Source of the DNA: Anaerolineae bacterium
GTDB taxonomy: Bacteria > Chloroflexota > Anaerolineae > JAKLPW01
NCBI GenBank assembly: GCA_022013675.1
Contig: JAKLPW010000269.1
Span: 1 to 42,650, forward strand
Length of the DNA: 42,650 bases
Direction: 5' to 3'
Both the position numbers and the translations under genes were made by a program. How positions within the stretch are numbered: position 1 is the stretch's first letter; every line of letters starts with the position of its first letter. The notes under the pieces were generated by a model. It was not told the origin of the DNA and searched no databases. It saw nothing but the letters and a program-made list of their open reading frames with translations. Shown here one piece after another: positions 1 to 42,650 of the stretch.

Positions 1-381
1 CCTGGCGACACCGATAGCGCCTATGGCATCCAGTTTGTCGGCGTCGTAAAGTATCTGCGCTTCGAGACTCTGGGGAACCGCGTCGGCGCGGTAGCGATGT
101 GTGGCGATGGCCTCGGCTACAGCGATCACCAGTTCCTCCGGATGACCCGCCAGGATAGTTCTGGCTCGCTTTGCTCCGGCCTGAGCGTGACAGATCCCGC
201 TGCGACGCTTTTCCTCTCGTGCCACATCGTGGAGCAACGCAGCGGTGCGCAGTATTAGCATTTCCGCTCCCTCGGCCGCACCGATCCGCTCAGCCATCCG
301 TAGCACCCGCCGCACATGCTCGAAATCGTGGGATGCGTCGTTATCCTGGTAGTGTGAGCGAGCCTCCTCGATGGTAATCAA
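1..381 (-). CDS. HD-domain phosphohydrolase, C-terminus beyond the window edge
   Basis: Reading leftward from a TTG start at 381 gives 127 open codons that run off the left edge, so the C-terminus is missing. The protein shows the HD-superfamily pattern: HDFEHVRRV near residue 20, LLHDVAR as the HD metal-binding pair, a later ATHRY histidine and DADKLDAIG as a distal Asp motif. This order matches small HD phosphohydrolases of the YedJ/COG1418 kind, which hydrolyse phosphate esters or nucleotides; the substrate cannot be told from sequence. No ATG lies near the N-terminus. The TTG is preceded at a suitable distance by GGAGGAGAG, so it is the likely start. The next gene on the same strand ends 16 bases upstream, which suggests co-transcription with the membrane protein and PIG-L genes. 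The family call is firm; the function is open. Confidence 0.8.
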   Translation of the reverse strand, partial: MITIEEARSHYQDNDASHDFEHVRRVLRMAERIGAAEGAEMLILRTAALLHDVAREEKRRSGICHAQAGAKRARTILAGHPEELVIAVAEAIATHRYRADAVPQSLEAQILYDADKLDAIGAIGVAR

Positions 382-397
382 CCTATGCCTCTCCTCC

Positions 398-1090
398 TCA
401 GCCCACCAGCAACTGACTGGGATCTCGCTTTGACACCCAGTAGCAGATACATCCCAACAAGGCCGCACTTCCCAGCGCCAGAACCCCGATCTTCCAGGTG
501 GCGTCCATCCAGAACGGAAGGGGGAAGAGCTGGATCAGAGTATCGGTCACGTGGAAAGTCCACGTCCCGTCTTGGAAGAACATGCGGTGGAATTGCGTGA
601 AGAACCAGTCGAAACTCACCAGCGCCGTGGCTCCAACGATCAGTGCCAACCCCCAGAGATACGAACAACCGAGAACAACGCTTCGAAGCGCCGCCTCTCT
701 GTCCTTCCCTGCACCAACCATCCAGATGAGGGCCACACCAAGAACCACAATCGCGATCTTTTCTGCCAGGAACACGCCATTCATGACAGTCTTGACATCC
801 ACCAGGTGCTGTACTTCCCGCTGGTTGTATACCGGCCCTCTGGAGTACTCCAACTGGCGCAAGTGGTCGGTATCCTCTGACGAGCGCAGATAGTGCAATG
901 TGGCTTCGGCCAAGCGAAGTCTCTCGTCCGGCGGGTACAACTCCGACGAAGGAAACTCCTGCAGCCCGTACTCATGTCGAAGGTAGGCATTGCTGGCGAT
1001 GATGTCCACGCTGACCAGGACGAGAGTCAGAGGCAAGCAAATCGCCACCAGCATCCTAGCCACCGTCATCGTGCTTCGCTTGAGGGACAT
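398..1090 (-). CDS. TIGR01906/DUF1461-type integral membrane protein
   Basis: A 230-residue protein with a hydrophobic segment at about residues 11-32, a polar extracytoplasmic stretch of about 75 residues, then three more membrane segments near 105-127, 140-162 and 200-220. The HRMFFQDGTWTF and LIQLFPLPFWMD stretches between the last two segments are typical of the TIGR01906 (DUF1461) family of Firmicutes and Chloroflexi, whose role is unknown. It lies 3 bases downstream of the PIG-L gene, whose stop is at 1094, and just before the HD gene, so the three probably form one leftward unit. Nothing in the sequence points to a substrate. The family assignment is by recognition of motif spacing and is fairly safe. 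Confidence 0.75.
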   Translation of the reverse strand: MSLKRSTMTVARMLVAICLPLTLVLVSVDIIASNAYLRHEYGLQEFPSSELYPPDERLRLAEATLHYLRSSEDTDHLRQLEYSRGPVYNQREVQHLVDVKTVMNGVFLAEKIAIVVLGVALIWMVGAGKDREAALRSVVLGCSYLWGLALIVGATALVSFDWFFTQFHRMFFQDGTWTFHVTDTLIQLFPLPFWMDATWKIGVLALGSAALLGCICYWVSKRDPSQLLVG

Positions 1091-1093
1091 CTG

Positions 1094-1894
1094 CTAACTC
1101 CTCTCCTCACCAAGCTGCCAATAGCGTTCAGCATAACCGCCGCCAGTTCCGAGAGAAGAGAAGAACTCGATGGTTCTCCTTCTCATCTCAGTTGGCCCTC
1201 CAAACAGGGGATCAAGTTGGGAAGTATACCGAGAAATGGCGGCGATCTTGGCCTCCATGTCTTCCGAAGACAACAGTTCCAGCTTCGAGGACCAATTACA
1301 GCCCGGCGCATCGCACAAGGCGCCTTCTAGCTCCCCCGCCGCCGCCGAGTATGGATAGTCCTCGAAAAAGCACACCTCGTATCCATCTCGGCGCAGGATG
1401 CAGGCAGCCTGACGCACGATTTGGTGGTCGACGTGATGTCCAATGCCAAGAGGAGCGTACAGTGTGGTCCCACCTGCCAAGGGAAGAGTGGGACCCAGAT
1501 CCCTTGCAAGGGCTCGTCCGTAATCCAGCTCAGCCGGGTGGACGTCGCCGAAAATGTCATCGCGCATAGGATACAGCCATCCCCCTCCATCCGGGGCGCT
1601 TCGATAGATGCAATCCATGTGTTCCAGATGTCTGTATTCCGCTCCCAGGAAGGCCAGAGCACGCTGATCCTCCATGCGACGCCCCTCCATGGGGTTCGTG
1701 CCCAGATTCCAGGCATGATATAGGTACGTAGCAAAAACCGATAGCTCGGGGCAGCTCGGTGATCCTGCGAAAACGGTAATGACCAGTACAGGCTCCCCGG
1801 CCTCTGTCTGTCGGTGTATGAGTCCTCCGCAAGAGAGCACCGCATCATCCAGATGGGGCACTAGATAGATGTGGCGGTAGGATAAAGTGCGCAT
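1094..1894 (-). CDS. PIG-L family (LmbE-like) deacetylase
   Basis: A 266-residue zinc-dependent N-deacetylase of the PIG-L/LmbE family, which removes acetyl groups from GlcNAc-type substrates such as GlcNAc-PI, GlcNAc-inositol or bacillithiol/mycothiol precursors. The N-terminal zinc motif is PHLDDAVLSCGG (residues about 12-23), and the distal zinc histidines sit in GIGHHVDHQIV. The start is set at 1894 (MRTLSYRH) because AGGAG lies about 8 bases upstream; the reading frame continues upstream to 1996, but that part crosses intergenic repeat sequence. It is first in a leftward three-gene unit. A link to inositol metabolism elsewhere in the window is tempting because some PIG-L enzymes act on inositol glycosides, but nothing here proves it. 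Confidence 0.87.
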   Translation of the reverse strand: MRTLSYRHIYLVPHLDDAVLSCGGLIHRQTEAGEPVLVITVFAGSPSCPELSVFATYLYHAWNLGTNPMEGRRMEDQRALAFLGAEYRHLEHMDCIYRSAPDGGGWLYPMRDDIFGDVHPAELDYGRALARDLGPTLPLAGGTTLYAPLGIGHHVDHQIVRQAACILRRDGYEVCFFEDYPYSAAAGELEGALCDAPGCNWSSKLELLSSEDMEAKIAAISRYTSQLDPLFGGPTEMRRRTIEFFSSLGTGGGYAERYWQLGEERS

Positions 1895-1998
1895 GATGGT
1901 GGCTCCTGATGAAATATTGGAAGCAATGTTTATTGGAAGCAATGTTGTCCATCCCGGAAGTTTGCGATAACCCCAGCGGTTGTGAAACGCGGCCAAGT

Positions 1999-2059
1999 GC
2001 CGCGTGGCGAGGCGCCGCGTGGCAAGGCGCTGTGTCGCAAGGCGACTTGCTGCAAAGCA
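1999..2059. repeat. Degenerate 15-base tandem array, four units
   Basis: Units of 15 bases follow each other at 1999-2013, 2014-2028 and 2029-2043, with a diverged fourth unit at 2044-2059. The first is GCCGCGTGGCGAGGC and the third is GCTGTGTCGCAAGGC. The array is GC-rich and lies just upstream of the PIG-L start. Confidence 0.7.
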
Positions 2060-2110
2060 GTCATCCTGCTAGATGGCCGTAAGTATAGCACCCGCGGGGA
2101 GAAATGACAA

Positions 2111-2194
2111 AGCAGGGGCTCGGTCAGGAGACCATCGCCCATCGGGGGCGGAAGCAGGGGCTCGGTCAGGAGACCATCGCCCATCAGGGGCGGA
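2111..2194. repeat. 42-base tandem duplication containing GGTCAGGAGACC
   Basis: Two near-identical 42-base units lie at 2111-2152 and 2153-2194, and a third begins but breaks off. Each holds GGTCAGGAGACC, with GGTC/GACC arms, followed by ATCGCCCATC. The same core occurs once at about 6570-6590 next to another tandem array, so this looks like a dispersed intergenic repeat family. Confidence 0.75.
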
Positions 2195-2283
2195 AGCCGG
2201 GATTTGGCAATCCCTGACGAGCGTACAACTGGGCGCAGCGCACCCTGGCTGTATTTCTAGACGCAAAATTAACGCAACTATGG

Positions 2284-2312
2284 TTGCAAAATCCATAGAG
2301 GTATGTTATAAT
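2284..2312 (+). promoter_or_regulatory. Sigma-70 type promoter for the PA14 protein gene
   Basis: TTGCAA (2284-2289), a 17-base spacer and TATAAT (2307-2312), with a TGT extended -10 directly upstream. Transcription would start near 2319 and give a 5' leader of about 140 bases to the gene at 2460. Confidence 0.75.
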
Positions 2313-2459
2313 GACATAAAGCATCTAAGATGAGATGCTCGCCCGTGGTCAGCGCCCCCATCGGGCTTTGTCGGCCAGGCTCGTTTGTAGTAATGAGGAC
2401 GGAACGCGGGGCACGAGGTTGACCAGTGTGCGTTCCGGGCCTCGCAAAGAAGGAGGAAT

Positions 2460-4304
2460 ATGATGTATGACATGCTAAGACGAAGACTTCGGGGCGTAAG
2501 CAGCCCCCTACTGCGCACTTCAAGGTACGTTTTGCTGGCCCTGGCCCTGTTAGCGGTCGCCGTTGTTCCCGTGGCTGCCGAGAGCATGTGGCGGGGGGAG
2601 TACTATGACAATCGGAATCTGAGTGGCGCGCCCGTACTGGTCCGTACCGACGAACACCTCGACTTCAATTGGTATCGAGGCTCACCAGGCGCCGGTATCC
2701 CGAGCGACGAGTTTTCCGCGCGCTGGACTGCCCTTCCCTATTTCGACGCGGGTGACTATCGCTTCATCGTTACTTGTGATGATGGGGCCCGCCTGTGGGT
2801 CGATGAGCAGTCGCTTATCGATCAGTGGCGTGACCAAGGCACTACGACCTACTCGGCCATTAAGCACCTGGCGGCGGGATACCACAGCATTCGCATGGAG
2901 TACTACGAGGCCCGATTCGATGCTGTGGTCAAGTTGAGCTGGGAGAACACAACAGCACCCCCTTCCTACACCAACTGGAAGGGCGAGTACTTCAACAACA
3001 CCTGGCTGGGTGGGTCGCCGGTTATGACCAGAGACGATGCCGCGATAAACTTCAACTGGGGCTACGGGTCGCCGGGTGGAGGCGTAACTGCCGACAACTT
3101 CTCCGTCCGATGGACCAAGAACGAGTATTTCGCTTCCAACGCAACCTACGGCTTCACCATCAAGACGGATGACGGCATGCGGGTCTGGGTAGATGGTATC
3201 CCGGTAATCAATGCCTGGTATGATCAAGCTCCGACCACGCACACGGGAAGCATCTATCTGAACCAAGGAACCCATGAGGTCAAGGTGGAGTACTACGAAA
3301 AAACCGGCGTAGCAGTGGCGCAGGTCAGCTATCAGCCGGGAGGAGTCACCCCAGGCGTGGAAGTCATCGTAGATGACCTGGACTCCAACTTCATCTGGGG
3401 AGGACCCGCCAGTAGCTGGTATCGGCGGGCTCTAGGATACCGGAGCCACATGTGTTGGACCTGGAATGGTACGTACAACCTCTTCAACTGGGGTAAGTGG
3501 ATTCCGACGCTTCCCGCCGCTGGCAACTACGAGGTGTACGCATACATTCCCAGCCGCTACGCCGGGACCAGCAGCGCCCGCTATCGTATCTTCCACAATG
3601 GGCAGAGACACGACAAGGTAGTGAACCAAACCAGCTACTTCAACCAGTGGGTGAGCCTGGGAACCTACTACTTCAGCGCTGCCGGTGGCGAGTACGTCTA
3701 CCTGGGCGATAACACCGGGGAGGCCTATGCATCCCGCTTCGTGGGCTACGATGCCATCAAATTTGTCAGCCGCGACGGTGTGCCGCCTCCTCCTGGACCC
3801 ACGCCAGTGCCGCCGCCAGCACCTACTCCCACCCCACCTGCTGCGCCTTGCGCTATCATGCCGGTGGCAGGATTCGGACGCGTCTGGAATGACAACGCCA
3901 CCGTAAGCACCAAATTGGGGTGCCCGACCGAGGCTGAGAAAGGCGTCTGGGCCGCAGAAGAGGTCTTCATCGGGGGCTACATGTTCTGGCGCTCCGATCT
4001 AGACCATATCTACGTGTTGTACAGTGATGGCACCTGGCAGAACTTCGCGGATCCGTGGCACGAAGGTGACCCGGTTTCGGATCCTGCCATAGTACCTCCT
4101 CCCGGCTACTATCAGCCGGTGCGCGGGTTCGGCAAGATTTGGCGTGATAACGCAACGGTGATGTCCAAGCTGAGCTGGGCTAGTACCGAGGAACGCAGCC
4201 TTTACGCCTCCGTGGAGGCCTTCGACGGTGGCACCATGCTCTGGAGCAACGTCCTGGGCATCTTCGTGCTCTACAACGACGGCACCTGGGCTCTCTACCA
4301 TTAG
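2460..4304 (+). CDS. Secreted multidomain protein: two PA14, golvesin-like, C-terminal repeats
   Basis: A 614-residue exported protein. A basic N-terminus and a hydrophobic core end near residue 41 (VPVAA before ES), a likely Sec signal peptide. Two PA14-type beta-barrel domains follow at about 42-165 (WRGEYYDNRNLSG, DDGARLWVDEQSLID) and 168-297 (WKGEYFNNTWLGG, DDGMRVWVDGIPVIN). Next is a golvesin/xanthan-lyase-like beta domain at about 305-440, a Pro-rich linker at about 442-467, and two related C-terminal repeats (VAGFGRVWNDNATV and VRGFGKIWRDNATV). PA14 and golvesin domains usually bind carbohydrate, so attachment to glycans or sheath material is likely. No catalytic domain is seen. AGGAGG at 2451-2456 serves either of two adjacent ATG codons (2460 or 2463); the second has the better spacing. 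The gene is monocistronic, with its own promoter and terminator. Confidence 0.85.
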   Translation: MMYDMLRRRLRGVSSPLLRTSRYVLLALALLAVAVVPVAAESMWRGEYYDNRNLSGAPVLVRTDEHLDFNWYRGSPGAGIPSDEFSARWTALPYFDAGDYRFIVTCDDGARLWVDEQSLIDQWRDQGTTTYSAIKHLAAGYHSIRMEYYEARFDAVVKLSWENTTAPPSYTNWKGEYFNNTWLGGSPVMTRDDAAINFNWGYGSPGGGVTADNFSVRWTKNEYFASNATYGFTIKTDDGMRVWVDGIPVINAWYDQAPTTHTGSIYLNQGTHEVKVEYYEKTGVAVAQVSYQPGGVTPGVEVIVDDLDSNFIWGGPASSWYRRALGYRSHMCWTWNGTYNLFNWGKWIPTLPAAGNYEVYAYIPSRYAGTSSARYRIFHNGQRHDKVVNQTSYFNQWVSLGTYYFSAAGGEYVYLGDNTGEAYASRFVGYDAIKFVSRDGVPPPPGPTPVPPPAPTPTPPAAPCAIMPVAGFGRVWNDNATVSTKLGCPTEAEKGVWAAEEVFIGGYMFWRSDLDHIYVLYSDGTWQNFADPWHEGDPVSDPAIVPPPGYYQPVRGFGKIWRDNATVMSKLSWASTEERSLYASVEAFDGGTMLWSNVLGIFVLYNDGTWALYH

Positions 4305-4338
4305 TACGCCCGCACCATACACAATCCGTTCGCAATCA

Positions 4339-4373
4339 AAGAAGCCACTCTCCGTGCTGGCGAGTGGCTTCTT
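4339..4373 (+). terminator. Hairpin terminator after the PA14 protein gene
   Basis: Perfect 12-base arms AAGAAGCCACTC (4339-4350) and GAGTGGCTTCTT (4362-4373) enclose an 11-base loop, 35 bases after the stop codon. The A-rich left and T-rich right flanks would let it work in both directions, although there is no long T run. Confidence 0.75.
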
Positions 4374-4607
4374 GCATCCCTTTCACATGACTCGTCCGAA
4401 AAAAGCACTCCTCACCGCCGAGAACGCTGGGAGCGCAGAGAAAACCTAGTAAAACGTCATAAGATCTCTGCATCCGCTGCGGCCTTTGCGTGCTCTGCGG
4501 TGGGTCCGCCTCTCTTCAGCACAGTCTTAGTCTTTCACATGCATTCCACGATCGAAGAAAAGCTGAGAGCTGATTGCTGCCTGCTAACGGCTGACTGCTC
4601 TCCCAAC
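4374..4607. other. Convergent intergenic spacer with imperfect inverted repeat
   Basis: Between two convergent secreted-protein genes. 4413-4440 (CACCGCCGAGAACGC...) and 4466-4502 (...TGCGTGCTCTGCGGTG) form an imperfect inverted repeat with a loop of about 25 bases. Farther right, AGCTGAGAGCTGATTGCTG-type direct repeats occur near 4560-4600. No gene is seen. Confidence 0.55.
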
Positions 4608-6326
4608 TCAGCGATGATGCCCCTCCGGTTTCATGACTAGCGGTAGCAAGACCCGATGGACCCCCAATGTTGGAGAGGGGCTAGGCGTGGGCTCGGGCGT
4701 CTCGGTGGGTGTTGGAGTGATCGTGGAAGTTGGCGATGCCGTGGCAGTAGCAGTGTAAGTCGGAGTAACGGTGGGCGTCCAGGTAGCCGTAGGAATCGGC
4801 GTGTTTGTATAGGTAGGCATAAGTGTTGGAGTTGGGTATTCCCCGGGCCGGATATACCAATACCAGAGTTGAGCAGAGCTGTTGGGATCGCCCTCCCACG
4901 AATACAACTCCCGATAACCGGTATCGCTTTCATCAGCTATTAGCAGCAGAACCACGGTCGTCAGTTCCTCGCCACCAGGCATATCCGCCAATTCCTGGAT
5001 GATGTCCTTCATCTCAGGAGAGCTCTGTTGCTGCGATCCTCCGGTCCAGGGTCCGGTCATGAGCCATTCAACGGACGCTGATGTCCGTGGCCTATCGGGA
5101 ACCCAGGTCTGATTGCCGGCAAAATTAGGCGGGTTCGCAGTGCGGTGCCCGTATAACGTCACATGGACGTCGGGCTCGTCCGCCATATTTACTCCTTCTT
5201 CGTGGTATGCGGTCATACGCAGCTCCGCACGAGTGATAGTGCTGCCACGAGGGATATGCATATATGGAAACCGAACGCCACCATCGTGCCGCCGCGAGAA
5301 GGCTGGTTCGAAACCGACACGAATCCAATTCGCTGAATTCATGTTGTTGCCAGGGTCAGATACGTAGGTGTCATCATGATACGTGACAATGCGACGCATG
5401 CCTGAGTATTGGGGCGTGCCGCTGATACCTCGCACGCGCACGGCATTGACGACCGGCTCTCCGACTTTGGCCACGAACTCGATGTCCAGCGTGTCATTTT
5501 CGTCACTGAGGATAACGGGGAAGATTCGATCGTAGGCCGTTAAGGGGCCCGCCGTGGCATACAAGTCCAGGTCCGAAACCACCGTCTGGCCCTCGATGAC
5601 AACGTCGAAGCTGCGCTGTCCCGCCGCTGTGGCAGTCAGCTCCGCGAAGCGCAGCTCAACCTCAAACTCCCCAGCGAAGATCCCGTCAGAAACCCAGAAG
5701 CGATACGCCGACAACCCTGCGCGCTGCGTCTGGTAGATCACGTCATCGGTTGTGTTCCCAATGGGTGCTGTACTCGAGACGGCAGCCCCACCCACGTAGC
5801 CCATGTAGCGGGTCGTGTACTGGCGGTCGCGCTGCCAGAGATTACCCGACTGGTCTGTCCTGTCCCCGGTCTCCTCGCCACAATTCACCCGAAAGTCGTA
5901 GTAAACGGTGTATTCCCGGTCGGACCAATACTCGACGCCATCTATTCTCGCCCAGGCCTTGAACTTGATGTATTGCGAACCAAGGGGAGCGGGAATGCTG
6001 CCATAGAAGTAGCCTGGACTTCCCCCTTGAATGTCAGTCTGGTACCCATAGTTGTTGTCCCAAGCATGGGAAATGGTGTCCCAGCGGATCGCGGTCTGGT
6101 TGACGGTGGTTCCTGCGCTGATCTCCCAGGTGAGGGGAACCATTGCGCCCGGGGCTGATAGGATGGGATACGAGATGGCCGCTACAGGGCTGGCGGCAGT
6201 TACGCCTGGGCCGGCGGCCAGCGCCGGGGGCATTACCGATAGCATCAGCAAGGGGAGCAGTAGTACTCTGGACAGCAGCATGGAGGTCACGGAACGGGTG
6301 GAGCGTTCTTTCCTGGTCTTTGTCAT
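4608..6326 (-). CDS. Secreted malectin-like protein with Thr-Pro linker and LPLVMK tail
   Basis: A 572-residue exported protein. Residues 1-38 form a long signal peptide (cleavage near ALAAG). Residues about 50-145 are a beta-rich region, about 147-305 a malectin-like carbohydrate-binding domain starting at FRVNCGEE, and about 311-500 a DNRLRE-like beta domain (GGVRFPYMHIPRGSTITRA). A Thr/Pro linker of roughly 50 residues follows, and the protein ends with HRVLLPLVMKPEGHHR (557-572). The linker plus a short hydrophobic LPLVMK-like end is a pattern I associate with surface proteins of Anaerolineae and may be a sorting signal; that is inference. The start is chosen by AAGGAG 11 bases upstream and by the promoter at 6485-6513. 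No catalytic motif is seen; glycan binding at the cell surface is the best guess. Confidence 0.8.
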   Translation of the reverse strand: MTKTRKERSTRSVTSMLLSRVLLLPLLMLSVMPPALAAGPGVTAASPVAAISYPILSAPGAMVPLTWEISAGTTVNQTAIRWDTISHAWDNNYGYQTDIQGGSPGYFYGSIPAPLGSQYIKFKAWARIDGVEYWSDREYTVYYDFRVNCGEETGDRTDQSGNLWQRDRQYTTRYMGYVGGAAVSSTAPIGNTTDDVIYQTQRAGLSAYRFWVSDGIFAGEFEVELRFAELTATAAGQRSFDVVIEGQTVVSDLDLYATAGPLTAYDRIFPVILSDENDTLDIEFVAKVGEPVVNAVRVRGISGTPQYSGMRRIVTYHDDTYVSDPGNNMNSANWIRVGFEPAFSRRHDGGVRFPYMHIPRGSTITRAELRMTAYHEEGVNMADEPDVHVTLYGHRTANPPNFAGNQTWVPDRPRTSASVEWLMTGPWTGGSQQQSSPEMKDIIQELADMPGGEELTTVVLLLIADESDTGYRELYSWEGDPNSSAQLWYWYIRPGEYPTPTLMPTYTNTPIPTATWTPTVTPTYTATATASPTSTITPTPTETPEPTPSPSPTLGVHRVLLPLVMKPEGHHR

Positions 6327-6353
6327 TGCAGAATATACTCCTTCTCAGGCTTA

Positions 6354-6403
6354 GGTGCAACGCACCTCGGAGATGCGGCGCATCTCGGAGATGCGTTGCA
6401 CTT
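6354..6403. repeat. Palindromic array with GTGCAACGCA / TGCGTTGCAC ends
   Basis: The outer arms GTGCAACGCA and TGCGTTGCAC are exact inverted copies. Between them, CTCGGAGATGCG-like units repeat about every 18 bases, themselves palindromic (CATCTC against GAGATG). It lies in the leader of the malectin-like gene, so it would fold in that mRNA. Confidence 0.7.
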
Positions 6404-6484
6404 GATTAGTCCCTGTACGTAAGACTCCCAACAGCGTTCAAAGTCACGCAGGCTGACATCAAGAATCAACCATGTACATTTGAG

Positions 6485-6513
6485 ATTATAACACCTTCTG
6501 ATTTCCCTCGCAA
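6485..6513 (-). promoter_or_regulatory. Leftward promoter of the malectin-like protein gene
   Basis: On the minus strand: TTGCGA, a 17-base spacer and TATAAT, with a TGT extended -10. Transcription would start near 6478, giving a leader of about 150 bases that contains the palindromic array. Confidence 0.65.
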
Positions 6514-6589
6514 GGCCAAAAGTGCACCCTGTCGGGTGAGCGTCCCCCAACCGAGCCTCTCAGGGCGGCGGTCAGGAGACCTTGCCCAT

Positions 6590-6670
6590 CATGGAGTCCC
6601 CAGCGATCTTACCCCTCATGGAGCCCCCAGCGATCTTGTCCATCATGGAGCCTCCAGTGACATTCACCTA
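6590..6670. repeat. 27-base tandem repeat, three units
   Basis: CATGGAG recurs at 6590, 6617 and 6644, an exact 27-base period. The units read CATGGAGTCCCCAGCGATCT, then the same with one change, then a more diverged copy. A GGTCAGGAGACC core precedes the array, as in the 42-base repeats at 2111. Confidence 0.8.
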
Positions 6671-6681
6671 TCTGAGCGCTC

Positions 6682-7770
6682 TCATTCTTCTTCCAGCTTG
6701 CTGGCGATGAAGTTACCAAGCCGTTCCTTGAATACCTGGCGGCTGAACTGTTCCGCGTGCTGGCAGAGGATGGCAGAGTCGTAGCCTCGCTCGTCGAAGT
6801 CACGTACGGCTTCCGCCAGGGATTCGGGAGTCTGGGCATGGAAGAACTCGCCGGTGACGCCTTCAATAATCGTTTCCGTGGCCCCTCCCGCTGCGTAAGC
6901 AATGACCGGCCGGCCAGCAGCCATGGCCTCCAAGGGAGTGAGGCCAAAATCCTCCTCTCCGGGAAAGATCAGTGCCCGGCAGCCAGATAGGTAATCCTTC
7001 ATCTCAGAATCATCGACTCGGCCCAGGAAGCGGATATTGGGCCCGGCCATGGCTTGCAGGGCCGAGGCGTCACGTCCTCCTCCGATGATATACAGAGGCA
7101 GTCCCAATTCGTTGAAGGCATGCACAGCCAGATCGACGCGCTTGTAGGGGACCAGGCGAGACACGATCAAGAAGTAATCGCCGTGCTCCTCCGTGGGGCT
7201 GAAGGCGTTGGTGTTCACCGGTGGGTAGATGATGTCCGCATCGCGGCGGTAATGCTGGGCAATCCTTTGCTGCACCACTTCTGAGATGGCCACGAAGTGA
7301 TCCACCCGGTCCGCCGCCGCACGGTCCCACAGACGGAACGCGGTCAGGAAGGGGGGCAAGAACCAGCGCGCCACCCGGCCAATGCCTTCCCGTTCCACGT
7401 AGGCGTGGTAGCTCCAAAGGAACCGAGCGGGAGTCAGGCAGTAGCAGATGTGCAGCGTCTCGGGCGGGGTCACGACGCCATGGGCGAAGGCGCTGGGCAT
7501 ACTGAGCACTACATCGTATTCGCTGAGATCGAACCCCTCGAAGGCCAGCGGATAGAGGGGCAGGAACAATTGGTGCCTGCGCTTTATCAGGGGCAGCCTA
7601 TTCAGAGGTGAGACGCGGATGTCCCAGGAGCGATATGCCTGGGGCAACGCTTCGGGCCAATGAATGGAAGTGAAGATAGGAGCGTCGGGATACATCTCGT
7701 GCAACACTTCCAGTACCCGCTCCGCCCCTCCGTATTGGTTGAGCCACGAGACTACGATAGCGAGTTTCAC
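6682..7770 (-). CDS. GT4 family glycosyltransferase
   Basis: A 362-residue GT-B fold glycosyltransferase of family 4, which transfers a sugar from a nucleotide donor to a cell-surface or exopolysaccharide acceptor in the cytoplasm. The N-terminal Rossmann half begins MKLAIVVSWLNQYGGAERV, with the GGAER acceptor-side motif. The C-terminal donor half holds IVSRLVPYKRVDLAVHAF (about 205-222) and EDFGLTPLEAMAAGRPVIA (about 275-293), the retaining E-x7-E motif of GT4. Length is normal. It lies 23 bases downstream of mnmE on the same strand and is probably its last operon partner. Donor and acceptor cannot be told; mannosyl transfer is common in this subgroup. Confidence 0.88.
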   Translation of the reverse strand: MKLAIVVSWLNQYGGAERVLEVLHEMYPDAPIFTSIHWPEALPQAYRSWDIRVSPLNRLPLIKRRHQLFLPLYPLAFEGFDLSEYDVVLSMPSAFAHGVVTPPETLHICYCLTPARFLWSYHAYVEREGIGRVARWFLPPFLTAFRLWDRAAADRVDHFVAISEVVQQRIAQHYRRDADIIYPPVNTNAFSPTEEHGDYFLIVSRLVPYKRVDLAVHAFNELGLPLYIIGGGRDASALQAMAGPNIRFLGRVDDSEMKDYLSGCRALIFPGEEDFGLTPLEAMAAGRPVIAYAAGGATETIIEGVTGEFFHAQTPESLAEAVRDFDERGYDSAILCQHAEQFSRQVFKERLGNFIASKLEEE

Positions 7771-7793
7771 AGGTTGCTCCCCATTCGTGATAC

Positions 7794-9176
7794 CTACTTT
7801 CCTATGCAGAAACTGCTAAAGATCACTTCCAGCAGATCCTCGCTGGCCGTCTCCCCGGTGATCTCCCCCAGGGCATTGATGGCTGCCTGGAGATCGATGG
7901 CCACGAAATCCTCGGACATGTTCTGGTCTTGAGCGCGCTGCGCATCACATAGAGACTGCAACGCGCGCTTCAAGGCGTCCTCGTGGCGGGCATTGCTAAC
8001 CAGAGGCAAACCAGCACTTGCCACCTCTCCCCCAAAGATCAGATCCACCAGGGCTTGCTCCAGATCGGGCAAGCCCTCGCCGGTCAGCGCCGATACATGC
8101 GCTCTGCGGCGCTTGGGCAACAGTGCGATCTCCCCGCACTGCGGCAGATCCAACTTGTTGACCACCAGTAGAGTGACCTTGTCTCCGATCAAGGCCGCGA
8201 TCTCTTCATCTGCCGGCGTGCTGGCCAGGCTGCCATCCACCACCATGAGCACCAGATCCGCTTGCTCCAGAGCCTGCCGGCTGCGTTCGATGCTCAATCT
8301 CTCGATGAGGTCATCGCTGCTGACGATTCCCGCCGTATCTATCAGTACCAGGGGAATGCCCTGTAAATTGATCGTCTCCTCCAGGGTGTCCCGCGTCGTC
8401 CCGGGAATGGGGGTAACAATAGCCCGGCTGGTGCGCAGAAGTGCATTTAGCAGACTGGACTTCCCCACATTGGGCCTGCCGATGATGGCCGTGCGCACTC
8501 CATGGCGGTAGATCATGCCCCGATTGGCCTGGCTCAGAAGTTGCTCTAGCCGCTCGCGCCCTTTCTGAATTGCAGGCCCGACCTCGTAGGGAGGAATCTC
8601 ATCCTCCGGGAAATCAATGGAAGCCTCCAGATGAGCAAGGGCTGGGATCAACTCCTCACGTATCGCCCGAATATGCTGCGATAGCCCGCCGCCCAGTTGC
8701 CCCATTGCCACCCGCAGCCCAGTCTCGGTCTTCGCACGCACGATATCCAGGACAGCCTCTGCCTGGGCCAGGTCAATACGCCCATTCAGGAAAGCCCGCA
8801 AGGTGAACTCGCCTTCGTGTGCCAGGCGCGCTCCCTGACGCAGGCATATCTCCAGAATGTGCCGCAGGGGCACGACCCCTCCGTGGCAGTTGATCTCTCC
8901 CACGTCCTGACGGGTGTAAGTCTGCGGCGCAGGCATATACGAGGCCAGCACCTCATCTACTGTCTCTCCCGTATCCGGGTCCACGAGATGGCCGTAGTGC
9001 AGGCGATTGGGTGACATACCAAAGGGCCTCTCACCAGAGGCAGGTATTCTCCCTTTCACGAAGATGCCGCTGAGGATAGACACCGTCTCTGATCCACTCA
9101 GACGAACGATGCCGATGCCCCCTTCCCCGATAGGCGTCGATATGGCGACGATAGTATCATCCAGGCTGTAGCGCAT
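7794..9176 (-). CDS. mnmE: tRNA modification GTPase MnmE
   Basis: A 460-residue MnmE (TrmE). With MnmG it installs the carboxymethylaminomethyl group at C5 of the wobble uridine 34 in several tRNAs, using methylene-tetrahydrofolate and GTP. The N-terminal tetrahydrofolate-binding domain starts DTIVAISTPIGEGGIGIVR. A helical region is interrupted by a G domain with G1 GRPNVGKS (233-240), DTAG (280-283) and NKLD (340-343). The C-terminus is the family hallmark FCIGK, with the catalytic Cys four residues from the end. Length and motif order are standard. No mnmG is present in the window. The glycosyltransferase follows downstream. Confidence 0.97.
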   Translation of the reverse strand: MRYSLDDTIVAISTPIGEGGIGIVRLSGSETVSILSGIFVKGRIPASGERPFGMSPNRLHYGHLVDPDTGETVDEVLASYMPAPQTYTRQDVGEINCHGGVVPLRHILEICLRQGARLAHEGEFTLRAFLNGRIDLAQAEAVLDIVRAKTETGLRVAMGQLGGGLSQHIRAIREELIPALAHLEASIDFPEDEIPPYEVGPAIQKGRERLEQLLSQANRGMIYRHGVRTAIIGRPNVGKSSLLNALLRTSRAIVTPIPGTTRDTLEETINLQGIPLVLIDTAGIVSSDDLIERLSIERSRQALEQADLVLMVVDGSLASTPADEEIAALIGDKVTLLVVNKLDLPQCGEIALLPKRRRAHVSALTGEGLPDLEQALVDLIFGGEVASAGLPLVSNARHEDALKRALQSLCDAQRAQDQNMSEDFVAIDLQAAINALGEITGETASEDLLEVIFSSFCIGK

Positions 9177-9439
9177 TTTGATTCATAACCTCTATCACGA
9201 ATCCCACGAATAGACGAATGACACAAATCGCGTTAGAACTGATAAATAGAAGGGTATTCGTAGGATTCGGATATTAGTGCCATTCGTGATTGTAGTGGGC
9301 ACCAACATACCCTAAAGCACTTTCCCCGTTGAGCAGACTTCCGGAGTTTTGGCGCCAGTACGAAGCGCAGCGGCCACGAAACTCGCGATACCCATCACTC
9401 GCACGGCACGCACACCAGGCAAACTTCGGAAGTCTTGGC
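9177..9439. other. Spacer with ATTCGTG repeats and a long inverted repeat
   Basis: The 263 bases between DUF951 and mnmE hold several copies of CACGAAT/ATTCGTG-like heptamers (9195-9290) and a long inverted repeat: AGACTTCCGGAGTTT (9335-9349) against AAACTTCGGAAGTCT (9421-9435), one mismatch, 71-base loop. It may end DUF951 transcription. No gene is seen. Confidence 0.6.
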
Positions 9440-9649
9440 TTACCCCTCCGTTGTCTCACTCGCCTCGCTCGGCTCCAGCTTCTTGCAGCGCTTCTCGAAG
9501 ACCCTTCTCGTCAGCATGATGCGCCGCCCACACCCCAGACAGACCAGGCCGATGTCGGCCCCGATGCGCACCACACTCCAACGATAGCTCCCGCAAGGAT
9601 GAGACTTGCGCAAAGTAGCGATATCGTCCACGTGTACATCCAATGGCAT
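9440..9649 (-). CDS. DUF951 family protein, small Cys-rich
   Basis: A 69-residue protein of the DUF951 family, widespread in Firmicutes and Chloroflexi. Diagnostic features are DIATLRKSHPCG (about residues 9-20), the VVRIGADIGLVCLGCGRRIM core (about 26-45) and a basic end. The HPCG and CLGCG cysteines could bind a metal. In Firmicutes members often lie near ychF or DNA-replication genes; their role is not established. The start at 9649 has AGGAG about 9 bases upstream. An earlier in-line ATG in another frame gives a protein unlike any family. It may be followed by mnmE, although repeats lie between. Confidence 0.88.
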   Translation of the reverse strand: MPLDVHVDDIATLRKSHPCGSYRWSVVRIGADIGLVCLGCGRRIMLTRRVFEKRCKKLEPSEASETTEG

Positions 9650-9679
9650 TCCTGCTTCTCCTCACTCATTGGTGCCTCC

Positions 9680-9708
9680 AGTCTACCTCATTTTGGTCAG
9701 AGTGGCAA
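9680..9708 (-). promoter_or_regulatory. Probable leftward promoter of the DUF951 gene
   Basis: On the minus strand: TTGCCA, a 17-base spacer and TAGACT. It would start transcription about 25 bases before the DUF951 start codon. Two mismatches in the -10 make it moderate. Confidence 0.45.
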
Positions 9709-9808
9709 GAGAGACACGCACCAATCGCAGGGCTTCTCACTCTCCGGCCACCGCTGGCATTTCACTGCCGTGAGCATGGAGATTCGCAAGAAAATGGCGA
9801 ATTCGGCA

Positions 9809-9837
9809 TTGACAAATCAGCGAAGATATGGTAGAAT
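9809..9837 (+). promoter_or_regulatory. Promoter of LacI regulator 1
   Basis: TTGACA (9809-9814), a 17-base spacer and TAGAAT (9832-9837), with TGG just upstream as an extended -10. Transcription would start near 9844, inside the operator. Confidence 0.8.
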
Positions 9838-9844
9838 AGGGGTG

Positions 9845-9858
9845 TGCAAACGTGTGCG
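9845..9858 (+). promoter_or_regulatory. Putative LacI-family operator 1
   Basis: TGCAAACGTGTGCG is an imperfect palindrome centred on CG, as LacI-family operators are. It lies over the expected start of transcription and differs from operator 2 (25729-25742) at only two positions. Self-repression by LacI regulator 1, or cross-control by regulator 2, is inferred. Confidence 0.6.
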
Positions 9859-9876
9859 CAAGGATGGAGGACCAGA

Positions 9877-10878
9877 ATGGCGGTCTCGATCAAGGACATC
9901 GCCAAGGTGGCAGGCGTTGCACCCTCCACCGTCTCGCGCGCTCTCAGTGATCATCCCCGCATTAGCCGAGAGACAAGGGAGCGCGTTCGCCGCATAGCGA
10001 GAGAGATGGAGTACACACCCAGTCTGCTGGCCCGCAGTCTGGTGAAGCAAGACACAGCGACCATCGGCGTAGTGATCACTTCTGTGTCAGACCCTTTCCT
10101 GACCAACGTGGTGACTGGCATTGAAGAGGTAGCCCAGGAACAAGGGTACTCGGTCCTTCTCAGCAGTTCCTATCTAGACGCCAAGCGAGAGTTAGAAGTC
10201 GTCAGTTCGTTTCACGGGCGGCGCACCCGAGGTATCATCGTGATCGGCTCACAGATTGACACTGGCTATCTCCATATGCGCGACCGCTTTCCTTTGCCCA
10301 TCGTGCTGACCAACTGTCCGATCTACCCTTATTCCGTTTCTACCGACAACCCGGCCAGTGCTCGACAAGCCGTCGAGCATCTGATTCAACTCGGGCATAG
10401 GCGGATCGCTTATATCGCCAACCGGCGCAGCTACCGCAGCAACCTGGACCGTCTGACGAGCTACCATCAGGTACTGGAAGCGCAGAGGATTCCTGTGGAC
10501 GAGGATCTGATCATAGAAGGTGATGGAACTCTAGGGGGCGGAAACGCAGCGGTCGAGGCTCTACGGTCCCGCACCCGGCCACCGACAGCGGTATTCTGTT
10601 TCAACGACATGACCGCTATCGGCGTGCTCAGTGCCCTGCGGCAGGCCGAGACTCGGGTGCCGGAGGAGATGTCGGTCGTGGGCTTTGACGACGTGGAGTT
10701 CGCTGCTTATTGTCATCCCCCTCTCACTACCGTTCGACAACCCACCGATCTGATGGGCCAACGTCTGATGCGCATGCTATTGGCGCTTATTCGAGGTCAG
10801 GAGGATGTGGAACCTGAGGTCTTGCCAGGCGAACTGGTCATTCGTGAGAGCACGGGGGATCCTCCACTTCCTGCCTAA
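9877..10878 (+). CDS. LacI family transcriptional regulator 1
   Basis: A 333-residue LacI/GalR-type repressor. The N-terminal helix-turn-helix is SIKDIAKVAGVAPSTVSRAL (residues about 4-23), followed by the hinge helix region TPSLLARSLVKQ and a periplasmic-binding-protein-like sugar-binding core (TIGVVITSVSDPF, FCFNDMTAIGVLSAL, VVGFDDVEFAAYCHPPLTTVRQP). The effector is probably a sugar or polyol. ATG 9877 is preferred because GGAGG lies about 8 bases upstream; an upstream GTG would fall on the promoter start point. The gene is followed by the CUT1 transporter genes after 194 bases without a clear terminator and probably controls them. The recognition helix is very close to that of regulator 2 at 25759, in keeping with near-identical operators. 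Confidence 0.93.
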   Translation: MAVSIKDIAKVAGVAPSTVSRALSDHPRISRETRERVRRIAREMEYTPSLLARSLVKQDTATIGVVITSVSDPFLTNVVTGIEEVAQEQGYSVLLSSSYLDAKRELEVVSSFHGRRTRGIIVIGSQIDTGYLHMRDRFPLPIVLTNCPIYPYSVSTDNPASARQAVEHLIQLGHRRIAYIANRRSYRSNLDRLTSYHQVLEAQRIPVDEDLIIEGDGTLGGGNAAVEALRSRTRPPTAVFCFNDMTAIGVLSALRQAETRVPEEMSVVGFDDVEFAAYCHPPLTTVRQPTDLMGQRLMRMLLALIRGQEDVEPEVLPGELVIRESTGDPPLPA

Positions 10879-11072
10879 TGTAGTAGAATGCTCCGCCTCT
10901 GCCTCTATACCGCGGGGCAAAAACCGGGAAGAGTTTGAGGAAATGGCAAGAGACACATGAGAGGCTGAGATAAGGAGGTGATGCTATCGAGCGAAAACGA
11001 TGAGGCGTTTGCCTCGAACGCACTTCGTACAAACGGACCGGCAAGAATCATCCAAGAAAGAAGGAGGAAGAA

Positions 11073-12563
11073 ATGTCGTATCGAAAGATGGGTTGGGCAG
11101 TTGTCACGCTCCTGGTCGTGGCCTCTCTGGTGGCATCCTGCGCACCACAGATCGTCAAGGAGACCGTGATCGTCGAGAAAGAGGTCGAGAAGATCGTCAA
11201 AGAGACCGTGGTCGTCGAGAAAGAGGTCGAGAAGATCGTCAAGGAGACCGTGGAGGTGCCTGTTGGCGGCCAACTGATCCACATCGTCGCTCGCACCAAG
11301 GCCAGCCCACCCTACGAGGATGGGCGCGGCAACAACCTGGTATCCGCAGTCGGGGCCGCCAACGCCGCGCTGGCAGCGATGGGCGACGACCGCCGCATTG
11401 AACTGGAGCTCATCCAGGACGACGCGGACTGGGGTGACTACAAGACTGAGTTCGAGTTGGCCTCCGAAGCAGGCCAAGCTTCAGACATCGTTTGCTCTGG
11501 TCACGAGCACATCGGCGACTGGGCCACAGCCGGATATCTCGTTGACATCACCGATATGATCGGCAGCTATCCCGAATTCGACGACGTGATCGAGAGCCTG
11601 TGGACCTCGACCGAACTAGGGGGCAAGATATGGGGTATCCCGCAGGACGCTGAGGCGCGCCCAATGTACTACAGCAAGCCACTTCTGCGCGAACTCGGCT
11701 GGTCGGACCAGGACATCGAGAGTCTGGACGAGCGCGTCGCCAGTGGTGAGTTCACCTGGCAGGACATGCTCGACACGGCTGCTGAAGCAGTCGAGAAGGG
11801 CATCGTCGAACCGGGTGACGGCTGGTGGCATCGCCCCTCCAACGGGCCCGACTTCCTGTATTACTACTACGGCGCTGGGGGCAAGATTCAAGAGGAGGGC
11901 GCTGACGCCCTGATCTTTGACACAACCACCGCCCAGAAGGTATACGAGATGCTGTATGACGCCGCGCAAGTGCGCAACATCATCCGACCAAACAAGCTGG
12001 ATGGCGACTGGGACTACCATAAGGAGTACACCAGCAAGTTCGACAAAGTCCTCTTTGTGTTCGAGGGCACGTGGCGCTGGGCTAGCTGGCACACCGGCTA
12101 CCTCCAGGACGTCGGTGGAGAGGACTACCTGTTCGAGAACGTGGGCTTTGCCCCAATTCCGGCCAACGAAGAGGGTACTGGTGATCCCATCACGTTAACT
12201 CACCCACTGGTGTATATGATCAGCTCGCAGTCCGAACATCCAGACCTGGCGCTGCTGTTGATCTCTAAGGCAACGGTCAAGGAGCTCAACACCGACTATG
12301 CCGTCGCCAGCGGTCACCTGGGCGTGCTCAAATCTCAGTCGAGCTACCCGCCCTACACCACTGCCAAGTTCTTGAGCGCGACGCTGCCGTTGCTCGAGTA
12401 CACCACCTTCCTGCCCAACAGCCCTTACTGGAGCGCCTACTCAGAGGCCTACTACCTCGGCATTCAGGCCGTGGAGTCCGGCGATCTTACACCTGAGGAA
12501 GCGGTAGAAGTCGTCGTAGAGCGCCTCCAGAACGAGCTTGGTGACAACGTGGTCATTCGCTAA
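11073..12563 (+). CDS. CUT1 ABC transporter substrate-binding lipoprotein
   Basis: A 496-residue extracytoplasmic sugar-binding lipoprotein of family 1. The signal peptide ends in the lipobox LVASC, with Cys23 as the lipidated residue. A rod-like linker follows (about 28-62) made of a 14-residue repeat, IVKETVIVEKEVEK, then the binding domain with ASDIVCSGHEHIGDWATAG and an aromatic-rich cleft (DGWWHRPSNGPDFLYYYYGAGG) typical of oligosaccharide or polyol binders. It delivers its ligand to the permeases encoded next. AGGAGG lies 8 bases upstream of the ATG. A strong hairpin after the stop (12576-12610) probably gives this gene more product than the permeases. The ligand is unknown; UgpB-type or inositol-type binding are both possible. 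Confidence 0.9.
   Translation: MSYRKMGWAVVTLLVVASLVASCAPQIVKETVIVEKEVEKIVKETVVVEKEVEKIVKETVEVPVGGQLIHIVARTKASPPYEDGRGNNLVSAVGAANAALAAMGDDRRIELELIQDDADWGDYKTEFELASEAGQASDIVCSGHEHIGDWATAGYLVDITDMIGSYPEFDDVIESLWTSTELGGKIWGIPQDAEARPMYYSKPLLRELGWSDQDIESLDERVASGEFTWQDMLDTAAEAVEKGIVEPGDGWWHRPSNGPDFLYYYYGAGGKIQEEGADALIFDTTTAQKVYEMLYDAAQVRNIIRPNKLDGDWDYHKEYTSKFDKVLFVFEGTWRWASWHTGYLQDVGGEDYLFENVGFAPIPANEEGTGDPITLTHPLVYMISSQSEHPDLALLLISKATVKELNTDYAVASGHLGVLKSQSSYPPYTTAKFLSATLPLLEYTTFLPNSPYWSAYSEAYYLGIQAVESGDLTPEEAVEVVVERLQNELGDNVVIR
11151..11255 (+). repeat. 42-base in-frame repeat encoding the lipoprotein linker
   Basis: Units at 11151-11192 and 11193-11234, plus half a unit to 11255, encode the IVKETV(I/V)VEKEVEK linker. 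Near identity at DNA level implies recent duplication or ongoing slippage, so linker length may vary between strains. Confidence 0.85.
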
Positions 12564-12575
12564 CCCTCGGCAAAC

Positions 12576-12610
12576 GTAGTGGGGACGAGTCTGCGACTCG
12601 TCCCCACTAC
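12576..12610 (+). terminator. Intercistronic hairpin between binding protein and permease genes
   Basis: Perfect 16-base arms GTAGTGGGGACGAGTC (12576-12591) and GACTCGTCCCCACTAC (12595-12610) with a 3-base TGC loop. No T run follows, so partial termination or 3'-end protection of the upstream mRNA is likelier than full termination. Confidence 0.75.
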
Positions 12611-12652
12611 CCCCATCGTGTCTAGCTCTGATGAAAGAAAGGAAGGCTTCCA

Positions 12653-13624
12653 ATGGCCGTGACCAGTAAGGAAGTCGGGGAGGGCCGGGCACCATCACGC
12701 TGGGTGCAGATCAAGGCCACAGTGGGTGCCTGGGGTTTCATGAGCCCTGCTATCATTCTCGTGCTCGTGTTCTTCTTCATCCCCGCGATCCTGCTCTTAG
12801 TCCTCAGCCTGACCGACCTGGCCAGTCACAATTTCAGCGATCCCTGGACCTTCATCGGCCTGGCGAACTACCGCAGGCTGTTCAATGATAAGTTCTTTCC
12901 CAAAATCCTGGGCAACACCTTTCGCTACGTCTTCCTCACATTGGTGTTCTTCAACGTGGGACTGGCGTTGGTGCTGGCCTTGCTGACCTCCCATATTGGC
13001 CGTCGGGCGAGTTTCGTCTTCCGCTTGCTGTGGCTGCTACCGCGTATCACGCCCTCGGTGGTCTACATTGTGATGTGGCGGCGCATCGCCCAAACGCCCC
13101 CGTATGGCATCATCAACTGGTTCTTGGCGATGTTCGGTGTCGAACGCCAACCCTATTGGCTCAATGAGCTGCCGTGGCTGTTCGTCGTTTTGGTGAACGG
13201 CTTCGTTGGCGCCTCTTTCGGCATGGTCATCTTCACCTCGGCCATCGAATCAATTTCCAAAGATCTCTTTACCGCAGCGAAAGTGGATGGCGCATCGGCC
13301 TGGCAGATCATCCGCGATATCACCCTCCCACTGCTCAGGTGGCCGCTGCTATTCGTAACCAGCTACCAGACCCTCTCGCTGCTTGTCTCTTTCGAGTACA
13401 TCCTGCTGCTGACTGGGGGCGGGCCGGGGCTGTTCAAGACAGAGGTATGGTCTCTCACAGCGTACAATCGTGCCCTGAAGACCTACTTCGGCAGCCATGC
13501 CTGGGGATACGGCGCAGCCTGGGGATTTATCCTGGTGCTCGTCGGCATCGTGATGTCCGTTATCTACCTGCGCGTGTTCCAATTCAACGAACTGATGCAG
13601 GAACCTAAGATCGACGTATTGTAG
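12653..13624 (+). CDS. CUT1 ABC transporter permease, MalF/UgpA-like
   Basis: A 323-residue inner-membrane permease with six expected membrane segments (first about 24-46: GFMSPAIILVLVFFFIPAIL). The EAA loop that docks on the ATPase is DLFTAAKVDGASAWQIIRDI (about 203-222), followed by TLPLLRWPLL. With the next permease it forms the channel for the ligand of the upstream lipoprotein. It starts with ATG preceded by GAAAGGAAGG. Its stop is 12 bases before the next gene. Binding-protein-dependent sugar permease of the MalF/UgpA class is certain; specificity is not. Confidence 0.92.
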   Translation: MAVTSKEVGEGRAPSRWVQIKATVGAWGFMSPAIILVLVFFFIPAILLLVLSLTDLASHNFSDPWTFIGLANYRRLFNDKFFPKILGNTFRYVFLTLVFFNVGLALVLALLTSHIGRRASFVFRLLWLLPRITPSVVYIVMWRRIAQTPPYGIINWFLAMFGVERQPYWLNELPWLFVVLVNGFVGASFGMVIFTSAIESISKDLFTAAKVDGASAWQIIRDITLPLLRWPLLFVTSYQTLSLLVSFEYILLLTGGGPGLFKTEVWSLTAYNRALKTYFGSHAWGYGAAWGFILVLVGIVMSVIYLRVFQFNELMQEPKIDVL

Positions 13625-13636
13625 GAGGGAGGCAAC

Positions 13637-14536
13637 GTGGCTACGACAGTTTGTGAGACCGATCGAGAACATGGTGCGCGGCGCTTCTTCGGCCAAGCTA
13701 TTCCCTACCTTGTCCTGATCATTAGCGTCTTGCCCATCGTGGTCGGCTATGCGTGGGTGATCATCGCTACCTTCTCGCATCGCACTGAGGGCCTGCTGCC
13801 GGTAGACAGCAAAGGCAACATTGGTGGGCTTACGCTGCAGAACTGGACTTTCCTGAGGGACGCTAAGATCTGGCGAGTGACCCTGAACACTCTCGGGGTG
13901 GCAGTGGCGATGGTCGTCGGGGTTGGGTTCGTCTCATCGCTGGCCGGCTATGCGCTGTCGCGCATGAACTTTACCGGACGCAAGGGTTTCCTCGGGCTAA
14001 CGATGGTCCTGCACGCTTTCCGCCCCGAGATGCTGCTCATTGCCATCTTCCACGTGCTGCTGTTCATCGGAGGTATTCCGGTGATCGGTAAGCTTTTCGG
14101 CTTCAACACCGTCGGCGGGGTGGCACTGGTGATGGTCAGCCTCGAGCTGCCGCTCGGCGTGTGGCTAATGAAGGGCTTCTTCGACAACGTCACCTGGGAT
14201 ATGGAGCGATCTGCGCTGATTGACGGGGCCTCTCGCTTCCGCGTGTGGTGGGAGATCATCCTGCCCCTGATCAAGCCCGGCATCGCCGCGTTGGCCACTT
14301 TCAACTTCATCAGTGGCTGGAACGCCTTCTTGATCCCGTACACCTTCACGATTGGCGCGAAGGTATCCAATCTGCCGGTCTACCTGAACCGGTTTTCGGA
14401 GGACACCTCGATGGTCTCCTGGAACCAGGTCGCCGCTGTGGGCCTTTTCAGCCTCATCCCCGTGATGATCTTCTTCATTTTTACCCAAGAGGCACTGCTC
14501 AATATCTACGGCGGCGGGACCAAGGGTGGCGTCTAA
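13637..14536 (+). CDS. CUT1 ABC transporter permease, MalG/UgpE-like
   Basis: A 299-residue inner-membrane permease, partner of the preceding one. Six membrane segments are expected (first about 14-37: FFGQAIPYLVLIISVLPIVV). The EAA loop is MERSALIDGASRFRVWWEII (about 191-210), followed by LPLIKPGIAALATF, the usual MalG pattern. GTG is the start codon, with GGAGGGAGG 6 bases upstream. The ATPase gene follows after 48 bases. Together the four genes make a complete importer. Confidence 0.92.
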   Translation: MATTVCETDREHGARRFFGQAIPYLVLIISVLPIVVGYAWVIIATFSHRTEGLLPVDSKGNIGGLTLQNWTFLRDAKIWRVTLNTLGVAVAMVVGVGFVSSLAGYALSRMNFTGRKGFLGLTMVLHAFRPEMLLIAIFHVLLFIGGIPVIGKLFGFNTVGGVALVMVSLELPLGVWLMKGFFDNVTWDMERSALIDGASRFRVWWEIILPLIKPGIAALATFNFISGWNAFLIPYTFTIGAKVSNLPVYLNRFSEDTSMVSWNQVAAVGLFSLIPVMIFFIFTQEALLNIYGGGTKGGV

Positions 14537-14584
14537 TAGCAGCGGTACGGCCTGACTGTTTTTTGATCAGATAAGGAGCGAGCT

Positions 14585-15661
14585 ATGAGAGTTGAACTTG
14601 AGAATCTCAGCAAGCGGTGGGGCAACGCAGTAGGGACCGACTCTATCAATCTGGATATTCACGACGGCGAGTTCGTTGTCTTCCTGGGGCCCTCTGGCTG
14701 TGGGAAAACCACCACACTGCTGATGATAGCCGGCATCTACAAACCTACCGAGGGCTTCATTCGTTTCGACGATCGAATCGTCAACCACGTAGCGCCCAAA
14801 GATCGCAACGTCGGCATGGTCTTCCAGAGCTACGCCCTCTACCCCCACATGACCGTCTTCCAGAACATCAGCTACCCGCTCAAGCTGAAGAAAATCCCGA
14901 AGGAAGAGATGCAGGAGCAGGCGCAGCGAGCCGCCGATATGATGGGCATCGGACACCTGATGGATCGCAAACCTGCCCAACTCTCCGGCGGGCAACAGCA
15001 GCGCGTAGCCCTGGGCCGAGCGCTGGTCAAACAGCCGGACCTACTTCTGTTCGATGAGCCACTCTCTAACCTCGACGCACGTCTACGTCTGACCATGCGC
15101 GGCGAAATCAAGCGCCTGCAATTGGAATCGGGCATCACTTCCATCTACGTCACCCATGACCAGGTGGAGGCCATGACCATGGCTGACCGCATCGCCGTCA
15201 TGAAGGAGGGCAAGCTACAAGCCTACAGTCCGCCCGATGAACTGTACGACCAGCCGCGCACCCTGTTCGTCGCTGGTTTTGTGGGCAACCCACCAATGAA
15301 CTTCCTGGACGTAGAAGTCGATCGCGAGAGCGGTGAGTATCACGCCCGTAGAGAGGGTTTCGACATAACGGTAGCGGCCGACCGAGGCGCCAAGGCTGCG
15401 GGACGGGGTCGGGTCACTCTTGGTATCCGTCCCGAAGACGTCACGCTAGCAGATGAAGGCGTCCCAGGCGAGACCTACGTCGTGGAGCCGCTGGGCCGCG
15501 ATGACCTGCTCGATGTGCGCATCGGCGACGCCAGCGTCCGTGTGCTAGCTGACCCAACACTAGGCCTGAAGATCGGCCAGGCCGTAAAGCTTGAGTTCAG
15601 CACCCACAAGGTACAGTTCTTCGACTCCGCAACGGAACAGTCCCTGCTCTGGGCAGACTAG
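14585..15661 (+). CDS. CUT1 ABC transporter ATP-binding protein, UgpC/MsmK type
   Basis: A 358-residue ATPase that powers the importer. Walker A is [10 protein letters not shown] (35-44), the Q loop is [11 protein letters not shown], the signature is LSGGQQQR, Walker B is [12 protein letters not shown] and the switch His is in [10 protein letters not shown]-terminal OB-type (TOBE) regulatory domain follows from about residue 235 ([20 protein letters not shown]), as in MalK/UgpC. Most Chloroflexota CUT1 operons lack a dedicated ATPase and share one, so its presence here makes the transporter self-sufficient; that comparison is from general knowledge. AAGGAGCGAGCT precedes the ATG. Confidence 0.95.
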
Positions 15662-15730
15662 CTCGTAGGACATGGGCATAGCGAGTCTTCATGACAGCCT
15701 GATAACACACTGTGGATTGGATCTCACGAA

Positions 15731-16795
15731 ATGATGAACAGCAAAGAGCGGGTGTTGGCTGCCGTCAACCATACTGAACCGGATCGCGTGCCGGTCGACC
15801 TGTGGGCGCTTCCGCCAATCACGGATCGTCTTCGGGATCACTTCGGCGTGGAGGACGACGAGGCCCTGTGGCAGGCTCTGGGCATTGACTTGCGCTCTGT
15901 CTGGCCTGAGTACGTGGGGCCTCAGTTGTCGACCTTCAATGACGGCACGTGGACGGACTGGTGGGGCCTCCGCAAACGGATGATCGGCCCCTTTGAAGAG
16001 ATCGTCGAACCACCTCTGGCGGGTGCTCAGACCGTGGGTGACGTCGAGGCCCACCCGTGGCCCAACCCCGATTGGTTCGACTATGAGGGCCTGCGCCCCA
16101 TCTGCAAAACACTGAGCCAATACGCCCTCGTAGTGCGCGATGCCGGCCCCAACGCCACCTGCGTGCTGCGTCTGGCCATGTTTCTCCGCAGCATGGAGAG
16201 GTTCATGATGGACCTGGTTGCGAATCCCGACCTGGCGCGCGCCATTATCAGGCGAGTGGAGGAGTTCTACCTGGAACTGGACCGCCGCATCTTTGACGCT
16301 GTGGGCGATCTCACCGATATATACTTCATCGCCGATGACGTTGGTGTGCAGGACGGGCTGATGATCAGTCCCACTATGTTCCGTGAGTTCATCGCCCCCA
16401 GTCTGCGGCGCTTCATCGCCCAGGCCAAAGCCTATGATCAGCGAGTCATGTATCACACCTGCGGCGCTGTACGGCCCCTGATACCCGACTTCATGGAGAT
16501 GGGCGTGGACATTCTCAATCCCATCCAGGTATCGGCCAAGGGCATGGATCCGGCCGGGCTGAAACGGGATTTTGGCGACGCGCTCTGCTTCCACGGCGCG
16601 CTGGACATCCAGAGGGTCCTGTCGCAAGACACACCGGAGGATGTGCGTGCCGAGGTGGAGCGGTTATGCCAGGTTCTGGGCCAGGATGGCGGCTTCATTT
16701 TAGCGCCGACGAACAACGTCGTTCCCGAAACGCCCATTGAGAACATTCTGGCACTATACGAAGCAGTACAAGAAAACACGCGTTCGCAAAGCTAG
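15731..16795 (+). CDS. UroD-family (cobamide methyltransferase-like) protein
   Basis: A 354-residue TIM-barrel protein of the uroporphyrinogen decarboxylase superfamily. It starts SKERVLAAVNHTEPDRVPVDLW, the usual opening of the MtaA/CmuA-like and uncharacterised branch rather than of true HemE. YHTCGAVRPLIPDFMEMGVD (about 240-259) carries the His-x-Cys pair that binds zinc in methylcobamide:thiol methyltransferases. GFILAPTNNVVPETPIENI is the standard C-terminal motif. No corrinoid protein is encoded nearby. Such genes often follow sugar ABC transporters in environmental genomes, with unknown role. It lies 69 bases after the ATPase and is the last gene before a strong terminator, so it belongs to the transporter unit. 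Confidence 0.82.
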   Translation: MMNSKERVLAAVNHTEPDRVPVDLWALPPITDRLRDHFGVEDDEALWQALGIDLRSVWPEYVGPQLSTFNDGTWTDWWGLRKRMIGPFEEIVEPPLAGAQTVGDVEAHPWPNPDWFDYEGLRPICKTLSQYALVVRDAGPNATCVLRLAMFLRSMERFMMDLVANPDLARAIIRRVEEFYLELDRRIFDAVGDLTDIYFIADDVGVQDGLMISPTMFREFIAPSLRRFIAQAKAYDQRVMYHTCGAVRPLIPDFMEMGVDILNPIQVSAKGMDPAGLKRDFGDALCFHGALDIQRVLSQDTPEDVRAEVERLCQVLGQDGGFILAPTNNVVPETPIENILALYEAVQENTRSQS

Positions 16796-16811
16796 AGCAA
16801 TCCGATCACCG

Positions 16812-16888
16812 GACGCCTGAGCCCGCCGTGACCGGCGGGGCGAGCACGGATGTATCATAGTCGTACCCGCGAAGGCTTAGGCGTCTTT
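16812..16888 (+). terminator. Nested-stem terminator after the UroD-family gene
   Basis: An outer stem GACGCCTGAGCC (16812-16823) pairs with GGCTTAGGCGTC (16874-16885), one mismatch, and is followed by TTT. Inside lies a perfect hairpin CCCGCCG-TGAC-CGGCGGG (16822-16839); the two overlap by two bases and may compete. It ends the transporter unit. Confidence 0.65.
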
Positions 16889-17076
16889 GCTGTACCCACG
16901 ACTTGAGAGGAAGATCACGGGAACAGACGAACGGCGAGATCAAACGAGACGGTGGAGCCCGGCTCCCAACTGCGGGATACAACAGCTTCCGAGGTCAGCC
17001 ACCAGAAAAGACCTGTTCAACATATCATCTGCAGCCGTTATCTGGAATAGCTGATCACAGCCAGCAAAGAGAAGTT

Positions 17077-17859
17077 ATGGACAAGAAAGCCTCCAGAGAG
17101 AACCGGCGCGCCGTAGCCACCCACAAGAAGGGGCGTGTCAAAGAGGCCAGTGCCCACTACATCGAGGTTCTGCGCCTGGACCCACCCCGCAGGCCAAATG
17201 CAAAGGAGCTGGGGCTCGTCGAAAAGCATGCTCCAATACTGTACGTCACACCTGCCGAGCCCCTTCCATTGCAGGATTTCGCCGCTATCCTCCACCCCGA
17301 ACGACCGCTCATCGCTTACCACATGTTCTGGGAAGATGACATTGACTGGCCCGACGACAACGAACCCTGCGACCACGAGGAGGTGTGGGTGGCGTATGAC
17401 TCGGACAGCAACCAAGTGACGGGTGTGTACACTTTCTATCATAGCCGGCTCCTGTCATCTCAAGAGGCTGTTGACAGAGCCAACAGAAACTGTGGACGCC
17501 CCACTATCTACGTGGAATGGGGTAGACACGGTTCACTGCTAGACGGATGGGAGGACTTGTCTACGGCAAAAGAATCCTTGCTCGATCATATGCAGCGCGC
17601 ATACCAGCGCCTGCACACCAAAGGCCGACGCGCTCTTGACCATTCCTTGGGCCGTGACTGGCCGGAGAAGTTCGACGGCGATTGGGAAGACTATGTGGAC
17701 TTCTCCCAGCTTGTGGAACCGCTGGAGTGGGTCGAGGCCAAAGGGATGGTCATGGTCAGCCGGTGGTGTAACGCTGTTATCAACCAGCACTTCCTGCGAT
17801 ACAACTTTTGTCCCAAGTGGGAATGGCCCGAGGACGCCGAGCGCGGCCCCATTCGATGA
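17077..17859 (+). CDS. Vps62-like cytoplasmic protein
   Basis: A 260-residue protein with no signal peptide. The first 40 residues (ENRRAVATHKKGRVKEASAH) look like a half TPR hairpin. From about residue 45 it reads EKHAPILYVTP, AYHMFWEDDIDWPDD, CDHEEVWVAYD, TGVYTFYHSR and IYVEWGRHGSL. This order, Pro-Ile start, aromatic strand, His-Glu/Asp pair, then VEWGRHG, resembles Vps62/NPP1-fold proteins and also the lipoprotein encoded at 20212. Activity is unknown. The start is set at 17077, where AAAGAGAAG precedes ATG; the frame stays open to 16903 but that part is unlike protein. The kinase gene follows after 77 bases. The resemblance is moderate and the call tentative. Confidence 0.5.
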   Translation: MDKKASRENRRAVATHKKGRVKEASAHYIEVLRLDPPRRPNAKELGLVEKHAPILYVTPAEPLPLQDFAAILHPERPLIAYHMFWEDDIDWPDDNEPCDHEEVWVAYDSDSNQVTGVYTFYHSRLLSSQEAVDRANRNCGRPTIYVEWGRHGSLLDGWEDLSTAKESLLDHMQRAYQRLHTKGRRALDHSLGRDWPEKFDGDWEDYVDFSQLVEPLEWVEAKGMVMVSRWCNAVINQHFLRYNFCPKWEWPEDAERGPIR

Positions 17860-17936
17860 GACACGTTCTGAAACCAGCGCCGCTCCTCGCTCCTGAACAG
17901 GACACATTCACTAACCTGATGGAGGTCAAGAATACA

Positions 17937-18806
17937 ATGTACGACGTTGACATCATGATGCTCGGCCACTTTGCCAAAGACAGGTTGGTAGTAGATGGCG
18001 TTGGTGAGTTCGCCTCCGGTGGCGCGGTCTACTATGGCAGCGTAGCCCTGCGACACATCGGTGCTAGCGTGGCCATCGTCACCCGCCTGCATTCCAACGA
18101 TTTCCCTCTCCTGGACGAACTGAAACGGGAAGGCGTGGAGGTCTTTGCCACCGCCGCCCCAGAGACTTCCGGCATCAAGAACATCTACAACTCGGCGGAC
18201 ATGGAGCGACGCATTTGCAAACTGATGGCCTTCGCAGGCCCCTTCCAGCAAGAAGATATCCCTGACATATCGGCTCGAGTGTACCTGATCACGCCTATCA
18301 TCGCCGGCGAAGTAAGCCTGGCCTTGCTCAAGTCACTGTCCGCCCGTGGCCCTGTGGGCCTGGACATACAGGGCTTTGTCCGCGTCCGCGAGGACGGCGA
18401 ACTGATCTTCAGGCAATGGCCCGACATGGTCGAAGGGCTGGCCCATGTGACCTACCTAAAAGTGGATCGTGCTGAAGCAGAACTGCTCACCGACCAGACT
18501 GATCTGAGGATTGCCGCCCGCCAACTGGCCACCTACGGTCCACGGGAAGTCGTCATCACTCAGTCGTCGGGAGTCACCGTCTACGCGGACGGCGAGACCT
18601 TCGAAGCGCCTTTCACTCCTCGGTCACTGGCCGGACGCACCGGCCGAGGTGATACCTGCTTCGCTACTTATGTAGGCAAACGCCTAACCTTACCAGCAGA
18701 GGAGGCTTGTCGCTTCGCTGCCGCCGTCACCACTCTCAAACAGGAGCAACCAGGCCCCTGGCGCGGTAACCTGGCAGACGTCGAGGCATTGCTCACAGCC
18801 AAATAG
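17937..18806 (+). CDS. PfkB family carbohydrate or polyol kinase
   Basis: A 289-residue ribokinase-fold enzyme that phosphorylates a sugar, polyol or nucleoside with ATP. The N-terminal half carries FASGGAVYYGSVALRHIGA, the Gly-rich substrate region, and the C-terminal PfkB signature is RTGRGDTCFATYVGKRL, with the catalytic Asp in GRGDT (about residue 241). It is short compared with the usual 300-330 residues. PfkB enzymes include myo-inositol 3-kinases, so an inositol-type substrate would fit the locus, but this is inference. ATG 17937 follows GGAGGTCAAG. A decayed copy of its C-terminal part lies at 22244-22390. The alkaline-phosphatase relic follows 15 bases downstream. Confidence 0.85.
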   Translation: MYDVDIMMLGHFAKDRLVVDGVGEFASGGAVYYGSVALRHIGASVAIVTRLHSNDFPLLDELKREGVEVFATAAPETSGIKNIYNSADMERRICKLMAFAGPFQQEDIPDISARVYLITPIIAGEVSLALLKSLSARGPVGLDIQGFVRVREDGELIFRQWPDMVEGLAHVTYLKVDRAEAELLTDQTDLRIAARQLATYGPREVVITQSSGVTVYADGETFEAPFTPRSLAGRTGRGDTCFATYVGKRLTLPAEEACRFAAAVTTLKQEQPGPWRGNLADVEALLTAK

Positions 18807-18821
18807 CCAGGAGAAGCTTAC

Positions 18822-18929
18822 ATGCAATCGGCCAGGTATTGTATCCTGTTCATCATTGATGGATTTCGTCCCGATGCCCTGCAACAGGCCTACACAACAG
18901 AAGTGGTTATGGAGATTCTGGCTCAATGA
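18822..18929 (+). pseudogene. N-terminal relic of an alkaline-phosphatase superfamily enzyme
   Basis: A 35-codon frame starts at ATG 18822 behind AGGAG and reads ILFIIDGFRPDALQQAYT before stopping. ILFIIDGxRPDAL is the first strand and first metal-ligand Asp of type I phosphodiesterase/nucleotide pyrophosphatase proteins, which are normally 300-500 residues. The other motifs are absent, so the gene has lost its body. Its TGA overlaps the ATG of the transporter gene (ATGA), so its short product may still couple translation into that gene. Confidence 0.65.
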
Positions 18930-20215
18930 AACCTAATTCAGACGGCACTATTGCTTCGTCGCTCGGCTCGCCTACGCCGTCAAGACTGCTGCCTCCTTTG
19001 GGTATGGCAGTCTGCCTTTCGCTGTTTGGTGACCTGACGCTCTATGCCGTGCTGGTCACCCAGCTCGATACGGTGGGATTGAGCTTGGGCGCGGCCGGTA
19101 TCATGTTGGGCATCAATCGATTGATCCGCATCCCGGGCAACCCGCTGACAGGCATACTGCTCGACCGCCTGGGACGGCGACCGTTATTCATCCTTGGTAT
19201 GCTGTTGGGCACCTTGTCGACGGCTGGCTATGGTCTCTTGCGCGGGTTCTGGCCTTTCTTGATCAGCCGGCTGGGTTGGGGTGTTGCCTGGACTCTCATA
19301 AATGTTAGCGGGACGACAATGACATTGGACGTGAGCACCGACTCGGACCGGGGACGGATAATGGGCATCTTCAACGCTTGGCTGTGGAGCGGATTCGCTC
19401 TAGGTCCCTTGGCAGGAAGTTTCTTGGTAGACATAGCTGGCTTCCGCCGTGGAATGCTGGTTTGTGCGGCACTGACGGCCCTCGGGCTGATCGTCGCCGC
19501 GTTCGCGTTGCCTGAAACCGCCCCGGTTGGGAATCGGAGGACACGACGGAACCCAGAGCTATCGTTGAGCCTGCCACGCCTTGCTAAAAGAATCTCGCCA
19601 CGGCGGGCTGGTGCGTTCCTTGCTGACAACCCTACTCTACTCACTACAGCCGGACTGTTTTTCATCTTTCAGCTCACCGGCGACGGGGTCACACTCTCCA
19701 CAATAAGCCTGTTGCTCCAGCAACGTCTTGGACAAGATGTTGGACTGGGCAGTTTGACGCTAGGAGTAGCTTCGGTTGCTGGCCTTCTACTAGCTCTCCG
19801 CGCTGTGCTGGCAGGGGCCATCGGTCCGCTGGCCGGACACCTGTCTGATACTCGCGTCGGCCGTTGGCCACTGCTAGTAGGTTGTCTGATCAGCGGGACC
19901 ATTGGATTCGTCCTGCTGACTCTCGCTACGTCTCCGGCAGTGATCGTGCTTGGGGTAGCGTTGGGAGCCCTAAGTGGGGGGGCAGCCCTGGTCACGCTGG
20001 GGGCCCAGGTGGGAGACGTGACGCCTCGCGGCAGGCAGGGTGCATTGATGGGCCTCTATGCCACCGTAGGCGACATTGGCAGCATGATTGGGCCATTCCT
20101 GGCCTTTGCCTTGCTGGCCTTTGTCGACCTCCGGTGGATATACTTGCTTTGTGCGCTCACGTTCTTGATCGGCCTTGGATTAGTCGCGCGCATGCGAAAA
20201 GAGGGAATCATATGA
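18926..20215 (+). CDS. MFS transporter, 12 membrane segments
   Basis: A 429-residue major facilitator with about twelve hydrophobic segments and a polar central loop near 200-225. The loop between segments 2 and 3 is ILLDRLGRRPLFILG, the classic MFS GxLxDRxGRR motif, and the repeat in the second half is AGHLSDTRVGRWPLLVG. It probably exports or imports a small organic molecule; the subfamily is drug/sugar-exporter-like. The start ATG overlaps the stop of the phosphodiesterase relic, and its own stop overlaps the next start (ATGA), so translation of the three frames is tightly linked. No substrate motif is recognised. Confidence 0.88.
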   Translation: MKPNSDGTIASSLGSPTPSRLLPPLGMAVCLSLFGDLTLYAVLVTQLDTVGLSLGAAGIMLGINRLIRIPGNPLTGILLDRLGRRPLFILGMLLGTLSTAGYGLLRGFWPFLISRLGWGVAWTLINVSGTTMTLDVSTDSDRGRIMGIFNAWLWSGFALGPLAGSFLVDIAGFRRGMLVCAALTALGLIVAAFALPETAPVGNRRTRRNPELSLSLPRLAKRISPRRAGAFLADNPTLLTTAGLFFIFQLTGDGVTLSTISLLLQQRLGQDVGLGSLTLGVASVAGLLLALRAVLAGAIGPLAGHLSDTRVGRWPLLVGCLISGTIGFVLLTLATSPAVIVLGVALGALSGGAALVTLGAQVGDVTPRGRQGALMGLYATVGDIGSMIGPFLAFALLAFVDLRWIYLLCALTFLIGLGLVARMRKEGII

Positions 20216-21327
20216 TGATAACCTCCCGCGCTCGGCTCGCCTGGGTTGGCTGTTCAGCGTTGCTGATAGCCAGTTATCTCCTGTGGGGATGTGGCACTAC
20301 GCCAACCGATCTCGCGCCATCCTATGAGGATGATGTCCCACCCGTGGATCTGGCACGCCACTATTCTCCAATCATTCACCAGGGCGCCGCATCCGACCAG
20401 GATTTCATCACCGCCGTGGACTTTGACGGAGACTGGATCGGGAGCAACAACTGGGAGAACCAGCCTACCGGGGATCTCTCGGCGTACGTCTACTACTCCG
20501 TGGCGGAGACAGAAACTCACTGGTTCCTCTTCTATGCCCTTTTCCATCCTCGCGATTACACCTCTCGCCCGTGCAATCAGTCTGGCGGCTGCCACGAGAA
20601 CGACATGGAATCAATCCAGATGGTCGTGGCCAAAGACGATACGCCCTACGGACGGCTGCAAGCCATGGAAACGCTGGCTCACGGAGACATTTACCTTTAC
20701 ACTATGGACCCCTATACCCCTGACCGCCCGGTGCGAGGTGGCTACCTCAAAGTCAAGGGCAAGGGCAAGATTCGCCTCCAGGGCAGCCACCCCATCGTCA
20801 CCGTGGAAACGTATGGCCACGGTATCCGCGGTAGTCGCCAAGTGCTTCTGCCCCACGTCGCCATCTATCACGAGGGAAATCAGGCTGAAGCGCCAGAAAG
20901 CCTGGGAGACAAGAATGTGTCGTATCAGCTTGTGTCCATCTACGACACCCTCTGGGCGCACCGAGACGAGATCGGTCCCGGGTACATCTTTGACCAACCT
21001 TTCGATTACCGGGAGCACATCCTTCCCGCAGTATTCGACGGCGAGAACTACGGCGTCGACAAGGCTAACACCCCCTGGGGCTACAACCAGGCGACAGGCA
21101 GCAAACTCATCCGAGGTGACTGGTTTCTCGATCCCGCCAAGGCCCTCTCCTACCACGCTGAGTTCGAAGGGGACTTCTCACGCACCTATCTGCACAATCA
21201 GTACTTGGTGGACTTAGAGCTGGACATCTTCTACGAGCATTTCGCCGAAGCACTCGATACTACCCGACGAATCTTCCGCATGGCAAGAGTGTCGTATGAA
21301 GTTGGGCACGGGTATGGTTGCGACTAA
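20212..21327 (+). CDS. Vps62/NPP1-like lipoprotein
   Basis: A 371-residue exported lipoprotein. After a hydrophobic signal (WVGCSALLIASYLLWGCG) a lipobox-like LLWGC ends near residue 27. The mature part starts ARHYSPIIHQ and contains THWFLFYALFHP, GGCHENDMESIQMVVAKD and VTVETYGHGIRG, then a long tail rich in aromatic and acidic residues. Order and spacing resemble the Vps62/NPP1 fold, with HEND in place of the usual H-x-D-W-E motif, and match the 17077 protein. The start overlaps the stop of the MFS gene; the frame is open farther left, but within MFS sequence. Role unknown; outside the membrane it could bind or cleave a polyol-containing ligand. Confidence 0.6.
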   Translation: MMITSRARLAWVGCSALLIASYLLWGCGTTPTDLAPSYEDDVPPVDLARHYSPIIHQGAASDQDFITAVDFDGDWIGSNNWENQPTGDLSAYVYYSVAETETHWFLFYALFHPRDYTSRPCNQSGGCHENDMESIQMVVAKDDTPYGRLQAMETLAHGDIYLYTMDPYTPDRPVRGGYLKVKGKGKIRLQGSHPIVTVETYGHGIRGSRQVLLPHVAIYHEGNQAEAPESLGDKNVSYQLVSIYDTLWAHRDEIGPGYIFDQPFDYREHILPAVFDGENYGVDKANTPWGYNQATGSKLIRGDWFLDPAKALSYHAEFEGDFSRTYLHNQYLVDLELDIFYEHFAEALDTTRRIFRMARVSYEVGHGYGCD

Positions 21328-21346
21328 TCGCATACCGAGTGACACG

Positions 21347-21380
21347 GGCCAATGCTTCGCCATCAGCCGGGGCACTGGCC
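21347..21380 (+). terminator. Weak hairpin after the Vps62-like lipoprotein gene
   Basis: GGCCAATGC (21347-21355) pairs with GCACTGGCC (21372-21380) with one mismatch and a 16-base loop. No T run follows. It may be a partial terminator in the 181-base spacer before the GDPD gene. Confidence 0.4.
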
Positions 21381-21508
21381 TATCACGCAAGTTTCAGCAG
21401 GGGTTTCTCGAATAAACATATCCATAATACATATCTTGCGGATTCAGGTCTAGACGACCATGACTAGTTCGCCATTCTCTCTCAATAGTGTCGCGAAAGG
21501 AGACAGAT

Positions 21509-22198
21509 ATGTATCTTGAGATTGGCCATCGGGGCGCATCGGCCTACGAACCCGAGAACACACTGCGGTCCTTCCGCCGCGCTTTCGAGCTAGGCGCCGA
21601 TATGGTCGAACTGGACATCCACCTTAGCAAGGATGGTCGTGCGATAGTGATACACTCCGAGGACCTCCACCACACGACCGACGGGCACGGCTGCGTGCAG
21701 GACAAGACTCTGGCCGAATTGAAGCTGCTGGATGCAGGACGAGGCGAACGCATCCCTACGCTGCGAGAAGCGATTGGTGTCGCACGGGGGCAGGGTGGAT
21801 CATACATCGAACTCAAGGGCGAGGGGACACCCCAAGTAGTAGCGAAGATCGTCCGCGCCGAGGATTTTGTCGCCCATGTAATTGTCGGCTCCTTCAAACC
21901 GTGGCTCGTGCGCGATTTCAAGGCGCTGGCGCCCGAGATGCGAACCTCCATCCTCGTGGGACAGACAGATGTTGATCACATTGCGCTTGCACGCGCGGTT
22001 GGGGCTGACTACGTTCACCTTTGTTGGGAGAATCGTTCGCCTGCCCCTCATGAATTGCTGACCCCTGAACTGCTCGCCGCCATCCATGCCGCAGGCTTGG
22101 GCATCATTCTCTGGCACGAGGAGAGGGAGAGTGAACTAGCGGCATTGACCAAGATAGACGTGGATGGGATTTGCAGCAACAAGCCGGACCTTCTGTAA
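21509..22198 (+). CDS. Glycerophosphodiester phosphodiesterase (GDPD)
   Basis: A 229-residue TIM-barrel phosphodiesterase that hydrolyses glycerophosphodiesters (such as glycerophosphocholine or glycerophosphoinositol) to sn-glycerol 3-phosphate and an alcohol. The catalytic HRG motif is in IGHRGASAYEPENTLRSF (about residues 5-22), metal ligands in MVELDIHLSKDGRAIVIHSED, with the second His in VIHSED. There is no signal peptide, so it acts in the cytoplasm, like UgpQ. AAAGGAG lies 6 bases before the ATG. Length is slightly short but normal for the cytoplasmic type. Standing in one locus with a CUT1 importer, it recalls the ugp system. Confidence 0.92.
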   Translation: MYLEIGHRGASAYEPENTLRSFRRAFELGADMVELDIHLSKDGRAIVIHSEDLHHTTDGHGCVQDKTLAELKLLDAGRGERIPTLREAIGVARGQGGSYIELKGEGTPQVVAKIVRAEDFVAHVIVGSFKPWLVRDFKALAPEMRTSILVGQTDVDHIALARAVGADYVHLCWENRSPAPHELLTPELLAAIHAAGLGIILWHEERESELAALTKIDVDGICSNKPDLL

Positions 22199-22243
22199 AG
22201 GCACGGAACTCCTCCCATTCACACTTACGTGTGACAATACTCA

Positions 22244-22390
22244 CCCGCGCCATGAAGCACCTTCCACACCCCACTCCACTGTCAGGCACACTGGCTGGGG
22301 CGATACGTGTTTCGCTATCTACGTGAGCGGATGTCTTACCGCTTCGGCAGAGGAGACCTGCCGCTCCGCCGCCGGCGTAGAGACAGTACT
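22244..22390 (+). pseudogene. Decayed C-terminal fragment of a PfkB kinase
   Basis: In one frame this stretch reads HEAPSTPHSTVRHTGWGDTC and then FAIYVSGCLTASAEETCRSA. The intact kinase at 17937 has FEAPFTPRSLAGRTGRGDTC and FATYVGKRLTLPAEEACRFA at the same order. The match covers the PfkB signature including GDTC. There is no start codon or upstream half, so this is a relic of a duplicated kinase gene. The DNA is also clearly similar (for example GGCGATACGTGTTTCGCTA against GGTGATACCTGCTTCGCTA). Confidence 0.75.
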
Positions 22391-22495
22391 GTGCGGCCAA
22401 CGTTTTCATAACGAGGGCCATCGCTGTACCTCTTCTCAGGTGCGTTGCGCCTTCCCCTGTGAACATGCTGTGACGAATCCGCCGCGAAGCAGAAA

Positions 22496-22506
22496 TGTGG
22501 TATAAT
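22496..22506 (+). promoter_or_regulatory. Extended -10 promoter of the fusion gene
   Basis: TATAAT at 22501-22506 is preceded by TGG (extended -10). No good -35 is seen 17 bases upstream. Transcription would start about 50 bases before the ATG at 22560. Confidence 0.5.
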
Positions 22507-22559
22507 AGTGATGCTCGACGGTGAAGCGAGGTTGCAGCCAACACCTGGAGGAATCACAC

Positions 22560-24497
22560 ATGAAATCAGCATCCCGAGAATGGCAACAGGCCCGGAAAGG
22601 CGCCTTTGTCCAAGACGTGCTGGACTCCCTGGCACGCCGCCCCTTAGATCTGCTGCCATTTGAGGAAGTGCGCCAGCAACTGCGTTTGTATCACAAACGC
22701 TACCGGGGCCTGCAAGACGTGCCGCTGGATCAAATCGTGGGCAGCGTAGGCCGCTACCGTGATTTCACTCGGGCATTCCTTCCCCGGCAGGATGGTCTGG
22801 AAAACCGCTGGCGCAGGATCGAGCGATTGGTCAGTAGCGGCGGCGGATTGCCCCCAGTCGAGCTCTTCAAAGTTGGACAAGTATATTTCGTCCACGATGG
22901 CAACCATCGCGTCTCAGTGGCGCGCCAGAACAAGGCCCCTTCCATCGAAGCCTACGTCTGGGAATACGAGACCAGGGTCCCCCTGGAGCCAGATACCGAC
23001 GTAAGAGACCTTTGGGGAAAAGCTGCGAGAAGGGCCTTTCTGGAGCGCACCAATCTGGACCGTCTCTGCGCCGGTGTGCACATCGAACTCACCCATCCGG
23101 ACGGCTACGATGATCTGCTGCACGAAATCGAAGCCTTCCAGAAGACACTCTCTCGAATTGACGAACAGAAGATGCCTTTCGATGAGGCCGTCACGTCGTG
23201 GTGCGAGATGCGGTACACACCCATCGTGGAACTCATTCGGCAGCGCGATACCCTCCAAGAGTTCCCCGATCGCACGGAAGCAGATTTGTACCTCTGGGTG
23301 CGCCGAAATCAGGAAGAACTTGAGGTGCGATACGGGCAAAAAGTCTTGATGGAAGAAGCCGCCGACGACCTGGCCGAACGCTTCGGCGGGAAGCCCTCAC
23401 CGGTTAGCCGGGTTAGGAAAGCTGCCGAACGACTGGCGGAAGGCGTAAGGGAAGTAGCCAGCCGATTGATAGGGGACCTCGTCCCAATCAAGCAGGGCCA
23501 GGAAGACGATACCATAGCCGTAGCGCTGATGGCTTCCGTCCGCCGCGTGGCCACGGCCATGCCACCGTATCGCTTTCGGGGGACGACTGAGGCCGAGTGG
23601 AAAACGTGGCGCGCCGAATTCCGCGAGCGGTTGTGGGACCTTCTTGGCGTGGGAGACCGTCCCTGGCAACCATACGGCCCAATGGAGCTGAGAGCCGAGA
23701 TTGAGGATTCGACCATAATTGACGGCATCCGGCGCGAACTCGTGTGGCTGCACACCGAAGAGGACCTACGCGTGCCCGTATACCTGTTTCTGCCGTCAGA
23801 GAACAACGAGCCACGACCGGCCATCATCGTCTTTCCCGGACATGGCACCATCGCCCAGACAGCCGGCCTACGGAGGTCTTATCAGCGGGCCAATGCCCTG
23901 AAGCTTGCTCGCGCCGGATACGTCACGCTAACTATGGAACTACGCGGGTTCGGCAGGCTCGATTCCATCGGCCACTTGCAGATAGACGCTGCCTCCCGGC
24001 TGGTGGGCCGCACCTGGTACGGTATGGTCGTCCAAGATGCGATGCGTGTCATTGACTATCTCCTGACCCGCCCTGAGGTGGACCCCGCCCGCATCGGCGC
24101 GACCGGCATCGGCTCCGGCGGTGCGCTGACTCTCTACACTGCCGCCTTGGACGAGCGGGTCCGGGCAGCACTGGTCAATAGCTACCTGGGCAAATACGTC
24201 ATCACCTGCCTGGACGAGGAGCACTGCTCCTGCAATGACATTCCCGGCATCCTGCGCCATGCCGAGATGGGTGACGTGGCTGCGCTTCTCGCTCCACGCC
24301 CGGCCATGTTCGTCAACGGCCGGCGCGATCCGGCCACCAGTCACGCAGCGAGGGAAAGCTTCGCGGTCGCCCACCAGGTATACAGCTTCCTGGGCGTGCC
24401 TCAGCGTATCAAGCTCATCGAGCCGGAGGAGATGGGTCACTACTTCGACAACCAACTGGCCGAAAACTGGTTTCGCCGGTGGTTGTCAATAGAGTAG
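22560..24497 (+). CDS. ParB/DUF4032-like domain fused to an alpha/beta hydrolase
   Basis: A 645-residue two-part protein. Residues 1-275 match the ParB-like DUF4032-type family: VPLDQIVGSVGRYRDF (55-69), PPVELFKVGQVYFVHDGNHRVSVAR (core DGNHR, 113-117) and EFPDRTEADLYLWV (234-247). Residues about 335-645 form an alpha/beta hydrolase of the dienelactone/acetyl-xylan-esterase kind: FPGHG (425-429, oxyanion side), MELRGFGRLD, the elbow region TGIGSGGAL (515-523), GRRDP (Asp590) and MGHYF (His627). The elbow reads GIGSGG, where relatives have G-x-S-G-G, so the Ser is one place late and Ile sits at position -2; activity is in doubt. A sensor or adaptor role for the N-terminal half is inference. TGGAGGA precedes the ATG. 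No close function is known. Confidence 0.75.
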   Translation: MKSASREWQQARKGAFVQDVLDSLARRPLDLLPFEEVRQQLRLYHKRYRGLQDVPLDQIVGSVGRYRDFTRAFLPRQDGLENRWRRIERLVSSGGGLPPVELFKVGQVYFVHDGNHRVSVARQNKAPSIEAYVWEYETRVPLEPDTDVRDLWGKAARRAFLERTNLDRLCAGVHIELTHPDGYDDLLHEIEAFQKTLSRIDEQKMPFDEAVTSWCEMRYTPIVELIRQRDTLQEFPDRTEADLYLWVRRNQEELEVRYGQKVLMEEAADDLAERFGGKPSPVSRVRKAAERLAEGVREVASRLIGDLVPIKQGQEDDTIAVALMASVRRVATAMPPYRFRGTTEAEWKTWRAEFRERLWDLLGVGDRPWQPYGPMELRAEIEDSTIIDGIRRELVWLHTEEDLRVPVYLFLPSENNEPRPAIIVFPGHGTIAQTAGLRRSYQRANALKLARAGYVTLTMELRGFGRLDSIGHLQIDAASRLVGRTWYGMVVQDAMRVIDYLLTRPEVDPARIGATGIGSGGALTLYTAALDERVRAALVNSYLGKYVITCLDEEHCSCNDIPGILRHAEMGDVAALLAPRPAMFVNGRRDPATSHAARESFAVAHQVYSFLGVPQRIKLIEPEEMGHYFDNQLAENWFRRWLSIE

Positions 24498-24612
24498 AGA
24501 GGGCGTGCCCAGACTGTCATGAAAGAAGTCACCCGCAAGAGTGCAACATGGAGAAATAGCGCTGCCCTCCCTGGGCCAACCCCCAGGATGCCAGAGATTC
24601 CTGTCTTGTCAA

Positions 24613-24634
24613 GTGGGGCGGGTTGGCACCCCAC
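24613..24634 (+). other. Short hairpin upstream of iolG
   Basis: GTGGGG (24613-24618) and CCCCAC (24629-24634) pair around a 10-base loop, in the 164-base gap between the fusion gene and iolG. It may be a weak terminator or leader structure; no clear promoter for iolG alone is seen. Confidence 0.4.
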
Positions 24635-24661
24635 AACACATATTATACGAGGAGAAACAAC

Positions 24662-25681
24662 ATGTCCTCCAAATTAAACGTAGGCATCATCGGAGCCGGA
24701 CGAATCGGCCGGCTCCACGCCGAACAGTTGGCTTTCCGCATCCCCCAGGCCAATATCGTAGCCATATCCGACGTCATCCTGGAAGCAGCCCGGAGATGCG
24801 CAGCCGACTTTGGCATCCCCTTCGCTGTTCAGGACCATCGCGCCATCATGAATAACCCCAACATCGAGGCCGTCATCATCTGTTCTAGCACCGACACCCA
24901 CGCGCAGATGATCGAGGAGGCCGCCGCCGAGGGCAAACACATCTTCTGCGAGAAGCCCATCGCCCTCGACCTGAACCGCATTCACCAGGCTCTAAAAGCT
25001 GTAGAAAAAGCCGGCGTTAAGCTGCAGGTCGGCTTCAATCGCCGCTTCGACGCCAACTACGCCCGAGTGCGACAAGCCGTGGAACAGGGCGAGATCGGCG
25101 AGCCCCATCTGCTCCACATCATCAGCCGCGATCCAGCGCCACCGCCCATCGAGTACATCAGAGTATCCGGGGGCATCTTCTTGGACATGACCATCCACGA
25201 CTTCGACATGGCCCGTTTCCTCATCGGCAGCGAGGTGGAAGAGATCTACGCCGCCGGAGGCGTGATGGTGGACCCGGCTATCGGGGAGGCCGGCGATATT
25301 GATACTGCCCTCATCACCCTGCGATTCGAGAACGGCGTCATCGGCACCATCGACAACAGCCGCCAGGCGGTCTACGGCTACGACCAGCGCGTCGAGGTCT
25401 TCGGCAGCAAGGGATCCATCAGCACTGGCAATAACTATCCCAACACGGCCCTGGTGCGCGGCGGCCAAACCATTCACCGCGACCTACCGCTGAACTTCTT
25501 CATAGAGCGATATGCGGATTCCTACATCGCTGAGAAGCAGGCCTTCCTTGATTCCATTCAGCTTGACATCACCCCGCCGGTCACCGGACGCGATGGCCTC
25601 ATCCCGGTCGTAATGGGCTACGCCGCGCGCAAGTCCTACGAGGAGAACCGGCCGGTCAAGCTCAGCGAGATCTATCCGTAG
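24662..25681 (+). CDS. iolG: Inositol 2-dehydrogenase (Gfo/Idh/MocA family)
   Basis: A 339-residue NAD-dependent dehydrogenase that oxidises myo-inositol to scyllo-inosose (2-keto-myo-inositol) in the cytoplasm. The Rossmann motif is GAGRIG (11-16). EKP (97-99) supplies the catalytic Lys98. The substrate-side pair is Asp175 and His179 in FLDMTIHDFDMARF, the arrangement of known inositol dehydrogenases, and LQVGFNRRFDANY and GRDGLIPVVMGYAA are typical IolG stretches. ATG 24662 follows CGAGGAG. It is followed by LacI regulator 2, then iolM and iolN homologues, and this context supports inositol over other polyols. Oxidoreductases of this family can act on several cyclitols. Confidence 0.85.
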   Translation: MSSKLNVGIIGAGRIGRLHAEQLAFRIPQANIVAISDVILEAARRCAADFGIPFAVQDHRAIMNNPNIEAVIICSSTDTHAQMIEEAAAEGKHIFCEKPIALDLNRIHQALKAVEKAGVKLQVGFNRRFDANYARVRQAVEQGEIGEPHLLHIISRDPAPPPIEYIRVSGGIFLDMTIHDFDMARFLIGSEVEEIYAAGGVMVDPAIGEAGDIDTALITLRFENGVIGTIDNSRQAVYGYDQRVEVFGSKGSISTGNNYPNTALVRGGQTIHRDLPLNFFIERYADSYIAEKQAFLDSIQLDITPPVTGRDGLIPVVMGYAARKSYEENRPVKLSEIYP

Positions 25682-25698
25682 GCCCTCCCCCATCACAC

Positions 25699-25727
25699 TT
25701 GACCAATAGCCACACTCGTGGTATAAT
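25699..25727 (+). promoter_or_regulatory. Promoter of LacI regulator 2
   Basis: TTGACC (25699-25704), a 17-base spacer and TATAAT (25722-25727). Transcription would start near 25734, inside operator 2. Confidence 0.85.
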
Positions 25728-25728
25728 A

Positions 25729-25742
25729 TGCACACGTGTGCA
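25729..25742 (+). promoter_or_regulatory. LacI-family operator 2, perfect palindrome
   Basis: TGCACACGTGTGCA is a perfect 14-base palindrome with the central CG typical of LacI operators. It begins one base after the -10 and covers the start of transcription. It is very likely the site where regulator 2 represses its own gene and the downstream iolM-iolN genes. Operator 1 at 9845 differs at two positions. Confidence 0.8.
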
Positions 25743-25758
25743 GACAGGAGCGCATATC

Positions 25759-26778
25759 ATGCGAGTCTCGATCAAGGATATTGCCAGAGCCGCCAACGTT
25801 TCCCACTCAACCGTCTCCCGCGCCCTGAGTGATAGTCCCCTCATAAGCGCAGAGACCAAATCTCGCATCCAACGTCTGGCTCGCGAGATGGGCTACACCC
25901 CAGACGCCATCGCCCGCAGCCTGGTGACCCAGCAAACCCGCACCGTGGGCGTGGTCGTGACCACCATCACCGACCCCTGGGTTGCGGAGGTGGTGCAAGG
26001 CATTGAGGACTCGGCCCACGAAAGCGGCTACTCGGTAATTCTGTCCAGCGGCGCTTCCGAGCCCGAGCGCGAGTTGGCTGCCGTAGAAATGCTCCGCTCC
26101 AAGCGAGTGGACGCCCTCATCGTCACGTCCTCGCGTGTTGGCGCACTCTACCTGAAGCACCTGGAGCGCATCGGTGTGCCGGTCGTACTCGTAAACAACC
26201 ACAACCAGCAGAGTGGCCGCTACACCTTCTCAGTGAGCGTAGATAATCAGCACGGCGGCTACCTGGCTACCAATCATCTCATCCAACGGGGCCACCGCCG
26301 CATCGCCTATATCTCCGGTCCGGCGGATCACAGCGACGATGCCGACCGATTAACCGGCTACCGGCAGGCTCAGGGCGAAAACGGCCTTGCCTTCGATCCA
26401 ACTTTGGTAATTTCCGGCAACGGGCTACTCGATGGTGGCGAGCGGGCGCTGCATACGCTGATAGACCTTGACAATCCCCCGGCGGCCGTCTTCTGCTACA
26501 ATGACATGACTGCTATTGGCTTGCTCTCCGCCGCACGACGAGAGGGCCTTTCCGTGCCGGATGACCTGGCCGTGGTCGGCTTTGACGACATCCTCTTCGC
26601 CCGCTATGTCCAGCCCGCGCTGACAACCATAGCGCAACCTCAGCGTGACATGGGCCGGCAAGCAATGAGCATGGCTTTGGCGCTAATGAACACCGATGAT
26701 TCCGCTCCGTCTCTCTCCAATGTCGCGGTCAAGGGGAAACTGGTCGTGCGCGAATCGTCGGGGTCCAAGGGGACGTAG
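25759..26778 (+). CDS. LacI family transcriptional regulator 2, probable inositol-locus repressor
   Basis: A 339-residue LacI/GalR-type repressor. The helix-turn-helix is SIKDIARAANVSHSTVSRAL (residues about 4-23), with hinge region TPDAIARSLVTQ and the sugar-binding core VGVVVTTITDPW, FCYNDMTAIGLLSAA and VVGFDDILFARYVQPALTTIAQP. ATG 25759 is chosen because CAGGAG precedes it and because the promoter and operator occupy the upstream part of the frame. It lies between iolG and iolM, so it probably responds to an inositol-derived ligand. It is a paralogue of regulator 1, and the two share most of their recognition helix. No clear terminator separates it from iolM 44 bases downstream. Confidence 0.93.
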   Translation: MRVSIKDIARAANVSHSTVSRALSDSPLISAETKSRIQRLAREMGYTPDAIARSLVTQQTRTVGVVVTTITDPWVAEVVQGIEDSAHESGYSVILSSGASEPERELAAVEMLRSKRVDALIVTSSRVGALYLKHLERIGVPVVLVNNHNQQSGRYTFSVSVDNQHGGYLATNHLIQRGHRRIAYISGPADHSDDADRLTGYRQAQGENGLAFDPTLVISGNGLLDGGERALHTLIDLDNPPAAVFCYNDMTAIGLLSAARREGLSVPDDLAVVGFDDILFARYVQPALTTIAQPQRDMGRQAMSMALALMNTDDSAPSLSNVAVKGKLVVRESSGSKGT

Positions 26779-26822
26779 GGAAACAAATCCAAATCAGAAG
26801 TCATAACAAGGAGGTTAGTGTC

Positions 26823-27980
26823 ATGCAAGGATTGGTACTCGACGCAGTATGGGAACCCAAGCCGGATTATGTGGTTTCCGAATGGGAGAAGAAGACCGGC
26901 AAGGCCATCACCGGCAACAGCATCTGGCGGCATCCCAAGTTGGGGGTTCGCGACTGGCCTGACCCCAAACCTGGGCCACGAGAGGTGCTCTTGAAAATCC
27001 AAGCCTGCGGCGTCTGCGGTTCCGACATGCACTTCTACGAAACGGACGACGACGATTACATCCTGTACCCAGGCCTGACCAAATTCCCCACCATCCTGGG
27101 CCACGAGTTCTCCGGCAAGGTAGTAGAAGTGGGGAAAGAAGTCGAGACACTCAGAGTCGGGGATATGGTAACGGCGGAGGAGATGATCTGGTGCGGCCGC
27201 TGCATCCCCTGTCGCAACGGCTACCCCAACCACTGCACCAGCTTGGAAGAACTTGGCTTCACCATCCCGGGTGCCTTTGCCGACTACATCGCCGTGGACG
27301 AGAAGTTCTGCTGGAAGATTGATGCCATCGCCGAACAGTTCGGCAGCGAGGAGAAGGCCTACGAAGTGGGCGCTGTCACAGAGCCAACTTGCGTCGCCTA
27401 CAATGGCATGTTCGAGCGCGCGGGCGGCTTCCGGCCGGGGCATTACGTCAGCATCTTTGGCGCGGGCCCCATCGGCCTGGCCGCTGCAGGACTGGCGAAG
27501 GCGGCCGGTGCGGGCATCATCGTGTCCTTCGAATTATCTCCCCAGCGCCGTGAGCTGGCCAAGAAGGTCGGCGCCGACTATGTATACGACCCTCGAGAGG
27601 TCACGCCCAGCAATATCCTGATGGAACTGAGTAAGGGCGAAGGGTTCGACTTCATGGTCGAAGCCGCCGGTGCTCCCAGCCTGACCATGCCTGAGATGGA
27701 AAATGCCCTGGCCATCAACGGCAAGATCGTCCAGATTGGGCGAGCAGCCCAGCGGGTGCCCATGTATCTGGAGGCTTTCCAGGTTCGCCGCGCTCAGGTC
27801 TTCGGTGCTCAGGGACACTCGGGGCACGAGACATTTCCCAACGTCATCCGTCTGGTCGCCGCCGGCAGGCTCGACATGACTCCCATCATCACCGCTCGCT
27901 ACAAGCTCGAAGAGGCCGTAGATGCCATCGCCAAGTCCATCAAGCGGGCCGATGGCAAGATTCTGGTCAAACCCAGCTAG
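26823..27980 (+). CDS. iolM: Zinc dehydrogenase, probable scyllo-inosose 3-dehydrogenase
   Basis: A 385-residue medium-chain zinc dehydrogenase. Catalytic zinc ligands are Cys65 (CGVCGSD), His94 and Glu95 (GHEFSG); structural zinc cysteines are 124, 127, 130 and 138 (WCGRCIPCRNGYPNHC). The NAD site is IFGAGPIGLAAAG. A long N-terminal extension, ILYPGLTKFP before GHE, and AFQVRRAQVFGAQGHSGH are features I recall in the Thermotoga maritima scyllo-inosose 3-dehydrogenase (IolM), which makes a diketo-inositol from scyllo-inosose. Neighbouring iolG and iolN homologues make this the best call; a generic polyol dehydrogenase is the alternative. The strong binding site AAGGAGG precedes the ATG. A promoter-proximal regulator gene lies just upstream. 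Confidence 0.75.
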   Translation: MQGLVLDAVWEPKPDYVVSEWEKKTGKAITGNSIWRHPKLGVRDWPDPKPGPREVLLKIQACGVCGSDMHFYETDDDDYILYPGLTKFPTILGHEFSGKVVEVGKEVETLRVGDMVTAEEMIWCGRCIPCRNGYPNHCTSLEELGFTIPGAFADYIAVDEKFCWKIDAIAEQFGSEEKAYEVGAVTEPTCVAYNGMFERAGGFRPGHYVSIFGAGPIGLAAAGLAKAAGAGIIVSFELSPQRRELAKKVGADYVYDPREVTPSNILMELSKGEGFDFMVEAAGAPSLTMPEMENALAINGKIVQIGRAAQRVPMYLEAFQVRRAQVFGAQGHSGHETFPNVIRLVAAGRLDMTPIITARYKLEEAVDAIAKSIKRADGKILVKPS

Positions 27981-28129
27981 AGACCAGAGGCCGGGGTTCC
28001 TGCAAGAGGAGTACCTTGCCCCCTCCCAAAAGCACCGGTGGTCTCAAGAGTTCTGCTTGCGGATCATCAATAAATCTGGATTCTCTCGTCTACCCATCCA
28101 TTCGATAGACACCCGAAAGGTGAATAGCG

Positions 28130-29251
28130 ATGACAAACGAAGCTCCGAAAGGCTGGCTTGCTACTGATCAGCCAGGTCTCATGTTTGAGGACAACGCGAT
28201 TGGCCGCATGAAGAAGGAAGTATGGGAAGCCAGCGACGAACAGATTGACGGTATCCTTACTGAATATGGGCTGCCGTCTCCGGTGGAATGGGGCAAGCCC
28301 GGTTCCTACATTCAGACCACCATCCGCCACCAGGTAGTTGAGGAACGGCGTAAGAACGACATCGTGATTATCCCCATTGGCTGCACCGAACTCCATGGCG
28401 CCCACATGGCCAGCGGGACGGATACCCTCTTCGTGAGCATGATCGCCGAGGGCATGCGCCGATTCACTAAAGCTATGGGCTACCCGGTAGCAGTTTCCCT
28501 GCCTCCTCTCATGTTTGGTTCTCACCCCTACCACCACTACGGCATGGCCGGGACAGTGCCGATACACGAGGACGTCTCCCGGGAGATGCTGATCGACGTG
28601 ATGCTCGGCCTCTGGAACGATGGCTTTCGCAAGCAGATTCTACTCAACAACCACGGACACCTCTGGATGCTGGAGGCCACTATACAACAATTCTGCAAGC
28701 GCTACCAACTGCCCGGCGTCTACCGGGTGATTGACTGGCACCGGGCGGTGCGCGAGTTCTTCTACACCGAGGCGAGAGGCGGAGCATGGGGTTCCCACTT
28801 TGTCCACGCCGAGGAAGCCGAGACCTCCCTGGCGCTCTACCTCTTCCCCGATATGGTGGACATGGCCTACGCCGTCAACACGGAAGGTAAAGGGTATTTG
28901 CCTGAGGGACACTTCGACAAGTCTGTGGATCCCTATGGCCGGCCCAGTCGTTGGTCCGAGGGTGAAGGGCACTTTGCCATTGAGATCTCGGCCACACCGG
29001 AGGGGGTCGTGGGCAATGCCGCCGACGCCGAGGCATGGAAGGCTAAACGCCCGCTGGCGGCCATCCTGCGCTACCTGACCTTGCTGGTTGACGACATCCT
29101 GGAGGTCTTCCCGGCCGGCGAGGTGCCGCCTGTGGAGGAAGTCACCCTTCGCACAGCCGAGGAGATGGAACCCTACCTACGCGAACCGATGAGCGAAGGT
29201 TGGAAGTCGGTCTATGCGCTGCCAGCCATCGGCCAGAGAATGGTGCCGTAG
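28130..29251 (+). CDS. iolN: Creatininase-family hydrolase, probable 3-dehydro-scyllo-inosose hydrolase
   Basis: A 373-residue metal-dependent hydrolase of the creatininase fold. PIGCTELHGAHMASGTDT (82-99) gives metal ligands Glu87, His89 and Asp98; LLNNHGHLWM and FVHAEEAETSLAL supply the later His and Glu ligands. It is about 110 residues longer than creatininase, with an N-terminal extension. In T. maritima a creatininase-superfamily protein, IolN, opens the diketo-inositol ring to 5-keto-L-gluconate; this gene next to iolM and iolG homologues fits that step. A weak site (AAAGGTGA) precedes the ATG. The iolO-type epimerase that should follow in the pathway is not in the window. Confidence 0.72.
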   Translation: MTNEAPKGWLATDQPGLMFEDNAIGRMKKEVWEASDEQIDGILTEYGLPSPVEWGKPGSYIQTTIRHQVVEERRKNDIVIIPIGCTELHGAHMASGTDTLFVSMIAEGMRRFTKAMGYPVAVSLPPLMFGSHPYHHYGMAGTVPIHEDVSREMLIDVMLGLWNDGFRKQILLNNHGHLWMLEATIQQFCKRYQLPGVYRVIDWHRAVREFFYTEARGGAWGSHFVHAEEAETSLALYLFPDMVDMAYAVNTEGKGYLPEGHFDKSVDPYGRPSRWSEGEGHFAIEISATPEGVVGNAADAEAWKAKRPLAAILRYLTLLVDDILEVFPAGEVPPVEEVTLRTAEEMEPYLREPMSEGWKSVYALPAIGQRMVP

Positions 29252-29272
29252 GGAATCACACCAGTCCCATTT

Positions 29273-29336
29273 GCCCCTCTCTCGATTGACGATCACACTG
29301 TCATTTAGAGAGGGGCCCCAGACGCTATCTTGGGGC
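29273..29336 (+). terminator. Two overlapping hairpins after iolN
   Basis: GCCCCTCTCT (29273-29282) pairs with AGAGAGGGGC (29307-29316). A second hairpin, GCCCCA (29315-29320) with TGGGGC (29331-29336), overlaps its right arm. No T run follows. It lies between convergent iolN and rsmD and could end both. Confidence 0.6.
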
Positions 29337-29404
29337 GTCACACAGAGACAGACAATGCCGGATACAGTACGCCCTCGTCCTGGCCAGTGAGCGTATGCAT
29401 ATAC

Positions 29405-30001
29405 TCAATCAATCCTTGCCTCAGCCTCGAGCTGGTCCGACGTCGCCTGTGGAGGTGCTGCGGAGGTGTAAAAACAGAGCAGGGTGCTACCATATCGGCG
29501 CTGGTCGTACATCTCCAGGGAGCCTAGTTCCAGGGGCTGATATTCCTTGGGGAAGATCTGAGCTATAGCGATACCGTTGTTGCGGAGTAAGGAGCTGCAA
29601 TCCAAGGCCAAGAGGGTCTCTGCCCACAGACCTCTATACTGAGGGGGCGCAATGTAGATGATGTCGAAGGCCGTGGCGAGCTGCTGGCTGATGTAATGAA
29701 AGACGTCGCCCCTCACGACACTCGCCCGTGCTCCCAGACCAGTCGTCTGAAGATTGCGACGAATCGTAGCAATGGCGTGGGAGTTTCTCTCTACAAAGAC
29801 ACATGCATCGGCTCCTCTGCTGAGAGCCTCAATACCCACACCGCCAGCTCCCGCGAAGAGATCCAGAAAATGACAGTCCGGTATCTCATCTGCCAAGATG
29901 TCGAAGAGCGACTTCTTGACGCGAGCAGTGATGGACCTGGTTGTCTTTCCAGGGGCAGAGTACAGTCTCTTTCCCTGTGCTTCTCCACCGATTACCTGCA
30001 T
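29405..30001 (-). CDS. rsmD: 16S rRNA (guanine966-N2)-methyltransferase RsmD
   Basis: A 198-residue SAM-dependent methyltransferase that modifies G966 of 16S rRNA during 30S assembly. It opens MQVIGGEAQGKRLYSAPG and TRSITARVKKSLFDIL, the RsmD start, with SAM motif I DLFAGAGGVGIEALSRGA (about 47-64). The usual catalytic motif IV (D/N)PP(Y/F) is replaced by IAPPQY (about 119-124), so the acidic or amide residue is Ala. I believe related Chloroflexota sequences share this, so it may be lineage-specific rather than damage. It faces the convergent iolN gene and is divergent from rpoC. Confidence 0.88.
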   Translation of the reverse strand: MQVIGGEAQGKRLYSAPGKTTRSITARVKKSLFDILADEIPDCHFLDLFAGAGGVGIEALSRGADACVFVERNSHAIATIRRNLQTTGLGARASVVRGDVFHYISQQLATAFDIIYIAPPQYRGLWAETLLALDCSSLLRNNGIAIAQIFPKEYQPLELGSLEMYDQRRYGSTLLCFYTSAAPPQATSDQLEAEARID

Positions 30002-30488
30002 GTGATTACTTCTTCTAGTGGTATAAGTACACTGACCAGCACGAAAATGGAGGACTCAGAGCCACAATCCGACCCCCGATAGACCCTTCGTAGCGCATCG
30101 TGGCCTGTGATCCCCAGAGCCTAGCAGTAAGTGTACATTGAAGCACAGCATTTGACAAATCTTGGGATAGGGTATATAATGGTAGGTTGTGAAAAGAAGC
30201 CATTTCGTATACTGTACCTTCTATGTGAATGATCCATATGACCTCATCAGTCACACGCCTCACAGCCGGTTGTCCTCAAGCCCAGCGACGCATTCAAAGG
30301 AACTCACGTATTACTCAAACTTTGGGAAGACCCTTGAACAATTACCGTGTCTTTCCCTGTCGTTCAAGGAAGGACCGGGACCACAAGACTGGGAGTCTGT
30401 CTGTTTCAGAGCCGTGGACACATCAGTCCTGAGGTGTTGAAACCCTGCAGGCAAAGACGTGTGAGCGGCGAGCGGAGGAAGAGTAGAT
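30002..30488. other. rsmD-rpoC spacer and long rpoC leader
   Basis: This 487-base gap holds a consensus promoter (30152-30180) and a leader of about 300 bases before rpoC. Within it, CCTTGAAC (30332-30339) and GTTCAAGG (30362-30369) form a perfect 8-base stem with a 22-base loop. An open frame from a GTG near 30188 (83 codons) has no convincing binding site or family. No rpoB sequence is present. Confidence 0.65.
30152..30180 (+). promoter_or_regulatory. Perfect consensus promoter of rpoC
   Basis: TTGACA (30152-30157), a 17-base spacer and TATAAT (30175-30180), both hexamers exact. Start of transcription is near 30187. Confidence 0.9.
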
Positions 30489-33400
30489 TTGGAAATCAAT
30501 GACATCAAGGCAATTCGCATCGGGCTAGCTTCCCCAGAACGAATCATGGAATGGTCGTACGGAGAAGTCACGAAGCCAGAGACTATCAACTATCGTCGTC
30601 TGCGCCCCGAGAAGGATGGCCTTTTCTGTGAGGCCATTTTTGGTCCCAAAAGGGATTGGCAGTGCTACTGTGGCAAGTACAAGAAAATCCGCTACAGGGG
30701 TATCGTTTGCGAGAAATGCGGAGTTGAGGTAACTCACTCCCGTGTTCGGCGCGAGAGGATGGGTCATATTACTCTCGCGGCCCCCGTAGCACATATCTGG
30801 TATACGCGGCGCTCACCCAGCTATCTGGGCCTGTTGCTCAACGTCTCACAGCGCAACTTAGACCGTGTACTCTACTTCGCCCAGTACGCCATAACCAACA
30901 TAGATGAAAATGCCCGCCAGAAGGCACTTCGCCACATTGATGAAGAGGCGGATCGGGAGATGGCGCGGGCATCCAAGGCCATGCAAGACCAGATAGAGCA
31001 ACTGGATACTGCTCTGCAAGAGGAGCTTACCCATATCGGTGAGCAGCGAGAGGCTCTCCGCCAAGAGATGGAAGAGAAGCTCGAACAGGCTACCCACGAG
31101 ATCATGGAGGAAGCCTCCTCCCTGCGCGAGAGACTAGACACCTTCAAAACAGACCCGCTTCCCGAGAAGCTTGTTTTCACGCCTACAGACACCGTCATCG
31201 CGGACAAGGGTGAGAAGACACAAGGGAAACATTATGAGCTGCTCAACACCGTTGTTCAAGATAAGCTCAACGAGATCGAGGCCGAGATTAAAGCTCGGGA
31301 AGAGCAAAGGGCACTCCTTCTTGATTCACAGGAAGAGCTGGCGAAACACAAGGATTCTGAGGCTAGCGAGGAACTGCAGACTAATTTTGATCAAGAGGTG
31401 AAACAGATCCGGGAACGATCAGAAGAGGCCCGCGATGAATTGGAGGGGCTGCGCGAAAGGCAATTGCTCAATGAACCCCACTATCGCGAACTCGAGTCCA
31501 AGTGGGGGAAAGTCTTCAGCGCAGGCATGGGCGCGGAGGCTGTCTATGACTTGGTGAAGAAAATGGACCTCGATGTCTTGGCAGAGACCCTTCGCCGAGA
31601 GATACGCACATCCCGCTCCAAGCAGCGACGCAAGAAGGCCGCCAAGCGCCTTCGAATTGTAGAGGCTTTTCGGGCATCCGGTAATCGCCCCGAATGGATG
31701 ATCTTGACGGTCTTGCCAGTCATCCCTCCTGACCTTCGCCCAATGGTGCAGCTTGACGGGGGACGTTTTGCGACCAGCGACCTCAACGATCTCTACCGTC
31801 GCGTCGTCAACCGCAACAACCGCCTCAAACATCTAATGCGCTTGCAGGCTCCTGAGGTCATCATTCGTAACGAGAAGCGGATGCTGCAGGAAGCAGTAGA
31901 CTCCCTTATTGATAACAGCCGGCGAGGGAAAGCCATCTCTCTGCGAGGACGCCGACAATTGAAGTCTCTCTCTGACATGCTTAAAGGTAAGCAGGGACGC
32001 TTCCGCCGGAATCTGTTGGGCAAGCGCGTGGACTATTCCGGGCGCTCCGTGATTGTGGTGGGCCCAAAACTCAAGCTCCACCAGTGTGGCCTTCCGAAGA
32101 TCATGGCTCTGGAGCTGTTCAGACCCTTTGTCATGCACAAGCTAGTGCAATACAACTATGCTATCAACGTTAAAGGGGCCAAGCGTTTAATAGAGCGAGA
32201 GGATACCCACGTTTGGGAAGTATTGGAGGAGGTCATCAAGACCCGCCCCGTGTTGCTCAACCGGGCCCCCACATTGCATCGCCTTGGTATTCAGGCCTTC
32301 GAGCCTGTGCTTGTGGATGGAAGCGCTATCCAACTACATCCTCTCGCCTGCTTCGCTTTCAACGCCGACTTTGATGGTGACCAGATGGCTGTGCACGTGC
32401 CTCTTTCCCAGGCAGCGGTCAAAGAAGCCCGGGAGCTAATGCTTGCCAGCCGCAACCTGTTGATGCCTTCCAATGGCACGCCCGTCGTTAGTCCCTCCAA
32501 GGATATGGTACTAGGTTGCTACTATCTCACCATGGGGGAGGATGGCTGCAAAGGCGAGGGCAAGGTTTTCAATGACTACGATGAGGTCGCCCTGGCGTAT
32601 GAACTGGGCAAGCTTGATCTGCACGCCAAAATTAAGTTCTATGCTTCCCCCGGACCTCGCCGAAAGAGACGAATGCTCGAAACGACCGTCGGTCGTGTGA
32701 TACTCAACCGCATTCTTCCTGAGAAACTGCGGTTCGTGAACAAGCTTATGGACAAAGGGGGACTCAAGGAACTGATAGCCGACGGGCACAGGATCGTAGG
32801 ATCTGAGGGAACAGCAGATCTAGCCGATAAGATCAAAGAAATAGGTTTCGAGTATGCAACTCTCTCCGGCATTACCATAGCCACCCACGACTTACAGGTG
32901 CCGGAGGACAAAGAGCGAATTATCCAAGAGGTCACGGATAACGTAAGACAAGTGGAGCGTCAATATCGGCGTGGCCTTATCACCGAGAATGAGCGTTACG
33001 TGAAAACTGTCGAGATGTGGACTGAGGCCACAGAGCAAATCACCAATGCGGTGGCACGAGATCTGGATCCTGCAGGGGCACTCGGTATCATGTCCAGCTC
33101 AGGAGCCACCAAAGGCGGACTGCAGCCCATTCGCCAGTTGGTGGGTATGCGTGGCCTGATGGCTGACCCCTCGGGACGCATCATCGCCCTGCCCATCCGC
33201 TCCAACTTCAGGGAGGGGCTGACCACACTGGAGTACTTCATCTCCACGCACGGTGGCCGCAAGGGACTGGCGGATACGGCTCTACGCACCGCCGACGCTG
33301 GGTATCTCACCCGCAGACTGGTAGACGTAGCTCAGGATCTCATCGTGAATGAAGAGGATTGCGGCACTCGCGCAGGAATCTGGATTCGAAGACACGAAAG

Positions 33401-34763
33401 TGAAGTCATGGGAGAACCGTTCGCCGAGCGGATTCCAGGACGTATTGCGGCTGCCAAGATCGTCAATGAGAAAACCGGTGAGATCATAGTAGGCATTGGA
33501 GAGATGATTGAAGAACGCCACCTCACTTCGATAGATCGCGCTGGCATAGAAGAAGTATGCGTTCGCTCACCGATGACCTGCCAATTGCGCCATGGGATAT
33601 GCGCAAAGTGTTACGGTCGCGACCTGGCGCGCGGAAAGATGGTAGAAAAAGGCCAAGCCGTGGGCATCATTGCGGCCCAATCCATCGGAGAGCCTGGAAC
33701 TCAGCTTACGCTCCGTACCTTCCACACTGGTGGCGTTGCCGGTGGCGGTGATATCACGCAGGGTCTACCGCGTGTACAGGAACTCTTCGAAGTCCGCGTT
33801 CCTAAGGGAGAAGCCATTGTCGCAGATATCTCCGGTCGCGTGGAAATCAGCCGAGAAGGAGAGGCAAGGGTTATCCATCTGATCTCCGTGGAGACACGAT
33901 TCGCAGAACACGTGGTTCCAGGAAACTACTCGCTGAAGGTGGAAGATGGGGAACATGTGGAGGAAGGAGATCTGCTGGCCAAGCGTGGAGACACAGAGGT
34001 GCGCTCACAAGTAACCGGCAATGCTATTGTTGATCGGGAGACCCGCCAGATCAGGGTACGCTATGAAGTGCGAGAGGAACATGAATACGAAGTGCCTGCT
34101 GCGACCCGCATCCGCGTACAGAGTGGTGCCGTCGTAGAGGCTGGAGACCAACTTACCGAAGGGGCCAAAAATCCCCATGCCATCCTTCGCATCCTGGGCA
34201 TAGAGGCAACCCAGCGCTATCTCCTGACAGAGATTCAAGGAGTCTATCGCTCTCAGGGGGTGAGCGTCCACGATAAACACATCGAGACCATCCTCCGTCA
34301 GATGATGCGTCGTGTCAAGATCATCAGGGTTGGCGATACTCCCATGCTCCTGGGGGACTTTGAGGACCGTCTGGACTTCGACAGAATCAATTCGCAAACA
34401 ATCGAGCAGGGGGGCGAGCCCGCTACTGCAGAACCAGCTCTGATGGGTATCACTAAGTCGGCGTTGAATACCGAGAGTTTCCTTTCAGCGGCCTCTTTCC
34501 AACACACCATCAGCGTGCTGGCTAGCGCTGCTATCGAAGGGAAACGAGACAATCTCCATGGTCTCAAGGAGAGCGTCATCATTGGCAAACTCATCCCCGC
34601 CGGCACCGGTTTCGGACTTACCCCCGAGAAGGCATTGACTGCCGAGGAACGAGTCGCAGCCGCGACTACGGCCTTCTTGGCCGGAACTGAGAAACTGGAG
34701 CTGGAGCAAGAGATGGCTGTTTCCATCAATCCCGAAAAGGAACTCGGGACCGTCGGAGAATAG
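30489..34763 (+). CDS. rpoC: RNA polymerase beta' subunit
   Basis: A 1424-residue beta' subunit. The N-terminal zinc module has Cys59, 61, 74 and 77 ([20 protein letters not shown]). The active-site loop NADFDGD (625-631) carries the three Mg-binding Asp residues 627, 629 and 631. The second zinc site is Cys958, 1031, 1038 and 1041. [18 protein letters not shown] and [21 protein letters not shown] are invariant core stretches. Residues about 145-335 form a charged coiled-coil insertion between the zinc module and the [11 protein letters not shown] clamp region, absent from E. coli. The start is TTG 30489, behind GGAGGAAGAG. rpoB, normally directly upstream, is not here. The penicillin-binding protein gene starts 3 bases after the stop, so the two share a transcript. 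Confidence 0.98.
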
Positions 34764-34766
34764 CCT

Positions 34767-37700
34767 ATGGCTGTTAAACTGATACGTCGCCAGCGACGGT
34801 CGCGCCATGAGAAGGGCAACCTCCTTTTGCATCTTATGGGAGCCGTTCTGGCGGCGAACCTTCTTCTGGTTGCCCTCACACTGGGCACGATGCTGGTAGC
34901 CACCGCTGGGGTATACTACTACTACGCCCGTGATCTCCCTCCTGCCGAAGAGATCGGTCTCCGCACTGCCGAGGCTTTTGAGACTACCCGCATCTATGAT
35001 CGCACGGGCGAGCATGTCCTCTATGAGATCCTCGACCCCGAAGGGGGATTCCGCACCATGGTTCCCCTTCAGCAGATCCCTCTCCACTTGCGCAACGCCA
35101 CCATAGCCATGGAAGAGAAGACCTTCTACGAGAACCCTGTCGGAGTAGATCTCGGAGGTATACTGCGAGCCTTCATCAACAACCTTCGGGGGCTGCCCGT
35201 ACAGGGAGCAAGTTCCATCACTCAGCAGTTGGTCCGCAACGTAGTGATGACCCCCGAAGAACGATTTACCATCAGTTACGCTCGCAAGATCAAGGAAGCT
35301 ATTCTGGCGTACGAACTGTCCCGCCGCTACCCTGGGCTGGAAGGCAAAGACCAGATCCTCGAGTGGTACCTGAACACCGTCCACTATGGTGGGCTTGCCT
35401 ATGGCGTGCAGGCCGCGGCGGAAACGTATTTCGAGAAGAATGTCGAAGACCTGATCCTGGCCGAATGTGCTATGCTAGCACCCATACCCCAGTATCCGCT
35501 GCTGAACCCCATCGATGACTTCGAGACAGCAAAAAAACGCCAGGAGCTCTATCTGACGCAGATGCATCTCCAAGAATACATCACGGCAGAAGAGGCCGAG
35601 GCCGCCAAGAACGAAGAAATCACGGTCGTGCCACAGCGTTTCGATATCGACGCTCCCCACTTCGTCATGTACGTCCGAGAGCTGTTGGTGGAGAAGTATG
35701 GAGCCGAAACAGTCTACGGAGGAGGACTCCAGGTACGCACGACCCTGGATTTCGATATCCAACGAGAAGCAGAGCGGATTGCCCGCAACCATATTGCAGA
35801 GATAGGAGAGCAGCACAACGTTAGCAATGCCTCCGTCGTGGTGATCCGTCCCGAGACCGGTGAGATACTGGCGATGATGGGCAGCCTGGATTACTTTGAC
35901 ACCTCGATAGACGGCCAGGTGAACGTGTCCATCTCATCTCGACAACCAGGCTCATCCTTCAAGCCTTTCACGTACGCAACGGCCCTTGCGCGAGGCTACA
36001 CCGCAGCTACGATGATCATGGACGTGCGTACCAGCTTCCCGGATGTAGGCGGCATACCCTATGTGCCGGAGAATTACACGCGCAAGTTCTACGGCCCCAT
36101 TCTTCTGAGACGCGCGTTGGCCTGGTCCCTGAACGTGCCTGCCGTTGTTATGCTACATGAACTTGGTCTCTCGGATGTCCTGGACACCGCGCATCGAATG
36201 GGCATCACTACGCTCACATCCGGAGAGTACGGGCTGAGCCTCACCCTGGGAGGCGGCGAGGTGAAGCTCATAGATATGGTCTATGCCTTCAGTGTCTTTG
36301 CCAATGGAGGCGTCATGGCAGGAGAGCCCGTACCGGAGGAGCGACTGGAGCCTGGATTCAGAGAACTCGATCCCGTCGCCATACTGGGGATAAAGGATTC
36401 TCGGGGGAATGTATTGGAAGAGTTCAAGGGCCCTCGGACCCGAGAGATCCTGCGACCACAAGTGGCTTTCCTCATGAATGACATCCTTTCTGACAACAAT
36501 GCCCGCGCCCGAATGTTTGGAATAGATAGCCCGCTGCATCTGGAGAGACCAGTTGCTGCAAAAACAGGAACGACTGACAACTACCGTGACGCCTGGGCCA
36601 TCGGCTTCACGCCCCAGATAGCCGTAGGGGTATGGGTAGGCAATAGTGATAATGCCGAGATGAAGAGCCTCCCGGGCGTTCGAGGAGCAGGACCAATTTG
36701 GCACGACCTGATGGAGTACATACTTGAACCCCTGCCAGTAGTAGAGTTCGCTGAACCACCTGGCCTGACACGCATGGGAGTTGATGCCACCTCGGGACTT
36801 CTTCCCACAGAATACTCTCCCGCGCGCATCACCGAGCTTTTCATTCAGGGAACTGAACCCACCAGTTATGACAGCGTCCATAGACCGTTCCGCATCTGTA
36901 AGACTTCCGGCAAACTGGCCACCGTCTATTGCCCACCCGACCAAACCGAAGATGTCGTACTTGATATCTTCCCTCCAGGTACTGAGGATTGGGTACGAGA
37001 ATCAGGGATTCCCCGGCCGCCTGGCGGATACTGTGACGTCCATGGGCCTAACCTGGCCGCTTCCGACGTAGCGATAACCAGCCCCCAGGCCTATTCCTAC
37101 GTACGCGGCGATGTGCCTATCCTTGGAAATGCCAAGCCGTCTCGCTTCAACCTCTTCCGGTTGCAATACGGAGAAGGTATGGACCCGTCCTCGTGGACCC
37201 AGATCGGCGGAGATCGCTACGACAAGGTAGATAACAACGTACTGGGGCACTGGGATACCAGCGCTCTGGATGGCCTGTACAGCGTAAAGCTGACGGTGAT
37301 AGACAAGGATAATCACTACCGCGAAACGGCAGTCCCGATATCGGTGGACAACATCTCCCCCACCGTGAAGATGCTTCACCCTGAGGACTATGCCGTCTAC
37401 GTGATGGAAAGGGACGAGTGGGTCAACTTCCAGGTGGAAGCAGAGGATAACACCTCCATGGACAGGGTGGAGTTCTACTTGGATGGTCAGATGTTCGATT
37501 TCACCACTGTGGCCCCCTACACCAAGAGGTGGACCATTGCCATGTCTAATACCGTGCCCGTGGGTATTACTTTGCCCGACCCCAATGTGGCCATCCCTGA
37601 GATCGTTATCGAAGGGGACCGAGTAACTTTCAGCAAGCTAATCACCAGCGAGAACACGATCGATTTCACCCAGATCATAACGGTTGGCAATCAGGTTACT

Positions 37701-37988
37701 GCAACGCATATTCTATCGCAGGATAGTTATCTCAGAGTAACACGATCTTTCCCCAGCGGCCGAGCCATCATCTCCGACACTATGGGCTACACGGAGACTC
37801 ATTCCATTTACGTCATCGCTTTCGATGCAGCAGGAAACGAGCTAAAGAGCGAGACTCTCACGATTCTCATCATGCACGAAGAGGAAGAAGAGGAGAAACC
37901 CACCAGCCCCACAACAGCCATGCTGGGCACTAGCGAGATCTGGCATTGGATGCCCCCACCAGCTCGCAGGAAATGGCTCACAGGATAG
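34767..37988 (+). CDS. Class A penicillin-binding protein (transglycosylase-transpeptidase)
   Basis: A 1073-residue bifunctional cell-wall synthase. A basic cytoplasmic tail and one membrane anchor (about 23-52) precede the GT51 glycosyltransferase domain: catalytic Glu116 in AMEEKTFYENPVGVDL (EE instead of the usual ED), ASSITQQLVRN and RKIKEAILAYELSR. The transpeptidase has S396xxK399 (GSSFKPF), S454xN456 (WSLNVP) and K599TGT. C-terminal Big/Ig-like beta domains run from about 830. The Glu that follows the catalytic one and Asn-Pro in place of the usual His-Glu are departures from the E. coli pattern. It begins 3 bases after rpoC; transcription is therefore tied to RNA polymerase synthesis. 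The end is marked by a bidirectional terminator. Confidence 0.95.
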   Translation: MAVKLIRRQRRSRHEKGNLLLHLMGAVLAANLLLVALTLGTMLVATAGVYYYYARDLPPAEEIGLRTAEAFETTRIYDRTGEHVLYEILDPEGGFRTMVPLQQIPLHLRNATIAMEEKTFYENPVGVDLGGILRAFINNLRGLPVQGASSITQQLVRNVVMTPEERFTISYARKIKEAILAYELSRRYPGLEGKDQILEWYLNTVHYGGLAYGVQAAAETYFEKNVEDLILAECAMLAPIPQYPLLNPIDDFETAKKRQELYLTQMHLQEYITAEEAEAAKNEEITVVPQRFDIDAPHFVMYVRELLVEKYGAETVYGGGLQVRTTLDFDIQREAERIARNHIAEIGEQHNVSNASVVVIRPETGEILAMMGSLDYFDTSIDGQVNVSISSRQPGSSFKPFTYATALARGYTAATMIMDVRTSFPDVGGIPYVPENYTRKFYGPILLRRALAWSLNVPAVVMLHELGLSDVLDTAHRMGITTLTSGEYGLSLTLGGGEVKLIDMVYAFSVFANGGVMAGEPVPEERLEPGFRELDPVAILGIKDSRGNVLEEFKGPRTREILRPQVAFLMNDILSDNNARARMFGIDSPLHLERPVAAKTGTTDNYRDAWAIGFTPQIAVGVWVGNSDNAEMKSLPGVRGAGPIWHDLMEYILEPLPVVEFAEPPGLTRMGVDATSGLLPTEYSPARITELFIQGTEPTSYDSVHRPFRICKTSGKLATVYCPPDQTEDVVLDIFPPGTEDWVRESGIPRPPGGYCDVHGPNLAASDVAITSPQAYSYVRGDVPILGNAKPSRFNLFRLQYGEGMDPSSWTQIGGDRYDKVDNNVLGHWDTSALDGLYSVKLTVIDKDNHYRETAVPISVDNISPTVKMLHPEDYAVYVMERDEWVNFQVEAEDNTSMDRVEFYLDGQMFDFTTVAPYTKRWTIAMSNTVPVGITLPDPNVAIPEIVIEGDRVTFSKLITSENTIDFTQIITVGNQVTATHILSQDSYLRVTRSFPSGRAIISDTMGYTETHSIYVIAFDAAGNELKSETLTILIMHEEEEEEKPTSPTTAMLGTSEIWHWMPPPARRKWLTG

Positions 37989-38022
37989 TATTGCACTCGG
38001 AGGTTATCGGCGATGGATCAAG

Positions 38023-38049
38023 TAGGGACGCCACTGACTGGCGTCCCTA
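38023..38049. terminator. Bidirectional terminator overlapping the deacetylase stop codon
   Basis: TAGGGACGCCA (38023-38033) pairs perfectly with TGGCGTCCCTA (38039-38049) around a 5-base loop. The right arm includes the last bases of the leftward deacetylase gene, so one hairpin serves both convergent genes. Confidence 0.75.
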
Positions 38050-39096
38050 TTGCTTCTCATAAAGCCAATAGTTGAGGTCATCTACGAACTTGCCTAAGCT
38101 ATCGCCACCGTGGATTCGTATGCGCCGCAGCTCAAAGGGACGCTCCGAGGAGTGTAGGGTCCCTTGACGGATAGTGACGGCACCCCAGTAATGAGCCGAA
38201 CGTAGCACAGCGACAACTTGATCGTCGTACGCTCCGGACGGATAAGAGAAGAATCGGACCGGCTCTTTGATACGCTCCTCAATGGCCTCCCTCGGGCCAA
38301 GGATCTGCCAGACGAGGTAGTCCACTGACTGCTTCTGCAGGTCCGCATGATTGTAGCTGTGCGCTCCAAACTCCATTCCCCCGGCGTGCATCTCGACGAC
38401 ATTATCCCAGGACATGTATTCTGGTCTGCTCTCATCCTGGAAGGCCGTGACCAAGAAGAACGTTCCGGTGAAGCCATGCTTGCGCAGCAACTCGTAGGCG
38501 AATTCATAGTTATCCACGTAGCCATCGTCAAAGGTGAGAACGACAGGTTTCTCCGGCAGAGAATAGCCTGTAGTCAGATGGAGCATCAAGTCGTGCAAAG
38601 TGATGCTTGTGAATCCAGCCTCTTTCAGATACTTTAGTTGAGCCTCGAACTTCTGAGGCGAGATAGAGAGGTCCCTCCGGATTGCATCCGCGTCTGCTGG
38701 AGGAACCGAGACATAATGATACATCAGAATGGGAACTCGGAGACGACGTGCGATCCCGTCGGGCGTCGGTTGCGGCTCCGGCGTGGGAGTTACCGTGGGA
38801 GTCGTGGTGGGAGTGCTGGTAGGAGTAGGAGATGGGGTGATGGTCGGTGGGAGCGGCGTGACCGTGGACGAGGGCGAAGGCTCAGGAGTGACGGTAGAAG
38901 TCGGAGATACAGCCTTCTCTTCGGAAAGCGGCTCTACGTTGCTCGAAGCGATCTCGCCGGCCCCGCCATGTGATGCTGTGAGGGAGGAATCATCAAGGGG
39001 AACACCGGCGTTCCACGGCCGCAATGCCAGTCCGCCGCACGCCAAGATGATAACAACCACAACAAAGATGCCCCAGGTAAGTTTAGCCTTGATCAT
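38047..39096 (-). CDS. Membrane-anchored polysaccharide deacetylase (NodB domain)
   Basis: A 349-residue carbohydrate esterase family 4 protein that removes acetyl groups from peptidoglycan or a surface glycan outside the membrane. One hydrophobic anchor (about 6-24: WGIFVVVVIILACGGLAL) is followed by a Ser/Thr/Pro linker (about 65-118), then the NodB domain: VPILMYHYVS, VVLTFDDGYVDNYEFAYELL with the catalytic and metal-binding Asp pair, GAHSYNHADL with two metal His, and RFFSYPSGAYDD. The upstream ATG at 39156 falls inside the promoter (39141-39169), so ATG 39096 (MIKAKLTW) is used. A peptidoglycan deacetylase next to a penicillin-binding protein gene makes sense for wall modification; the substrate is inferred. 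Confidence 0.87.
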   Translation of the reverse strand: MIKAKLTWGIFVVVVIILACGGLALRPWNAGVPLDDSSLTASHGGAGEIASSNVEPLSEEKAVSPTSTVTPEPSPSSTVTPLPPTITPSPTPTSTPTTTPTVTPTPEPQPTPDGIARRLRVPILMYHYVSVPPADADAIRRDLSISPQKFEAQLKYLKEAGFTSITLHDLMLHLTTGYSLPEKPVVLTFDDGYVDNYEFAYELLRKHGFTGTFFLVTAFQDESRPEYMSWDNVVEMHAGGMEFGAHSYNHADLQKQSVDYLVWQILGPREAIEERIKEPVRFFSYPSGAYDDQVVAVLRSAHYWGAVTIRQGTLHSSERPFELRRIRIHGGDSLGKFVDDLNYWLYEKQ

Positions 39097-39140
39097 ATAG
39101 CACGCAATTATTCCCTGAATCAGTATTCTCGCGGTGTCCC

Positions 39141-39169
39141 ATCTTACCGCACTCATTCAGAGATGTCAA
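39141..39169 (-). promoter_or_regulatory. Leftward promoter of the deacetylase gene
   Basis: On the minus strand: TTGACA, a 17-base spacer and TAAGAT. Transcription starts near 39134, about 38 bases before ATG 39096. This rules out the ATG at 39156. Confidence 0.8.
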
Positions 39170-39239
39170 ATCAAGTCGATTCAAGCTCCTTTACAGGGAT
39201 AACGTTCTAAGCCAGTCCGTGATTGGCGTTGATGGGCCG

Positions 39240-39258
39240 TCGGGTCACAGACCCGACT
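39240..39258. repeat. Perfect short hairpin related to the 12576 hairpin
   Basis: GTCGGGTC (39240-39247), ACA loop, GACCCGAC (39251-39258). It has the same build as the 12576-12610 hairpin: GGG/AGTC ... GACT/CCC arms with a three-base loop. Both may belong to one intergenic palindrome family. Confidence 0.6.
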
Positions 39259-39319
39259 AGAGCACAGGGCTGGCAGCCGGCGTCTGCCTTCTGCTACATT
39301 TCCCCCCGAGTAACGCCCG

Positions 39320-39348
39320 TTGCAGCCTTAGACAGGTAGTGCTATAAT
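39320..39348 (+). promoter_or_regulatory. Promoter of the malic enzyme gene
   Basis: TTGCAG (39320-39325), a 17-base spacer and TATAAT (39343-39348). Transcription starts near 39355, about 40 bases before the ATG. Confidence 0.78.
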
Positions 39349-39394
39349 GTAGCGTACATCGCTACGACGATAACTGTACTCCCAGGAGAGAGCC

Positions 39395-40747
39395 ATGCTT
39401 AGCAAAGAAGAGCTCCTTGCTCGGGCTCACAAGCCCAGCGAGGATGCTATGAGACTGCACCCCTTCTATCGCGGCAAGATCGAGACGGTTCCCAAGTGCG
39501 TGATCCGCGATTTTCAGGACTTCGCCATCTGGTATACTCCCGGCGTGGCTGCCCCGTGCCGCGCTATCGAGGCCGACAAGGGGTTAGTATACGAATACAC
39601 CAACAAGGGCAACACCATTGCCATTGTGTCCGATGGCACGCGCGTCTTAGGACTGGGCCACATTGGCCCGGAAGCCGGATTGCCCGTAATGGAGGGCAAA
39701 GCTCTTCTTTTCAAGTACCTGGGCGGTGTGGATGCGGTCCCCATCTGTCTCAGGACGGAAAGCGCCGATGAGATCATCAACACCGTGAAGCTGATCCAAC
39801 CTTCCTTTGGAGGCATCAACCTGGAGGACATCCAGCAGCCCAAGTGCTTCAAGGTGCTGGACACGCTGCGAGCAGATCCCAGTGTGGAGATCCCGGTGTG
39901 GCACGATGATCAGCAAGGCACTGCTACGGTACTGCTGGCGGGCCTGATCAATGCCCTGAAGATCGTGGGCAAAGATCTCAGCAACGTGCGCCTGACCTTG
40001 ATCGGTCTAGGAGCCGCCAACGTCGCGACGCTGCGGCTTCTGCTGGCCAGTGGAATGACCCTGGATCAACTCGTCGCTGTAGATAGCAAAGGTGTCCTCC
40101 ACCCCGAACGAACCGACATAGAGGAACGGCAGGAAGACTTTGGTCACAAATGGAAGGTCTGCCTTGAGAGCAACGCGGATGGCCGACGAGGAGGAATTCA
40201 GGAGGCTCTCCGGAACGCCGACGTTTGCATCGCCTTCTCGCGTCCAGGCCCAGGATCCATCAAACCAGAATGGGTCGCAGGAATGGCCAATGATGCCATC
40301 GTCTTCCCGTGTGCCAACCCCATTCCTGAGATTTGGCCCTGGGAAGCAAAGGAGGCCGGTGCACGTATCGTGGGGACTGGGAGATCGGACTTTCCCAATC
40401 AGCTCAACAACTCCCTGGGTTTCCCGGGCATCTTTCGAGGCACCCTGGACGTTCGGGCAAGTACCATCACTGATGAGATGTGTCTGGCAGCAGCTACGGA
40501 ATTGGCTCAATGTGCCGAAGACCGCGGCATTGATGAAGACAACATAGCCCCTACGATGGACGAGTGGGATGTCTTCCCACGCGAGGCAGCGGCCGTGGGC
40601 ATGAAAGCGCAGGAACAGGGCCTGGCACTCCTGACCATGACTCGCCAGGAACTGTACGACAAAGCCTCCGCAACGATACGAAAAGCCCGCGAGACGACCC
40701 AGTTGCTCATGCGAGAGGGCATGATCGCACCAGCGCCCACAGAATAG
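39395..40747 (+). CDS. NAD(P)-dependent malic enzyme
   Basis: A 450-residue bacterial-type malic enzyme that converts malate to pyruvate, CO2 and NAD(P)H. The N-terminal domain includes FAIWYTPGVAAPCRAI, with the conserved Tyr, and GLGHIGPEAGLPVMEGKALL, which carries the substrate-binding Lys. SFGGINLEDIQQPKCF and VWHDDQQGTATVLLAGL carry the metal ligands. The Rossmann motif is LIGLGAANVATLRLLL. The last 60 residues are a helical tail, somewhat longer than usual. AGGAGAGAGCC precedes ATG 39395. The acetyl-phosphate-binding extension of long MaeB enzymes is absent. The choice of NAD or NADP cannot be read safely. Confidence 0.93.
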   Translation: MLSKEELLARAHKPSEDAMRLHPFYRGKIETVPKCVIRDFQDFAIWYTPGVAAPCRAIEADKGLVYEYTNKGNTIAIVSDGTRVLGLGHIGPEAGLPVMEGKALLFKYLGGVDAVPICLRTESADEIINTVKLIQPSFGGINLEDIQQPKCFKVLDTLRADPSVEIPVWHDDQQGTATVLLAGLINALKIVGKDLSNVRLTLIGLGAANVATLRLLLASGMTLDQLVAVDSKGVLHPERTDIEERQEDFGHKWKVCLESNADGRRGGIQEALRNADVCIAFSRPGPGSIKPEWVAGMANDAIVFPCANPIPEIWPWEAKEAGARIVGTGRSDFPNQLNNSLGFPGIFRGTLDVRASTITDEMCLAAATELAQCAEDRGIDEDNIAPTMDEWDVFPREAAAVGMKAQEQGLALLTMTRQELYDKASATIRKARETTQLLMREGMIAPAPTE

Positions 40748-40775
40748 TTGTAGGGGCAGGGTAGAAAGTACGTCG

Positions 40776-41519
40776 ATGGATAAATCCAGAGAAGAAACGA
40801 TGAGTGATAGGGCGGCGGCAGGATCCCCTGCTTTCAGATACTTCGATTTCGTGATGGCCATCTTTGTGGCCGTTCTACTGATCAGCAACGTCGCCTCGGC
40901 GGCTAAGATCGTCAATCTGGGCCTGCCCATCCTGACTTTTGACGCCGGCACGTTGCTCTTTCCCATCAGTTACGTCTTCGGGGATATCCTGGTCGAGGTC
41001 TATGGCTATCGTCGCTCTCGACGCGTCATCTGGATCGGCTTTGCCAGCGCTGGGCTGTTGAGCTTAACCCTATCACTAGTGCGGCGGCTGCCGGGTGAGG
41101 CCGAGTGGATGATGATCGTGGGAGACGAGGCCTTCGATGCGGTTCTGGGCACGCTGGCCTCCGGCCGCATCATCCTGGCATCGCTAGTCGCCTACTTCGC
41201 CGGTGAGTTCTCCAATGCCTACATCATGGCCAAGATGAAGATCCTGACGAAGGGCAAGTGGTTATGGTCCCGCACCATAGCATCAACTATTGTAGGGGAA
41301 CTAGTAGATACGCTTCTTTTCGTCATCATCGCCTTCGGTGGCATCTGGTCAACGGATCTGCTAACGTCCATCATACTCTCGAACTACGTCTTTAAGACCA
41401 GCATGGAGATCGCCGTGACTCCCATCACCTATCGCACCATTGCCTTCCTGAAAAAAGCCGAACAGATAGACCACTATGACTATGATACCAACTTCAACCC
41501 CTTCAGATTGAAACTATGA
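40776..41519 (+). CDS. yhhQ: Queuosine precursor transporter, YhhQ type
   Basis: A 247-residue membrane protein of the YhhQ/VUT (DUF165) family, which imports queuosine precursors such as preQ0 or preQ1 for tRNA modification. About six membrane segments; hallmark stretches are FPISYVFGDILVEVYGYRRSR (about 62-82) and the second half AGEFSNAYIMAKMK and TIVGELVDTLLFVIIAF. An internal ATG at 40800, closer to AGAGAAG, could be the real start and would give 239 residues; the first eight residues are otherwise unremarkable. The stop overlaps the era start (ATGA), so the two are translated together. No queuosine biosynthesis gene is in the window, consistent with salvage. Confidence 0.88.
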   Translation: MDKSREETMSDRAAAGSPAFRYFDFVMAIFVAVLLISNVASAAKIVNLGLPILTFDAGTLLFPISYVFGDILVEVYGYRRSRRVIWIGFASAGLLSLTLSLVRRLPGEAEWMMIVGDEAFDAVLGTLASGRIILASLVAYFAGEFSNAYIMAKMKILTKGKWLWSRTIASTIVGELVDTLLFVIIAFGGIWSTDLLTSIILSNYVFKTSMEIAVTPITYRTIAFLKKAEQIDHYDYDTNFNPFRLKL

Positions 41520-42487
41520 GAGCAGGTGCTGACGTGACCGACTACAGTGAGATACCCCTCTTCCCCGAAGACGTCCTGCCTTCCGATCATCGCTCGGGCT
41601 TCGTTGCCCTGGTCGGAAAACCCAACGTAGGCAAATCCACCCTGCTAAACGCCTGGGCCGGTCAGAAAATCGCCATCGTCTCACAAAAACCTCAGACCAC
41701 CCGACACCGCATTCGTGCCATGGTCACTCTCCCCGATGCCCAGGTGATCTTCGTGGACACGCCCGGCATTCACGAACCTCGCCACAAACTGGGTGAATTC
41801 ATGGTAGCAACGGCCACGCGCGCTGTGCCAGATGCGGACCTGGTGCTCTTCGTCGTGGATGCCTCGCAGCCACCGTCGAAAGAGGATCATCTCATCGCGG
41901 AGCTGATCCGCAAGAAGGGCAGAGCTTCCACCATGATCGCTCTCAACAAGATGGACCTGGTGACGTCGGATGTCCTGGAGATACGACATACCGAGTATAG
42001 CGCACTGCTCAAGGATGCCCTCCTGATGCCCGTCTCCGCTACCCAGGAGGACAGTAGCGAGGAACTCCTGAGCACCATCATCGCCCAGCTTCCCCTCGGG
42101 CCACGTTACTATCCCGCCGATCAGGTAACGGATCAGGACGAACGTTTCATCGTGGCGGAGTTGATACGAGAACAGATCCTGCAGCAGCTACACCAGGAAG
42201 TGCCCCACGCTGTCGCCGTAATGGTGGTAGATTTTAAGGAAAGACCAGAAAAGGACCTGATCTACATCAGCGCCAACGTCTTCGTTGAGCGGGAGTCGCA
42301 GAAAGGCATCATCATCGGCGAAAGCGGGCGGCAGCTCAAGCGCATCGGCAAAGCCGCACGCCAGGAAATCGAGCAGATGTTGGAGCGAAGGGTCTATCTC
42401 GAACTCTGGGTCAAGGTGAAGAAGAAATGGCGCAAAGACGAGAATGAACTGCGGCGGCTGGGGTACGCACTGCCGAAGAAGAGATGA
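41516..42487 (+). CDS. era: Ribosome-assembly GTPase Era
   Basis: A 323-residue GTPase that binds the 3' end of 16S rRNA and helps 30S maturation. G1 is GKPNVGKST (34-42), the switch region carries SQKPQTTRHRIRAM, G3 is DTPGIHEPRHKLGEFM and G4 is NKMD. The C-terminal KH domain holds GIIIGESGRQLKRIGKAARQ and VYLELWVKVKKKWRKDE. A 25-residue N-terminal extension (YSEIPLFPEDVLPSDHRSGF) precedes the usual start; the start at 41516 is supported by overlap with the upstream stop. It partners with the queuosine transporter gene in one unit. Confidence 0.96.
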   Translation: MRAGADVTDYSEIPLFPEDVLPSDHRSGFVALVGKPNVGKSTLLNAWAGQKIAIVSQKPQTTRHRIRAMVTLPDAQVIFVDTPGIHEPRHKLGEFMVATATRAVPDADLVLFVVDASQPPSKEDHLIAELIRKKGRASTMIALNKMDLVTSDVLEIRHTEYSALLKDALLMPVSATQEDSSEELLSTIIAQLPLGPRYYPADQVTDQDERFIVAELIREQILQQLHQEVPHAVAVMVVDFKERPEKDLIYISANVFVERESQKGIIIGESGRQLKRIGKAARQEIEQMLERRVYLELWVKVKKKWRKDENELRRLGYALPKKR

Positions 42488-42528
42488 ACCGGGCATCAGA
42501 TCACTTTCTGTACCATCAAGCGGGATGC

Positions 42529-42557
42529 TGGACAAACCTCCTCGCCCATTGTATAAT
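42529..42557 (+). promoter_or_regulatory. Promoter at the right edge
   Basis: TGGACA (42529-42534), a 17-base spacer and TATAAT (42552-42557). Start of transcription is near 42564, next to ATG 42563. Confidence 0.65.
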
Positions 42558-42562
42558 GGGCC

Positions 42563-42650
42563 ATGTTGAAAGCTCGTACCGACTGGAATCGAAAGCCTTT
42601 CAGACCATCGCCGTGCAGGACATTTCGGCTGGCGTTACATGCGAAGAAAG
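42563..42650 (+). CDS. Possible partial gene, leaderless, cut by the window edge
   Basis: From ATG 42563 the frame MLKARTDWNRKPFRPSPCRT stays open for 29 codons to the edge. It starts at the predicted transcription start and has no ribosome binding site, so it would be leaderless. No family is recognised. The true start of the downstream gene may lie outside the window. Confidence 0.25.
   Translation, partial: MLKARTDWNRKPFRPSPCRTFRLALHAKK

Follow-up and report, generated by a model that had tools for sequence, protein, structure and literature searches.

A recent survey treats modules of the ParB fold as general NTP-binding units that recombine with other domains (PMC12704722): they are repeatedly fused to further domains, bind CTP, ATP or GTP and carry a GxxR phosphate (P) motif, and their nucleotide preference is unpredictable from sequence. 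The fusion partners named in the main text of that survey are HNH, UPF0020, CBS, methyltransferase, ASCH and DUF domains, with no mention there of an alpha/beta-hydrolase or universal-stress partner. Canonical ParB itself continues into HTH and C-terminal dimerisation domains. On the hydrolase side, the closest described proteins for the present case are the acetyl xylan esterases of CE7 and the CE15 esterases (3nuz, 3g8y, 6goc). An alpha/beta-hydrolase fold can also be used for binding after its nucleophile is lost, as in the cholinesterase-like neuroligins, which are eukaryotic adhesion proteins unrelated to the fusion described below.

The window (the whole stretch of 42,650 nucleotides analysed here, from an Anaerolineae bacterium) holds an intact open frame for a two-domain protein of 645 residues, which joins a ParB-fold module to an alpha/beta-hydrolase domain. 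With the surveyed fusions (PMC12704722) it has in common the ParB/Srx fold, the GxxR P motif and a lineage-specific fused domain; unlike canonical ParB it has a hydrolase as its C-terminal half, a partner absent from the survey's main text, and it is not recognised by PF02195, the profile on which the survey was based. The ORF listing begins this gene at an upstream GTG (22521), and we favour the ATG at 22560 because of the ribosome-binding site GGAGG that precedes it by 8 nt; the frame first proposed, 22560-24497, is borne out as open and intact. The features of the gene are the following.

22560..24497, + strand: fusion gene, ParB-fold/DUF4032-type module plus pseudo-esterase, with orthologous fusions at 60-74% identity
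22547..22551, + strand: Shine-Dalgarno-like GGAGG of the fusion gene, 8 nt upstream of ATG 22560
22560..23384, + strand: N-terminal module, residues 1-275, ParB/sulfiredoxin fold plus a helical DUF4032-type part (AF2, Foldseek, DUF4032 in 33/53 relatives)
22896..22910, + strand: DGNHR, residues 113-117, Box II / GxxR phosphate motif (DGNHR in 50/53 module sequences, DGHHR in 3/53)
23385..23561, + strand: linker, residues 276-334, with weak conservation and low confidence in the model
23562..24494, + strand: C-terminal alpha/beta-hydrolase domain without nucleophile, residues 335-645 (AXE1 3.4e-12; Foldseek)
24111-24113, + strand: Gly518, nucleophile position by alignment with standalone homologs
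24114-24116, + strand: Ser519, the 'displaced Ser' of the original prediction, from the elbow reading
24327..24329, + strand: Asp590, acid position of the triad, kept in 7/8 fusions
24438..24440, + strand: His627, base position of the triad, kept in 7/8 fusions

The same junction recurs in the orthologs of other genomes at 60-74% identity, which rules out a chance juxtaposition or an assembly error. Between the two domains, linker identity is 31-49% among the closer fusions and 23% to the copy of genome G231, and pLDDT drops to about 50-65 there in the full-length model. That model has a mean pLDDT of 88.1 and, with its weak linker, a modest pTM of 0.59, and therefore does not fix the relative placement of the domains.

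AlphaFold2 modelled residues 1-275 with a mean pLDDT of 93.6. The best PDB matches of this module in Foldseek are ParB-N and Noc (E 1.2e-4 to 8e-4) and sulfiredoxin (6ky4 Srx, TMt 0.68, 2.7 A over 87 columns), with SbnI ranking lower (86-88 columns, 2.4-2.5 A, 20% identity, E 0.04-0.06). Across 53 module sequences the motif reads DGNHR in 50 and DGHHR in 3, GNHR (window residues 114-117) or GHHR being present in all, and the invariant columns of the 53-row alignment include I59, G61, S62, R65, Y66, F69, F73, P75, R83, W84, P98, P99, Y109, F110, D113, G114, H116, R117 and S119, among others. Sequence profiles see much less of this. Pfam matched nothing in residues 1-275 of the window protein, neither DUF4032 (PF13224) nor ParB_N (PF02195). 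Among the 53 relatives, DUF4032 is found in 33 at E up to 5 (best 2.1e-11) and ParB_N weakly in 3 (best E 0.0011); in the four relatives whose significant DUF4032 match was listed with its extent, all above 23.8 bits, the best stretch runs from residue 188-217 to 274-279 and covers the C-terminal half of the profile. Neither the window protein nor any of the 53 modules had a Pfam domain corresponding to the HTH or C-terminal dimerisation domains of canonical ParB, a PDB sequence search with the module profile returned insignificant matches only, and our literature search for DUF4032 found no paper naming it. The original prediction had seen in these 275 residues a DGNHR ParB-like core and the whole of a DUF4032-type module: the motif and, by structure prediction and Foldseek, the ParB-type fold stand, and Pfam finds neither DUF4032 nor ParB_N in the window copy. 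GNHR fits the P motif, and by analogy with other ParB-fold proteins the module probably binds a nucleotide.

The C-terminal half, taken from the start to be hydrolase-like, scores 46.2 bits with AXE1 against a Pfam cut-off of 21 (E 3.4e-12); DLH is also above its cut-off, and the stretches aligned to AXE1, DLH and Abhydrolase_7 fall within residues 332 to 590. Similarly, Foldseek aligned the full-length model with acetyl xylan and CE15 esterases at E values down to 2.8e-19 (3nuz). The domain shares with these enzymes the fold, the Gly-His oxyanion loop and the Asp and His positions, and differs from them in having Gly in place of the nucleophile Ser and in the ParB-fold module at its N-terminus.

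The nucleophile elbow of the window protein reads T-G-I-G-S-G-G. The original prediction gave G-x-S-G-G for relatives, which puts their nucleophile one residue before Ser519, and this holds in 25/25 standalone homologs from the class. The column of Gly518 is Ser in all 25 of them and Gly in all eight fusion copies (7 genomes), whereas the column of residue 519 is Gly in 25/25 standalone proteins and, among the fusions, Ser in the window only, Ala in six copies (G374, G053, G248 twice, G398 and G399) and Leu in one (G231). No other residue column is constant across the 25 standalone proteins yet different in every fusion. The alignment used puts a short leading segment of the hydrolase rows in the wrong place, and a trimmed full-length alignment that misplaced the hydrolase rows was left out. 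The window codon for Ser519, TCC, is one base away from GCC, the Ala codon in five of the six Ala copies. Elbow placement was read from the secondary structure of the model together with the alignment: a strand spans residues 507-517 and a helix starts at 519, which puts Gly518 at the elbow tip, the place expected for a nucleophile. Other pocket positions are mostly retained, with Gly427-His428 of the oxyanion loop kept in all fusions and both Asp590 and His627 kept in 7/8 (G231 lacks the two). Judging from the alignment and the model, Ser-based catalysis has very probably been lost.

Loss of the nucleophile did not bring decay of the domain. The closest pairs give NG86 dN/dS values of 0.14-0.19 for the C-domain and 0.13-0.18 for the N-domain, ratios that are approximate because dS lies between about 0.6 and 1.4, and identity to the two closest full-length relatives is higher in the C-domain (77-80%) than in the N-domain (72-75%). 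A decaying pseudogene is ruled out by the intact frame and by dN/dS of 0.14-0.19; on these sequence comparisons the hydrolase domain is under purifying selection, a maintained pseudo-esterase. The dead hydrolase that the original prediction had offered as one option is what the Ser/Gly contrast and this selection support.

The fusion, unfamiliar when it was first noticed, proved rare in the search of other genomes. It occurs in full or in part in 5/396 genomes of the class, including the window (window, G374, G053, G248, G231), the G053 fusion being also that of locus L003 (Anaerolineales UBA3071). A search of 48 genomes of an order added two fusions, in G398 and in G399, the latter truncated at a contig end; in 400 genomes of the phylum the window was the only case. 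Of the two fusion loci in G248, one is truncated by the end of its contig, and the other (G248:C351) has a TAG in frame (L034 11268-11270) that may be a real disruption or a sequencing error. In the hydrolase tree the domains of the fusions cluster together at 100/100, with long branches for G231 and some standalone rows. In the N-module tree, five fusions group with the solo module of G004 (98/90), and G231, whose hydrolase joins the other fusions, is placed elsewhere with other modules at moderate support (94/89). These trees would fit a single fusion event, two of them, or a module swap in G231.

By contrast with the fusion, the module is widespread: a search with the module alone (E <= 1e-10) found it in 320/396 sampled genomes of the class, an earlier tally of 354/396 having used the full-length query and been inflated by hydrolase-only matches. 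Some copies are proteins in their own right, and others are partly repeated or joined to Usp domains. L021, L027, L042 and L043, each with a module protein about 450 residues long, repeat the part after query residue 147 at 32-37% identity; universal-stress-protein domains accompany the module in L017 and L041, where Pfam Usp matches, and in L044 and L048, as read from sequence. Sixteen module loci were examined and, having been chosen for carrying the module, do not measure association. Solo modules stand in clusters sharing window genes in five genomes: G176 (ABC transporter, URO-D-like gene, PhnP-like pair), G119 and G240 (ABC, GDPD, PfkB, creatininase-family and IolO-like genes), G047 (ABC) and G004 (PhnP-like pair). 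The remaining loci, including the second module copy of the window's own genome, showed no window-gene cluster. Module and hydrolase are therefore separable, since modules without the hydrolase occur in clusters that share window genes.

The neighbourhood of the fusion gene in the window includes the following genes.

24659..25681, + strand: IolG, inositol 2-dehydrogenase (TIGR04380, 480.4 against a cut-off of 355 bits; best PDB match 3ezy, E 1.5e-112)
26823..27980, + strand: IolM, scyllo-inosose 3-dehydrogenase (NF041097, 559.5 against a cut-off of 450 bits)
28130..29251, + strand: IolN, 3-dehydro-scyllo-inosose hydrolase (NF041098, 315.8 against a cut-off of 245 bits)
17934..18806, + strand: PfkB-family kinase of the TM0415 type (only TM0415-type PDB entries below E 1e-15, 1.2e-47)
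21488..22198, + strand: glycerophosphodiester phosphodiesterase, GDPD (PF03009, 6.4e-36)

Given that IolG, IolM and IolN pass NCBIfam equivalog cut-offs and are accompanied by a TM0415-like kinase, the window is, by sequence, a Thermotoga-type inositol locus. TM0415 itself belongs to an inositol gene cluster and is a myo-inositol kinase that depends on PPi (PMC5931981). Compared with 1vk4, the window kinase shares the GRTGRGD stretch and has KQEQPGP where TM0415 has KMRHPGP; PPi use by the window enzyme is plausible, not certain.

The inositol setting, part of the original prediction, is confirmed for the window and does not extend to every fusion. Five of the eight copies lie in inositol loci (window, G374, G053 and both of G248), the fusion adjoining an IolG homolog in the four outside the window, and IolO was found by profile in the G248:C351 locus. 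The other three lie outside such loci: neighbouring genes read from sequence by eye are uvrA-like and queG-like in G398 and queG-like in G399, and no window gene was near the fusion in G231. Among 20 IolN loci drawn from a family search independently of the module, none carried the module, not even L120, which has ABC transporter, IolG, IolM, IolN, IolO and PfkB genes. A fixed place of the module in inositol loci is ruled out by this count, and the module is accessory to inositol use.

Several other features of the neighbourhood were recorded. Just upstream of the fusion gene, window positions 22254-22388 hold a remnant that matches the C-terminal portion of the PfkB kinase (17934-18806) at 60% over 45 aa, with E 4.5e-10. 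Positions 21366-21455 hold a short one that matches a section of the 19864-21327 protein at 53% over 30 aa, with E 2e-4; together the two suggest past local duplication and decay. A protein at about 20230-21324, which had no Pfam or NCBIfam match at 1e-5, is conserved in the fusion loci of G374 (63%) and G248 (56%). A URO-D/MtaA-like protein (15731-16795) lies beside ABC transporter genes, and its G176 homolog (L097) adjoins a solo module. Directly upstream of the fusion, G374 (L033 5280-6811) and G053 (L003 1-1097) have tandem PhnP-like metallo-beta-lactamase genes, in place of which the window has the GDPD gene.

As to function, the proposal of a new enzyme in which a displaced Ser519 attacks with His627 and Asp590 draws on the presence of all three residues in the window protein. 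Its serine, however, is Ala in six of the other seven fusions and Leu in the seventh, is a single-base departure from the relatives' Ala codon in one lineage, and in the model begins the helix after the elbow tip. With no conservation among the fusions, Ser519 was rejected as a relocated nucleophile, and we consider such an esterase highly improbable. The strongest rival to a regulatory role dispenses with serine: the His627-Asp590 pair and the oxyanion loop would run a lyase, isomerase or general-base hydrolysis reaction in inositol or sugar-acid metabolism. Retention of Asp590 and His627 in 7/8 fusions, unneeded in a mere binding domain, could reflect such a serine-independent reaction, as could Gly427-His428 in every copy and the purifying selection on the domain; yet G231 keeps the domain without both residues, complete inositol loci exist without the protein and some fusions lie outside inositol loci, and we hold this enzyme to be rather unlikely.

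Close behind comes a purely structural C-domain, a scaffold or dimerisation domain only, with the N-module working as it does in relatives that are solo or fused to Usp. Modules lacking a hydrolase are common, in similar loci too, and the remaining triad positions are lost in G231; the persistence of pocket positions Gly427, His428, Asp590 and His627 in most copies speaks against it, and it too strikes us as unlikely. A further alternative makes the N-module a SerK/SbnI-type small-molecule kinase, with the C-domain merely positioning the substrate. In its favour are the Foldseek alignment to SbnI, a likeness of fold, and DGHHR in 3/53 modules; but the SbnI E values are weak, sulfiredoxin and ParB rank above it, and the locus already has a TM0415-type inositol kinase, so that this reading appears improbable.

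A role in sensing or regulation is more likely for the fusion protein than that of an ordinary esterase. The reading to which we give most weight, at somewhat less than an even chance, is a non-hydrolytic regulatory protein built from a ParB-fold NTP-binding module and a ligand-binding pseudo-esterase. It is supported by the contrast between Gly518 (8/8 fusions) and Ser (25/25 standalone proteins), by the ParB, Noc, Srx and SbnI matches, by the Usp-fused modules and by the separability of module and hydrolase. Counted against it are the 0/20 IolN loci with the module, which is evidently not needed for the pathway, and the G398, G399 and G231 copies outside inositol loci. In such a regulator the N-module would bind nucleotide and work as a switch; the pseudo-esterase, for which we infer a sensor role, would still bind a small carbohydrate-like ligand without cleaving it, in the window locus perhaps inositol, keto-inositol or a uronate ester; and ligand occupancy would be coupled to the nucleotide state of the N-module. 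More tentatively, we speculate that the nucleophile-less carbohydrate-esterase pocket reads a sugar, inositol or ester ligand and thereby sets the nucleotide state of the ParB-fold module, which would make the protein a metabolite sensor linked to CTP or ATP, in a role other than DNA segregation.

The fusion adds to the ParB-fold family a partner unnamed in the main text of the survey (PMC12704722), a carbohydrate-esterase-like domain without its nucleophile, and shows that PF02195 fails to detect a module carried by about four fifths of the sampled genomes of the class. It also offers a natural test of whether a pseudo-enzyme domain can be the ligand input of a nucleotide switch, and the Ser/Gly contrast between standalone and fused homologs is directly assayable.
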